Shown here one piece after another: positions 1-46,204 of a stretch of 46,204 bases of DNA (its first letter is position 1; each line of letters starts with the position of its first letter). A model generated the notes under the pieces. That model did no database searches, was not told where the DNA came from, and was given only the letters and a program-made list of their open reading frames with translations. The translations under genes were made by a program, and so were the position numbers. Origin of the DNA: a virus; IMG/VR virus record IMGVR_UViG_3300045282_000046, positions 1-46,204 of that record, one strand, 5' to 3'.

Positions 1-484
1 ACAGATGGACCTACCGACATTTAGGGCACAGTACACAGTCAATATCGTTGCTGGCTCAACAGAGAAACCTACTAGTGCATTCAAAAAACAAGAGGCGACG
101 CAAATTATGCAGGCTGTCGGTCAGTTTGCACAAGCCGCACCTGGAACGACACTTCGAATAATGCTCAAAGTTATACAGAAGGCATTTACTGAAGTTGTGA
201 TCAACGAAGAAGACTGGAAGGCACTCGATCAGGAGATACAAGCCAATCTTACTAAGGGACAAACAGACGGAACAGGCGCACCTGCTGGAGGGCCTCCTGG
301 TGGGCCTCCACAACAACCTGGGCAACAACCTGATCCTGCTGCGTTACAACAGGCAGCACATAACTTACCACCTGCTGTGAAACACAAGATCGTACAAATG
401 AAAGAAGATGGTATGAGTGATCAAGAGATTATGGCATTCATACAACAATCTATTAAACAACCACAAAATGGAGCAGTACAATGA
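1..484 (+). CDS. Portal protein, C-terminal 160 codons (continues from the window end)
   Basis: This is the 3' end of the portal gene that begins at 44395 and runs off the window end. Bases 1-125 repeat 46080-46204 and the frame matches (Trp-Glu-Gln-Met-Asp across the join). The joined gene is 2169 nt, 722 aa. The tail is rich in Gly, Pro and Gln (about residues 85-120 of this part), followed by a short helical end with a KMKEDGMSDQEI-like stretch. The stop overlaps the scaffold start (ATGA at 481-484), so the two are probably translationally coupled. An apparent ATG at 5 is an internal Met. Confidence 0.9.
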   Translation, partial: QMDLPTFRAQYTVNIVAGSTEKPTSAFKKQEATQIMQAVGQFAQAAPGTTLRIMLKVIQKAFTEVVINEEDWKALDQEIQANLTKGQTDGTGAPAGGPPGGPPQQPGQQPDPAALQQAAHNLPPAVKHKIVQMKEDGMSDQEIMAFIQQSIKQPQNGAVQ

Positions 485-1593
485 ATACGCGAACGAACCA
501 ATCAGGTGGTGACACCTCGGTTGTGCAAGATATGGTCTTCGAGAACCTTGGTATTGAAGATAATAACTTAGGTGACGACACTAACCTTGAAGACGATACA
601 GACCTGGGTGGGCCGGAGTCAGAGGATCATCTTGATCCGTCGTTAGACGGGCAAGATGATCCGTTTATAGATGTGCACGAACCAGACCCTCCGCAACGTG
701 ATCCACAACGCCAAGACCCGTCGCGTGTGAGTCACACACCTCAGCCGCGACCATTGCCGAAAAAATCCGAAGTCAAGGCCGATGCGAAAGGAAATCTCCT
801 CGATGCACAGGGTAACATTGTTGCTAAAGCTGGTGTTGAAGCCCGTCTATACCAAGGTCGTCAAAAGGCACAACGTGACCTCGCGACAGCACAATCCGAG
901 GTTGCGGACGTTACCTCTCGCCTTACTAAAGCTATCGAGATCGGCCGCGGACTTCACCAGCAGGTTCAAGCCTTCAACGCGCAACAACAACAGTTGAAAC
1001 AATTTGGTTTCGATGCGAATGATCAAATCGCAGCTATGCAAATATTTTCTGAACTTCGTAAGGACCCAGGCAAAGCAATCCAAAAACTATTGACTCGCGC
1101 TGCTGCGAACGGTATCACAGTCGGCTCGGTTGGAAATCCATCCGGCATGGACCCAAAAGGCATTGCCGAGGCGATCAAAGAAGTTCTCACTAACGAACTA
1201 AAACCTATACGTGATCAGCAGACACAACAAGCCGAACGAACACGTCAGGAACAACAACAACAACAAGAACTTGCCGATGTTCAGAACGAAGTCGCCACAT
1301 TCTTTAGACGGAACCCGGACGCAGAACAATTCCTCCCGGTGTTTAAGCGTGTTATGGCTGATCCAAAGTATGCTAACTACTCTCTAGGTGAAATATACGC
1401 TCGTATTCTCAGAGCGAACCAACAGCGCCCAGATGGTAATGGCAGGTCGCAGTTGCGTAGCCGAACTCCCCAGCGGGGAAGTCCTCCAAATGGTAGAAAT
1501 GCTCCTCCCTTGAATGGGAACACTATGGCGTCTGTCGATGAGTCGTATGACTCGATCTTGAAGGACGTGATGACCGCAGCTGGATATCAATGA
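481..1593 (+). CDS. Probable scaffolding protein, 370 aa
   Basis: Called from position (between portal and major capsid protein) and composition. The N-terminal ~100 residues are very acidic and Pro-rich, the middle (about 120-290) is Gln-rich and likely coiled coil, and the C-terminus is basic, as in many internal scaffolds that bind capsid protein with a charged tail. No enzymatic motif is seen and the family is not recognised by sequence. One near copy of the genome-wide palindrome (724-738) is translated here as Arg-Val-Ser-His-Thr within the disordered proline-rich segment. The start overlaps the portal stop by 4 nt. Confidence 0.75.
   Translation: MNTRTNQSGGDTSVVQDMVFENLGIEDNNLGDDTNLEDDTDLGGPESEDHLDPSLDGQDDPFIDVHEPDPPQRDPQRQDPSRVSHTPQPRPLPKKSEVKADAKGNLLDAQGNIVAKAGVEARLYQGRQKAQRDLATAQSEVADVTSRLTKAIEIGRGLHQQVQAFNAQQQQLKQFGFDANDQIAAMQIFSELRKDPGKAIQKLLTRAAANGITVGSVGNPSGMDPKGIAEAIKEVLTNELKPIRDQQTQQAERTRQEQQQQQELADVQNEVATFFRRNPDAEQFLPVFKRVMADPKYANYSLGEIYARILRANQQRPDGNGRSQLRSRTPQRGSPPNGRNAPPLNGNTMASVDESYDSILKDVMTAAGYQ
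724..738. repeat. Palindrome copy 1 (one mismatch, intragenic)
   Basis: CGTGTGAGTCACACA; centre G at 731. It lies inside the scaffold gene and is read as RVSHT in a Pro-rich linker. Confidence 0.85.
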
Positions 1594-1607
1594 GTGATGC
1601 GTGGCTC

Positions 1608-1622
1608 TGTGTGAGTCACACA
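1608..1622. repeat. Palindrome copy 2
   Basis: Exact TGTGTGA-G-TCACACA in the gap before the capsid gene, 25 nt upstream of its ATG and upstream of the CGGAG ribosome-binding site. Confidence 0.95.
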
Positions 1623-1647
1623 CCTCGAACAAACGGAGTCGGCCAAA

Positions 1648-2622
1648 ATGGCAGCCTTAGACACAGTTGTTAATGCGATGCTCACAAGAAGCAGGGCCAA
1701 ACTTATCTTGGCTTCTGCTATATCTGGTACAGTCAGTGCATATCTACATGCCAAAAAGCGTGTGGTTATTGAGGATGGTGGTCCCTCGATCACAAATCCT
1801 CTCATCACCGGACTGAACCCAAATGTTACTTCAATGCAATACTATGACGAACTTCCAGTCGATCAGACCAACGAATTCACGACAGTCTCGTACAGTATGA
1901 GTCGTGTAGTTGGAACACTCATCATATCGGATCAGGAAGAAGATGAAAACCAAGGCCGTGCTGCAATCTTCAAGATTATCAAGGGTAAAATCATGGCTCT
2001 TGACGAAAGTATCAGTCGTCAATTTGCTACTTATCATACTGCTGTTGGGACTGGCACCGATCCTAATGGTCTTGGCAATCTTATTCCTGCTGATCCTACC
2101 ACTGGTTCTGTTGGTGGAATTAGTCTCGCAAGTGAGTCACAGTGGCGATCGTCGTCATATGACTTTGCCGGGACGTTGACTCCTGAGAATATCGAAGAGG
2201 CATTCGATGATATTCTTGAGATCGATCTTAATCGTGGCACGTCAACAAGTGCTGAGACGAAGCAAAAGCCGACGGTTATATTTGCTGGCCGTAACATATA
2301 TCGAATGCATAAAGCGGCTGCTAGAGATAAAACGTCTATTATGCTTAGTGAGACCGGCTTCGGTAAGAAACTTGTCAACCTTGGCATTGTCGGTACTACT
2401 CACAACGGCGTTCCACTACTCTTTGATGAGAAGCTGTCTGCAAACGTGGCGTACTTTGTGAATGACTCGTATTTGACTTTACATATTCTCCGTGGGGTCA
2501 ATATGAAGATCAAACAACTTGTCGCACCTTGGAACGTAGATGCGATCGGTCGCCGTGTCGTTTGGGAGGGCCAGTTGTGCTCTTGGCGACAATACCGAAC
2601 CCACGCCTACATGACGAACTGA
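1648..2622 (+). CDS. Major capsid protein, 324 aa
   Basis: Predicted HK97-fold shell subunit. Evidence is its length, its place after portal and scaffold, and a sequence typical of podophage capsid proteins: an N-terminal arm (AALDTVVNAML), a middle segment with an acidic DQEEDENQG stretch (about 90-100) and a C-terminal beta-rich part ending in a QYRTHAYMTN-like sequence. The start ATG is preceded by CGGAG nine nt upstream. A palindrome copy lies on each side of the gene (copies 2 and 3), so it sits in its own palindrome-delimited unit. The family assignment is by pattern, not by search. Confidence 0.85.
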   Translation: MAALDTVVNAMLTRSRAKLILASAISGTVSAYLHAKKRVVIEDGGPSITNPLITGLNPNVTSMQYYDELPVDQTNEFTTVSYSMSRVVGTLIISDQEEDENQGRAAIFKIIKGKIMALDESISRQFATYHTAVGTGTDPNGLGNLIPADPTTGSVGGISLASESQWRSSSYDFAGTLTPENIEEAFDDILEIDLNRGTSTSAETKQKPTVIFAGRNIYRMHKAAARDKTSIMLSETGFGKKLVNLGIVGTTHNGVPLLFDEKLSANVAYFVNDSYLTLHILRGVNMKIKQLVAPWNVDAIGRRVVWEGQLCSWRQYRTHAYMTN

Positions 2623-2624
2623 TC

Positions 2625-2639
2625 TGTGTGAGTCACACA
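2625..2639. repeat. Palindrome copy 3
   Basis: Exact copy, centre G at 2632. It starts 2 nt after the capsid gene stop and ends 20 nt before the next ATG. Confidence 0.95.
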
Positions 2640-2659
2640 CCGAACCGAGGAGTCTCTCA

Positions 2660-3058
2660 ATGCCTATGATCGCAAATATGTCTGGCACACGACTCGCATA
2701 CGTTGTGCGTGCACTGCCAGGGACAGTTAAACGAACTGTCCATCGATGGACCAAAGAGGATGGTCTCGTCGCAGAAGAAGTCGAACAACCGGCAGGTTTT
2801 ATTGTGTATTTCCCTCGTGGACATGCACTGAGATTCAAGAACACTGCTGAACTGGCTCGATACGGTTTGGACAAGAAACCAAAGATGATCAATCTGCAAG
2901 GCTTGTACGATCCTGAAAGTCCTGCTGGTAAGATCATGCACGCGCAAGATGAAGAAGGCCGTCAGGAAGGCTTTTCTGACCTTGAACAATCTGTAATCGC
3001 GCTTGCTACAGCTAAGACTGGTTCGGTGCTCATGCCGGAACAGTTGCTTCGTCGATAG
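2660..3058 (+). CDS. Hypothetical virion-region protein, 132 aa
   Basis: Not recognised. The ATG is preceded by a good GAGGAG site. The sequence is basic at the start (Val-Lys-Arg-Thr-Val-His-Arg) and mixed charge later, with no membrane segment or signal. Its place between the capsid protein and another structural gene suggests a head or head-completion role, which is inference only. Confidence 0.7.
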   Translation: MPMIANMSGTRLAYVVRALPGTVKRTVHRWTKEDGLVAEEVEQPAGFIVYFPRGHALRFKNTAELARYGLDKKPKMINLQGLYDPESPAGKIMHAQDEEGRQEGFSDLEQSVIALATAKTGSVLMPEQLLRR

Positions 3059-3111
3059 GCTAAAACCTTACACAGACACACAATTTCACCCCATACTGAA
3101 AGGGTCGTTAC

Positions 3112-4152
3112 ATGACCACACGCGAACGTAACTTCTATCAACAGGGCATGAATATGTATGTCCCTGGAATGGCGGCAGCGTCGAACATACAGATTGGGAG
3201 AGCTAGTCAGTTCAGTCTCGGCACTCCTGCTGCTGTTAGTGCGACGTTAATTGCTTCTGCAACGGCTGCAAACTCTGTTGCAGGAACCAAAGTAACATAT
3301 ACAACTGTCACAATGGACTCACCATACGGACGTACACTCCGACTTACTCCAAGTGCTGATCCAGGTAATTCCGCCGCGATTGATATCTTCGGTGAAGATT
3401 ACCTCGGTCAGCCAATGGTCGAGAGGTTTACAGGTGCATCAGGCTCCACTGCGATCTTGTACGGTGCTAAAGCGTTCTATCGTGTGTTGTACTCCAAAGT
3501 TGTTACAGCAGCTACAAACGCTGTTACATGGGGTATTGGTACAGGTTTTCGATTGGGTCTGCCGTACAAAGGCGATGTAGTGTGGTCCAAAGAAAATGGC
3601 GTGTACGTCCCTATGTACAATCGGGACACATGGCTCTTTGCTGATCAAGACGCAGCAGAAGCTATTGCTGGTGGAACGAAGTATTTCCGATCTCCGTTCC
3701 CTGGTTTTGTGAAGACATTGAAAGGGTTGTCTTCAGGTGCAGGTTCTACAAACGATGCTGTTGTGACAGTGACACTTGCAACAGTAGCAATCGTAGGACT
3801 GACCGTAACAATCGACTCGAACGTAGCTGGTAATGAAACGACTGATACACCAACGACACTCGGCTATAATGCAAACAATCGATTGATTGCTGGTAGTCTT
3901 ATCGCTGTAGTAACTGCTGCCGCTGCTGGTGCAGGGCCACAACGTGTTGGTCTTGAACTTACACCAACGCAGTTCACACCTGCGGTTACTACCGATCCAC
4001 AAACTACTACAACTGCTGACCCTCGTGGTACATATGAGAGTCTGTTCGTGTACGACGGTGCGACGAATATCACAATTGGACTCTTAGGCGATCCGTCTGT
4101 GAACGCTGCTGGCAACGGTGGTTTGCACGGAATTCGACACGTGATAGCTTAA
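3112..4152 (+). CDS. Probable structural (head decoration or fibre-like) protein, 346 aa
   Basis: Not assignable to a named family. It is rich in Ala, Thr, Gly and Val, low in charge and shows alternating beta-type patterns throughout (TVTLATVAIVGLTVTID), typical of secreted-type or virion surface proteins. It lies in the head module and starts after AAAGGGTCGTTAC. The preceding 53-nt gap holds no exact palindrome, only a weak look-alike (acacagacacaca). Confidence 0.75.
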   Translation: MTTRERNFYQQGMNMYVPGMAAASNIQIGRASQFSLGTPAAVSATLIASATAANSVAGTKVTYTTVTMDSPYGRTLRLTPSADPGNSAAIDIFGEDYLGQPMVERFTGASGSTAILYGAKAFYRVLYSKVVTAATNAVTWGIGTGFRLGLPYKGDVVWSKENGVYVPMYNRDTWLFADQDAAEAIAGGTKYFRSPFPGFVKTLKGLSSGAGSTNDAVVTVTLATVAIVGLTVTIDSNVAGNETTDTPTTLGYNANNRLIAGSLIAVVTAAAAGAGPQRVGLELTPTQFTPAVTTDPQTTTTADPRGTYESLFVYDGATNITIGLLGDPSVNAAGNGGLHGIRHVIA

Positions 4153-4180
4153 CCTGACCTGAACTGAGGAGTGTTATGTG

Positions 4181-4444
4181 ATGAAGCAGCTAGCTGAGTG
4201 GAAATGTCACAAAATCGTAAAAGCTGGGAAGATCCTTCCTGTGCAAATACTTGATGATGAAGGCGAAGGAACTTCTCTGGTTATGGTCGAAGGTCATGAC
4301 GGAACTTCGTGCTCAATTAGTATTGCAACCGGTGCCTTCGCTCGTGGAATGCCAAAACCTGGTGATTATATTGTAATCTATGAAGACGGTTACAAATCAT
4401 GGTCGCCAGCTAAAGCATTCGAGGATGGTTACACACGAGTTTGA
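4181..4444 (+). CDS. Hypothetical protein, 87 aa
   Basis: Small acidic protein, probably one beta-rich domain (GEGTSLVMVEGHDGTSCSIS, about residues 25-45). ATG 4181 is chosen over the in-frame GTG at 4178 because GAGGAG at 4166-4171 is well spaced for it. It sits between two structural genes, so a head-tail or decoration role is possible. Family not recognised. Confidence 0.7.
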   Translation: MKQLAEWKCHKIVKAGKILPVQILDDEGEGTSLVMVEGHDGTSCSISIATGAFARGMPKPGDYIVIYEDGYKSWSPAKAFEDGYTRV

Positions 4445-4449
4445 TTTGC

Positions 4450-4464
4450 TGTGTGACTCACACA
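4450..4464. repeat. Palindrome copy 4
   Basis: Exact copy, centre C at 4457, 13 nt before the adaptor gene ATG. Confidence 0.95.
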
Positions 4465-4477
4465 CCGAGGAACGCCA

Positions 4478-5158
4478 ATGCCTGCGACTTTCCGACAAAT
4501 GGTTGACGACGCACAAGTTTTGATCGGTGAGGTTTCAGGCGTTGGCGTTCAACAATTCGCAGACGATCGCATGTTTGCAGATGCGATCCGTGGCTTTAAT
4601 ACAATGTTCAAGAAGAACTTCTGGCATCCATACCGTGTGTGGACAACAGTTGTTTTAGACGGAACACTCGGCATACCTACTACAGATGCATTCGAGCAGA
4701 TTATCGACTTCGAAGACTTTCGTTCTGTGAACCGTGCTGGTGAAGTAACTCCACTACCTATTCTGCCCGAGACACTCAATCCAAATACAATAACAGGTAC
4801 GCGAGCACGATTTTGGACAAGTCTCAACGCAACAAATGCTAACTACGAAGGGCGAAAGCTCCAAATCTATCCATTAGCATCTGTGGGTAGCCTTGATGTG
4901 ATGGCACGTAAATATCCACTTGTACCTCCTGCAACGACTTTTGCTTGGGAAGACAAAATCTATCTCGATCGAGACTTGTTAGTTTACGCAACAGCTTTCA
5001 TGACACTTATGGGAGATGGATTGAACTCTGAGGCTGCTGGTGTTGTAAAGGCAATGCTCGACGGTCGTTACGTCGATATCACTAGTGGTTTAGCTAGTCA
5101 TCGAATTGACATTGACAGCAATAATGTAACAGTGCCTCTCGATTGGAGAGTCATATGA
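4478..5158 (+). CDS. Head-tail adaptor / tail tubular A-like protein, 226 aa
   Basis: Length, gene order (just before the nozzle gene) and the N-terminal pattern (MPATFRQMVDDAQVLIGE, then FADAIRGFNTMFKK) match the helical adaptor proteins that extend the portal in podophages (P22 gp4 / T7 gp11 class). The central part is beta-rich and the C-terminal part is helical again (about residues 165-205). The stop overlaps the next start (ATGA), so adaptor and nozzle are probably coupled. Confidence 0.7.
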   Translation: MPATFRQMVDDAQVLIGEVSGVGVQQFADDRMFADAIRGFNTMFKKNFWHPYRVWTTVVLDGTLGIPTTDAFEQIIDFEDFRSVNRAGEVTPLPILPETLNPNTITGTRARFWTSLNATNANYEGRKLQIYPLASVGSLDVMARKYPLVPPATTFAWEDKIYLDRDLLVYATAFMTLMGDGLNSEAAGVVKAMLDGRYVDITSGLASHRIDIDSNNVTVPLDWRVI

Positions 5159-6981
5159 AACAGAGGAAATTTCTACCTGATATGCAGTTCGGTAGAGCTA
5201 AAACTCTTGAAGATTTCACACTAGATGGTTTTGGAGGTGGCCTAAATGGTGTCGAAACTGACAATGGAATGAACCCAAAGTTTCTAATTGCATTGAACAA
5301 CTTTCGCCGTATTGGTCATGATGGAAGGGAAAAACTTCGCTTTGGTACAAATTGGTTCGTTGATATAAACACGGTTGTGACTGGTAACATTGTTAACATC
5401 GTCTACTTCTCTAATGCCTTGATCGCAGTTACTTCGACAGGCCAAGTCGCTGCTGTAACTGATGTAGGTGTCGCGTCTGTTATATGGAATAGTACGATTG
5501 CAGCACTTCTTCCAGGTGCGCCTACTGGATGGTCGAGTGGTTTAACCTCAATCGATTTTGTCCTATTCAAGAATGAACTGATCATACATAACGGTGTAGA
5601 CAAACCGCTTACAATTAATGTCGGTCTTATCGTTACATACCTAGCCGACGCTGCCACAGGGAGTAATACAAATGTTCCAATTGGTAAATTCGGATGTGTG
5701 GTATCGAACTATCATTGTGTGGCCGGAGTCACTGCTCTCCCTACATCGATCTACATCTCTGCAATTGGTACATCAGGCACGTTTCCGGGTGATCCTGCTC
5801 CAAATGACTCAATCAGCATTGATGTGGGAGCGTATGCACCGGAAGGCGCACCAACAATTAAAGGCATCGCAGGTTATAGATCATTCCTTGTCGTTTTCTT
5901 TGCAGGACAATCGGTTCTTGTCCAACTAGGTGTATATGACTCTGGAGGTGTACATACTCCAGACTTTCCTGATGCACCACCAACGTTTGGTCTGTTTGGT
6001 CATAGGTGCATTTTACACATCGAACAGGACCTTTTGTTTGCTGGAAATAGCGGTGTCGCATCGGCTCGTAAAAACCTATACGCACCTGGACAGTTAGATA
6101 ACACACCAATTAGTAGCCTTATCGATCCACTTATTCGACGCACGACTGGATTGTTCACAACTACACAAATGACGCTAAACAGTTTTATGGTCTTTGATAA
6201 GTTGTCTAGAGACATGATGTTGTTCACGCCTAGTGGAGTTGGGTTTGTTTACAGCTACAGTACAGAGCTTAGGTACAAGAGTTGGTCTACATTCTCAGGA
6301 CCTGTATGGACTGCTGGGTGCGTGTCTTCACTGAACCGGCTCTTTCTCACAATTGGATCGCGAATATTTCAGTACGGAAATAATATCTTCGCGAATGAAG
6401 ACTACGCTGCTGATCGTATGAACGATAGAGATGGGAATTGGGCTGTAGCGACACCATTTGCTGTGAACTACATCGCACGCGATACAGTAACGAATGAGAG
6501 TTATAAATGTATCGTGGCTCATGTGAGTGGTGCGACGACATTCCTCGCTGATCGAACGAGTCATGTGTTGTCACCTAAGTGGGAGTTGTACGAAGGACTA
6601 CCGATCGACTTCGAGATGGAATTGCCTTGGTTGGACAGTAAAAATCCACACCAGATAAAGTTTGGCAAATACGTGCGTGTAATGTCGAATGGAACAGCAA
6701 CGTTTACTCTGCGTGTATGGGTAGACAATTTATACAAGGATACAAATGGTTTGGTGGTATATAACCCTGCTATCAGCATGGATTTTGTTGGGAATGACGC
6801 ACCAGGTTTCGGCTATGATGCTGGGCCTTATGGTGGTGGTCGTCGTAGCGGCGATCCACGACTGATGGGGTTTCCGATTAAATTCAAAAAACTCAAAGTT
6901 GGAATAACTGGTTCAACAAGGGAGCCACTTGAAATTAGTTCGATTAGCTTTTTGTATCTCAAGGGTCTGTTCAAGAGGTGA
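5155..6981 (+). CDS. Tail nozzle / tube protein (P22 gp10-like), 608 aa
   Basis: A large beta-rich protein with the repeated hydrophobic-strand pattern and a DGREKLRFGTNWF start typical of the beta-propeller nozzle proteins (P22 gp10 / T7 gp12). ATG 5155 is preferred to the in-frame TTG at 5143 because GGAGAG sits 4-9 nt upstream. About residues 425-480 form a separate module with a Tyr...Ser-Tyr-Lys-Cys...His-Val-Ser...Thr-Phe...Asp-Arg...Trp pattern that recurs in the fibre gene at 7344 and resembles chitin-binding-type carbohydrate modules. It is coupled to the adaptor gene upstream and followed after 3 nt by the next gene. Confidence 0.75.
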   Translation: MKQRKFLPDMQFGRAKTLEDFTLDGFGGGLNGVETDNGMNPKFLIALNNFRRIGHDGREKLRFGTNWFVDINTVVTGNIVNIVYFSNALIAVTSTGQVAAVTDVGVASVIWNSTIAALLPGAPTGWSSGLTSIDFVLFKNELIIHNGVDKPLTINVGLIVTYLADAATGSNTNVPIGKFGCVVSNYHCVAGVTALPTSIYISAIGTSGTFPGDPAPNDSISIDVGAYAPEGAPTIKGIAGYRSFLVVFFAGQSVLVQLGVYDSGGVHTPDFPDAPPTFGLFGHRCILHIEQDLLFAGNSGVASARKNLYAPGQLDNTPISSLIDPLIRRTTGLFTTTQMTLNSFMVFDKLSRDMMLFTPSGVGFVYSYSTELRYKSWSTFSGPVWTAGCVSSLNRLFLTIGSRIFQYGNNIFANEDYAADRMNDRDGNWAVATPFAVNYIARDTVTNESYKCIVAHVSGATTFLADRTSHVLSPKWELYEGLPIDFEMELPWLDSKNPHQIKFGKYVRVMSNGTATFTLRVWVDNLYKDTNGLVVYNPAISMDFVGNDAPGFGYDAGPYGGGRRSGDPRLMGFPIKFKKLKVGITGSTREPLEISSISFLYLKGLFKR

Positions 6982-6984
6982 GAC

Positions 6985-7317
6985 ATGGCCGATGATGTAC
7001 AGAAACAATTAGACGATCTCGAACAAAACAGCACACCAAATGTGTCTCGCACATATGAGTCGTATATAGCAGACCTTGCACAACGCCGTCTCAAAGCTAG
7101 AGAGGATCGTCGAGTTGAGTTAGAGACACAACAGCAACTTGAGAGTCAGGCTATGCCCCAAGCCTCGCCACAAATAGCACAGCCAGCACGTCGATCTGGA
7201 GGGCGGCCACATGGAGATCACTTTGATTATACGGACAGACCATCTGGTGCGTACTATAGAAACTTAACTGGTACAAAACAACATTCTGGTGCGTACTTTC
7301 GAAACAAACGAGCTTAG
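6985..7317 (+). CDS. Hypothetical protein with internal repeat, 110 aa
   Basis: The N-terminal 60 residues are charged and helical (QKQLDDLEQ, then RRLKAREDRRVELE). The C-terminus repeats the motif S-G-A-Y-(Y/F)-R-N twice. It starts 3 nt after the nozzle stop behind an AAGAGGTGAGAC site, so translation is probably coupled. Not recognised; a minor virion or fibre-attachment protein is possible from position. Confidence 0.65.
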   Translation: MADDVQKQLDDLEQNSTPNVSRTYESYIADLAQRRLKAREDRRVELETQQQLESQAMPQASPQIAQPARRSGGRPHGDHFDYTDRPSGAYYRNLTGTKQHSGAYFRNKRA

Positions 7318-7326
7318 CTTAACCGC

Positions 7327-7341
7327 TGTGTGAGTCACACA
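7327..7341. repeat. Palindrome copy 5, two bases from a start codon
   Basis: Exact copy, centre G at 7334. Only CC separates it from ATG 7344 and no Shine-Dalgarno sequence is visible, so the right arm of the palindrome occupies the ribosome-binding position. Confidence 0.95.
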
Positions 7342-7343
7342 CC

Positions 7344-8900
7344 ATGACGACTTCTTTCACGACCCACTTTCGTTTCGGTTTGCCAGACTTTTTATCAAGT
7401 CCGTGGCAAAACGACTGGTACACGCTTGTACAACTTATAGATAGTGTGCTTTATGAAGTCGCACTCGGAACAATCATCGACGTATGGGCGAATAGTACCG
7501 TTTATGCTGTTGGCAATATTCGTATTGATCCTAATCTCGGTACTATTTGGACTTGCTTGGTTGCACATACAAGCGCGGCGAGTCCAACAACATTCGCAAC
7601 CGATAGAACAAATCATCCAACGTTTTGGGGAATTTTCACAGCCGTAGATGGTGATAAAGGGTATATCGTCGTCTCTGGATCAAACACTGTATATACGATC
7701 AAGGACGGTGTTGTATCAAATGCAAAACTGGCTGATATGGGTCAGGCTACGTTCAAGATGCGTGCGGCTGGGGCAGGAACTGGTGTACCTATTGATGGTA
7801 CGGTCGCGCAGGCAAAAACTGCGTTAGCTTATGTTGCATCTGATATAACTAACCTTGGTGTTGGCGTGGCAACATGGCTTGCGACACCATCGAGCGCAAA
7901 TCTCCTTGCTGCGGTAACAGACGAAACTGGTACTGGTGCGTTGGTATTTGGGACAGCACCAGTCTTAACATCTCCTACAATCACAACTAAAATATCACCA
8001 ACTACAGACAATGTCGCACCATTAGGTGACACTACCCATAACTTCTCTAGCCTCTTTTTAGGGAGTGGTAGTGTTATTAATTGGAATAACAGTGATATAA
8101 CACTTACACATTCTGCGAACACATTAACACTCTCTGGAGCGTCGGTAGGTTATTTGTTTGCCAATGATGTGTTTCCTACGGTAGATGCAACTGTGCGTCT
8201 AGGTTCTAGTGGAAAAGGATGGAGAGATTTATACTTAGGTGCTAATGGCTCAATCAAATTTGCTGATACAAATGTTGTAATTATTCATTCGACAAATGAG
8301 CTAGATTTTACAGGAGCTTCTGTAGGTTATACATATGATGCAGTTGTTCGTCCGTCAACAAACGATGCAGCACCGTTGGGTAGTACGACAGTTTCATGGT
8401 CTGATTTATTCTTAGCTACTGGTGGTGTTATAAATTGGAACAATGGTAATGTTACTATTACACACTCAGCAGGCAGTCTAGCAATCGCTGTAGCTGCTGG
8501 TGGTACTGTAACATTTACAGGAGCTAATTATCTATTTCAAACATCTCTTGGTGCGTTTGGATATGGAACAGGTGCAGGCTCTGGCGGAACAGTTACACAG
8601 GGTGCTGGGTCTGGAAAGGCCACAGCAGTAACATTAAACAAACCTACGGGTGAAATCACAACAAACAATGCTGCATTGGCTAGTGCTACGGCAGTCACAT
8701 TCACACTTACAAATAGTGTGATCCAAGCTGCTGATCTCATGATTACAAATCATGTATCTGGTGGCACTGCTGGAAGTTACACAATAACCGTAAGTTGTGC
8801 TGCTGGTTCTGCTGCAATAACAATAAGAAACGTCACAGCAGGTAGTTTAAGTGAGGCAATTGTGATTAGGTTTGCAGTGGTTCGAGGCGCAGTAACATAA
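7344..8900 (+). CDS. Tail fibre protein, 518 aa
   Basis: The N-terminal ~40 residues (FRFGLPDFLSSPWQNDW) look like a virion-attachment segment. Residues ~50-95 form a carbohydrate-module-like unit (Trp-Ala-Asn, Tyr, Trp-Thr-Cys, His-Thr-Ser, Thr-Phe-Ala, Asp-Arg, Trp). Residues ~215-390 hold three fibre repeats with the pattern LG...W.DLFL..G.I.W.N...I.HS...L.F.GAS.GY. The last ~110 residues are a Gly/Ala/Thr-rich C-terminal domain (GAGSGGTVTQGAGSGKATAV, ending SEAIVIRFAVVRG) that I recognise as a common phage fibre tip. Likely role: receptor binding. No Shine-Dalgarno is visible before the ATG. Confidence 0.85.
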   Translation: MTTSFTTHFRFGLPDFLSSPWQNDWYTLVQLIDSVLYEVALGTIIDVWANSTVYAVGNIRIDPNLGTIWTCLVAHTSAASPTTFATDRTNHPTFWGIFTAVDGDKGYIVVSGSNTVYTIKDGVVSNAKLADMGQATFKMRAAGAGTGVPIDGTVAQAKTALAYVASDITNLGVGVATWLATPSSANLLAAVTDETGTGALVFGTAPVLTSPTITTKISPTTDNVAPLGDTTHNFSSLFLGSGSVINWNNSDITLTHSANTLTLSGASVGYLFANDVFPTVDATVRLGSSGKGWRDLYLGANGSIKFADTNVVIIHSTNELDFTGASVGYTYDAVVRPSTNDAAPLGSTTVSWSDLFLATGGVINWNNGNVTITHSAGSLAIAVAAGGTVTFTGANYLFQTSLGAFGYGTGAGSGGTVTQGAGSGKATAVTLNKPTGEITTNNAALASATAVTFTLTNSVIQAADLMITNHVSGGTAGSYTITVSCAAGSAAITIRNVTAGSLSEAIVIRFAVVRGAVT

Positions 8901-8912
8901 CAGGAGACTAAC

Positions 8913-9119
8913 ATGGCTGGAATTGAGAAAACTGGAACGTATAAAGGCAAGTCGAATGAGCTTGGTTATGGAGGCAGAGCACAACAGCTTAAAGACAAAG
9001 GTGTTCCTGGTGGTGTGATTGGCAACTTAGCCAGAAAGGCCGGTGCTGCACCTGGAGGGCCGAACTATCACGGAGATACAAAAGGCCGACGACATCCTGT
9101 GAGCGGCGAAAAAATGTAG
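8913..9119 (+). CDS. Small basic Gly-rich protein, 68 aa
   Basis: Not recognised. Basic and rich in Gly and Lys (KTGTYKGKSNELGYGGRAQQ), likely little stable structure. Good site CAGGAG before the ATG, 12 nt after the fibre stop. Such small basic proteins are frequent next to internal virion genes, but no function can be given. Confidence 0.65.
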   Translation: MAGIEKTGTYKGKSNELGYGGRAQQLKDKGVPGGVIGNLARKAGAAPGGPNYHGDTKGRRHPVSGEKM

Positions 9120-9134
9120 TGTGTGACTCACACA
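9120..9134. repeat. Palindrome copy 6
   Basis: Exact copy, centre C at 9127. It begins one base after the previous stop codon and ends 16 nt before ATG 9151. Confidence 0.95.
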
Positions 9135-9150
9135 GCTTGGGAGTTTCGAA

Positions 9151-10080
9151 ATGTCTTGGCTCAGCGAATGGCTCAATCCACCCAATCCACAAGATGCTGT
9201 AAATGCACAAAAGACTGCTAATGCACAGGCACAGGCTGCTGCACAAGCTAAAGCTGATAAAGACAAGGCCGACGCTGCTGCTGCGGATCAGTTGTTCAGA
9301 ACCAACGCATCTGGAGCAGCTAAAAACTCAGCGAACAGTTACTTTCAAAACTTAGGTCTCGATCCAAGTCAGTATTCAGGTGATATCGATACAAAGATAC
9401 AAGAGATACTTGGTCTGGCACCGCCAGGGTCTAAGGACGTTGGCTCACAACTGTCTGGCCTTGGTGAGTCGATCTACAACACGAGACAGAACGCTGCACA
9501 ACAACAAGCGTTGCGTGGTGTGAACTCGACATTTGTACCCGACTTCGAACGATCGAAAATAACAGATACTTCTGATCAGCCACTTCTATCTGATATTAAT
9601 ACAGAACAGCGTGGTAAAGCAGACAACTACATCGATAACCTATTCAAACGTGGTGTAATTAATCAAACAGGTGTGCAGGGTGCAGAGAAAAACCTCGACA
9701 CTCAGGGGGCACGAGTTAGGACTACACTAGACGATCTTGGTCGTGGTGTAATTAGTTCTGGTAGACAATCTCTTACCGATATAGCTAATCGTGGTCGAGC
9801 TAATGCATCTACCTTACAACTAGGACAAACATTCGATCCAAGTACATACGGTGCTCAGGCTGACACTGCAACGAATGATTGGCTCAGTAAACTCGGAGAT
9901 AATATCAGGTCTCGAATACCAAGTAATCTGTACGACACTAGTAATCTTGCATCTGTAGCCGGTGGGGCACAAGGTGCACAGAATTTGGCGTTTGATCCAT
10001 CGGCATTAGCTGGTAAAGCTGTGCCAGGACAAACCGATGATGATCCGTTTGCTGGACTGGCAAAACGGGCAGTTTTTTAG
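9151..10080 (+). CDS. Probable internal virion protein, 309 aa
   Basis: Ala/Gln-rich coiled N-terminus (AQAQAAAQAKADKDKADAAA, about 27-46) followed by a long helical, Gln/Asn-rich body without Cys. This composition and the place between fibre and the 1323-aa protein fit the ejection/internal core proteins of podophages. No enzymatic motif is seen. It is bracketed by palindrome copies 6 and 7. Confidence 0.65.
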   Translation: MSWLSEWLNPPNPQDAVNAQKTANAQAQAAAQAKADKDKADAAAADQLFRTNASGAAKNSANSYFQNLGLDPSQYSGDIDTKIQEILGLAPPGSKDVGSQLSGLGESIYNTRQNAAQQQALRGVNSTFVPDFERSKITDTSDQPLLSDINTEQRGKADNYIDNLFKRGVINQTGVQGAEKNLDTQGARVRTTLDDLGRGVISSGRQSLTDIANRGRANASTLQLGQTFDPSTYGAQADTATNDWLSKLGDNIRSRIPSNLYDTSNLASVAGGAQGAQNLAFDPSALAGKAVPGQTDDDPFAGLAKRAVF

Positions 10081-10095
10081 TGTGTGAGTCACACA
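10081..10095. repeat. Palindrome copy 7
   Basis: Exact copy, centre G at 10088, directly after the TAG stop at 10078-10080 and 13 nt before the next ATG. Confidence 0.95.
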
Positions 10096-10108
10096 GCGGA
10101 GAATAAAA

Positions 10109-11092
10109 ATGGACCCGTTAACGCTCGCTCTGATGGGTGGATCAGCACTTTCAAACATAGTCGGTGGTGTGTCAGCAACGAACACAGCACGACAAAACCT
10201 TATGCAAACGGCGTTGAATAACTACAACCAGGATCGGTATTCACAGGCTGGTGCTACAGACGAATTCGGCAACACAAACAATTACGATAAGGCTCTTAAT
10301 CAGTGGATCACCAAACTATCACCTACACAACAACGCATTGCCGACGCGGATCAATCCGAACAATTGGCTAGTCTTCTGCATGATGCACCTCAGAATAGAA
10401 TCATGCGAGATAATGCGTTTCAGCGATCGCGCATGGGCAGTGATGCATTTAAGAATGAGTTTGCAAAGTACAGGTATGGCCAGCCCGAAGGCGAAGGTGC
10501 AATTCAGAATGATCTAGTTGGTTTAATGGCACGCGCGAGAGGCAATCCAGATGCACAGGGTTCTACAAGTAGGGAGACGCTTCGTAACAAAGGTAAGGTC
10601 GCAGTGGTACGATCTGGTAGTCCTACTGGTGGTAATGGGTCTGTTGATGATATTGCTCAGATCATGTTGGATGCTCGAAAAGGGGCTCTCGGAGAGGCTG
10701 GACAGAGGAACAGTCAGTTTAATCAAAATGAAGGAGCGCGATTGGGCGAGTTTGGATCGATTGCAAATGGGCAACAAGCAAATATTAATACTAACGCACC
10801 GGGTAGTGGATTGATGAGTCAACAAGAACGAATGGCACAGGCACGTGCAGCGGCGTTGGAGAACGTGAGTAAGAACTCTCAATTTGCATATGGGAACTTG
10901 GACAAGACTGAGCTATCTGCTGGTAAAAACATTGCAGGATCGTTGATGCCAAGACCGAGTTTGTTAGGCAAACCTGTAAAACCTGTAGCTGGTGCGACAC
11001 CACCGACTGGTTATGGGGATAGTTCAGATGGTGAACCTGATTGGTATGGCAGTGGTAAAGATCCATTTCAAGGTGCGTATAGTCTGTATTAG
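10109..11092 (+). CDS. Probable internal virion protein, 327 aa
   Basis: The N-terminus (LTLALMGGSALSNIVGGVSA) is a small-residue hydrophobic segment that could insert in a membrane, as in podophage ejection proteins. The rest is Gln/Asn/Ala-rich and helical, with a Pro/Gly-rich end. Same module as the preceding gene. Function is inferred from position and composition only. Confidence 0.65.
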   Translation: MDPLTLALMGGSALSNIVGGVSATNTARQNLMQTALNNYNQDRYSQAGATDEFGNTNNYDKALNQWITKLSPTQQRIADADQSEQLASLLHDAPQNRIMRDNAFQRSRMGSDAFKNEFAKYRYGQPEGEGAIQNDLVGLMARARGNPDAQGSTSRETLRNKGKVAVVRSGSPTGGNGSVDDIAQIMLDARKGALGEAGQRNSQFNQNEGARLGEFGSIANGQQANINTNAPGSGLMSQQERMAQARAAALENVSKNSQFAYGNLDKTELSAGKNIAGSLMPRPSLLGKPVKPVAGATPPTGYGDSSDGEPDWYGSGKDPFQGAYSLY

Positions 11093-11100
11093 GTGATGTG

Positions 11101-11271
11101 ATGAGCAAGATGTTGTACGATCAGTTGAATGTAATGCGTAGACGTAATGTTCCTGAGACAGACAGTCGAATAGTGGCAATTAAACGAATATTGGATCGGC
11201 AAGAGTCTGATAAGGCCATGCGTGACAAACCGTTTTCACATTTGAAACCTGTACGTAGGAGAGTGAAATGA
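11101..11271 (+). CDS. Small basic protein, 56 aa
   Basis: Short gene lying snugly between two others. It starts 8 nt after the previous stop behind AGGTGA, and its TGA overlaps the next ATG (ATGA at 11268-11271). The product is basic and helical (MSKMLYDQLNVMRRRN, then IVAIKRILDRQ), ending Arg-Arg-Arg-Val-Lys. Coupling on both sides supports it as real. Function unknown. Confidence 0.65.
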   Translation: MSKMLYDQLNVMRRRNVPETDSRIVAIKRILDRQESDKAMRDKPFSHLKPVRRRVK

Positions 11272-11894
11272 TTAACCCTGCACAACAATTGCAGCAATTA
11301 TCTATGCTACGTGGCACACAACCTCCAATGCCACAATCTGCACAGCCTATACAAGACCCACGTATGCAGGCGTTGCAGCAATATATGCAAATGAAAGGTG
11401 CGCAGCCTGGACCAAACCTACCTCAACAAATGCCTAATGGACAGGACGGTGTTAGGCCAATGACACTGCCTGAAAATCAACAGGCTGTTGAAGGCATGGA
11501 CCTTGGACAAATCGAAGCATATCCAAACGATACAAACGCATATTTTCGAGAGTTAGACCCTGAACAAGATGAAGACAACCCTGATCAAGAACGTGATGCT
11601 GACGATCGTATAATGGACGAACTAAATACAGCCGAAACGCGACGACCAAGCTATGTAGACAACAAAGGCAATCCTTCTCCTAACGAACAGTACACCGATG
11701 AGGATATGCTTCAAGGTGTGAGTGATAAGATTGATGGTGCACAATTCTCTGGTGATCCTGAAAGTGATAAGAAAATGCTTATGGACGACCCGTCAGAAAC
11801 GAACATCGAAGCGTTTATAAAAATCCATGGCGAGGAAAACTTGCCTGACGATTTACAAGAACCGGACGTGAGTGATCCTGCTGGAAATCGTTGA
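11268..11894 (+). CDS. Acidic, Gln/Pro-rich virion-region protein, 208 aa
   Basis: The N-terminal ~65 residues are Gln/Pro/Met-rich and the C-terminal two thirds are very acidic (DEDNPDQERDADDRIMDEL). Little hydrophobic core, so probably disordered. Such acidic proteins beside internal virion genes may act as chaperones or scaffolds for the ejection proteins; that is inference. The start is coupled to the preceding 56-aa gene. Confidence 0.65.
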   Translation: MINPAQQLQQLSMLRGTQPPMPQSAQPIQDPRMQALQQYMQMKGAQPGPNLPQQMPNGQDGVRPMTLPENQQAVEGMDLGQIEAYPNDTNAYFRELDPEQDEDNPDQERDADDRIMDELNTAETRRPSYVDNKGNPSPNEQYTDEDMLQGVSDKIDGAQFSGDPESDKKMLMDDPSETNIEAFIKIHGEENLPDDLQEPDVSDPAGNR

Positions 11895-11898
11895 TCGC

Positions 11899-11913
11899 TG
11901 TGTGACTCACACA
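11899..11913. repeat. Palindrome copy 8
   Basis: Exact copy, centre C at 11906, 14 nt before ATG 11928. Confidence 0.95.
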
Positions 11914-11927
11914 CCTCGGAGCTTGGT

Positions 11928-14900
11928 ATGCCTCTCGTTTTGAAATTTGCAACCGGCGACGACGGTAAGCCATACCCATATTGGGTCGATGATGAAACCG
12001 AGACTATGTACTCGGCTGAACCTCCTGCACAAACAGCACCTAAACCAACAGAACAAACTGCTCCAATACCAACCTCACCTTCTAGTGTTGTCGAACCTGA
12101 CTACGAGAACGTCATTCCACGCGCATACGAAGCTCAAGTTGCTGATCGTGCAGAACGTCGCCGCAATGCACTTGAAGACCGCCGAGCCGAACCACAACAA
12201 CAAGAGACTATCGACGCAATTGACCGTGCTATCCAACCTGAAAAACAATTCGCTACTGGCATGGTTGGAACAGCCCTTAGCGCACCATGGAACATCGGTG
12301 GCATCCTAACTAAAATTGCACCGCTTATGCTTGACCGTAGTGCGCAAATGGATGCATATGCAGGTAATAAAGACAATCCAATTTCTGATTACCTCTTCAA
12401 TCAAGGTGCTTCTGCATATCGAGGTGTTTCGAACCTGTTCGGTGCAGAAGAAGACCCACAACACCCTATCAACCGCGCGATGAGAACGTTCGGTTCTGCG
12501 ACAATCCCTTACGGTAAGAACATCGCTGCGACTGCTGCTATTGTCGGTGGTGTAAATACAGGTGCTGACGTTCTATCACGTGCACTTGAAAAACCGTCAC
12601 TACGATCCTTTGCTAAGGGTGTTCCCAACTGGCTCAACGACGCACTATTCACACCGGCAAAAGGTGCACAACCGACAATTGGTCCTGAAGGTACACCAAT
12701 CGTTCCATCCCCATTCGACAAACCAACCGTACCTGTACAGACTGTATCTGGCCCTGGACAAATCTCTAAGGGCGAGTACATGACCATTGGTGGTATCGCT
12801 GCTGGTACAATGGGTATGATTTTCACTCCAATGATTTATCGTCGTTTTGCAACCAATCGTGTCCCACAGTTTCGTCCAGTTGCAAACGCCGCTCCAGGTA
12901 CGCAATCGATCACAAACCTCGGTGATCTTGCACGTACATATGACGATGTAAACGCTGGATTGCGACGTGTATTGAGACGTTCTGGTGTTGACGTTGCTGC
13001 TGCCGCACGAGTCGAGGCTGTGTTAGGTGTACAAACACGAGGCACAGCTAATGCACTTATTGATGCAGCAATTAAAATCGGTCGTATGAATACACCAAGT
13101 TATACATTTAACGTGCGTGTGCCTTTACAAGAATTAATGGCTCGTGAGACTCCTGCGACGAGGCAGTATTTACACATACTTGATACTTGGGATGAAATTC
13201 GGCGCAACAGTAATGCACCGTTAAGTCGTGGTACACAGGCTCGGATCAATCGTGCAAATGCTCCTGTACGTGGGTTTGACATTATCTCTGTAACTAATGC
13301 ACGTAACGCACTCGAACGAACTAATCCAGAAGTAATCGAATATGCGCGTGCATACCGTGAGAACCTACGTGCAATGCGGCGCTTCGAAGCTGATGGTGAG
13401 TATGCAACACTTACACGAGGTGAAGCTCGACGATTGAATGCTGAATTCCCCAATGAAGTTCCATTCCGTGGATCACCTCGAACTAATGATCCTAACTTTG
13501 ATCGTGGTAGTCCTATTGCTGCATTAGGCGATCGTATGCGTGATTTGATGCGCACGCGCATGGAGAATGAAGCGCGTGGTTTGTACGTTGATACGATACG
13601 AAACAGTCCAACAGGACCTACGCAAAGACAATCACTCTTCACTCCGGTCGATGCCGAGAGACTTTCACAAAATGCAAACTGGCGACCAAATGTTGTGAGG
13701 TTTCAACGTCGTGGTGTGCCTGAAACTTACACGGCTGATCCAACTGTTGCGGCACTTCTACGCATGGACCCGTACTACATAACAGGAAATGCTGGTCAAA
13801 TTGCATACTCAACTAAACGTCTATACGAAATGGCTACAACAGGAGAGCTTGCACCATGGTTTGCACCGACGAGCTTTGTGCGCAATTGGTGGCTCGGTAA
13901 AATCTCGCCTGATCCTGGGATGCGTAGTCCAACAATGATAGGCTCACTAGCTGCAATACCAGAGCAACTCTATCCTCAATTCGCGCACGCAGTACACAAC
14001 TCACTTGAACGTACTGGTGCGGCTGCGTGGCTACAGAACACAGCAGGCTTCGGTGGACAATTCGTACAGGACCTTAGCAATCGACTTGGTTATCACTACA
14101 CACGTAGCTTCTTCGCACAAATGGAAGCTGTTGGTGGTGGTCGCGGATCGATCTTGACTCAACAAATAGATGCAAATAACCGACTGACTCAAGCAATACA
14201 ACAGGCGACTGGTCCTGTGAAGACATTATTGGAAGGTTATCGATCAATTCTAAACTCTGTTCACAATGCGCCTTCATTTAACTACGGTATGCGCAATCGC
14301 AACTTAGGCATTCCTGACTATGAGCTTGCACGTCGTATGCGTGGCCTAACTGGCGATCCACGTATCGGTGGTGAATACTACACAAACGTCCCAGGTCGTG
14401 ACGCACCTGTGCGAATTCCCTTCGAAGATTCGCGTGTGAGTCACACAGCAATTCGAGCGGTGCAGGCATACGGTGGTGCGACCGAAATCGGACGTGTTGC
14501 GAGTCCGTGGTTCAATGCAACTATGCAAGGTGTAAAGCGTGTCGGCCGTGCATATACAGATGACCCTGTGCGCTTTACCGGACGTGTGTGGCTGTATCAA
14601 ATCGCACCAGCAGCCAGTCTTTATATGGCCGCGCGTGCGTTAGGCAATGATCCGAACGGTGTAAGCTATCTAGACTATATGATGAACCGTCGTCCTGAAT
14701 ACAGTAAGATGATGAATTTCTATATACCAATCCCTGGTAAACCAGCCGAACAGGGAATTGAATTTCCATCGTTTCATGAAGGTTCAGTTCCTAGATATCT
14801 AGCCACAATTGCTTTAGATCACGCATTCGGTAATGCATTCTTTACTGAAAAGGAAGACTTGTTACGTGCGGCAGAAGGCATTTCTGGTGTGGTGTTCATG

Positions 14901-15899
14901 CCAGCGATGCCACCTCTAGCTAATTTAGGTCTTGCTGGTGCTGGTCGTATGCCAGGAATGTCAGGACCATTTAGTGGTGAGTCATATGTACCTAAACGAG
15001 AACCATTTGATCAACGTGGTGGGTTGGGTGCAAGCACTGAGGTTTACATGCGAACATTAGCTCCAGCACTGGCAGACGTATATGGTGCTGGTGCAGCAGC
15101 GTTCATACAATCACCAGATAAATTTAGTATGGATGCGCTGCGAGCTACGTTAAAAGGTATAGGAACACGGGCTGTACAAAAAACACCGATACTAAGAGAC
15201 TCACTTGATTTACAACAGCCAATGACAGGCAATAACGATATTACTGAGGAATTGTTTCGTAAAAGTAAGGCTCTACGAACACTTGAACAGTTCTACAAAA
15301 AGAACACAGCGGAGAGTGCTACAGGTACACAAAGCACAATCGGTACACGACCAATTAGTAAAGCTGGTGAGGAGCGTGCAACCGAGTTATTAGGCCCACG
15401 TCCACCTGATGGTGCTGCTGGCATAAATCAACCTGCACCCACAAATCCACTATATAATATGTTCATACAAGAATTACACGATGCGTTTGTTAAAGACAGT
15501 CCAACTGATAGGCACGGTAATCCTACAGGTGCGTTGGCGATACGGTCGTTATGGAATAGATATAGTATTGCGACACAACAGATTGATCGTTTGAAAAAAG
15601 TCAATCCAGGGAACGATACGATTTGGCGTGAGGAGATTACACGAGAACGTCCGAAACAAATGGAATACCTAAGACAAAACGGTGTTGATCCATTTAACCC
15701 TACACAAGCACGGAACTTCTACGAACGTAAAAGACAAGATGCAGCGCGTGTGATATTGAAAACCATTCGTGATGTAGAAGCTGATTTTTCAAAACGAGTA
15801 GGCAAGCTGATTAAGATCGAGGATATTAATCCATATGGAAAAGGACTCGATGAGAGTGTCGAGCCTGAGGCTGTAGATGCGTCTGGAGTTTTGCAATAA
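11928..15899 (+). CDS. Large internal/ejection protein, 1323 aa
   Basis: The largest protein of the genome and last gene of the late arm. It has a Pro-rich N-terminus (~30-60), a charged segment rich in Arg/Glu (~70-105), hydrophobic stretches near 115-135 and 285-305 (IGGIAAGTMGMIFTPMIY), then a long Arg/Asn-rich helical body. The part around 640-800 (FAPTSFVRNWWLGKISPDPG and following) resembles the 'large polyvalent protein associated' regions found in giant phage internal proteins. I see no lytic transglycosylase, polymerase or protease motif. A near copy of the palindrome (14433-14447) is translated as RVSHT. Likely ejected with DNA or forming the internal core. Confidence 0.7.
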   Translation: MPLVLKFATGDDGKPYPYWVDDETETMYSAEPPAQTAPKPTEQTAPIPTSPSSVVEPDYENVIPRAYEAQVADRAERRRNALEDRRAEPQQQETIDAIDRAIQPEKQFATGMVGTALSAPWNIGGILTKIAPLMLDRSAQMDAYAGNKDNPISDYLFNQGASAYRGVSNLFGAEEDPQHPINRAMRTFGSATIPYGKNIAATAAIVGGVNTGADVLSRALEKPSLRSFAKGVPNWLNDALFTPAKGAQPTIGPEGTPIVPSPFDKPTVPVQTVSGPGQISKGEYMTIGGIAAGTMGMIFTPMIYRRFATNRVPQFRPVANAAPGTQSITNLGDLARTYDDVNAGLRRVLRRSGVDVAAAARVEAVLGVQTRGTANALIDAAIKIGRMNTPSYTFNVRVPLQELMARETPATRQYLHILDTWDEIRRNSNAPLSRGTQARINRANAPVRGFDIISVTNARNALERTNPEVIEYARAYRENLRAMRRFEADGEYATLTRGEARRLNAEFPNEVPFRGSPRTNDPNFDRGSPIAALGDRMRDLMRTRMENEARGLYVDTIRNSPTGPTQRQSLFTPVDAERLSQNANWRPNVVRFQRRGVPETYTADPTVAALLRMDPYYITGNAGQIAYSTKRLYEMATTGELAPWFAPTSFVRNWWLGKISPDPGMRSPTMIGSLAAIPEQLYPQFAHAVHNSLERTGAAAWLQNTAGFGGQFVQDLSNRLGYHYTRSFFAQMEAVGGGRGSILTQQIDANNRLTQAIQQATGPVKTLLEGYRSILNSVHNAPSFNYGMRNRNLGIPDYELARRMRGLTGDPRIGGEYYTNVPGRDAPVRIPFEDSRVSHTAIRAVQAYGGATEIGRVASPWFNATMQGVKRVGRAYTDDPVRFTGRVWLYQIAPAASLYMAARALGNDPNGVSYLDYMMNRRPEYSKMMNFYIPIPGKPAEQGIEFPSFHEGSVPRYLATIALDHAFGNAFFTEKEDLLRAAEGISGVVFMPAMPPLANLGLAGAGRMPGMSGPFSGESYVPKREPFDQRGGLGASTEVYMRTLAPALADVYGAGAAAFIQSPDKFSMDALRATLKGIGTRAVQKTPILRDSLDLQQPMTGNNDITEELFRKSKALRTLEQFYKKNTAESATGTQSTIGTRPISKAGEERATELLGPRPPDGAAGINQPAPTNPLYNMFIQELHDAFVKDSPTDRHGNPTGALAIRSLWNRYSIATQQIDRLKKVNPGNDTIWREEITRERPKQMEYLRQNGVDPFNPTQARNFYERKRQDAARVILKTIRDVEADFSKRVGKLIKIEDINPYGKGLDESVEPEAVDASGVLQ
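14433..14447. repeat. Palindrome copy 9 (one mismatch, intragenic)
   Basis: CGTGTGAGTCACACA, the same variant as copy 1, again read as RVSHT, deep inside the 1323-aa gene and far from any gene boundary. Confidence 0.85.
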
Positions 15900-16181
15900 C
15901 TACGGAGCGTCTGTAAACAATTCTCTAAGTCTTGCGCGCTTTGCCTGCTTTGCTTGTATTAACTGTGTTTTTGTAAGATATCCACCAACAATAACAATCT
16001 CCATAAGAGCTAACACATCACCCATCTCCTTTATTATATTTTCTTTTGGTTTTGTACCTACATACAATTCAATGCCAGCATCGCCAAATCTTCGTCTCTT
16101 CATAAGCTCTTGGATAAGCTCACTACATTCTTCTGCAAGTACATCAAAAGGGTCGCCCATAGAGCACGTATATTTGGTCAT
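15900..16181 (-). CDS. MazG-like nucleotide pyrophosphohydrolase, 93 aa
   Basis: The all-helical MazG pattern is visible: Glu17-Glu18-x-x-Glu21, then after about 30 residues Glu52-x-x-Asp55, the metal-binding set of the EExxE...ExxD superfamily. Such phage enzymes hydrolyse nucleoside triphosphates or alarmones. ATG 16181 is chosen because a GGGGA site precedes it by 5-6 nt; an upstream in-frame ATG would translate the palindrome. It is the last gene of the leftward arm and abuts the 1323-aa gene tail to tail. Confidence 0.75.
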   Translation of the reverse strand: MTKYTCSMGDPFDVLAEECSELIQELMKRRRFGDAGIELYVGTKPKENIIKEMGDVLALMEIVIVGGYLTKTQLIQAKQAKRARLRELFTDAP

Positions 16182-16196
16182 AAAAATCCCCGTTGC

Positions 16197-16211
16197 TGTG
16201 TGAGTCACACA
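16197..16211. repeat. Palindrome copy 10
   Basis: Exact copy, centre G at 16204. It supplies the TGA stop of the 65-aa gene on the minus strand (16205-16207) and lies 15 nt upstream of the MazG start. Confidence 0.95.
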
Positions 16212-16402
16212 TCTTTTCGAGCCAGACGTTCTTCGTACGTTACCTCGTTAATGCAACACAAATATGAATTGGTTGTTGCGTGTGTATTCCATCTAGCTGT
16301 GTCTAATGCGTTTGCCACTCCTGGAAGACCCCATTGCTTTTCCATTCGTTTTTTTATTGACTTTGGAACTTTTAACTTTTTTAGTCTTTTTTGTTTGTAC
16401 AT
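16205..16402 (-). CDS. Hypothetical basic protein overlapping its neighbour, 65 aa
   Basis: The start has a good GGAGTT site 7 nt upstream. The N-terminus is Lys/Arg-rich (KRLKKLKVPKSIKKR) and the rest has an ordered look (WGLPGVANALDTARWN). The first 110 nt overlap the C-terminal end of the 120-aa gene in another frame, and the stop is provided by the palindrome (GTG TGA). Function unknown; it is the only frame filling 16205-16292. Confidence 0.55.
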   Translation of the reverse strand: MYKQKRLKKLKVPKSIKKRMEKQWGLPGVANALDTARWNTHATTNSYLCCINEVTYEERLARKDV

Positions 16403-16655
16403 CGTCTAACTCCACCATTTTTGTTGTTGCACGCCATACAGTAGTAGGTCTGCCCTTGCCACCCTTTGGAGGGTATGTGAATTTCTGCACACGACCCTCG
16501 ACTTGGTATGACTCTAGTTCACCTGTGATTTGGTCAGACGCAACACGATTTTGAAACCTTCGCAGAATCTCGGATGTGTTACGACCGACTGTGCCTGCAC
16601 TTATGAGGTAGTCGATTAAATCTTCTTGCCAACCTGTTGTATAGCCACTAGACAT
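16293..16655 (-). CDS. Winged-helix-like DNA-binding protein, 120 aa
   Basis: Residues ~10-75 have a winged-helix pattern (helix LIDYLISAGTVG, helix TSEILRRFQNRV, helix ASDQITGELESYQ, then a wing with GRPTTVWRAT). The C-terminal 40 residues are a basic Lys/Ser tail. This suggests a DNA-binding regulator or replication accessory protein, though the family is not named. Start preceded by CGGAGCG. It overlaps the upstream gene by 8 nt and the downstream one by 110 nt. Confidence 0.6.
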   Translation of the reverse strand: MSSGYTTGWQEDLIDYLISAGTVGRNTSEILRRFQNRVASDQITGELESYQVEGRVQKFTYPPKGGKGRPTTVWRATTKMVELDDVQTKKTKKVKSSKVNKKTNGKAMGSSRSGKRIRHS

Positions 16656-16923
16656 TGGAACGCTCCGCAGTTTGTTTAAAAACCTCTAAAAGTCTTATGA
16701 TGTGGTTACGATCTGAACCAACCCAAAAAGTAATAGCAGAACGATCATCGTCACGTCCTGGAACATAATGAAGTTCGGGAGGGCTCTTTATAAATATTCT
16801 AAATCCGTAATTAGTCATTTCTTTACCTGTTCGACTACTCACATACTTCGTTGCAGTGATCTCACACATAGGTAAGGTATCGCCAATAGCTAATAGTTCT
16901 TCAGTATAAACATTTATTCGCAT
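16648..16923 (-). CDS. Hypothetical phage protein, 91 aa
   Basis: A compact alpha/beta protein with a KSPPELHYVPGRDDDRSAIT stretch followed by Phe-Trp-Val, a pattern I associate with small conserved phage replication-module proteins of unknown role. A strong GAGAGGAG site precedes ATG 16923, and palindrome copy 11 lies 16 nt upstream. The stop overlaps the start of the winged-helix gene. Confidence 0.65.
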   Translation of the reverse strand: MRINVYTEELLAIGDTLPMCEITATKYVSSRTGKEMTNYGFRIFIKSPPELHYVPGRDDDRSAITFWVGSDRNHIIRLLEVFKQTAERSNV

Positions 16924-16939
16924 TTTCAGTCTCCTCTCG

Positions 16940-16954
16940 TGTGTGACTCACACA
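16940..16954. repeat. Palindrome copy 11
   Basis: Exact copy, centre C at 16947, in the short gap between the polymerase stop and the next minus-strand gene, 16 nt before its ATG. Confidence 0.95.
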
Positions 16955-16955
16955 G

Positions 16956-19478
16956 TTAAAGTTTTACCTTCTCCATCTCTGACCATCGATGCAGTCCTTT
17001 CTTATCTGGTACGAACTTTTTCTTTTCATCATCCCATAGTGATGGGTAACTCATCTTCAACTCACATGGAATACTAAGTGGCTCAGGCTTTCTTTTGTTG
17101 TACACATCCTGAATTATGATAGGTGACTCAGCATACTTTTTCATAATCTTCAATGCAGTCTTGGCAGTTTTTGGCGATGCTAGTGCGACAAGGTTGTCAT
17201 GCACGTCAATACAAACTCGTGCGTCTACTGGCCACTCGTCATCCTCCTCTGATTGATACCAAACCTGGACGATCTTATCTCCAATTGTTGACTGTGCATA
17301 GAATGCAATAATTGATTCGAGAACGGTCTCGTCAATGCGTTGAATGACACGAAGTTCTCGACCGAATGCATTTGTAATTGTTCTTGTCAGACGAAATTGC
17401 TTCTCCTCTTCATGCCACCACAATTCCAACTCAGGTGTGATCTTGTGATACAACACAAATGCTTGACTAGCCTCGTTGTACGGCAACTGCGTAACTTGAG
17501 ATAATCTAAAACGTTCCATTCGGTAATTTAGGCCATGTCGGCAACGCTTTGCTACATATCTCTTGGTTGGTTTTGGCGTAGCATCTTCAGTCCAATCATC
17601 TTTTGGTATTTGATCATATGGAATTTTGAACATCTCGGATGCTAATGCCCTATGACAGTCGTAACCATTACCTAACTTAGCTAACGCAAATTGTTCTTTC
17701 CACTTCGGTATATCTGCACGAAACGAAACAACTTGAGCTTCTGCCTGAGCTAAATCGAAATACAAAAATACCATACCAGGGTCAGCCACATACATACCCC
17801 TAGCTCGCATAGGTTGGTTCTGCATGTTTCCGCCTTCTTTAGTGACAAGCAGACTAGAACTAGAAAGTCTACCAGGAGCCTTAGAAACCCCAAATTGTTT
17901 ATATTCGCAGCGAAATCGTGAGTCATTTGATATTCTCCCCTCTGCGTATACACTCATGAACTTATGATCTTCTTTGTATTTGTCGATCTCGATTAGAAGT
18001 TGTTTGGCTATTGGACTTGTTCGAGGATTTTTCATCATCTCTTTTCGATTGTTGTCATCGGTGGACGTGCCTCGGCCAATGAGTTTGAGTCGATTGAAAT
18101 ACAAGTCCTGCATCTGCGGAGCGGAATTGAGGTTAGGTCGGTAGTTTGTATCCTCAGTTAGGTCTGTAATAATTCCGTATACTTTCTCTCGTTGTTCATC
18201 TACATCCTCCCTAACTTGTTCCAATATCTTTTCTTTAATCGGAACATCTACACCGACACCATGAACAGTCGCACGGACGAGGTGAGGCTGTGCTCGCATG
18301 ACATGATTGAAAAAGAACTTATCTAACTTGCGCTTCTTCAATTCAGCCTGTTGCTTTTCAAACACTGCATATGTAATTGCACAATCACAGCAGTTGTACT
18401 CCCAAAACGCATCGATGTTTCCACCTTCGTACCAGCCGTCGGCGTCGTCTTTGTAGAACGGATGATTGGTGTATTGCGTTGTCATGAACGCGAGGCTGTG
18501 AGGCAGTTGCGGATATAGTGTATGGTGTCCGAGTAATATGTCGAACCAAAAATCGATCTCCAATTTTAAACCTAACCACATAAAATACGAGTCGAACTGA
18601 GCATTCTGTGCAATCATGTTTTTTGTATCTGCGAGCTTTTGAATAGCCAATAAAATATCTACCTCCTGACTTTTCGTATACATATTTTTAGTGGCACTTC
18701 GAAATGCGATGCAAATGGCTTCATGTGGGTTGTTTGATAAACCAATACAAGCAACCTCTTCGTTGATTGCTTCGGTGTCGAGAGCGATTGGTCTAATATC
18801 TCTTTGCATGTCAGAGATATAAGCTATAGCTTCACGATACGTCGGATTAATTATCTTATTAATGTTGTGTGGCTTAAACACGCCCTTCTCGACTTGAGCT
18901 ATACGCATAAGGTCCATTAAGAAGAATGGCTCAAAGCGAGGCTCACGACCTTCGACGACGTATGCAGGATTAAACGTGACAATAACCTGACCGAGCCTAC
19001 CGTTGGGCAGAACTGTATCTAGAACCGAACCTCTCCATTTAGTTATGCCTGTATTTTCTGTGAGTGCTTCAAGTGCATAGTTACCAAGTGCGACTATGAT
19101 CTTGACATTTGGTAGTTGTGTTAGCTCCCATCGAAGCAGTTCGGACCATTTATTGAACTCATCTGCTGTAATAGGATTGCGCAGATTGCCTTTACGAGAC
19201 AAGCTGATCTGGCGTTTGACCACATTCGTGCAGTAAATATTATCTTGTGTGTAACCAAACTTCTGGACATGGCCCCATAGAAGTTTACCTGAACCACCAA
19301 CGAATGGTTTTGGTTTTGGCCTATGCCGAACTTCTGCCTCACCAGGACCTTCACCAACAAACGCGATTGAGGCGTTGAGCGGGCCACTTGATAGAACATC
19401 TACTGATAGGTTCTGTTCATACGCATGTGCGGTAAATGTATCATCGAGCAATTCACGAGTAAGTTTGACCTTTTTCAT
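16956..19478 (-). CDS. Family A DNA polymerase with N-terminal UDG-like domain, 840 aa
   Basis: Residues ~30-200 match the uracil-DNA glycosylase superfamily (GEGPGEAE at 42-49, FVGGSGKLL at 59-67, FNPAYVV at 169-175). The usual His of the last motif is Asn, and the Cys set of Fe-S type UDGs is missing. Residues ~228-375 are a 3'-5' exonuclease with the full DEDDy set (Asp234, Glu236, Asp296, Tyr361, Asp365). Residues ~400-840 are PolA-type: motif A with Asp575 and Glu580, O-helix with Arg640, Lys644, His648 (Phe762 of E. coli Pol I) and Tyr652, motif C His760-Asp761-Asn762 instead of His-Asp-Glu. It is the replicative polymerase. The AGGTG site overlaps the end of the PadR-like gene, 1 nt away, so the two are coupled. 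Confidence 0.92.
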   Translation of the reverse strand: MKKVKLTRELLDDTFTAHAYEQNLSVDVLSSGPLNASIAFVGEGPGEAEVRHRPKPKPFVGGSGKLLWGHVQKFGYTQDNIYCTNVVKRQISLSRKGNLRNPITADEFNKWSELLRWELTQLPNVKIIVALGNYALEALTENTGITKWRGSVLDTVLPNGRLGQVIVTFNPAYVVEGREPRFEPFFLMDLMRIAQVEKGVFKPHNINKIINPTYREAIAYISDMQRDIRPIALDTEAINEEVACIGLSNNPHEAICIAFRSATKNMYTKSQEVDILLAIQKLADTKNMIAQNAQFDSYFMWLGLKLEIDFWFDILLGHHTLYPQLPHSLAFMTTQYTNHPFYKDDADGWYEGGNIDAFWEYNCCDCAITYAVFEKQQAELKKRKLDKFFFNHVMRAQPHLVRATVHGVGVDVPIKEKILEQVREDVDEQREKVYGIITDLTEDTNYRPNLNSAPQMQDLYFNRLKLIGRGTSTDDNNRKEMMKNPRTSPIAKQLLIEIDKYKEDHKFMSVYAEGRISNDSRFRCEYKQFGVSKAPGRLSSSSLLVTKEGGNMQNQPMRARGMYVADPGMVFLYFDLAQAEAQVVSFRADIPKWKEQFALAKLGNGYDCHRALASEMFKIPYDQIPKDDWTEDATPKPTKRYVAKRCRHGLNYRMERFRLSQVTQLPYNEASQAFVLYHKITPELELWWHEEEKQFRLTRTITNAFGRELRVIQRIDETVLESIIAFYAQSTIGDKIVQVWYQSEEDDEWPVDARVCIDVHDNLVALASPKTAKTALKIMKKYAESPIIIQDVYNKRKPEPLSIPCELKMSYPSLWDDEKKKFVPDKKGLHRWSEMEKVKL

Positions 19479-19479
19479 T

Positions 19480-19764
19480 TTACACCTGTAACTCTTTGAG
19501 AATTTCTATGACTTGTTTGCGCCCTTCATTTGTTAACTTGTGATACTTCCGTCTAGGATAATAGGCATTTTTAGGACTGTTCTCATATCGAGAAGTTGTC
19601 CATCCTATAAACTCTAAGCGTTGAAGCATTGGATAAATCGTACCACAGTCCATCGGAATATCTTCTTTGATTTCTGTACCACAACAGCCTTTATCAGGAG
19701 ATTTTAAGAGTTTGTGAAACACTCTAAGTGTGTAATAGGTTAAATAGCCCGGATAATCGTTCAT
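19480..19764 (-). CDS. PadR-like winged-helix transcriptional regulator, 94 aa
   Basis: The sequence follows the PadR N-terminal domain: an N-terminal helix (YLTYYTLRVFHKLL), a recognition region (GTEIKEDIPMDCGTIYPMLQ), then RLEFIGW and a Tyr/Arg wing ending KYHKLTNEGRKQV. PadR proteins bind dyad operators as dimers and often repress themselves. It lacks the long C-terminal dimerisation helix of larger PadRs. ATG 19764 is chosen for its CAGGAG site; palindrome copy 12 lies 17 nt upstream. It is one of two good candidates for the palindrome-binding protein (inference). Confidence 0.75.
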   Translation of the reverse strand: MNDYPGYLTYYTLRVFHKLLKSPDKGCCGTEIKEDIPMDCGTIYPMLQRLEFIGWTTSRYENSPKNAYYPRRKYHKLTNEGRKQVIEILKELQV

Positions 19765-19781
19765 TTTGTTTTCTCCTGTGC

Positions 19782-19796
19782 TGTGTGACTCACACA
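19782..19796. repeat. Palindrome copy 12
   Basis: Exact copy, centre C at 19789. It provides the helicase stop codon (TGA at 19790-19792, minus strand) and lies 17 nt upstream of the PadR-like start. Confidence 0.95.
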
Positions 19797-21004
19797 CTTC
19801 GCATCGACAGACCCATCGCGCGTCGGTCGGTCACAATAATCACATGGTGTTTTGCACGTGTGATTGCTGTGTAGAGATTTCGTCTATTAAGCAGATACGC
19901 CTGACCTGCACATATACAATAGATAATCGTTTCAAACTCAGACCCCTGCGCTTTGTGTGTTGTAATTGCATAACCCAACTCGATCTGCTTTCGTGGATCG
20001 TAGTCGATGACTGTGCCGTGGTACTGACTAAATGTCTTCATTCTCGGTGGTATGAAAATTCCTTTATTCTCCAATGTCCTTAATTCTAACGTACCATCTT
20101 CTTCATCTACCCAATTAACTGTTCCGATTTCACCATTGAACAATCTTAACTTGTAATCATTTTTGATCCACAAAAACTTATCATTTGCTCGAATTGAGAG
20201 CATGTTTTCCTTTTTGTCATATCGATCTAACCTGAGCACTTCACCCTTTGGATTAAACCTCAGTTGCAATGTTGGATTAACTCGCATTGTGCCAAACTTG
20301 CCCTTACGAGTTGGCATGATGATCTGATGACTTGTGCCCGCAAAGTCTTGCGTTACCATATCAAGCATCATCTTTAATGGGTTGTCACTGTACAGAATAT
20401 TAAACCTGTCATTTTTGATTGGTATTCGTTTGGCTAGTATGCGTGCGGCGTTAGATACAATTGCGTCATCACTTCGGAAGTTATATGACAACTCAACCAT
20501 TGGAAACTTATCCAAGACCATAAAAAAAGGTGGTGTACCTTCTTCGACTGGTGGGAGTTGATTGTTATCACCGAATAATCTAATCACACCTCTCTTTGGA
20601 AGTGCGTCCATGAGTTGTCTGTATAGTGTTGGACCAATCATTGATGCTTCGTCTACAATTACACACTGTTGCGGAAGTGGATTGCCTTTGCAAAATCTTG
20701 GCTCACCTGGAATACTTGGATCATTTGGATCGTCTGGTTCACCAGGGACAGGAAAACCAAGCAGTCGATGAATTGTAACTGCTGGGATTTTGGTTAGTTC
20801 TTCAACGCGACGCGCAGCACGACCAGTAGGAGCACACAAAACGGTAGAGACGCTGTGATGACCTAACTCTTTGTACATCTCTCCGAGAACTAGTGTTTTA
20901 CCTGTACCAGCACCGCCAGTTATACCTACGATTGGGTTAGCTAAGTCACAGCCAAGCTCGACTGCGTGTTGTTGTTCGAGAGTGAGTTTCTTTTGATTGT
21001 TCAT
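19790..21004 (-). CDS. RecD-like superfamily 1B DNA helicase, 404 aa
   Basis: Motif I GGAGTGKT (30-37), motif II DEAS (118-121), motif III GDNNQLPP (145-152), an SH3-like insert region (~260-330), motif V YAITTHKAQGSE (~345-356) and motif VI NLYTAITRAK (~377-386). This is the RecD2/Dda-type 5'-3' helicase order without a RecD N-terminal extension. Presumably it unwinds at the fork or in recombination with the polymerase just downstream. The last codons Ser-Val-stop are inside palindrome copy 12; the start overlaps the stop of the 62-aa gene by 4 nt. Confidence 0.9.
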   Translation of the reverse strand: MNNQKKLTLEQQHAVELGCDLANPIVGITGGAGTGKTLVLGEMYKELGHHSVSTVLCAPTGRAARRVEELTKIPAVTIHRLLGFPVPGEPDDPNDPSIPGEPRFCKGNPLPQQCVIVDEASMIGPTLYRQLMDALPKRGVIRLFGDNNQLPPVEEGTPPFFMVLDKFPMVELSYNFRSDDAIVSNAARILAKRIPIKNDRFNILYSDNPLKMMLDMVTQDFAGTSHQIIMPTRKGKFGTMRVNPTLQLRFNPKGEVLRLDRYDKKENMLSIRANDKFLWIKNDYKLRLFNGEIGTVNWVDEEDGTLELRTLENKGIFIPPRMKTFSQYHGTVIDYDPRKQIELGYAITTHKAQGSEFETIIYCICAGQAYLLNRRNLYTAITRAKHHVIIVTDRRAMGLSMRSV

Positions 21005-21189
21005 TTGTGGTCGTACTCCTCTTTTATTTTCAATGAAAATCTACCTTGCGGCAAAAATTCATCAGCGGCTTTTCTTATAGCAGCAATGAATTGTCGTGCA
21101 TTCTCTACTTCTTCTGCGCCGGCTGGAGTTTCTTGCATTGTTGTTGGATATATGTGTGACTTAATATGTACTGCTCGTAGAATTCTCAT
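21001..21189 (-). CDS. Hypothetical protein, 62 aa
   Basis: Small charged protein with one helical stretch (ENARQFIAAIRKAADEFL) and no known motif. It overlaps by 4 nt both the helicase start downstream and the ribbon-helix-helix gene stop upstream, making a tightly coupled three-gene block. No function can be given. Confidence 0.65.
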   Translation of the reverse strand: MRILRAVHIKSHIYPTTMQETPAGAEEVENARQFIAAIRKAADEFLPQGRFSLKIKEEYDHK

Positions 21190-21473
21190 ACCTTAACTCC
21201 TGGTGGTAGTGTTGGGTCGATACGAACATGATCAGGTTCGACTTCTGGTACTTCTTCGACTATACGTCTAACAGCGGCACCATTCATGACTTGTTGAGCA
21301 CTTTGGATAACTACAAGTCTCATAAACTCAGATGTTTTCAGACCTACACGATGTGCTGCGGCGTTGACCATCTTACGATCGTTGTGAGTACACCTAAAAA
21401 CTATCTGTGCAGAACCGACCTTAGACAGTTCGTACAGATCAATTATAACTTTAGAAACAATTTCTTCGGTCAT
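21186..21473 (-). CDS. Ribbon-helix-helix (Arc/CopG-type) DNA-binding protein, 95 aa
   Basis: Residues ~22-62 fit a ribbon-helix-helix fold: strand AQIVFRCT, helix NDRKMVNAAAHRVG, turn-Lys-Thr-Ser, helix SEFMRLVVIQSAQQV. The C-terminal 30 residues are acidic and Pro-rich. Such dimers bind palindromic operators, often cooperatively at many sites. ATG 21473 fits the GTTGGAG site better than the in-frame TTG at 21485. Palindrome copy 13, the most extended dyad of the genome, lies 29 nt upstream, consistent with self-regulation. Candidate binder of the dispersed palindrome (inference). Confidence 0.7.
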   Translation of the reverse strand: MTEEIVSKVIIDLYELSKVGSAQIVFRCTHNDRKMVNAAAHRVGLKTSEFMRLVVIQSAQQVMNGAAVRRIVEEVPEVEPDHVRIDPTLPPGVKV

Positions 21474-21493
21474 GACAAACTCCAACTTTTAGG

Positions 21494-21526
21494 CTTCGGC
21501 ACTGTGTGAGTCACACAGTGCCGAAG
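21494..21526. repeat. Palindrome copy 13 with 16-bp arms
   Basis: The exact 15-bp core at 21503-21517 (centre G at 21510) is extended on both sides by CTTCGGCAC and its complement, giving a 33-base perfect dyad between the ssDNA-binding-like gene and the ribbon-helix-helix gene. In leftward RNA it would form a very stable hairpin; no U-run follows, so it is not a standard terminator. Possible roles: RNA stabiliser, processing site or operator. Confidence 0.95.
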
Positions 21527-21535
21527 GTTTAAAGA

Positions 21536-22117
21536 TTACTTCGCGGCACGACGACGAGGTTTGGCTTCAGGCTCAGCTTCAACGGGTGCACGACCACGAG
21601 GCGTAGCAGTCCTTGTCGCTGTACGTGCAGGTGCTTCTTCTGCGGCTTCAACTGACTTAATCTCAGCCCGTGTCTCTCCGTTGTATCGACCATGAGCAAC
21701 ACGAATACGAGCTTGACGACCCATCCATTCATTCGGGTCGATCGTGGTTGTGTTCGAGTCAATACCGATAGACTCGACAAACTTACGCAGTGCGAACAAT
21801 GCACGACGATCACTCTTCTTTGGAACGATCACACGATTGTAGAACAACGTGGCTCCGTCGGGGTAGTCGTCACGAACATCAGCGGCGAGATCGTCAGGAG
21901 AGATAACGAACTTGACTGCAAAGTAAGTATTGCCCTTGCCTGAGACTGGCGTTTGTACGTCTTGAACTTCGGCAGTGTACAAACCAGCAGGGATTTCTTC
22001 TGGCTTTTCAGCGTCTCCGAGATTTTCGTCCAGTTCAATAATACCGATAGGCTCGCCATCGTCGGCAGGCGAATAGACCTTACCACCTCCAGAAGTTATT
22101 GATCGAATAGTACTCAT
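21536..22117 (-). CDS. Probable single-stranded DNA-binding protein (DUF669-like), 193 aa
   Basis: The central part (PAGLYTAEVQDVQTPVSGKG, then YFAVKFVIS) has the beta-pattern of phage OB-fold/DUF669-type proteins found beside Sak4-like ATPases. The C-terminal ~45 residues are a low-complexity Ala/Arg/Glu/Pro tail ending Arg-Arg-Arg-Ala-Ala-Lys, unlike the acidic tip of bacterial SSBs. ATG 22117 is preceded by AGAAGG. Its neighbours (ATPase, helicase, polymerase) support a replication or recombination role. Confidence 0.6.
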   Translation of the reverse strand: MSTIRSITSGGGKVYSPADDGEPIGIIELDENLGDAEKPEEIPAGLYTAEVQDVQTPVSGKGNTYFAVKFVISPDDLAADVRDDYPDGATLFYNRVIVPKKSDRRALFALRKFVESIGIDSNTTTIDPNEWMGRQARIRVAHGRYNGETRAEIKSVEAAEEAPARTATRTATPRGRAPVEAEPEAKPRRRAAK

Positions 22118-22216
22118 TTGTAAGTTTCCTTCTAATGCTACTGCTTGAGTAGAGCAGTGCCTCACAACACCGATTGTGGGCGGTGCGTCCCATGTGCTCC
22201 CCTACTCGGGAATTGT

Positions 22217-22231
22217 TGTGTGAGTCACACA
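22217..22231. repeat. Palindrome copy 14
   Basis: Exact copy, centre G at 22224. It provides the stop of the 92-aa gene (TGA at 22225-22227, minus strand); the next start is 99 nt downstream. Confidence 0.95.
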
Positions 22232-22503
22232 CCTTTTTTACGTAGTTCCCAACTAAAATCAGGAATAGTTTTATACTTGGTTGGTAGTTTATCTCCAAAT
22301 GGATCATCACAATCAATATGAGTTACACTACATCCAATAAATACTTGAAAACGATGTGTGTGATCTATTGCCTTTCCACACTTATCACAATTAACCATTT
22401 GCATTTGGTCTACTCCCCTAGTGATTGCCTTAATTTTTACTCTGAGTATGTCACCTTTAGCATCTTCGGACTCACCGCGTTTTAACCTATCACTATTTTC
22501 CAT
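22225..22503 (-). CDS. Hypothetical protein with zinc-ribbon-like Cys pairs, 92 aa
   Basis: Contains Cys-Asp-Lys-Cys-Gly-Lys (about residues 39-44), followed by His-Thr-His and a later Cys...His...Cys (about 58-65), a plausible single zinc site. A strong AGGAGG precedes ATG 22503 by 5 nt. The gene overlaps the ATPase gene end by 11 nt, so it is probably coupled. It ends Gly-Val-stop in palindrome copy 14. Function unknown. Confidence 0.65.
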   Translation of the reverse strand: MENSDRLKRGESEDAKGDILRVKIKAITRGVDQMQMVNCDKCGKAIDHTHRFQVFIGCSVTHIDCDDPFGDKLPTKYKTIPDFSWELRKKGV

Positions 22504-23377
22504 TTTTACCTCCTGGACAATCGAGTTTGCGATAGTTGTTACTTGTGAACTTGTCATAGAACCCTGCGATAGTCATCTGACCTTTGTCTGGTCTATCTGC
22601 ATCGTAGTCGAGCACAAACTCTGGATTGCCCTTATCACTGAACATTCGAGTCTTCATAGGCTTTCGTAACCTTGTCGGTCTAAATGCAATCCTTCGTTCT
22701 TTCTTACCTAAATTAGACTGACTCATATACCAAATCTCTGACAATCGCCAAGTCATATTGTTGATCAACTGACCACCGAGCATTGTTCCTATATAGTCAA
22801 TCACGTCGTTACCGTTACTGTCTTTTGTCATAGTTGGGTCTGCTTCGTGGGCTGTGATAATAATATGCACATTATGCTTCGATGTAACCTTGAGAATCCC
22901 TGTAAGAACTTCTAGAACTATGCCGTTACGACCACCGTATGCGGACAGTCCTGGTTGAGACATTGTAGGTGTGAATGTACGACTACCACCAATCTTATCC
23001 TTAACTGCTTTTTGTAATGCACGAAATGCCAACGCTGTTGCTGAGTCAAGCACAACAGTTTCTATGTTCTGCTTGTCTCGCAGCAGTTGATCGAGTCCAA
23101 ACGGATTGTCGCTCTGAGCCTGAGTAAACAAATCATCTATATTCATACCTGAGAAATCTGCGATGTATACATCTGCCCTGTGCGCGACTGACACGTGTTC
23201 GTTATCACCCATTGAGAGCCACAGTTTATCTCCAGGACCAGTTGCGGCGAGAGTTGTCTTACCACAGCCAGCAGCACCCCAAATAAGAATAGCTGCACGG
23301 GACTGTGTAATGTTGCCTTGAGTAATCTCGACTGAACCGAGATTAGCTTTCATATCGATCTTCGGAAGTGTTTTCAT
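22493..23377 (-). CDS. Sak4-like RecA-fold ATPase, 294 aa
   Basis: Walker A GAAGCGKTT (34-42), Walker B VVLDSAT (~108-114) and a later IIITAHE segment, in the order of the phage AAA_24/Sak4 ATPases that anneal or exchange single strands. The body between (MSQPGLSAYGGRNG) is typical. Start ATG 23377 follows two bases after a palindrome near copy, with no clear ribosome-binding site. The preceding gene's stop lies in the same palindrome, so start by coupling is likely. With the nuclease, ssDNA-binding-like protein and helicase it forms a recombination set. Confidence 0.8.
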   Translation of the reverse strand: MKTLPKIDMKANLGSVEITQGNITQSRAAILIWGAAGCGKTTLAATGPGDKLWLSMGDNEHVSVAHRADVYIADFSGMNIDDLFTQAQSDNPFGLDQLLRDKQNIETVVLDSATALAFRALQKAVKDKIGGSRTFTPTMSQPGLSAYGGRNGIVLEVLTGILKVTSKHNVHIIITAHEADPTMTKDSNGNDVIDYIGTMLGGQLINNMTWRLSEIWYMSQSNLGKKERRIAFRPTRLRKPMKTRMFSDKGNPEFVLDYDADRPDKGQMTIAGFYDKFTSNNYRKLDCPGGKNGK

Positions 23378-23379
23378 AC

Positions 23380-23394
23380 TGTGTAACTCACACA
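23380..23394. repeat. Palindrome copy 15 (one mismatch)
   Basis: Reads TGTGTGAGTTACACA on the minus strand. It provides the stop of the 64-aa gene (TGA) and ends two bases before the ATPase ATG. Confidence 0.85.
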
Positions 23395-23582
23395 AGACCT
23401 TTATCTATTGCTAACCATTCAGGCATAGTCACCTCAACAAGATTATTCTTAATCTCAAACTCGCATTGTGATTTCGGAACCCATACAGCATTTTCTGCAA
23501 CTCCATAGTTAGAGACCAAAATTGCTTTGTTTGTCTCAGCATGAAGATGTAGTTCAAGATCGCATAGTTGCTTCTTGCTCAT
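23388..23582 (-). CDS. Hypothetical small phage protein, 64 aa
   Basis: Pattern of a common small phage protein: ...KAILVSNYG...AVWVPKSQCEFE...VTMPEWLAIDKGLV. ATG 23582 follows a strong GAGGAGG. The gene ends Leu-Val-stop with the stop supplied by palindrome copy 15, leading directly into the ATPase. Often found in replication modules; function unknown. Confidence 0.7.
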   Translation of the reverse strand: MSKKQLCDLELHLHAETNKAILVSNYGVAENAVWVPKSQCEFEIKNNLVEVTMPEWLAIDKGLV

Positions 23583-23601
23583 ATTGCGCCCTCCTCTTAT
23601 G

Positions 23602-23814
23602 TTAAATCGTTTCCTGGATACAATCATTAGAAACCTCCTTATCAATTTCTTTGGCCAAGACAGTCATGTTTATCGGTAGTATATCAGAGTCACAACTATA
23701 CGCTTGATACGATATAAACAAATCATCATTACTACCTCGATCGACTGAAAAGTTATTATCAATGAAGAATGCTGCTAATATATGTTCAATCTTTTTCCAT
23801 CGTTCCATATGCAT
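23602..23814 (-). CDS. Hypothetical protein, 70 aa
   Basis: Short acidic protein (RWKKIEHILAAFFIDNN, then DRGSNDDLFISYQAY). ATG 23814 follows GCAGTGGAGTA, the same ribosome-binding segment that precedes the next gene upstream. No motif recognised. Confidence 0.6.
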   Translation of the reverse strand: MHMERWKKIEHILAAFFIDNNFSVDRGSNDDLFISYQAYSCDSDILPINMTVLAKEIDKEVSNDCIQETI

Positions 23815-23839
23815 TACTCCACTGCGGGTTGACCTAACC

Positions 23840-24046
23840 TTACTCAACTGCACGCTCAGATGGTGATTTGTCTGGCTTAATCATCGAAGCCGGATAGGCC
23901 CTTTTAACAATTGCTTCTAACTTCGCAGCAATTCCATAAGCTGTGTTGATATCCTTTGTGCCATACTGCCGACTGCGCAAAAATTCAACACACGCCTCAA
24001 GCGTCCCAACCTCGTGTTCTGTCAACGTGGGTGTTTGGAAATTCAT
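23840..24046 (-). CDS. Hypothetical protein sharing a C-terminal tail with the nuclease, 68 aa
   Basis: A short helical protein (VGTLEACVEFLRSRQYG, IAAKLEAIVKRAYP). Its last 16 residues (ASMIKPDKSPSERAVE) are the same as the nuclease tail except one Lys/Glu. Several codons differ between the two (Ser TCT versus AGT, Arg CGT versus AGA), so the match is kept at protein level. It starts behind GGAGTAATTCAC, which is itself in the last codons of the nuclease gene. A shared docking tail is a reasonable guess. Confidence 0.65.
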   Translation of the reverse strand: MNFQTPTLTEHEVGTLEACVEFLRSRQYGTKDINTAYGIAAKLEAIVKRAYPASMIKPDKSPSERAVE

Positions 24047-24051
24047 GTGAA

Positions 24052-25137
24052 TTACTCCACTGCTCTTTCACTCGGGGACTTGTCTGGTTCAATCATCGAA
24101 GCCCACTGCTCACGACGCCCAGCAGGATCATCAGTACAAAAAGGAATGAGGCTACAAGGGCGAAAATAACGATTACAAGAGTGTGTGTATCTCGGTGCCT
24201 CTTCGTAGTTATCTTGGTATTGTTCGTACAGATCGACGGTATGTCGGAGCCATCGTCCCCATGCTGCGAATGCGCTCTCTGTCCTTTTAAGCGTTTCGAG
24301 CGGATATACATTCTCACCCGAGTTACTAGGCTTGATCTTATTTCCCGTGACACGACACTTCTCCACTCTGAACCCAAATACTGCTTGTGAGATTATACAA
24401 TACCCTGTTACTTGATGTGACATTTCAAACGACAAACGCCAGCCGTCGTCGATCCTGTTCGCTGTCTTATTCTCATCCAAGAAATACTCTTTCGATCCTG
24501 CCTTTTGAACTAAGCCATCTACAGTTCCAATGTATCTAATCTCTCGACCATCACCGTACAGGATCACAACGTCAAATACTTGTTCGATACCAACAAGGCA
24601 ATCAGGCTTCTTAATATCTTGAACGTAGATTGGCCAATTTTGCATTTTAGATAACTGCTCGTCGATATAGTAAATTGTTGCCATCTGCATGTTTGTCATT
24701 GTGCGTGTGTTATCGTCGGAGTTGTCTTCCCAGTTGGACGTGCCTAAAACTGCCAAAGCTAACTGTTGTAAGTTCTCCCTAGCCTCTTTCTTTGGATGTG
24801 AGTCACACAGCTTGAGGCATTTATTCCACCTTACCTTACCGAATATTCGATGTGCTACTGTTAAGGCGTGCTTTGGTAGATTTTGTACGTGTTCCAATTG
24901 CCATATCCGCACCGCTGCGTACATCTGGTGCATTAGTTCCCCCGCTTCTAATGCCATTGATCGAGCGTTCGAGTTATATCTCTTCTTTGACGACACTACC
25001 CCCCATGTTGGACAATGATTCATCGATACGAGACGGCTGTTTGAGTACGGTTTGAGTGTCTGCTTCTCTGATGGTGTTATCTTTCGCACTGAGACTAGCC
25101 TGTATCTCTCTGTATCTAGTAGCTGCTTCGTTTGCAT
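24052..25137 (-). CDS. PD-(D/E)XK (RecB/Cas4-type) nuclease with predicted Fe-S cluster, 361 aa
   Basis: Visible parts: YSNSRLVSMNHCP with Cys42, motif I ALEAGELMH (62-70), catalytic Asp207 (IGTVDG), Glu222-x-Lys224 (DENK), QVTGY (242-246), and Cys321, Cys328 and Cys334, which with Cys42 make the four-Cys pattern of Cas4/AddB-like exonucleases. ATG 25137 is preferred because it has a GGAG site 9 nt upstream and keeps the conserved segment before Cys42; ATG 25023 is an alternative. The first ~164 nt overlap the 114-aa gene in another frame. A degenerate palindrome (24795-24809) is read as CDSHP. Role: probably end resection with the Sak4-like ATPase. Confidence 0.8.
   Translation of the reverse strand: MQTKQLLDTERYRLVSVRKITPSEKQTLKPYSNSRLVSMNHCPTWGVVSSKKRYNSNARSMALEAGELMHQMYAAVRIWQLEHVQNLPKHALTVAHRIFGKVRWNKCLKLCDSHPKKEARENLQQLALAVLGTSNWEDNSDDNTRTMTNMQMATIYYIDEQLSKMQNWPIYVQDIKKPDCLVGIEQVFDVVILYGDGREIRYIGTVDGLVQKAGSKEYFLDENKTANRIDDGWRLSFEMSHQVTGYCIISQAVFGFRVEKCRVTGNKIKPSNSGENVYPLETLKRTESAFAAWGRWLRHTVDLYEQYQDNYEEAPRYTHSCNRYFRPCSLIPFCTDDPAGRREQWASMIEPDKSPSERAVE
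24795..24809. repeat. Palindrome copy 16 (two mismatches, intragenic)
   Basis: GATGTGAGTCACACA within the nuclease gene, the most degraded copy; translated as Cys-Asp-Ser-His-Pro on the minus strand. Confidence 0.6.
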
Positions 25138-25318
25138 TAATATATCTCCGAACTGCGTTTGGGATGCATGAACATACAGACATGAACAATTCTGGCTCAA
25201 TTATACTGATCTCGACTAACTCACTGCGCAGAGCATTGAATGCCTCATATTCTTCTGCTTCGTCTATACCTTCGAAGAACTTACCATCTTCGGTTATGTA
25301 TCCAACGGCTTCTTTCAT
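24974..25318 (-). CDS. Hypothetical protein, 114 aa
   Basis: The N-terminus (GYITEDGKFFEGIDEAEEYE) follows a pattern of small phage proteins with a strand-turn followed by a helix. The later half is Ala/Glu/Arg-rich. The start is preceded by GAGTAACTCAA, nearly the same as before the gene at 26047. Its last ~55 codons overlap the nuclease start. Function unknown. Confidence 0.65.
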   Translation of the reverse strand: MKEAVGYITEDGKFFEGIDEAEEYEAFNALRSELVEISIIEPELFMSVCSCIPNAVRRYINANEAATRYREIQASLSAKDNTIREADTQTVLKQPSRIDESLSNMGGSVVKEEI

Positions 25319-25323
25319 TTGAG

Positions 25324-25824
25324 TTACTCGTCATGAACTGTTGAGTCGTCCATAGTTCTAAGACGTTCTTCTGTTTCAGCTACAATTGTCTTCGATACTT
25401 TGCCTTCGACTGTACGCGGTTCATTGATTACATCCTGTACTTTACGAATACCCATGACGAGTCCGTTTACTCGATCACAATACGAAGCGATACGACTACT
25501 AGCTTCGATTGTGGATATCCTTATACCGTCTGCCAACGCACGAAGCTCGCTGCATATATCGTCACAACCTTTTTCAATCTCTGTGATCACGTCTTCGATG
25601 TTAGACGTTGCCATTTGACCGATAATGTCCACAGCCTGAATGGTTTGACTACCTAACTTAACTGGATCGTTGACAGCACGCTTTGGTACATACTTTTCAA
25701 TTGACTGTTCCTGTGGCTTTACATCTGATCGCTTTGGAAATTGCACGGTTGCCTCTTTCGGTGTGTGACTCACACGGGGTTCAGTTCTCGGGTTCGTTTG
25801 CGACGCTTTGAATATCGACACCAT
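25324..25824 (-). CDS. Hypothetical helical protein, 166 aa
   Basis: Disordered basic N-terminus up to about residue 50, then long amphipathic helices (IEDVITEIEKGCDDICSELR). A palindrome near copy (25762-25776) is read as RVSHTP at residues 17-22, in the disordered part. The first 44 nt overlap the upstream gene. Not recognised. Confidence 0.6.
   Translation of the reverse strand: MVSIFKASQTNPRTEPRVSHTPKEATVQFPKRSDVKPQEQSIEKYVPKRAVNDPVKLGSQTIQAVDIIGQMATSNIEDVITEIEKGCDDICSELRALADGIRISTIEASSRIASYCDRVNGLVMGIRKVQDVINEPRTVEGKVSKTIVAETEERLRTMDDSTVHDE
25762..25776. repeat. Palindrome copy 17 (one mismatch, intragenic)
   Basis: TGTGTGACTCACACG, centre C at 25769, just after the stop of the 88-aa gene and inside the 166-aa gene. 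Confidence 0.85.
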
Positions 25825-26047
25825 TGGTGAGTATCCCTTTTGCTATGTTGCTGAGTCTTCGTTGCATCACCTCACTTAACTGCACAACATTCTGTAAACT
25901 TTCTACAACAGATAAAACAACCTTTGCATTTTCCTCGACTTCGCGTGAGACTTGAATGAGACGCTCGTAGACAAGAGTAAACATGTAGGCTTCGGCTGGT
26001 TTGATACCGCGTTTTTGAAGCTCGCGTTGAAATTCGTTAAAGGTCAT
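25781..26047 (-). CDS. Hypothetical helical protein, 88 aa
   Basis: All-helical pattern (MTFNEFQRELQKRGIKPAEA, then VYERLIQVSREVEENAK and LSEVMQRRLSNIAKG). ATG preceded by GGAGCTAACTCAA. No motif recognised. It is packed between the 29-aa membrane peptide gene and the overlapping 166-aa gene. Confidence 0.65.
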   Translation of the reverse strand: MTFNEFQRELQKRGIKPAEAYMFTLVYERLIQVSREVEENAKVVLSVVESLQNVVQLSEVMQRRLSNIAKGILTNGVDIQSVANEPEN

Positions 26048-26052
26048 TTGAG

Positions 26053-26142
26053 TTAGCTCCTCCAGTTCATGTGTTTGTATATGCTATAACCAACAACCAC
26101 ACCAATCACAAACGCAATCAAAGGTCCGATAAGTTGTTCCAT
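26053..26142 (-). CDS. Single-pass membrane peptide, 29 aa
   Basis: Very short reading frame between two genes. Sequence MEQLIGPLIAFVIGVVVG then YSIYKHMNWRS: one clear membrane segment with a polar tail. GGAGGA precedes it well, and the ATG follows the previous TAG directly. Its own end carries the GGAGGAGC that serves the next gene. It could be a small toxin-like, lysis-timing or superinfection peptide; function unknown. Confidence 0.55.
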   Translation of the reverse strand: MEQLIGPLIAFVIGVVVGYSIYKHMNWRS

Positions 26143-26460
26143 CTAATCCTCCACTGGCGTTACATCCACAAGTTCACTCTGCAACAAACCTAACTCCTCG
26201 GACAGACTGTCTATAACTGACATTCTACCCTCAACCTTTTGTTCTGCACGTTCGAGAGCGTCGAGTTCTTTCTGCAACAGTTCGAGTTGTCTTTGCATAC
26301 GTGCTGTGATCTTTACAGACTTACCTTCGATCTTTGCATTAGCAAGGTTGTGAAACTCAACGACGTGGATCATTCGACGTGCACGAACTTGTTCGATATA
26401 GGCTTCGATATCCTCGCGTGAAAAGTTATCTTTGATTGATGGTGTGAGGATTAGAGGCAT
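26143..26460 (-). CDS. Hypothetical coiled-coil protein, 105 aa
   Basis: Helical throughout with heptad-like spacing at about residues 50-95 (RQLELLQKELDALERAEQKV). Basic middle, acidic end. It overlaps the upstream gene by 10 nt with no strong ribosome-binding site, so start by coupling is likely. Not recognised. Confidence 0.65.
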   Translation of the reverse strand: MPLILTPSIKDNFSREDIEAYIEQVRARRMIHVVEFHNLANAKIEGKSVKITARMQRQLELLQKELDALERAEQKVEGRMSVIDSLSEELGLLQSELVDVTPVED

Positions 26461-26675
26461 GGTGTGCCTAACTGAGCAACTGCATTACGAGTTTCAGGCC
26501 CAATTATACCATCGTCACGTACACCCAAAGCTCTTTGGATCAACATAACTTCCATTTCGTAACGACCAGCCTGTCGCACAGTTACAATGTCGTCCATGTT
26601 CCCAATACCACCAGTCGGCAACACAAAATCTTGTGGCAAACGAGGCGACTTGTATGGATTTTTCAAAAATCTCAT
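26451..26675 (-). CDS. Small protein with peptidoglycan-binding-like motif, 74 aa
   Basis: Residues ~42-68 (EMEVMLIQRALGVRDDGIIG, then PETRNAVAQL) match the core of PG_binding_1 repeats: LQ.aL.v..DGi.Gp.T..av. The domain is cut short compared with the usual ~60 residues, there is no signal peptide, and it lies in the early arm far from the lysis genes. ATG 26675 follows CAGGAG and palindrome copy 18. It may be a re-used helical domain rather than a cell-wall binder. Confidence 0.6.
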   Translation of the reverse strand: MRFLKNPYKSPRLPQDFVLPTGGIGNMDDIVTVRQAGRYEMEVMLIQRALGVRDDGIIGPETRNAVAQLGTPCL

Positions 26676-26685
26676 GACATTCTCC

Positions 26686-26700
26686 TGTGTGAGTCACACA
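26686..26700. repeat. Palindrome copy 18
   Basis: Exact copy, centre G at 26693, 10 nt upstream of ATG 26675 and directly after the stop of the 141-aa gene. Confidence 0.95.
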
Positions 26701-27126
26701 CTATCGCTCGATGATGTTGAGCTTTGTTTGTGAAGTTGTAGGAACTTTGGCCGCGTCGATCATCTGTAACGCAACAGGTATAGGTACTTTGTACTGTGAC
26801 CTGTTGAGGTTCTTCGCCAATGCGTCTGCACTGAACCGCTTAACCTTAGCTGTGACGTTAGCCTTACATACAAACCCAGGACTCTCAGCGAGAATGTATT
26901 CACCCGGTTCGAGTTCTTTCGCATCTATAATGTTATTATCTTCAAGTTCCTTCCAGGCTATGTCTGATCTACCCTTTGCATACGAGGCAATGAAGTCCCA
27001 CATATAAGCACTGGCGAGCAATGCTTCTGTGTTGGACTTCCTCGGTAGTTCGATGTCTTTGGTCTTACCAATTGTGGATAAGAAGTTGGCAAGCCTAACT
27101 TGGAACTTGATAAGTGGATTGGCCAT
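26701..27126 (-). CDS. Hypothetical protein, 141 aa
   Basis: Mixed alpha/beta, basic, no membrane segment. The middle has AKELEPGEYILAESPGFVCK and the end is helical. Strong GGGAGG site before ATG 27126. Not recognised. It ends one base before palindrome copy 18. Confidence 0.65.
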   Translation of the reverse strand: MANPLIKFQVRLANFLSTIGKTKDIELPRKSNTEALLASAYMWDFIASYAKGRSDIAWKELEDNNIIDAKELEPGEYILAESPGFVCKANVTAKVKRFSADALAKNLNRSQYKVPIPVALQMIDAAKVPTTSQTKLNIIER

Positions 27127-27193
27127 TGAACTTACCTCCCTTGGTTAGGTCTGGCCCTAAAAAGGACCAGACCTAAGTGTGTGACTGAATGCC

Positions 27194-27430
27194 TTACTTA
27201 GTTGACACCTCCATCCAATCAGTTGCTAACAAATCACTTTGCGAACACAACCAAGGAACCACATCGCCTTGTGCTGTGTACACATAAACATATGGCAGTG
27301 TCATCTTCGAGTATGCATCAGGCATCTGTAACCTGAGCCACATGTCTTTGCCATTCCAGCCTGCGCGACAGACTGCGCTTCCTATTCGCATCGCTTCAAT
27401 GGCGGTGCCAATTCCAAACTGATCATTCAT
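27194..27430 (-). CDS. DUF2829-like protein, 78 aa
   Basis: Recognisable DUF2829 pattern: an early GTAIEAMRIGSAVCRAGWNG segment, then KDMWLRL, LPYVYVYTAQGDVVPWLCSQ and DLLATDWMEV. A small domain of unknown function frequent in phages. ATG 27430 follows CAGGAGAACTGAA. The 67-nt gap to the upstream gene holds palindrome copy 19. Confidence 0.85.
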   Translation of the reverse strand: MNDQFGIGTAIEAMRIGSAVCRAGWNGKDMWLRLQMPDAYSKMTLPYVYVYTAQGDVVPWLCSQSDLLATDWMEVSTK

Positions 27431-27496
27431 TTCAGTTCTCCTGTTGAATAACAACCAATACACCAATTTCCGTGACTACAATCAGGACATGCCTGC

Positions 27497-27511
27497 TGTG
27501 TGAGTCACACA
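27497..27511. repeat. Palindrome copy 19
   Basis: Exact copy, centre G at 27504. It supplies the stop of the 99-aa gene (TGA at 27505-27507, minus strand). Confidence 0.95.
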
Positions 27512-27804
27512 GTGATTTTGTTACTTGCCGAACCACCACGTTTGGTACGTTCTTCCTCAGTTATCGCATAACTAACCTTGCCCCACTTATGAGCAATCAC
27601 ACAGAACATTTGCTCTGGTACGTGAGAAGCCTTTCTCAACGCTTTCTCAAGAGCCTCATCAAACGCACCACGCGCAGCCTTCGATGCCTCAAGAGCTTTG
27701 ACGTGTGTGGCGTAAAGCGTCGCTAACGGTTTAGATAGTGCTTCGGTGTTAACCTCTTGCCAATCAAGTGATGAACCTTCTGTGTTCTTAGATCGACTAG
27801 CCAT
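27505..27804 (-). CDS. Hypothetical helical protein, 99 aa
   Basis: Ala/Lys/Glu-rich helix in the middle (ATHVKALEASKAARGAFDEA) followed by a strand pattern (FCVIAHKWGKVSYAI) and a basic end. CCGGAGG precedes ATG 27804. Not recognised. It is the first gene after a 400-bp leader that contains a promoter. Confidence 0.65.
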   Translation of the reverse strand: MASRSKNTEGSSLDWQEVNTEALSKPLATLYATHVKALEASKAARGAFDEALEKALRKASHVPEQMFCVIAHKWGKVSYAITEEERTKRGGSASNKITV

Positions 27805-27851
27805 CTTAGTTGCCTCCGGGTTAGCTGTGTGTGAGTTGAGCGCTCTGGTCC

Positions 27852-27866
27852 TGTGTGACTCACACA
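27852..27866. repeat. Palindrome copy 20
   Basis: Exact copy, centre C at 27859, 47 nt upstream of ATG 27804. Confidence 0.95.
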
Positions 27867-28080
27867 GTTTAAGTTTGAAAAAGTGCTGGCCAGTTTCTGC
27901 GTCGGGCTACTGGCCAGCTATGGTAGGTGATATAGTTGCCATTACTTATCGGCAAGCCATGCGAAAACTCCATTTTAGAGGATACCTGATAGTCCTTTAT
28001 ATAACTTGCAAGATTTAGAAAGGGTACTGATTAGTTGATTTATCTATGCGGTAACTTAGGACCATTCTCACCTCGTAGAC

Positions 28081-28095
28081 TGTGTGACTCACACA
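28081..28095. repeat. Palindrome copy 21
   Basis: Exact copy, centre C at 28088, in the leader about 70 nt downstream of the promoter. Confidence 0.95.
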
Positions 28096-28166
28096 GCGAT
28101 GGCGCTTTAACCCTCTAACCCGCGTTAAACATTCTGCATTTCACACCTCCATTTGTGAATTTTCGA

Positions 28167-28195
28167 ATGCTATCAAAATGTGATAGCACTGTCAA
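28167..28195 (-). promoter_or_regulatory. Leftward sigma70-type promoter with overlapping operator
   Basis: Minus strand: -35 TTGACA (28190-28195), 17-bp spacer, -10 TAGCAT (28167-28172). A perfect dyad TGCTATCA-N5-TGATAGCA (28168-28188) covers the spacer and -10, the usual place for a repressor site. It starts just after the stop of the 76-aa gene upstream and would drive the genes from 27804 leftward. Confidence 0.65.
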
Positions 28196-28205
28196 GTTGT
28201 TTATT

Positions 28206-28436
28206 TCATTGCTTAGTTTCGGTCGAGCTTGGTGCGGTAAGCATCTCAAATGTGGTGCCTCGTTCTTGAACATGAGCCAAACTCATATCTCCATCCGAGT
28301 ACAACATAAGATGATGCTGATACAGACCCTTCTGTCTATCGATTGTCGTAACTTGCCACACACCCACGCCACTTTCTTCGTCGTATGTGTATTGGACGAA
28401 TATGCCTAGACTCGGTATGGTAACTGCAATTGACAT
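28206..28436 (-). CDS. Hypothetical protein, 76 aa
   Basis: Beta-rich small protein (SIAVTIPSLGIFVQYTYDEE, then VGVWQVTTIDRQKG). ATG 28436 is chosen for the GAAGG site. Not recognised. It precedes the promoter at 28190 and so belongs to the upstream transcript. Confidence 0.6.
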   Translation of the reverse strand: MSIAVTIPSLGIFVQYTYDEESGVGVWQVTTIDRQKGLYQHHLMLYSDGDMSLAHVQERGTTFEMLTAPSSTETKQ

Positions 28437-28517
28437 GATATGGCCCTTCTGTTGACGTTCCGTCTGTGCACCCATTTGTACACCCTACCATCCAACACTC
28501 AAGCGGATACAGGTCCA

Positions 28518-28739
28518 TTAACTGCCGCCTTTGCTGTGTGACTCACACACCTTCTTAGCGTCTTCGATCAAGGCAAAATCACCAAGATCAACACGCTTCC
28601 CTAAATTAGGCATACCCTTCATAGAGGCGTGTGCAATCTTGTGCGCAGTATCCCAAGACACAACATACTGATACAAACCTCTTGTACAGCCCCAAACTTG
28701 TATCTCAGGATATAATGATGGAAGTGGTATCCACAACAT
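28518..28739 (-). CDS. Hypothetical protein, 73 aa
   Basis: Small protein (MLWIPLPSLYPEIQVWGCTR, then YQYVVSWDTAHKIAH). It starts 1 nt after the previous stop behind AGGGA. The reading frame passes straight through palindrome copy 22, read as Val-Cys-Glu-Ser-His-Ser, and ends six codons later, so the C-terminal tail looks added by the palindrome. Not recognised. Confidence 0.6.
   Translation of the reverse strand: MLWIPLPSLYPEIQVWGCTRGLYQYVVSWDTAHKIAHASMKGMPNLGKRVDLGDFALIEDAKKVCESHSKGGS
28535..28549. repeat. Palindrome copy 22 (intragenic)
   Basis: Exact copy, centre C at 28542, in the last codons of the 73-aa gene, read as CESHS. Confidence 0.95.
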
Positions 28740-28740
28740 G

Positions 28741-29130
28741 TCAGTAATCCCTTGATAGAGTGTAACCCTCAGATGCATACAACTTCTTACACTCGCCTCG
28801 ATCTGTCCAGTAGAACATAGCTACACGTTCGTCTTGGCCTAACCTCTTGAAACGTATGTATGCCTCTGACCTTACCGCAGTTTGAAATCTCCAATCTCGA
28901 TCTTGACTGTGCACAACGTAACAACTCTTACGCTCAGACTTAGCACCAGATTTCTCTAACTCCTGTAGAAACAGACAAGTCATTTGAATGACCTTCTGTC
29001 GATTGTCGTCGTCGAGCCCTATCTTGTTACGAGATAGAAACTCCTCTGCACGAGTGGCCCAATCTTGTGCGTAATTGACAAGACCAGCGAGAGAACCGCG
29101 AAGCGGCTTTGTGTTAGTCGTTGTGTTCAT
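28741..29130 (-). CDS. Hypothetical protein, 129 aa
   Basis: The N-terminal half is helical (GSLAGLVNYAQDWATRAEEF), the second half beta-rich with Tyr/Arg/Trp (RDWRFQTAVRSEAYIRFKRL). ATG 29130 follows GGAG and overlaps the upstream stop (ATGA). Not recognised. Confidence 0.65.
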   Translation of the reverse strand: MNTTTNTKPLRGSLAGLVNYAQDWATRAEEFLSRNKIGLDDDNRQKVIQMTCLFLQELEKSGAKSERKSCYVVHSQDRDWRFQTAVRSEAYIRFKRLGQDERVAMFYWTDRGECKKLYASEGYTLSRDY

Positions 29131-29300
29131 GGCATAACTCCACATGCCTTTAAAAACTTTGTAGTGTTAAACCTTGAATTACTTCTAGAAAAACGCGCAC
29201 ACAATGCACGGCTTACAGCATTCAACGCATCGTAGTTATATCCATCTTCACGAAGATCCTTGAGAACATTAGCGATAAGTTCGTAATCACGTTGTGACAT
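29127..29300 (-). CDS. Small conserved-type phage protein, 57 aa
   Basis: Short gene. The pattern SQRDYELIANVLKDLR...ALNAVSRALCARFSRSNSRF...FLKACGV is one I recognise from many small phage proteins of unknown role. GAGGAG precedes ATG 29300, and its stop overlaps the next start by 4 nt. Confidence 0.75.
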   Translation of the reverse strand: MSQRDYELIANVLKDLREDGYNYDALNAVSRALCARFSRSNSRFNTTKFLKACGVMP

Positions 29301-29356
29301 AGCTACTTCTCCTCTGTTAAATCGACATTCCGTGGACAGTTTCGTACAACGGATGA

Positions 29357-29686
29357 TTACTCCTCTTCACTGAGATCAACATTCCTAACTGTATCTTTCC
29401 AGACGATCTGTGCACACAACTGATTGATATCGAAGTTGCCACTGATGAACACACTATCGCCTTTAGCTATTACAGTTGGCACACCTTCATACGAACTGTT
29501 CTGTAAAAGCTCAACCAATGACGCACGTTTAACCTTCTTAGCCTGTTTCTTAGGCAGGAGTCGCATGACTGTACAGAATATGCGTTGGAGTAGTTCGTCT
29601 CGGGCATGGCCGCTGTGTGACTCACACAGCGACTCGGCTTGGTGTTTTAATAGCAATGCCTGTTGTTGTGTGTATGAATCGATCAT
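29357..29686 (-). CDS. Hypothetical protein, 109 aa
   Basis: Helical, basic in the middle (RLLPKKQAKKVKRASLVELL), acidic at the end. The N-terminal third runs through palindrome copy 23, read as Leu-Cys-Glu-Ser-His-Ser. ATG 29686 follows GGAGAGA; it is the first gene after the promoter at 29723-29751. Function unknown. Confidence 0.6.
   Translation of the reverse strand: MIDSYTQQQALLLKHQAESLCESHSGHARDELLQRIFCTVMRLLPKKQAKKVKRASLVELLQNSSYEGVPTVIAKGDSVFISGNFDINQLCAQIVWKDTVRNVDLSEEE
29614..29628. repeat. Palindrome copy 23 (intragenic)
   Basis: Exact copy, centre C at 29621, extended to a GC-TGTGTGA-C-TCACACA-GC dyad, inside the 109-aa gene. Confidence 0.95.
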
Positions 29687-29722
29687 TGGAAATCTCTCCA
29701 TCGGTTCGGGTTGAATGAAAGC

Positions 29723-29751
29723 AAGTTAACACAAATAGTTCACTGTGTCAA
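29723..29751 (-). promoter_or_regulatory. Leftward promoter with extended -10
   Basis: Minus strand: -35 TTGACA (29746-29751), 17-bp spacer, -10 TAACTT (29723-29728) preceded by TGT, an extended -10. It lies between the terminator at 29832-29865 and ATG 29686. Upstream are two direct copies of AGTCCTGAGA (29787-29796 and 29807-29816) spaced 20 bp, possible activator sites. Confidence 0.55.
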
Positions 29752-29831
29752 GTACCGCGGAGCGGCCATGAGCTATGTGTTGCCCTAGTCCTGAGACCTT
29801 GTTCGCAGTCCTGAGAATTGCCACGACTCAC

Positions 29832-29865
29832 AAAAAACCCCTGCTGTGTGAGTCACACAGCAGGG
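29832..29865 (-). terminator. Rho-independent terminator built on palindrome copy 24
   Basis: Minus strand: CCCTGCTGTGTGA-C-TCACACAGCAGGG followed by G and six T. The exact 15-bp palindrome (29845-29859, centre 29852) is the core of the stem, extended by six pairing bases on each side. It lies just after the stop of the 76-aa gene at 29871 and upstream of the next promoter. Confidence 0.85.
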
Positions 29866-29870
29866 AATGG

Positions 29871-30101
29871 TCAATCTAACTCAGGACTTCGAAACAACGC
29901 CAAATTGTTGTCCTGCACATCATAGCGTTTCCGTGTCCAGTATGTGCCCAAATAATCCGATCGACGAATTGCACCTGGCATTCCTGTACGTTGTTTCTCT
30001 TGTTCGGCCCTATCTTGTTCGGCTTGCAACTTCGCGGCTTCGTCATAAAGTCCCAACATAAACACTTTGGCACTCTGCATTCGGTCTACATTCATGCGCA
30101 T
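29871..30101 (-). CDS. Hypothetical protein, 76 aa
   Basis: N-terminal helix (MQSAKVFMLGLYDEAAKLQA) followed by a charged Gln/Glu/Arg coil and a basic end (DYLGTYWTRKRYDV). Strong GAGGAGG before ATG 30101. Ends five bases before the terminator stem. Not recognised. Confidence 0.65.
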   Translation of the reverse strand: MRMNVDRMQSAKVFMLGLYDEAAKLQAEQDRAEQEKQRTGMPGAIRRSDYLGTYWTRKRYDVQDNNLALFRSPELD

Positions 30102-30120
30102 GTCTACCTCCTCATAATTA

Positions 30121-30146
30121 GGGCCAGTGCACTATTGCACTGGCCC
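30121..30146. terminator. Strong hairpin between two early genes
   Basis: GGGCCAGTGCA-CTAT-TGCACTGGCCC, a perfect 11-bp stem with 4-base loop between the genes at 30156 and 30101. No T-run follows on either strand, so it may be a processing or stability element rather than a full terminator. Confidence 0.5.
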
Positions 30147-30155
30147 AAGTTACAG

Positions 30156-30356
30156 TTACAACTCATTCATCTTTTGTTCAATCATCTCGAACCATTCGGG
30201 GAACCTTTTATCATTCTCCCCGAATTCATCTGACAACGAAAAGTCTTGATAAACTAAAGCGATTGCCGTATCCGAAAATCGCTTCAATTCATCTGGCCAT
30301 CTATGCCGCAAGTTAGGCACGATATGCTTTATTGTACCTGCTGTCCGTTGGTCCAT
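30156..30356 (-). CDS. Hypothetical protein, 66 aa
   Basis: Acidic-aromatic small protein (IVPNLRHRWPDELKRFSDTA, then DKRFPEWFEMIEQKMNEL). It starts 5 nt after the stop of the 305-aa gene, with AAGGA overlapping that gene's end, so it is coupled. Not recognised. Confidence 0.65.
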   Translation of the reverse strand: MDQRTAGTIKHIVPNLRHRWPDELKRFSDTAIALVYQDFSLSDEFGENDKRFPEWFEMIEQKMNEL

Positions 30357-30361
30357 GTCGA

Positions 30362-31279
30362 TCAATCCTTGGCCCAATTAGTCAGCCAAGTATCAATCGC
30401 ACTCTCAACCTGCTTAACACTCGTTATTTGTGCTGGCCCTGGGTTTTTCACCCTAGCCAACATCTCGATCACACTTTTGCATAGTGCGTTCAATGCCTGA
30501 CCTGGATTTGACAACTGCGTTGCAGCGTCGCCTCGTGTATTACTACCGCGATGTATCGTACCGCCATGACTTTCCTTTGCCTTTGCCGCAAGAGCCGTGA
30601 AACTTGGCCTTTCATTTAGCTTCGTTTCATTGCCCTTACTGTCCGTAACAGTCTGCTTTTCGTTCAAGACAACACTAGCCTGACCGAATTGCTTTTTCAC
30701 AGCAGGACCGGACAACATAAGGCTACCCGAAGCCTTATCCATCTTAACATCCATGTCCTGCTGTATGATCGCATCGGCTGCAAGCTCGCATTTCTTGACC
30801 ATGTGCAGAAAGTTCGATCGCATTGTCGTCTTGCGCTTGTATGCATCCGATTGCTTGTCTTCATTTGGCATTGGGAAGAATTGAGCAACCGACTTGGCAT
30901 AGGTGACACGTTGCTTTGTCTTATCACCACTACCAACTGTGATCACATCGCGAAAACCAAGCGCAATTCCGATTTGATCGTTCAGCAAGCCTTGCGCTTT
31001 CGCGTCCGTACCGGATGCGACAGACAACTTAATCGAAGTATCCGCCTTTGCAGCCTTAACAATCGCCTGAGTTAATTGTGCGAGCAAGTTATACGTTTTG
31101 CTTTGTGCACCAGTGATTAACTCACGTCCTTTTGTTTCGTCCGCATAAGCCTGAGCTAACCCTGCAATGACTATCGGCCCTACGTCCTTAGACATTGCCC
31201 CGGCTTTGATTTTAGGAATGATCGATACTGCGGTTTCAACTACCGGGTCAGGAGCAACTAACTTTTGTTTAGCAGCCAT
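30362..31279 (-). CDS. Hypothetical early protein, 305 aa
   Basis: Lys/Ala-rich soluble protein without membrane segments. Residues ~15-105 are helical (IIPKIKAGAMSKDVGPIVIA), then a segment with YAKSVAQFFPMPNEDKQSDA and a C-terminal helix (SVKQVESAIDTWLTNW). ATG 31279 follows GGAGGTAAATCTA. It is the largest unknown of the early arm and has its own structured upstream region (31295-31534). A DNA-associated or host-takeover role is conceivable but not supported by a motif. Confidence 0.65.
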   Translation of the reverse strand: MAAKQKLVAPDPVVETAVSIIPKIKAGAMSKDVGPIVIAGLAQAYADETKGRELITGAQSKTYNLLAQLTQAIVKAAKADTSIKLSVASGTDAKAQGLLNDQIGIALGFRDVITVGSGDKTKQRVTYAKSVAQFFPMPNEDKQSDAYKRKTTMRSNFLHMVKKCELAADAIIQQDMDVKMDKASGSLMLSGPAVKKQFGQASVVLNEKQTVTDSKGNETKLNERPSFTALAAKAKESHGGTIHRGSNTRGDAATQLSNPGQALNALCKSVIEMLARVKNPGPAQITSVKQVESAIDTWLTNWAKD

Positions 31280-31298
31280 TAGATTTACCTCCAAAAAA

Positions 31299-31318
31299 CT
31301 GTAACATGATTGTTACAG
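31299..31318 (-). promoter_or_regulatory. Hairpin/operator before the 305-aa gene
   Basis: Perfect dyad CTGTAACA-N4-TGTTACAG. On the minus strand it is followed by six T and then GGAGG, so it reads as an attenuator-type terminator directly before the ribosome-binding site; it could equally be a repressor operator. Confidence 0.5.
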
Positions 31319-31360
31319 TATTGACTTAACTGAGCCACTTTCTGGCCAGTGTCAATCCCT

Positions 31361-31465
31361 TTGCACTAACGCCTAGCCTATTAACCGCGACCTAGGATTA
31401 TACACGGTTAGCATTCGCCACCGGCAAGCATTAGCAAGCCCGTGATAGGCTAGGCGTTAGTGCAA
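31361..31465. repeat. 21-bp perfect inverted repeat with structured interior
   Basis: Arms 31361-31381 and 31445-31465 are exact complements (TTGCACTAACGCCTAGCCTA and one more base); 63 bp lie between. The interior contains a further TAACCG/CGGTTA pair and, on the minus strand, a perfect -10-like TATAAT (31397-31402) with only a weak -35. It could be a cruciform, a small structured RNA or a promoter island for the 305-aa gene. Confidence 0.7.
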
Positions 31466-31482
31466 TGTATACATAATCCACT

Positions 31483-31510
31483 AGAAAAGCCCCTTGTTAG
31501 GGGCTTTTCT
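31483..31510. terminator. Bidirectional rho-independent terminator
   Basis: AGAAAAGCCCCT-TTGT-AGGGGCTTTTCT: 12-bp stem, 4-base loop, GC-rich core with A-run and T-run on opposite sides, so it can work in both directions. It lies 24 bp beyond the stop of the 75-aa gene on the leftward transcript. Confidence 0.85.
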
Positions 31511-31534
31511 CATTGATTATGAATAGCCTAACCC

Positions 31535-31762
31535 TTAGCTTTCATCAGCCAACACAGCACTGTTGTTTTCAACAAAGGTCATCTCCTCATGCAACTTGCT
31601 CGCTGCAATATATGTTGCATGTGTCTGCAAACCCGCCTCATAAGCCACAGCCAACACAGCAGTAAGATAGCCAAACTGAAAGTCACTGTCAGGCTTATCA
31701 TTAATGAATGACTGCAATGCAGCAATCACCCATTTACACAACTTTTCGTTATAGTCAGTCAT
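31535..31762 (-). CDS. Hypothetical protein, 75 aa
   Basis: Helical small protein (KLCKWVIAALQSFINDKPDS, then LTAVLAVAYEAGLQTHATYI). The start shares bases with the stop of the secreted-protein gene (TAATG), so it is coupled. Followed by the terminator at 31483-31510. Not recognised. Confidence 0.65.
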   Translation of the reverse strand: MTDYNEKLCKWVIAALQSFINDKPDSDFQFGYLTAVLAVAYEAGLQTHATYIAASKLHEEMTFVENNSAVLADES

Positions 31763-32031
31763 TATGCCTTACCTTCCAGCGACGGCTCGATTACCTCGCT
31801 CTTAGGCGCCTTCAATCCCTTCACATATCCTTGACGCACAACACACTCCGCACGAAACTTGTTCCATTCGGACCTGCCCTCGCCCTTAACAGGCTTTTCG
31901 GCTTTTGCCTTCCATTCCATGCCACATGCCTTCACAGCGTCCCTATACGAAACGTAGTCCGCACGTGCAAATGTGCTGAACCCAACAACAATCAAGGCGA
32001 CGATAAACGTTGCAGTTGTATATGTATTCAT
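31762..32031 (-). CDS. Small exported protein with signal peptide, 89 aa
   Basis: Residues 1-24 form a Sec signal peptide (MNTYTTATFIVALIVVGFST, FARA, cleavage after ARA). The mature part has two Cys (CGMEWKA and FRAECVV) with Lys-rich spacing, like small periplasmic proteins common in Alphaproteobacteria (pattern C..EWKA...W..F...C). An exported host-like protein in a phage early operon is unusual: envelope protection or superinfection exclusion is possible. ATG 32031 follows GGAGGCACTAAA. Confidence 0.7.
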   Translation of the reverse strand: MNTYTTATFIVALIVVGFSTFARADYVSYRDAVKACGMEWKAKAEKPVKGEGRSEWNKFRAECVVRQGYVKGLKAPKSEVIEPSLEGKA

Positions 32032-32098
32032 TTTAGTGCCTCCGTATCGAGCATGATGGAACACTACGTTCCACCTCATGATTGCTCGCCTAACTTGC

Positions 32099-32113
32099 TG
32101 TGTAAGTCACACA
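32099..32113. repeat. Palindrome copy 25 (one mismatch, extended flanks)
   Basis: TGTGTAAGTCACACA, flanked by TAACTTGC and GCAAGTTA which pair. It forms the 5' part of the leader of the exported-protein gene; compare copy 26. Confidence 0.9.
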
Positions 32114-32132
32114 GCAAGTTAAACTTGCAATT

Positions 32133-32309
32133 TTACTCCTCATTGTAATGTGGCAACTTTTCCCAATCTGCATTGCTATATGCCACGGCTTCAATGTGGT
32201 TATCTCGCAACCATCGAACCATCATCGACGCTTGCATCTCAGTTTGGGCATCCCATGACTTATCATGCAGGTGCCCGTCCTTTCGAATAAGGACAACGAC
32301 GCACTTCAT
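32133..32309 (-). CDS. Hypothetical protein, 58 aa
   Basis: Short gene with a strong GGAGGTACTAAA site before ATG 32309, nearly the same leader as the gene at 32031. Product MKCVVVLIRKDGHLHDKSWD, then helical with VRWLRDNHIEAVAYSN. Not recognised. Confidence 0.65.
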   Translation of the reverse strand: MKCVVVLIRKDGHLHDKSWDAQTEMQASMMVRWLRDNHIEAVAYSNADWEKLPHYNEE

Positions 32310-32350
32310 TTTAGTACCTCCAAATCGTGCATGATTGCACGCCTAACTAG

Positions 32351-32365
32351 TGTGTGACTCACACA
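32351..32365. repeat. Palindrome copy 26 (extended flanks)
   Basis: Exact copy, centre C at 32358, flanked by TAACTAG and CTAGTTA, which pair. Relative to copy 25 both flanks changed together. Confidence 0.95.
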
Positions 32366-32381
32366 CTAGTTAAACTTGTAA

Positions 32382-32585
32382 TCAACCTTCTGCCTTATCA
32401 TCATTTGGATGAGACGCAAGCCACTGCGGTCTTGCAAAACAATATATAGCCGCTCTAGCCTCACGTTGCGGATTATACAAACAACCACAACGCATACATA
32501 TTTCTAGTGGATGTTCATAAACCCATACATGACGCTTTGATGGTTGACCATTCCATGGCCATTTTTTCAAATCTTTTTTGTTCAT
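32382..32585 (-). CDS. Hypothetical basic protein with Cys cluster, 67 aa
   Basis: Basic N-terminus (MNKKDLKKWPWNGQPSKRHV), then CMRCGC and one later Cys, a possible zinc site. CAGGAGTGACGAAA before ATG 32585. First gene downstream of the 850-bp non-coding block. Not recognised. Confidence 0.6.
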   Translation of the reverse strand: MNKKDLKKWPWNGQPSKRHVWVYEHPLEICMRCGCLYNPQREARAAIYCFARPQWLASHPNDDKAEG

Positions 32586-32669
32586 TTTCGTCACTCCTGT
32601 ATGCAAGCACTGCAATGTCACTTGTTGCCGGGGTTTTCCGTATTCGCATTGTCAGAATATACTAATTCA

Positions 32670-32682
32670 CTATCATTGATAT
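32670..32682. promoter_or_regulatory. tet-operator-like dyad near a weak leftward promoter
   Basis: CTATCA-T-TGATAT. On the minus strand it overlaps a possible -10 (TATCAA) 18 bp after TTTACA, ahead of the 67-aa gene. Same half-sites as 28168-28188 and 34391-34407. Confidence 0.4.
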
Positions 32683-32759
32683 GCGACAAGTTGTCACAGT
32701 GTAAACGGTTCGTATACACTCGCGTAATTGTAGAAACCCACTATCTACTCAATCTTAGT

Positions 32760-32796
32760 CAATCGGTAGCGCCGTAGGCACGAGCGCTACCGATTG
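32760..32796. repeat. Hairpin H1
   Basis: CAATCGGTAGCGC, 11-base loop, then the exact complement (13-bp stem). Read on the minus strand, the inner part is CGCTCGTGCCTACGGCGCT, which recurs in H2 with one inserted G. Confidence 0.85.
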
Positions 32797-32933
32797 TATA
32801 TCACTGGCCATCTAACCTATTTCCACTCACACACCAATTTCGCTATCACTACTATCAGTTGTATCAGCCGACCGTGACCGAGGCGCGCGGCCGTCGGTAG
32901 CGCGCGAACCACACCAATTTTAATTTGCCGCAG

Positions 32934-32948
32934 TGTGTGACTCACACA
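32934..32948. repeat. Palindrome copy 27
   Basis: Exact copy, centre C at 32941, inside the non-coding block and not near any start codon. Confidence 0.95.
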
Positions 32949-33039
32949 GTCGAGTGTTTGTAAATTAGAAACTATTTGTAATTTCGCATGGTTGTGTAAT
33001 TAGAACTACGCAAGCGTGCCTGTGGCGCATCAGTTAGTT

Positions 33040-33110
33040 AACTGTTATCTAACTGTTATCTAACTGCTTGTAATTTACAAACACATTACAAACACATTAC
33101 AAACACTTAT
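33040..33110. repeat. 11-bp iteron-like direct repeats
   Basis: TAACTGTTATC occurs twice in tandem followed by TAACTG, then ACAAACACATT twice followed by ACAAACACTT. Both units are 11 bp, about one helical turn, so the repeats are in phase on the helix. Related TTTGTAAATT/TTTGTAATTT words lie at 32955-32985. Confidence 0.75.
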
Positions 33111-33287
33111 CTAACTCGGTTGTATTTTGCGAACTACACCAGTCGCAACCGGGGGGTGTATTCCCCATATTCACAAGTGCGTCGTATTGTCGCATTGACT
33201 CAGGGGCGGGCGACCGACAGGGCGGTATGGCATAGTCAGGTTAGGCTTATTGAGGTTGTAGTTATTGGGGAGGGTGTAGCTGTGGGG

Positions 33288-33302
33288 TGTGTGAGTCACA
33301 CA
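33288..33302. repeat. Palindrome copy 28
   Basis: Exact copy, centre G at 33295, inside the non-coding block. A degraded look-alike (gtgagtcagacaca) follows about 10 bp later. Confidence 0.95.
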
Positions 33303-33370
33303 GCAACGTGAGGTGAGTCAGACACAAGGATGGGGAGCGCAGAAGTGGTGTGGTGATGAAATAAATATAC

Positions 33371-33411
33371 ACACCTACGCTCGTGCCTGACGGCGCTGCG
33401 TAGGTGTGTTA
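33371..33411. repeat. Hairpin H2
   Basis: ACACACCTACGC, 17-base loop, GCGTAGGTGTGT (12-bp stem; end positions approximate). The loop region reads CGCTCGTGCCTGACGGCGCT, nearly the same as the complement strand of H1, while the outer stems differ entirely. Confidence 0.85.
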
Positions 33412-33440
33412 AGGACTAGGACAGGAATAAGGTGTGGGAT

Positions 33441-33791
33441 TTATTCGGTTTGGTCCGAATGATTATGCGACCTATAGAAACTTACTGGTACAAAGTTTAC
33501 TGATCCTGAATACGGATCAGGATCGAATTTTTCAGCAGTGTTTGTTGGTGTAGGATTTGGTTCTGGTTTTGGTGTTAGTTCATCAATGCGTTTTTGTATG
33601 GTCCTGATTAGGTCGTCGCCGCTAAGCATACCTGTTTGTGGTGAGAATAGTCGTAGTATTGTTGTGATGTTGTCATATGCATCGGCCTTAGGTTTGAGGT
33701 ACTCAACTGTAGCACGCAGTTGTGTGATTTCGTGTTTGCATCGATTGAGCATTTGAAGAGCTTCTTGATTATTCATGTCTCGAACAGTCAT
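33441..33791 (-). CDS. Hypothetical protein, 116 aa
   Basis: N-terminal coiled coil (ALQMLNRCKHEITQLRATVE), a middle GMLSGDDLIRTIQKRIDELT and a Pro-rich, acidic C-terminus. GGAGGCACTACA precedes ATG 33791. Not recognised. Among the first early genes from the leftward promoter. Confidence 0.65.
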   Translation of the reverse strand: MTVRDMNNQEALQMLNRCKHEITQLRATVEYLKPKADAYDNITTILRLFSPQTGMLSGDDLIRTIQKRIDELTPKPEPNPTPTNTAEKFDPDPYSGSVNFVPVSFYRSHNHSDQTE

Positions 33792-33821
33792 TGTAGTGCC
33801 TCCAGTTTGGTTTGAGTTAAA

Positions 33822-34103
33822 TTATGTTGGTGAGTCCGCACGTTGTTTCGGTGGCCATGACTGGTCTAGTTGATTGGGTTTAAGGTGTTTCAGTGTTTCG
33901 ACTATATCTTGTGACCACATGACATCTTCGGCCTCATCGTAGAAAACAAACACTCCAAGGTCATAATTCACAACCAAATCACCATTTCCAATCTCAGCAG
34001 TTCCATTCGATTGGAAGTTGCGTGCGACGAAATGGTTCTCTTTGACTATATCTTTCATGCCGTATATGCCGATTATTCGTCCTAGAACTCGAAGGTCTTG
34101 CAT
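33822..34103 (-). CDS. Hypothetical first early gene, 93 aa
   Basis: First gene of the leftward arm. Beta-rich (GRIIGIYGMKDIVKENHFVA, then DLVVNYDLGVFVFYDEAEDV). CGGAGACTTCG precedes the ATG, and palindrome copy 29 is 16 nt upstream. Position next to the strong promoter suggests immediate-early expression. Function unknown. Confidence 0.65.
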   Translation of the reverse strand: MQDLRVLGRIIGIYGMKDIVKENHFVARNFQSNGTAEIGNGDLVVNYDLGVFVFYDEAEDVMWSQDIVETLKHLKPNQLDQSWPPKQRADSPT

Positions 34104-34119
34104 CGAAGTCTCCGTTTGC

Positions 34120-34134
34120 TGTGTGACTCACACA
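34120..34134. repeat. Palindrome copy 29
   Basis: Exact copy, centre C at 34127, 16 nt before the first early start codon and within the leader of the leftward promoter. Confidence 0.95.
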
Positions 34135-34328
34135 CTGACCTGTCGGTCACTGTGTTCGTCGGTGGTTCGGCCACCACACGAAAAGGACCGATGTTGAGTA
34201 TGTTGGTTATGTCAACACGTTCAACATCGGCCAAGGTGGGGAGGTGCGTCATGCACCAGGACTGTCTTCGTTCAGTTCCATATCAGGACAGGACGACATG
34301 ATTGTGATATGGGGGCTGCGCGAAGACA
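34135..34328 (-). promoter_or_regulatory. Structured 5' leader of the leftward early transcript
   Basis: About 190 nt with several inverted repeats: TGTCTTCG/CGAAGACA (34263-34270, 34321-34328) enclosing CCATATCA/TGATATGG (34278-34285, 34305-34312), then CCGATGTTGA/TCAACATCGG (34188-34197, 34221-34230) and GGTGG/CCACC (34161-34175). The outer pair starts at the predicted transcription start, so the RNA would begin with a hairpin. No gene seen. Confidence 0.55.
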
Positions 34329-34333
34329 AGGTA

Positions 34334-34362
34334 TATATAGCAACAAATCGCACACCTGTCAA
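34334..34362 (-). promoter_or_regulatory. Strong leftward early promoter
   Basis: Minus strand: -35 TTGACA (34357-34362), 17-bp spacer, -10 TATATA (34334-34339), with an A/T-rich stretch (ACAAAAATAATAG) just upstream like an UP element. It points to the first early gene at 34103. Best promoter match in the window. Confidence 0.8.
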
Positions 34363-34390
34363 CTATTATTTTTGTGCGATCGAGTCGTAC

Positions 34391-34407
34391 CGCTATCACT
34401 GATAGCG
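34391..34407. promoter_or_regulatory. tet-operator-like dyad between the divergent promoters
   Basis: CGCTATCA-C-TGATAGCG, perfect 17-base dyad. The core CTATCA-S-TGATAG is the core of the classic tetO site. It lies 29 bp upstream of the leftward -35. Confidence 0.6.
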
Positions 34408-34413
34408 TCTTGC

Positions 34414-34428
34414 TGTGTGACTCACACA
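34414..34428. repeat. Palindrome copy 30
   Basis: Exact copy, centre C at 34421, between the leftward promoter and the possible rightward promoter, 7 bp upstream of the latter's -35. Confidence 0.95.
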
Positions 34429-34435
34429 GTCTTGA

Positions 34436-34464
34436 TTGACACGGCCATCGGTTTGGACTAGCCA
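34436..34464 (+). promoter_or_regulatory. Possible rightward promoter
   Basis: -35 TTGACA (34436-34441) and, 17 bp on, a poor -10 TAGCCA (34459-34464). The weak -10 and the adjacent palindrome would fit a promoter needing activation, as expected for late genes. Confidence 0.35.
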
Positions 34465-34553
34465 TTCGATCGATCAGGTTCGCAGCCTCGCACTGTGCAG
34501 CCTCCGCATAGTAGGTGATTACTAGGTTTGGATACCCTAGTATTCCTGGTCTG

Positions 34554-34589
34554 ACCTGTCGAGATACGCACCCCGTTCCCTCGACAGGT
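34554..34589 (+). terminator. Stem-loop in the late leader (possible attenuator)
   Basis: ACCTGTCGAG (34554-34563) pairs with CTCGACAGGT (34580-34589); a T-rich TATTCCTTTTC follows. It lies between the possible late promoter and the first late gene, so it may be an attenuator that late transcription has to pass. Confidence 0.45.
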
Positions 34590-34606
34590 TATTCCTTTTC
34601 AGGAGG

Positions 34607-34621
34607 TGTGTGACTCACACA
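34607..34621. repeat. Palindrome copy 31
   Basis: Exact copy, centre C at 34614, 28 nt before the first late ATG. Confidence 0.95.
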
Positions 34622-34649
34622 GTTGGGTCGAGCCACAGGAGACAGACCG

Positions 34650-35039
34650 ATGACCACCGGCGCAACAGCTACAGTCCTAGGAGGCTTCTGGCCCACGAAT
34701 AGTGTGTCGAGCCTGAGTTCTATACAAGGTAAAGGGTTCGCACGACGTAAAGCTGCACAGGCTCTTGCTACAAAAGGCACACTTGCAGTGCGTCATACAG
34801 CGAGGACATTAGATGGTGTCGCACCAGGAGCAACATCTACAAAGACATTCGCTCGTGTCGTGGCAGCAGTTGAACTTGGAGGTGTTCGTGCAACCGAGGC
34901 TATTAACCTTATTAACAGAGCCACGGTTGCAGGTGATGTTACCGAGATCAACGCCGACATATTATCGGTTACAACCAGAACCACATTTGGTGCGTCGCCG
35001 CCGTCGAACAAGGACGGAAATCCATTGGGATATCGATAA
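34650..35039 (+). CDS. Hypothetical first late gene, 129 aa
   Basis: Ala/Thr/Gly-rich small protein (MTTGATATVLGGFWPTNSVS, FARRKAAQALATKGTLAV). ATG 34650 follows ACAGGAG. The stop shares bases with the small terminase start (TAATG), so the two are coupled. A head or packaging accessory is possible from position; not recognised. Confidence 0.65.
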   Translation: MTTGATATVLGGFWPTNSVSSLSSIQGKGFARRKAAQALATKGTLAVRHTARTLDGVAPGATSTKTFARVVAAVELGGVRATEAINLINRATVAGDVTEINADILSVTTRTTFGASPPSNKDGNPLGYR

Positions 35040-35659
35040 TGTCTAAATCTTCGTCCGTAGCTAAAAAGCTCGCTCGTCCTGGTGATCCATATGTCACTGC
35101 GGACGGGCGAGTATTTCATGAGGAGAACATTGTAACTCCATACAAAGATCGTGACGGCAAGGTCGATACATCTGCTATTGATTTCAAGCCATCTAGACGC
35201 CGTGCAGTGAAAGAACTCCCTGCACCTGTGAAAATCTTCAATGGCATCGCGTGTGTATTTGTCTATTCAATGCTTGGTGTTAGTGAGTTTGATACTGCAA
35301 TCGCTTTGGGTATTACAGTCGACAATGTAAAGGACATTAAAAAACATGCTGCATATCGTGAGACGTTTGATTGTGTTGTTGGTGAGTTTATTAATGTGAA
35401 TTCGAACTTGTTGCAGGCCCGCATTGCTGCATATGGGCAAGAGGCACTGACAGGGTTAGCAAACATAGCTCTCAACGGCAAGGCAGAGTCTAACGTACTA
35501 CGAGCGAATATCGACCTTCTCGATCGTGGTGGGCATTCAAAGAAGTTGGATGCTGGAAAGTCAATGGGCATGGGTGAATTGCGCATTGTCATTCTCGATA
35601 AGCAAAGAAAGGTCGAAGTTGACTTAGGAGATATGACAAATGACCAAAGTAAAGAATAA
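35039..35659 (+). CDS. Probable terminase small subunit, 206 aa
   Basis: Region ~75-115 (VYSMLGVSEFDTAIALGITV, then DNVKDIKKHAAYRETFD) looks like the N-terminal helix-turn-helix of small terminases, followed by oligomerisation helices (IAAYGQEALTGLANIALNGK, VLRANIDLLDRGG). It would recognise phage DNA and recruit the large subunit at 40187. The unusual ~65-residue N-terminal extension is basic. The next gene overlaps its end by 20 nt. Confidence 0.7.
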   Translation: MSKSSSVAKKLARPGDPYVTADGRVFHEENIVTPYKDRDGKVDTSAIDFKPSRRRAVKELPAPVKIFNGIACVFVYSMLGVSEFDTAIALGITVDNVKDIKKHAAYRETFDCVVGEFINVNSNLLQARIAAYGQEALTGLANIALNGKAESNVLRANIDLLDRGGHSKKLDAGKSMGMGELRIVILDKQRKVEVDLGDMTNDQSKE

Positions 35660-35939
35660 GGGTGTTAGTGACAGTGGGCAGTCGGACCATCCCGTGTTTG
35701 GTTCTGCGCCTGACGTGTCTGATGAAGATCGTAGTCAGATGAATAAGGGTTCTGAGATCGATCCGAAGACTGACACATCTGAACACAAAGACTACACCGT
35801 TCTTGTTGATGGTGCGAATATCAATGGTGAGTTGTGCAACATCGGCGATATCGTGACGATGCATCCCGACGACGCGCGTAGGCACACCGATGCTGACGTC
35901 CGTCTGTCTGAGGTGAAAGAAGAAAAACAAGCTGCGTAG
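35640..35939 (+). CDS. Hypothetical protein, 99 aa
   Basis: N-terminal half polar and likely disordered; C-terminal half a small beta domain (YTVLVDGANINGELCNIGDI). GGAGATATGACAA serves as ribosome-binding region inside the end of the small terminase gene. Not recognised; a small head-associated protein is possible. Confidence 0.65.
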   Translation: MTKVKNKGVSDSGQSDHPVFGSAPDVSDEDRSQMNKGSEIDPKTDTSEHKDYTVLVDGANINGELCNIGDIVTMHPDDARRHTDADVRLSEVKEEKQAA

Positions 35940-35940
35940 C

Positions 35941-35955
35941 TGTGTGACTCACACA
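35941..35955. repeat. Palindrome copy 32
   Basis: Exact copy, centre C at 35948, 1 nt after the previous stop and 19 nt before ATG 35975. The next copy is 4.2 kb away. Confidence 0.95.
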
Positions 35956-35974
35956 CCGAACCGGAGCGAACCTC

Positions 35975-36178
35975 ATGGCAATCGTAGCTGAAAAGGGTGG
36001 TAATCAGCCACTTGATAAATCGTTCTGTTATCAGAACCGCACAAATGCTGGGGAGCCGAATGGTTCTTTGACTCCTCAGTTCGCTGGTGAGATTATACTA
36101 GACACAACAAACGATGCACTATGGAAGGCTGTTGGTTTAGCTAATAACACATGGGTCACTTTGACAACGCCATTCTAA
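35975..36178 (+). CDS. Small virion-type protein, 67 aa
   Basis: Pattern NGSLTPQFAGEIILDTTNDA followed by LWKAVGLANNTWVTLT, as found at fibre or baseplate termini where 'GEI..D...N..W' units form a small beta element. CCGGAGCG precedes the ATG. Probably a tail-associated structural protein. Confidence 0.65.
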   Translation: MAIVAEKGGNQPLDKSFCYQNRTNAGEPNGSLTPQFAGEIILDTTNDALWKAVGLANNTWVTLTTPF

Positions 36179-36191
36179 TAAGGACCAGACC

Positions 36192-36356
36192 ATGATTGTT
36201 GGCACTCCAAAAGTTGGTGTTATCAGGGTCGGTAAGCCTGGTGTGGGTCGTCCAGGGGGTGGTACTAATAACTCTGGTACTGGCACTGCACCTCCAGTGG
36301 GCACTTTTCCTGACAATACAACAAGTGCAAATGAATATTTGATTTTCTTTGTGTAG
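36192..36356 (+). CDS. Small Gly-rich protein, 54 aa
   Basis: Short gene with AAGGACCAGACC before the ATG. Product MIVGTPKVGVIRVGKPGVGR, a Gly/Thr/Pro spacer, then NEYLIFFV. It sits between two structural genes. Possibly a virion linker; not recognised. Confidence 0.6.
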   Translation: MIVGTPKVGVIRVGKPGVGRPGGGTNNSGTGTAPPVGTFPDNTTSANEYLIFFV

Positions 36357-36368
36357 TGGAGTTACGAC

Positions 36369-37313
36369 ATGGCTGCTGGTCTTGTTTCACATAATATCAC
36401 TACAGCAAGTGGTGTAACATTTGCAGTTGTCTCATGGGTGCCAGACACTACAGCACCAGATGTGGGTGCTGTTCCTGTTGCGCGGATAACTGATGGGACG
36501 AATGTTGCTGCTGTAAAGGCAGCTTCGACTGCTGCTGTTGCTACCGATCCTGCTGTGGTTGTTGCATTGTCACCAAATGGGCTTAACACAAACGGGACAA
36601 CTACAGATGCAAACTCGGCGCCCGTTGCGTGGTCTACAGAAGGTAAGGCGCAAGTAGGTTCTGTAACTGAGACTGCACCTGCTACAGATACAGCATCGTC
36701 CGGTCTTAATGGCCGTCTACAACGGATAGCGCAACGCCTTACATCAATGATTGCGTTGCTTCCAACAGCGCTAGGTGCTGGCGGTGGTCTTAAGGTAGAT
36801 GGGTCTGGAACAACACTTCCTGTTGGAGGTACTGTAGCTACAAACGTTGCTATTACAGGTAATCCACTCAATCTTGGTGCTCAGGCGGTTAGTTCTGAAA
36901 ACGCAGCAGTTACAGCAGGGAGGCAAGTACAGTTAGTTGCCGATCTTGTTGGTAAGACGATTGTGCTTCCCTATGCTAATCCAGAGAATTTTGTTTCGGG
37001 TGCAATTACAACAGCGATGACAGGTACTACAACTACGTCATTACTTGCCGCTCCTGCTGCAGGGCTTCGTAATTACATTACGCAGATAACTGTTTCAAAT
37101 GCGCACGCAACTGTGGGTACGGATGTGATTATTCAAGACGGAAGTGGTGGCACAACGCTTTATACAATTCCAGCCGCTGCTGTGTATGGAGGTGCTGTTA
37201 TTACATTCCCAACACCACTGAGACAACCGACAACTGCCACAGCGATCTTTTGTGCCAACGTCATCACAGGTGCTTCCACGAAGGTTTCGGCTTCTGGTTA
37301 TAAAGGTGCTTGA
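36369..37313 (+). CDS. Virion structural protein, 314 aa
   Basis: Ala/Thr/Val-rich, almost without charged residues, with many short beta strands. The C-terminal ~90 residues (RNYITQITVSNAHATVGTDV ... KVSASGYKG) form a module I recognise as common in tail-fibre-adjacent proteins of environmental phages. GTGGAGTTACGAC before the ATG. Its stop overlaps the next start (TGATG). Confidence 0.7.
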   Translation: MAAGLVSHNITTASGVTFAVVSWVPDTTAPDVGAVPVARITDGTNVAAVKAASTAAVATDPAVVVALSPNGLNTNGTTTDANSAPVAWSTEGKAQVGSVTETAPATDTASSGLNGRLQRIAQRLTSMIALLPTALGAGGGLKVDGSGTTLPVGGTVATNVAITGNPLNLGAQAVSSENAAVTAGRQVQLVADLVGKTIVLPYANPENFVSGAITTAMTGTTTTSLLAAPAAGLRNYITQITVSNAHATVGTDVIIQDGSGGTTLYTIPAAAVYGGAVITFPTPLRQPTTATAIFCANVITGASTKVSASGYKGA

Positions 37314-38044
37314 TGCCAATATTAACAACAGGGTCAGGTGTTTATCCATTAATAGGTGGAGGGTCCACATTAAAAACCAACTTAATTTCTTTTTGGGAGT
37401 TCGAGAGTGGTGCCTTAGTTACAGATGCTGTAGTTTCCTCTGCGAATGACTTAACGAATAATAATGTTGTTCTTTCTCTTGGTACAGCTCCTGCTAAAGT
37501 TGGTAATTATGCTGCATTAGTTGGAGTAAGCTCGCAGTATTTAAGCCATACAGACAATGCCAGTCTTAGTGTTGACGGGACAGACTTCTCACTACAAGCA
37601 TGGATATATGGAGACTCTTTTGGCAGAGGGTTCTTGGCTAAGGATAGTGGTGGGTTTGGTAATGTTGAATTTTCTCTGGATGTGGAGTTCGTAAGCGGCC
37701 AAGAAGTGGTTGCTACAATTGGCAAGAGTGGAGGTGGTACGCTTGTGTCTGTGACAGCTTCAAATTTTGGAGCGCTGTCAACAGGTACGTGGTATCATAC
37801 CGTTTTGACATTTAACAACATATCAAAAGCGGCAGTATTATATGTTAACACAACATCAAATACAGCAACAGGCTCTGGTAATGTTCCTGCTTCAAGTTCA
37901 GAGTTTTGGATTGGTCGAGATTCTGGCCAAGGATTTTGGGATGGAAGAATGGATCAGGTTGGGTTGTGGAAAAAGGTACTTAGTTCATCGGAAGTTTCTC
38001 AGTTGTATAATGGTGGTGCAGGACTTTCTTACGCGGCAATGTAG
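37313..38044 (+). CDS. LamG/concanavalin-like lectin-domain virion protein, 243 aa
   Basis: Residues ~25-240 match the Laminin_G_3 pattern: SFWEFESG, SLSVDGTDFSLQAWIYGDSF, GTWYHTVLTFNN, WIGRDSGQGFWDGRMDQVGL, LSSSEVSQLYNGG. Such jelly-roll lectin domains bind glycans, so this is probably part of the receptor-binding apparatus. This gene and the next are visibly A/T-richer than their neighbours, a sign of recent exchange. ATG 37313 overlaps the upstream stop. Confidence 0.85.
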   Translation: MPILTTGSGVYPLIGGGSTLKTNLISFWEFESGALVTDAVVSSANDLTNNNVVLSLGTAPAKVGNYAALVGVSSQYLSHTDNASLSVDGTDFSLQAWIYGDSFGRGFLAKDSGGFGNVEFSLDVEFVSGQEVVATIGKSGGGTLVSVTASNFGALSTGTWYHTVLTFNNISKAAVLYVNTTSNTATGSGNVPASSSEFWIGRDSGQGFWDGRMDQVGLWKKVLSSSEVSQLYNGGAGLSYAAM

Positions 38045-39856
38045 ATGGCATTGAACAAAAACATTGTTACTGATTATGGCTGTCCGACAAATGGTACGTC
38101 GGATAGTAGACCTGCTTTTTTGGCTTTTAAGGCAGATGCGCAAGGACAGGATGCAACTTTAACTATACCAGCACACACATATACGTTTAAAACAAATGCA
38201 GGTTCTAATGCAGATAATAGAATCTTTGAAGGAATTTCCAACTTAACAGTATTGGGTATAGGAGCTACGCTGAATGATTCAGGAGGCACTGGTGGATTTA
38301 TAATAGGATGTGCGGGTGTTCCTGTAGCTAGTCCTCAATCTACGGCTAGGTTGCAGCAGGCTTTTGCAGGGCAAAACACTGTTACTCTAAATACAATTGC
38401 AGATAATTCTATTTTTACGAATGGTAATTATGTTCTGTTAACCGCTTTTGACCAACAAGGGTCTGGACAACCTCCTAATCCGTTCTATTTTGAATACTTA
38501 CAAATTTCGAATATAAATGCAGGTACGGGAGTAATAACTTTCACAACTCCCTTGAAATTTAATTACTCTTCATCATTTCCGAACTATGATGTAGGAGATG
38601 CTTTTGAGCCTGATCAAGGAGGTCCTGCTACTTTATATGTTTTACCAGCCTCTTGGAATTGTTCAATAGATATTCGTGGATTGACAATAGATCAAGTAGG
38701 TCAAACATACTCAATAGGAAGAAACATTACCTTTACAAACGTTACTTCTGTAGGAGCAGGAGGATTAATCCCTTCAACCTGCCAGACTTTTACAATGGAT
38801 GGCTGTTCCGTTCCTTCAGCCGAAATGGAAGTAGATAAAATAACTGAAACAGTTATGATTCAGAATTCTTCTACAATACACCAAATGAAATTTCAAAGTT
38901 CATCGCCTCATCTTTTTATACTAGATAATTCTACTGTTTCTGCGGCTCTGAATGGAACTCCTCTTAATTCTATAGTGAGAAATAGTAGTGTTATAGGTAG
39001 TGTTGGTTTAGGTTGTATTGCGTATGGACGAACAGATAGTTTTCAATCTGATGATAGTTCGATAGGAGGATTAACTTTTAGCTCGTATTTTACAGATGTG
39101 GATGCAGCTTCTTATACAATTGATAAAAGCACTATTTCTTCAAGTACAGGACCACTACCTTGGTCAGTCCCAGAAACAAGAATGGTTTTTCAAGGTTCTC
39201 AAGATAATGAAACAGGATTTACAAACAGAACTTGTTCTAAATCGGGAAGTAATACTTTAGTTAGTACAAGTTTAACTGCTGGATGGCCTAATGTTCCACG
39301 AAGTGGAGGTACTATTCTTAAAGTAGGTCCACATCCATGTCCCAGACTACGGTTGCGTAATACAGTAGGTTGTGCGAAGGCGTTAGATTACTCTCAGGTA
39401 GGTGCTTATGATAGACCTTATGGGGCTTATTCTAAAAGGTCCTACTCTGCTAATACTATTATCTCTCCAGAATCTGTTCCAGTTTGGGGACGTTTAGTTC
39501 AGATAAAAGTAACTGTAGCTCCGGCTTTTACAACAAGTGGTGCGTTATCACTAAAGGTTTGTGGTCAGTTTTCAGCAGGTGCTCTTGAGCCTAATAATAC
39601 AAATACAACTTGGAATGCCACGATAGATTTGAAGAGTTCTGGGGTACGCATTATAACTCCTGTGAGTGTAGTTGGAAATGTCGGGGCTGATAGTATAACA
39701 ATTCCTGGAGGACTTTGGTTTACAGGAAATCAAGCTCCCTTTATTAGTGGGTCAGTTACAGGAGGCGATCCTGGTACTGTTGAGATTGAGTATATAATGG
39801 ATCAAGAATTTGCTCCTCTGGTATCTAAAGGACTGAACCGTTGGAGGAGTAAATGA
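38045..39856 (+). CDS. Tailspike, beta-helix type, 603 aa
   Basis: N-terminal segment (NIVTDYGCPTNGTSDSRPAF) has the pectate-lyase-like 'v.dyGa..dG.tDd..A' entry pattern. Then comes a long series of short strands rich in Asn, Ser, Thr and Ile (about 80-420), expected for a right-handed beta helix, and a C-terminal beta domain. Likely binds and perhaps cleaves a surface polysaccharide; catalytic residues cannot be assigned by eye. Directly adjacent to the lectin gene, strongly A/T-rich and free of palindromes. Confidence 0.75.
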   Translation: MALNKNIVTDYGCPTNGTSDSRPAFLAFKADAQGQDATLTIPAHTYTFKTNAGSNADNRIFEGISNLTVLGIGATLNDSGGTGGFIIGCAGVPVASPQSTARLQQAFAGQNTVTLNTIADNSIFTNGNYVLLTAFDQQGSGQPPNPFYFEYLQISNINAGTGVITFTTPLKFNYSSSFPNYDVGDAFEPDQGGPATLYVLPASWNCSIDIRGLTIDQVGQTYSIGRNITFTNVTSVGAGGLIPSTCQTFTMDGCSVPSAEMEVDKITETVMIQNSSTIHQMKFQSSSPHLFILDNSTVSAALNGTPLNSIVRNSSVIGSVGLGCIAYGRTDSFQSDDSSIGGLTFSSYFTDVDAASYTIDKSTISSSTGPLPWSVPETRMVFQGSQDNETGFTNRTCSKSGSNTLVSTSLTAGWPNVPRSGGTILKVGPHPCPRLRLRNTVGCAKALDYSQVGAYDRPYGAYSKRSYSANTIISPESVPVWGRLVQIKVTVAPAFTTSGALSLKVCGQFSAGALEPNNTNTTWNATIDLKSSGVRIITPVSVVGNVGADSITIPGGLWFTGNQAPFISGSVTGGDPGTVEIEYIMDQEFAPLVSKGLNRWRSK

Positions 39857-40161
39857 TTGATATTATGCATGTCGCAACTGCGCCGCAAAATCTGACAATA
39901 AGTGGAAATCCTGTTACGTCTTCACCTGTTAATCAGCTGTATGCGGGTTTTACAGTTTCAGCATCTGGAGGAAATAAGCCATATACTTACTCGATTCAGG
40001 CTGGTGTGCTACCGACAGGAATCACAATTAATGCGTCTACTGGTGTTGTTGCTGGTACTCCAAGCCTTATTGCTCTAGCGACAGGGATTGTAATTCGCGT
40101 TACTGATTTCGCCGGTCGAACTGCCGACTTAGCCTCGTTCAACATCAATGTGACTGTGTGA
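39853..40161 (+). CDS. Ig-like (He_PIG-type) domain protein, 102 aa
   Basis: Residues ~25-100 match putative Ig domains: YAGFTVSASGGNKPYTYSIQ, GVLPTGITINASTGVVAGTP, VIRVTDFAGRTAD. Such domains on virions bind surfaces weakly. The start overlaps the tailspike stop (ATGA). The gene ends Thr-Val-stop with the TGA inside palindrome copy 33. Probably an accessory of the tailspike. Confidence 0.75.
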   Translation: MIDIMHVATAPQNLTISGNPVTSSPVNQLYAGFTVSASGGNKPYTYSIQAGVLPTGITINASTGVVAGTPSLIALATGIVIRVTDFAGRTADLASFNINVTV

Positions 40162-40169
40162 GTCACACA
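40155..40169. repeat. Palindrome copy 33
   Basis: Exact copy, centre G at 40162. Gives the stop of the Ig-like gene (TGA at 40159-40161) and lies 17 nt before the terminase ATG. Confidence 0.95.
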
Positions 40170-40186
40170 GCAAATCAGAGCTTTGA

Positions 40187-41722
40187 ATGCCAAACTACAA
40201 CCTCGAAATAGACTCACCACAGTGGCAATTCCAACAAAGTCGTGCAAAAGTGCAGGGCTTTGCTGGATCGTTTGCCAATGGTAAGTCTACTTCTATGATT
40301 ATTAAGATACTTCGCATTGCGCGAGATTATCCTGGTGCTCTCATTCTTATGGCGCGTGCAACTTATCCTAAGCTCAACAGTACGTTTCGTCGTGATTTCC
40401 TTCGTTGGTGTCCTGCTGATTGGATCAAGCGTAAACCAACACAAGATGATAACACATGTTACTTGTCTAACGGAACCGAGGTGCACTTTCGATACGTAGC
40501 ACAAAAAGGAAAGTTACAAGAAGATGGATCGACAACTAGCAACCTCCTTAGTGCTACTTATGATGTTATTGCACTTGATCAAATGGAAGACCCGGAGATT
40601 GAGTATAAAGACTTCTTGGATTTGTTGGGTCGTCTGCGTGGTTCTACTCCTTATCGTCCAGTAGATGAAGACGATTTGACCATGCCACGTACAGGGCCAC
40701 GATGGTTCTTATTTGGTGTTAACCCAACACGTAATTGGGTCTACAAGGATTTGGTGCATCCACATTTACAGTATACACAACACAATATTCGCAAGCCTGG
40801 ATTGTTGTTAGATGAGTCAACGGGTAAGCCATTGCTGGAACTTATCGAAGCGGATATATACTCAAATGCGGCAAATCTTGAACCTGACTACATTAAGAGC
40901 CTTGAAATTGCATATCAGGGCCAAATGTTCGATCGCTTTGTACAAGGTAAGTGGGCCGCATACGAAGGGCTCATTTATGGACAATACAATCAATCCGTTC
41001 ATACCATTCCGCGAGATCGCGCAGTGGAACACTTACAAGACTGTCTGGCTCGGCATGTTAAGTTGGTTGTTCTGGAGGCTTATGATTACGGGCTTGTTAA
41101 TCCATCATGTTATTTACTATCCTTTATCGACGATTATGGGCGCGTGATTGTGATTGATGGTTATCACAAAGAGAATTTTCCGTATGATGAACAACCTGAT
41201 GCGATCAAAGGGATACGTGCGCGGTATGCAGGAATGTTGCGTGTGAAAGATGCGATTAAGGCTGATCCTGCGATATTTCGTAAAGTTGTTATTCAAAAGA
41301 CTGCGACAGGTAGCTCTGTTGCTAAGTTATTAGGTGATCTTGGTTTGTCGTTACGGCCAGCGCAGAATGATGTAACACCAGGAATATCTAAAGTCGGTGC
41401 GTATTTGAATAACAAAATTGGTGTGCCACATCTTGTAACTGGTGAGTCACCGAGTCCGATGTTGTACTTTGTAAATGACCTTACATTTATCGAAGATGAG
41501 ATCGGTTCGTATTACTGGAAGAAAAATCCAATGGGTGAACGGATCGACGAACCTGTAGATGGTAACGATCACGCAATGGATACATTGAAGTATATGCTGT
41601 CTGATTTACCTGAACCATCCAAGATTGTGTTGCCAAAAAATAAGTTGCCACAGGGTTGGATGATGTGGCAGGAAATGAACGTCGAGGACTACAAATTGGC
41701 TGCGATGCAAACTGCTGTGTGA
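40187..41722 (+). CDS. Terminase large subunit, 511 aa
   Basis: ATPase domain with Walker A GSFANGKST (27-35) and Walker B VIALDQMED (~127-135), where the catalytic acid is in the Asp-Gln-Met-Glu form seen in some podophage terminases. The C-terminal nuclease domain has an Asp at EAYDYG and a later GNDHAMDTLKYM. It packages DNA with the small subunit at 35039. Only a weak upstream site (GAG), so expression may depend on the region around palindrome copy 33. Ends Ala-Val-stop in copy 34. Confidence 0.92.
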   Translation: MPNYNLEIDSPQWQFQQSRAKVQGFAGSFANGKSTSMIIKILRIARDYPGALILMARATYPKLNSTFRRDFLRWCPADWIKRKPTQDDNTCYLSNGTEVHFRYVAQKGKLQEDGSTTSNLLSATYDVIALDQMEDPEIEYKDFLDLLGRLRGSTPYRPVDEDDLTMPRTGPRWFLFGVNPTRNWVYKDLVHPHLQYTQHNIRKPGLLLDESTGKPLLELIEADIYSNAANLEPDYIKSLEIAYQGQMFDRFVQGKWAAYEGLIYGQYNQSVHTIPRDRAVEHLQDCLARHVKLVVLEAYDYGLVNPSCYLLSFIDDYGRVIVIDGYHKENFPYDEQPDAIKGIRARYAGMLRVKDAIKADPAIFRKVVIQKTATGSSVAKLLGDLGLSLRPAQNDVTPGISKVGAYLNNKIGVPHLVTGESPSPMLYFVNDLTFIEDEIGSYYWKKNPMGERIDEPVDGNDHAMDTLKYMLSDLPEPSKIVLPKNKLPQGWMMWQEMNVEDYKLAAMQTAV

Positions 41723-41730
41723 GTCACACA
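41716..41730. repeat. Palindrome copy 34
   Basis: Exact copy, centre G at 41723. It supplies the terminase stop codon (41720-41722), and the endolysin ATG is 15 nt downstream. Confidence 0.95.
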
Positions 41731-41745
41731 CTAACGGAGGCGAAA

Positions 41746-42345
41746 ATGTTGTACGGACGAGCTTGGCCGAAACTGGCTGAACAATGGGATGCGATGCAGA
41801 TAAATACAAATCGCATTACAGAATTTAATCGCATTGCGAAGTATGCATTTACGAATCGTCAGCAGTATTTGATTATCGAAGAAAACACAGGTGTACCGTG
41901 GGCAATGATTGCTTGTATTCATAAGCGTGAGAGTGATGCACAGGATCATGCAGGCAATCCTTTGTTTACTAGCTATCTTGGTAATGGACAGCCATTAAGT
42001 AAACGTACGACAATCGAACCTATTGGTCGTGGTCCTTTTGAATCCTTCGAAGAGGGTGCTATTGATGCACTCGATTACGATCATCTGAGTAGAGTTATCG
42101 AACAAGGTGCTGATGCGTGGCGTCTTGAGAAACAACTTTTTTATATGTGGGCTCTGAATGGCTTTGGGCATCCAGACCTTCCATCTCCATATCTCTGGGG
42201 CGGCACAAACATTCAAAAGCCTGGGAAATACACAAGCGATCATCATTGGGACCCGGATTTTGTAGACCCGCAACCTGGATGTGCACCGATGCTTTGGAGC
42301 ATTATGAAACTTGATCCGTCGATCGAGTGTAAAAGGGAGGACTGA
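41746..42345 (+). CDS. Lysozyme-like endolysin, 199 aa
   Basis: Pattern GVPWAMIACIHKRESDAQDH...LGNGQPLSKRTT...GRGPFESFEEGAIDAL: the 'IH..Es...F...L.NGdPL' family of phage and bacterial lysozyme-like proteins, with likely catalytic Glu62 (HKRESD). No signal peptide, so release needs the holin. ATG 41746 has an excellent ACGGAGGCG site; a longer frame from 41656 would translate the palindrome and is rejected. Confidence 0.85.
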   Translation: MLYGRAWPKLAEQWDAMQINTNRITEFNRIAKYAFTNRQQYLIIEENTGVPWAMIACIHKRESDAQDHAGNPLFTSYLGNGQPLSKRTTIEPIGRGPFESFEEGAIDALDYDHLSRVIEQGADAWRLEKQLFYMWALNGFGHPDLPSPYLWGGTNIQKPGKYTSDHHWDPDFVDPQPGCAPMLWSIMKLDPSIECKRED

Positions 42346-42348
42346 ACC

Positions 42349-42708
42349 ATGTTTACTTATCAACAATATACAGGTGCTTTGCGTTGGGCTTTGAATGTTG
42401 CTGGTGTAGCATTGATGGCTCATGGATATGGTAATACAGAGATATGGGCTGGAATTAGTGGTCTTGTATTGTCAAGTTCTTCATTCGTGTGGATGATGAT
42501 TAGGCATACCAAAATTGGAACTGTACTTGCAGCTGATGATCTTCCAGAGGTTGCTGGTGTTATTACAAAATCAACGTCAGATGGTATTGCATTAGCGAAA
42601 GCAACTCCTAAAGAGACTGTAGTGACAACAGGTACTCCCGTAGCTGCTGCAATTGCGCAATCAACCTCAAGTGCTAATTTTGGTATGACACTTAATAGGT
42701 CAGCATGA
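42349..42708 (+). CDS. Holin-like membrane protein, 119 aa
   Basis: Two hydrophobic segments (about 12-28 and 32-50: LNVAGVALMAHGYG, IWAGISGLVLSSSSFVWMMI) separated by a short loop, then a polar Thr/Ala-rich tail. Location directly after the endolysin and before the spanin pair makes it the best holin candidate. The end overlaps the next start (ATGAG). Confidence 0.75.
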   Translation: MFTYQQYTGALRWALNVAGVALMAHGYGNTEIWAGISGLVLSSSSFVWMMIRHTKIGTVLAADDLPEVAGVITKSTSDGIALAKATPKETVVTTGTPVAAAIAQSTSSANFGMTLNRSA

Positions 42709-42950
42709 GTTACGTCGGCATAGTCCTGGCACTGCTGAAATTGGCCGAGTCTTTATTCGGTTACTTTCAGCAACAAAAGTGGATCAGTGAGGGTGAGGCA
42801 ATTGCTGTAGCGAAAGCCTCAGCAGAGATCATGAGGAAAACTGCATATGCAAAACATGCTCTGGAGGAGTTTTCTGCTAAGTCCGATACTGATGTTGATG
42901 ACTTCTTGCGGAGCCTTGAACCTGGGGAACGAGATAAGCCCAGCAAGTGA
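42705..42950 (+). CDS. Probable inner-membrane spanin subunit, 81 aa
   Basis: N-terminal hydrophobic segment (MSYVGIVLALLKLAESLFGY) followed by a charged helical region rich in Ala/Glu/Lys, the layout of i-spanins (Rz). The lipoprotein gene at 42847 is embedded in its 3' half in another frame, the classic Rz/Rz1 overlap. Confidence 0.7.
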   Translation: MSYVGIVLALLKLAESLFGYFQQQKWISEGEAIAVAKASAEIMRKTAYAKHALEEFSAKSDTDVDDFLRSLEPGERDKPSK

Positions 42951-43098
42951 CAGCTTTTGCTCAGCGTATCAGCAGTTGATACAGGCAAAGGGTGAGGGTG
43001 CGATTACAGCAATGCGGACAGTGAAAAATCGCATTGCTGCAAACGAAAAAACGTATTTGTGTCTGTGTTCCAACCCACAACATATGGTGTGCAAATGA
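42847..43098 (+). CDS. Probable outer-membrane spanin lipoprotein, 83 aa
   Basis: Lipoprotein signal: basic start, hydrophobic stretch LLSPILMLMTS then Cys21 (lipobox Leu-Met-Thr-Ser-Cys). The mature part is short with a SFCSAYQQL motif as in Rz1-like partners. GAGGAAAACTGC before the ATG. About 100 nt overlap the i-spanin gene out of frame. With it, fuses inner and outer membranes at lysis; implies a Gram-negative host. Confidence 0.75.
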   Translation: MQNMLWRSFLLSPILMLMTSCGALNLGNEISPASDSFCSAYQQLIQAKGEGAITAMRTVKNRIAANEKTYLCLCSNPQHMVCK

Positions 43099-43271
43099 CA
43101 ACGAAATATTGTAAAGACTATCCATGTGGTCGTTTGTTGTGTGGCTGGTATGGCTGTATGCGTCCTGTAAAGATGTCGAGTATGACAGTTGGTACGTACT
43201 CGAAAATATTTGTTGGGACGTGGATAGTTACGGCGCTAATGCACCTCTTGTTAGTTGGGTATTTGACGTAG
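43095..43271 (+). CDS. Small Cys-rich membrane protein, 58 aa
   Basis: Start overlaps the spanin stop (ATGA). The first half has four Cys and Gly/Arg (MTTKYCKDYPCGRLLCGWYG); the second half has a membrane segment (KIFVGTWIVTALMHLLLVGY). No own ribosome-binding site is clear, so translation depends on coupling. Function unknown, possibly lysis-related. Confidence 0.55.
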   Translation: MTTKYCKDYPCGRLLCGWYGCMRPVKMSSMTVGTYSKIFVGTWIVTALMHLLLVGYLT

Positions 43272-43280
43272 GAGTGTTGT

Positions 43281-43604
43281 ATGTCTATGCATATGAACAA
43301 CAAAGACTACCACAGGTTAATGGCGCTACTTGTGGAGGTGCAGACTGAACAGCGCCTGATTAGACAAGCAGTGGAGAATATAATGAAGACGCTCGACGAA
43401 GTTCTCGATGACGTTACCGACGAAAGCTCGAAGTTGGACAGTCTCTCAACGTTTGTTGCTGGATTGAAGCAGCAGATCGCTGATGCATTGGCAGGTACGA
43501 CATTGCCATCTGCTATACAGAATAAGATCGATGCAGTGTTCGCTGGTGTTGAGGCGAACAAGGCAAAGGTCGTGAAGGCGATGGATGCGAACGTGCCTGT
43601 GTGA
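43281..43604 (+). CDS. Hypothetical coiled-coil protein, 107 aa
   Basis: Acidic helical protein (LVEVQTEQRLIRQAVENIMK, then LDEVLDDVTDESSKLDSLST) with heptad-like spacing and an Ala/Lys end. TAGGAGTGTTGT before the ATG. Ends Pro-Val-stop in palindrome copy 35. The pattern occurs in many small phage proteins near lysis genes; function unknown. Confidence 0.7.
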   Translation: MSMHMNNKDYHRLMALLVEVQTEQRLIRQAVENIMKTLDEVLDDVTDESSKLDSLSTFVAGLKQQIADALAGTTLPSAIQNKIDAVFAGVEANKAKVVKAMDANVPV

Positions 43605-43612
43605 GTCACACA
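43598..43612. repeat. Palindrome copy 35
   Basis: Exact copy, centre G at 43605. It supplies the stop of the coiled-coil gene and is followed directly by a separate hairpin. Confidence 0.95.
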
Positions 43613-43640
43613 GCGGTCGAGACGATTGAGCCTCGACCGC
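43613..43640 (+). terminator. Hairpin after palindrome copy 35
   Basis: GCGGTCGAG, 10-base loop, CTCGACCGC, then CTCTTCATTA. A 9-bp GC-rich stem with a poor U-run; a weak terminator or processing site between the lysis block and the next gene. Confidence 0.5.
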
Positions 43641-43662
43641 CTCTTCATTAGGTGTATCATAC

Positions 43663-44181
43663 ATGGTCGATAACGATACATTGGTGGCTTTACAAGTTAA
43701 GCAATCGGCTTTAGAAGCTCAAATACATGAGAGTGGAAAGGCTGTTGCACTCCTACAGGCATTTGCTGATCGAACACCTACAACCATGGATGTACAAAAC
43801 GATGTAAAGGCGTTGCGTGAAGTTGTGATGGAAATGTTTCGTGGTGTTAGTAATCAGTTTTTACAAAACGATAAAGCCCTAACAGCAGCGTTGCAGGCAC
43901 AAGAAAAGCAGGCAATTGCAACAAATGTATATAGTGCTGCCGCTATTACAAAGAGTGAGGCACAAACTGCTGATGCAATTAGATCACTTGGAATTTTGTT
44001 TGATACAGCGAATAGAGCAACTAATGCAAAGGTTGATGAAATTAAGTCTCGATTAGACAGGGGTGAGGGCCGAACAGTCGGAACAACAGAAGTTGTCAGG
44101 GATAGTCGAGACAATTTAAGTTTAATTGTCGCTGCGATCGCTGTAGCTGTAGCCATAGCTGTTGCGTTTCTGAAACATTGA
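43663..44181 (+). CDS. C-terminally anchored coiled-coil membrane protein, 172 aa
   Basis: Long helical body (residues ~5-140, e.g. TLVALQVKQSALEAQIHESG) and one C-terminal membrane segment (LIVAAIAVAVAIAVAFLKH) at the very end. The topology is that of a tail-anchored protein. Located between lysis genes and portal; possibly an additional lysis or membrane-associated factor. Not recognised. Confidence 0.65.
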   Translation: MVDNDTLVALQVKQSALEAQIHESGKAVALLQAFADRTPTTMDVQNDVKALREVVMEMFRGVSNQFLQNDKALTAALQAQEKQAIATNVYSAAAITKSEAQTADAIRSLGILFDTANRATNAKVDEIKSRLDRGEGRTVGTTEVVRDSRDNLSLIVAAIAVAVAIAVAFLKH

Positions 44182-44193
44182 GAGGAGTTTCAA

Positions 44194-44367
44194 ATGACTA
44201 AAGGGCTTGTGTTTTGGGTGTTGATGCTGATCTGGCTCGTCTTTGGTGTGGCCTGGAGTTGGCGTGGTGCTGCATTTGGTGATTGGGGCTGGCGTGGACA
44301 TGGCCTATTAGTATTTGCACTGTTCGTATTGCTCGGCTGGGCTGCTTTTGGTCCACCAATTCATTGA
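44194..44367 (+). CDS. Small two-pass membrane protein, 57 aa
   Basis: Short gene with GAGGAGTTTCAA before the ATG. Two hydrophobic segments (GLVFWVLMLIWLVFGVAW and LLVFALFVLLGWAAFG) joined by a Gly/Trp/Arg loop. I recognise this layout from small membrane proteins next to portal genes in other phages. Possibly a second holin or pinholin. Confidence 0.65.
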   Translation: MTKGLVFWVLMLIWLVFGVAWSWRGAAFGDWGWRGHGLLVFALFVLLGWAAFGPPIH

Positions 44368-44369
44368 GG

Positions 44370-44384
44370 TGTGTGACTCACACA
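44370..44384. repeat. Palindrome copy 36
   Basis: Exact copy, centre C at 44377, 10 nt before the portal ATG and next to its GGGGA site. Confidence 0.95.
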
Positions 44385-44394
44385 GGGGATTTTT

Positions 44395-46204
44395 ATGACC
44401 TTTGTTGAAAATAACATCGAGGAAGCTGACGACGCACAGCCTTCTACCAAGGCCGAACCGCCGCCGATTTATCGTATCTACGAAGGTAGTAAAATCCCTG
44501 TCAGTTCATCTGTTGGTAAGGTGTTCAAACGTAAATACGACGCTGCGAAAAAGGCGTATGAGCATATCTATTTACTATGGGAAGAGGCATTCAAATATTA
44601 CAACAACGATCAGTCACGAATGATTACAACGACTCGTGGCATCTTCAAGCGTGGTGATGGAACTGAAAACGTTATCCTGTCGAACCTTAACGTAATGCTT
44701 CCTGCTATCTACAGTAAAAACCCTGACATTTCGTGCTCGACTGTTGATCCAGATGATCAAGTTTTATGTGATACACTCCAAAAATTATTAAACGTTCTAT
44801 TTCAACGCAAAGACGGATTGAACGCAAAACCAAAGATTAAGAAGGCTGCTGGCATGGGCCTTCTAACTAATTTTGGAGTGTTCAAACTTGTATTTACGCA
44901 GAAGGGTGACTCTCGTGAACATGCCATTCGTTCGATGCAAGACATTGGAAATAAATTAGCTGCTGCAAAGACACAGGAGGCTGTTGATGCTCTATACGGC
45001 GAACTTGAAGCCTTGGAACAATCAATCGAAGTACACGAACCATCAGGCTTCAAACTCAAGAACTTACTGCCTCACAATCTTACAATTGATCCGTATGCAG
45101 AAGAGCCAGACGGTCTCGATGCGACGTGGATGGCAGAAGATACATTTCTTGCTACGAATTTCCTGACTGCCAAATACACCAAACCCGAGGATGTAGGTGA
45201 AGATGCCGAGGAAGATACGAAAAATCGAGTATTGGTATACAAACCTTCACATAAGGCACGTTTCGCTTCTGGTGGTGATCGTGACGATGGTATTGGTATT
45301 ATTATGGATGCTGTCAACGGTGGGAATAGCGTTCCTACTAGCTTTGCAGAAGACGAGCGTGCTGCCTATGTAAATATGTACTTTACTGAGTGTGTGTACT
45401 GGTGGGATCGACCAACACGACGATTGTTTCTATTCGAGAAGGGCGACTGGTCATGGCCAATTTGGGTGTGGGATGACCCATTGAACATTACACGATTTTT
45501 TCCATACTTTATCATTTCGTTTATCATGAGCACTGGTGGGACTGTTAGTGCTGGTGAAGTTGCATATATCTTAGATCAGCAAGACGAAATCAACGACATT
45601 AATCGTCAACGATCTAAGATACGCCGTTCGGTGTTTGACTTCTTCTTCTATAACAGTGATGCAGTCGATCCTGGTGAAGCTGAAAAATTCGTTGCTGTTC
45701 TACGCGGCGAAACACCTAACGGCAAACATATGCTTGGGGTTAAGGCTGGAGAACGTAAAATATCTGAAATTCTCGAAGCAGTTGCACCACCGTCTATTAA
45801 ATATGAGGAGCTATTTAATAAACAACCAGTGCTTGATACTGTGAATCGGATACAGAATGTTAGTGATGCATTACGAGGTGTACAGTTTAAGACAAACACA
45901 AATGTTCCTGCTGTTAATGCGTATCAAGACTCTTTGAAACTCAGTGTCGGAACAAAAATCGATGTGATTGAAGATACAATGGCCGATCTAGCACAATCAG
46001 TTGCTGAGATTGCCGTTCAGCAGTTTGACGAACAAATGGTTTCTGATCTGATTGGTACTTCTAACGCTGCCAATTGGGAACAGATGGACCTACCGACATT
46101 TAGGGCACAGTACACAGTCAATATCGTTGCTGGCTCAACAGAGAAACCTACTAGTGCATTCAAAAAACAAGAGGCGACGCAAATTATGCAGGCTGTCGGT
46201 CAGT
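44395..46204 (+). CDS. Portal protein, N-terminal part (continues at base 1)
   Basis: Large podophage-type portal, 722 aa when joined to 1-484. The N-terminus is acidic. The core has the SRMITTTRGIFKRGDGTENV and LPAIYSKNPDISCST segments, typical of portals of this class, then a helical wing and the YILDQQDEINDINRQRSKIR stem-region helix. It forms the DNA entry ring. ATG 44395 is preceded by GGGGATTTTT and palindrome copy 36. The frame is open to the window end only because the circle was cut here. Confidence 0.85.
   Translation, partial: MTFVENNIEEADDAQPSTKAEPPPIYRIYEGSKIPVSSSVGKVFKRKYDAAKKAYEHIYLLWEEAFKYYNNDQSRMITTTRGIFKRGDGTENVILSNLNVMLPAIYSKNPDISCSTVDPDDQVLCDTLQKLLNVLFQRKDGLNAKPKIKKAAGMGLLTNFGVFKLVFTQKGDSREHAIRSMQDIGNKLAAAKTQEAVDALYGELEALEQSIEVHEPSGFKLKNLLPHNLTIDPYAEEPDGLDATWMAEDTFLATNFLTAKYTKPEDVGEDAEEDTKNRVLVYKPSHKARFASGGDRDDGIGIIMDAVNGGNSVPTSFAEDERAAYVNMYFTECVYWWDRPTRRLFLFEKGDWSWPIWVWDDPLNITRFFPYFIISFIMSTGGTVSAGEVAYILDQQDEINDINRQRSKIRRSVFDFFFYNSDAVDPGEAEKFVAVLRGETPNGKHMLGVKAGERKISEILEAVAPPSIKYEELFNKQPVLDTVNRIQNVSDALRGVQFKTNTNVPAVNAYQDSLKLSVGTKIDVIEDTMADLAQSVAEIAVQQFDEQMVSDLIGTSNAANWEQMDLPTFRAQYTVNIVAGSTEKPTSAFKKQEATQIMQAVGQ
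46080..46204. repeat. 125-bp terminal redundancy of the assembly
   Basis: Identical to bases 1-125. It lies within the portal coding sequence, so it marks closure of a circular map and not a biological terminal repeat. Unit length 46,079 bp. Confidence 0.95.

Follow-up and report, generated by a model that had tools for sequence, protein, structure and literature searches.

Background

Hairpins of the sso and ssi type, which are known from rolling-circle plasmids and from filamentous and isometric phages, act on single-stranded DNA, where they start the complementary strand with the help of host enzymes. In phage lambda, two related elements, nutL and nutR, are found in inverted orientation on the divergent early transcripts. 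The IncQ plasmid RSF1010 has one hairpin site on each strand (ssiA and ssiB), the hairpins are specifically recognised, and leading-strand-only replication has been indicated (PMC4434180). In ssiA, the contacts of its RepB' protein are with the 5' tail and with the first G-C pair of the hairpin (PMC4434180). Phage HK022 carries related hairpin elements, putL and putR, which are inverted relative to each other on divergent early transcripts; putR lies about 270 nt downstream of the start site of its promoter (PMC9378689). The vRNAP promoters of phage N4 are DNA hairpins with a 3-nt loop that are recognised in single-stranded form (PMC3715699). The replication origins of uncultured phages have rarely been located, and how DNA synthesis starts in phages that have a DNA polymerase, but neither a primase nor a replicative helicase that could be recognised, is mostly guesswork.

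Here, we describe a pair of hairpins in such a phage. The window, by which we mean the whole stretch of DNA analysed (46,204 nt), ends in an exact 125-bp terminal repeat inside the portal gene (1-125 = 46080-46204), and the 46,079-bp genome therefore looks complete and circular or circularly permuted. We interpret the region from 32.7 to 33.45 kb as a bidirectional origin, with the hairpins H1 and H2 as matched single-strand sites, one per strand, that bracket the opening region. We assign this interpretation a probability of roughly 55%.

Like ssiA and ssiB of RSF1010, the phage pair consists of one inverted hairpin per strand at a putative origin. Unlike in ssiA, it is the apex that is conserved and the stem that is free; furthermore, the element resides in a tailed phage of about 45 kb, and no RepB'-like primase was found in the 11 family genomes searched. 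By analogy, the two sites may work as ssiA and ssiB do, but homology has not been shown. Because the apex is conserved instead of the tail and first pair, and because there is no recognisable cognate primase, we do not class the pair as RSF1010-type. The sso and ssi hairpins start one strand of a single-stranded intermediate, whereas here a matched pair brackets what we infer to be the origin of a double-stranded DNA phage. The put elements measure about 70 nt and contain two stem-loops, in contrast to the single phage hairpins, which have unrelated stems and few wobble pairs and are centred on a skew minimum. N4 differs in having three early promoters rather than two sites around a skew minimum; moreover, the outer stems described here are long and arbitrary, and our searches of the virion proteins (see below) found no N4-type polymerase.

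In this phage family, comparative sequence alone marks the putative origin to within a few hundred bases. It also yields an element of 40 nt whose recognition rule is clear, namely a conserved apex on an arbitrary stem. The element could serve as a new model for initiation directed by hairpins and as a simple sequence signature for origins in metagenomic phages.

Two hairpins with a common core on opposite strands

The left hairpin, H1 (32760-32796), has a perfect outer stem of 13 bp (arms 32760-32772 and 32784-32796, 100% complementary) and an 11-nt loop, and its core is read on the minus strand. The right hairpin, H2 (33369-33409, plus strand), has a perfect outer stem of 12 bp (arms 33369-33380 and 33398-33409, likewise 100% complementary) and a loop of 17 nt. 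The sequence CGCTCGTGCCT(G)ACGGCGCT is common to both and lies on opposite strands. The core of H1 is CGCTCGTGCCTACGGCGCT (minus strand, 32786 to 32768) and that of H2 is CGCTCGTGCCTGACGGCGCT (plus strand, 33378-33397), which amounts to a common core of 19 nt plus one inserted G. Folded as single-stranded DNA, H1 and H2 surpass shuffled sequences by 5.7 to 8.8 standard deviations (z of -8.3 and -5.7 for the two hairpins on the core strand).

An earlier note on this DNA had described two hairpins with a common loop in opposite orientation on perfectly paired stems of 13 and 12 bp. We could confirm this anatomy directly in the sequence, with two corrections. The position given there for H2 was off by 2 nt, and the word “loop” is slightly loose for the common core, as the stem of H1 takes up its GCGC/GCGC portion. 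The block as a whole (32586-33440) matched neither an Rfam covariance model nor a tRNA, and identities as an Rfam family, a tRNA or an intrinsic terminator were rejected for the block and its hairpins.

Conservation of the pair in related phages

A nucleotide search of phage and plasmid collections yielded no direct relatives, and short patterns derived from the single sequences of terS and of the protein encoded at 30362 did not retrieve any either. The terminase large subunit only led to relatives at 43-51% identity. There were 21 IMG/VR matches to the exact loop of the window, which were rejected as chance hits: they were unrelated and stemless and lay in apparently coding contexts. The family was found via a 15-nt palindrome, TGTGTGASTCACACA, then via a pattern consisting of the loop plus TCC/GGA, and then via a neighbouring gene. 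IMG/VR contigs that share the palindrome encode orthologues of the capsid protein of the window (85-88% identity) and of its terminase, portal, polymerase and helicase. In these relatives, the hairpin pair is located upstream of terS; its two members share the loop, are oppositely oriented and have unrelated stems. When the loop was searched together with TCC/GGA on its flanks, the pair was detected also in family members without the exact palindrome.

The core CGTGCCTN(N)CGGCG is found exactly once per strand in 13 genomes (G000, which is the present one, G002-G012 and G017, a partial record of 36 kb). In all of them the two cores are 0.4-0.65 kb apart and their orientation is fixed, and a reversed control pattern gave no matches in the whole family records. 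Because the core recurs once per strand in 12 other genomes, with complementary flanks and without any control match, a chance origin of the pair can be considered excluded on the evidence of conservation. Two genomes have variant pairs. In G013, one core is exact and the left copy has a shorter loop; in G001, both loops carry a T-to-C change (CGCGCC...GGCG), by which T.G becomes C.G. The pair is absent from G014, G015, G016 and G018, which form one clade in the polymerase tree. This clade must therefore start replication in another way, which counts against our interpretation.

For an unbiased sample, loci were fetched by the neighbouring conserved gene (34650-35039) and not by hairpin or palindrome. 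Of these, 32 loci matched over nearly the full length with an identity of 46% or higher and had no less than 1.9 kb of upstream sequence. A clear inverted pair was present in 24 of the 32 and at least one hairpin in 30, several of the other loci being truncated. Below 45% identity of the neighbouring gene, none of 16 loci had the pair. Some contigs of this sample had already been met in the earlier loop and palindrome scans. The recurrence of the loop in other phages, which had been proposed as a check on the two hairpins, is borne out: it is kept in dozens of relatives on unrelated stems. Judging by the many IMG/VR samples in which it occurs, the phage family is apparently large, uncultured and mostly from soil.

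Arbitrary stems and a conserved apex

The 34 distinct hairpins contain 412 outer pairs, 18 of which are not Watson-Crick pairs; these are mostly purine-purine and clustered beside the core. Over the innermost 8 nt of the arms, identity between hairpins is 30%, compared to 26.5% expected from base composition, and all four Watson-Crick pair types occur in each of 7 outer columns when 28 hairpins are aligned. The outer stems, noted before as unrelated and yet paired in the window, thus keep their pairing across the family. Sliding one arm reduces pairing to about a third, but this is a weak control, since the stems had been selected for pairing. The real control is provided by 42 non-family IMG/VR loci with the same loop pattern, whose outer stems are 3-6 bp long, as opposed to 6-15 bp in family loci (Mann-Whitney p=5e-11; L269, located on the same contig as G017, was scored as family).

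The central bases of the loop can vary, yet in 33 of the 34 hairpins they read G-N-A or G-N-N-A on one strand, and correspondingly T-N-C or T-N-N-C in the complement. In single-stranded DNA, loops of the GNA and GNNA types form compact structures of unusual stability. A conserved tip on different stems suggests a protein that recognises nothing but the tip and initiates DNA copying at this point. This supports the idea, put forward in the earlier note, of a factor that recognises the apex on a hairpin; the factor itself has not been identified. As to the roles considered at that time, a primer or single-strand initiation site fits best and paired RNAs are possible, but for a nick site of the HUH type there is no positive evidence. 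The early proteins scanned gave no match to a Rep-type endonuclease.

A role in RNA is the alternative that deserves most attention, although we consider it unlikely. Divergent transcripts starting near the centre would each carry a hairpin in the leader, and RNA polymerase or a phage protein would bind the apical loop, preventing pausing or termination as at putL/putR of HK022 and nutL/nutR of lambda. In line with this, the cores point outward and have the same direction as the majority of genes on their side, and the distance of the hairpins from the skew centre (about 200-350 nt) resembles the spacing of putR. The stems give a divided answer. Under a strict stem definition, wobble pairs are almost missing (2 of the 412 outer pairs), which argues against RNA; when G.T pairs are allowed, stem extensions use 24 G.T versus 5 A.C, a mild RNA-like signal that arises partly from the G-rich strand and the inner T.G position. 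The geometry would suit leaders of divergent early transcripts, but a rightward transcript through H2 would be antisense to two genes (33441-34103) before it reached the first rightward gene of the window, which starts at 34650, and in the relatives examined the first rightward gene likewise begins only about 0.3-1.4 kb past the right hairpin. There is no conspicuous promoter between the two hairpins of the window, and the G-N(N)-A loop rule applies to the strand opposite the outward transcript.

Coincidence with the GC-skew minimum

The minimum of the genome-wide detrended cumulative GC skew was located at 33145-33155 (position 33150). It falls between the hairpins in 12 of the 13 genomes with an intact pair, at -26 to +122 bp from the midpoint; the exception, which counts against our interpretation, is G003, with its minimum about 1.3 kb away from the middle of the pair. 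When the interval was removed, the minimum was still close to the interval edges in most genomes. The 13 genomes are related and hence do not represent independent trials. That the pair coincides with the switch in skew is an observation, from which origin function is a strong inference; as far as sequence comparison can establish this, we regard it as very likely that the hairpin block is the origin region. The earlier suggestion that the replication origin may be found here is supported, and the skew analysis proposed with it does not place the origin elsewhere.

Nearly all conserved genes are co-directional and point away from the block. Because the genes diverge in this manner, transcription is a confounder and could contribute to the skew around the block. 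The gene immediately to the right of H2 (33441-33791, minus strand, 116 aa) has a coding-strand skew of -0.25 (-0.35 at third positions). This is opposite to the minus-strand genes on the left of H1, 19 of 20 of which show a positive coding-strand skew of up to +0.31. The reversed skew is as expected of replication and speaks for it, and this is the only gene of the window that clearly separates replication from transcription. Its neighbour (33822-34103) is ambiguous, with a skew of 0.03 overall and -0.16 at third positions. A second observation that favours replication is that, in 14 of 15 genomes, the skew at third positions becomes weaker with growing distance from the block (r from -0.39 to -0.65); the decay is absent in the partial record G017.

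In the mechanism that we propose, the duplex would open between the hairpins, in the segment that is rich in repeats and asymmetric between strands, close to the skew minimum at 33150. One hairpin would fold on each exposed strand, where the arbitrary outer stem would do no more than present a small apical structure, consisting of a GCC/GGC mini-stem with a G-N(N)-A or T-N(N)-C loop beside an asymmetric internal loop. One trans-acting factor would read this apex on both strands and position the priming or loading machinery, and one leading strand would depart in each direction. Our confidence in the parts of this scheme differs. We infer with moderate confidence that the hairpins act as single-stranded DNA. 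Their use as single-strand initiation or loading sites we hold to be slightly better than an even chance, there being no experiment and no identified factor. Which step is performed, priming or loading, and whether synthesis proceeds by strand displacement or on the leading strand only, are weak inferences.

The segment between the hairpins

The iterons that the earlier note had seen between the hairpins are real and consist of 11-bp direct repeats in tandem on the plus strand, with 2.5 copies of TAACTGTTATC at 33039-33066 and 2.9 copies of TTACAAACACA at 33075-33106. When short tandem arrays were collected from 13 genomes, 37 of 112 fell in the inter-hairpin intervals of about 550 bp. Such arrays are present between the hairpins in 11 of the 13 genomes; their period is mostly 11, and the sequence of the unit varies. 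A third copy of the core, CGTGCCTGTGGCGC, lies at 33015-33028 on the plus strand. It is stemless (never more than 5 bp), and degenerate core copies occupy the equivalent position in G003, G005, G007 and G008.

Comparing sequences by eye, we found a palindrome of the type TGCGACA-N3-TGTCGCA in the centre of the block, which in many genomes is followed by TTGAC and a run of G. In the window this is TGCGTCGTATTGTCGCA with TTGAC and the G-rich run (33178-33199, plus strand), and the counterpart in the centre of relatives is TGCGACAATATGACGCATTGAC with a G-run. Palindromes of this class recur on the flanks as well as in the centre of the putative origin block (32680-32700 and 33178-33194; also G006, G010, G012, G014 and G018) and occur even in genomes without the hairpins.

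Two further palindromes of 15 nt lie in the segment, TGTGTGACTCACACA at 32934-32948, which is one of 36 in the genome, and TGTGTGAGTCACACA at 33288-33302. The 36 copies of the TGTGTGASTCACACA type in the window compare to 0.37 expected; they are apparently mostly situated near gene boundaries (e.g. 1608-1622, 21503-21517, 29845-29859 and 43598-43612). In relatives, the versions of this palindrome change symmetrically (TGTTTGACTCAAACA, TGTATGASTCA...), which suggests that one phage regulator may use them throughout the genome as sites similar to operators or stoperators. A ribbon-helix-helix (NikA-like) protein (21186-21485, minus strand), which is conserved in 19 of 19 genomes compared, is a candidate binder, for which there are no binding data. 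No 15-nt palindrome of this type was found in the terminase relatives at 43-51% identity (L024-L094, other IMG/VR contigs).

These elements bear on a further alternative, which we rate as rather improbable. Cruciforms at the borders of the origin could be bound by an origin-binding or partition-like DNA-binding protein, which would loop or melt the inner segment without a primer being made at the hairpins. The inverted arrangement, the fixed spacing range of 0.4-0.65 kb, and the 11-bp repeats and operator-like palindromes in between are compatible with such a protein, and a possible candidate co-occurs with the hairpins. This is a 109-aa, fast-evolving protein (29357-29686, minus strand) that is encoded in 15 of 15 genomes with hairpins and in 0 of 4 without, the only plausible gene that we found to track them. 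However, the contrast rests on a single clade difference, and the protein is poorly conserved, with a structure model that gave no fold match. The cruciform reading, moreover, cannot be told from our single-strand reading by sequence. As the cognate factor of the hairpins, the 109-aa protein is a weak candidate.

Replication proteins

Replication genes of the window include a family-A DNA polymerase with an N-terminal uracil-DNA-glycosylase domain (16956-19478, minus strand) and an SF1 helicase similar to exonuclease V and Dda (19790-21004, minus strand). DnaB_C, DnaG zinc ribbon, D5_N and Prim-Pol models found no match in 11 family genomes, but did so in control genomes. A RepB'-like primase of the archaeo-eukaryotic type was likewise not detected in the 11 genomes by Prim-Pol, D5_N or DnaG; a RepB'-specific model was not included. 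An unknown or very divergent primase is not excluded. We identified no initiator, primase or other hairpin-binding protein, and the conserved protein at 30362-31279 was rejected as a recognisable initiator after it had matched no family, PDB sequence or fold.

Because no primase or DnaB-type helicase was found, the hairpin sites would fill an apparent gap, supplying a function that the phage seems to miss. As a tentative and rather doubtful generalisation, tailed phages without a primase may start both leading strands from single-stranded DNA hairpins read at the apex, in a leading-strand or strand-displacement mode, with drifting stems and co-evolving apices. If only the apex is read, stems would be free to drift because nothing but their pairing matters, and the two apices would change together, being read by one and the same factor.

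Gene context and remaining alternatives

In the window, terS is found about 1.6 kb to the right of the hairpin block (35039), a proximity that could point to packaging (pac/cos) or recombination sites beside the small terminase gene. We consider this very unlikely, as a packaging site would not be expected to show a symmetric layout with one site per strand around the skew minimum, and the relatives compared show no inversion of the interval. If the phage injected an RNA polymerase that used the hairpins as promoters in the manner of N4, this would account for the small stem and the 3-nt GNA-type loop, given that the early promoters of N4 are also hairpins with 3-nt loops (PMC3715699), but neither Pfam nor PDB gave a match to an RNA polymerase for the largest virion protein family, which makes this reading highly improbable. 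Intrinsic terminators can hardly be upheld in spite of a T-rich stretch after H2 on the minus strand (ATATTTATTT), since the 9 nt past the stem contain on average only 1.6 T on the core strand or 3.3 T on the other (n=34 hairpins) and a strict terminator scan selects neither H1 nor H2.

A search with the phage capsid against GTDB bacterial genomes for a possible host gave no match. The early genes also encode a Sak4/AAA_24 ATPase, in addition to the ribbon-helix-helix protein, and a DUF669 protein, the match of which is under the curated cut-off. A PadR-like transcriptional regulator (19480-19797, minus strand) sits between the polymerase and helicase genes, and a Tad2-like (Thoeris anti-defence 2) domain gave a strong match (E 4e-21) at 27194-27466 on the minus strand. 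Another hairpin, with differing loops, lies about 500 bp upstream of terS (34555-34590 in the window; L183, L184 and L125); several relatives have it at a similar position between terS and the putative origin.
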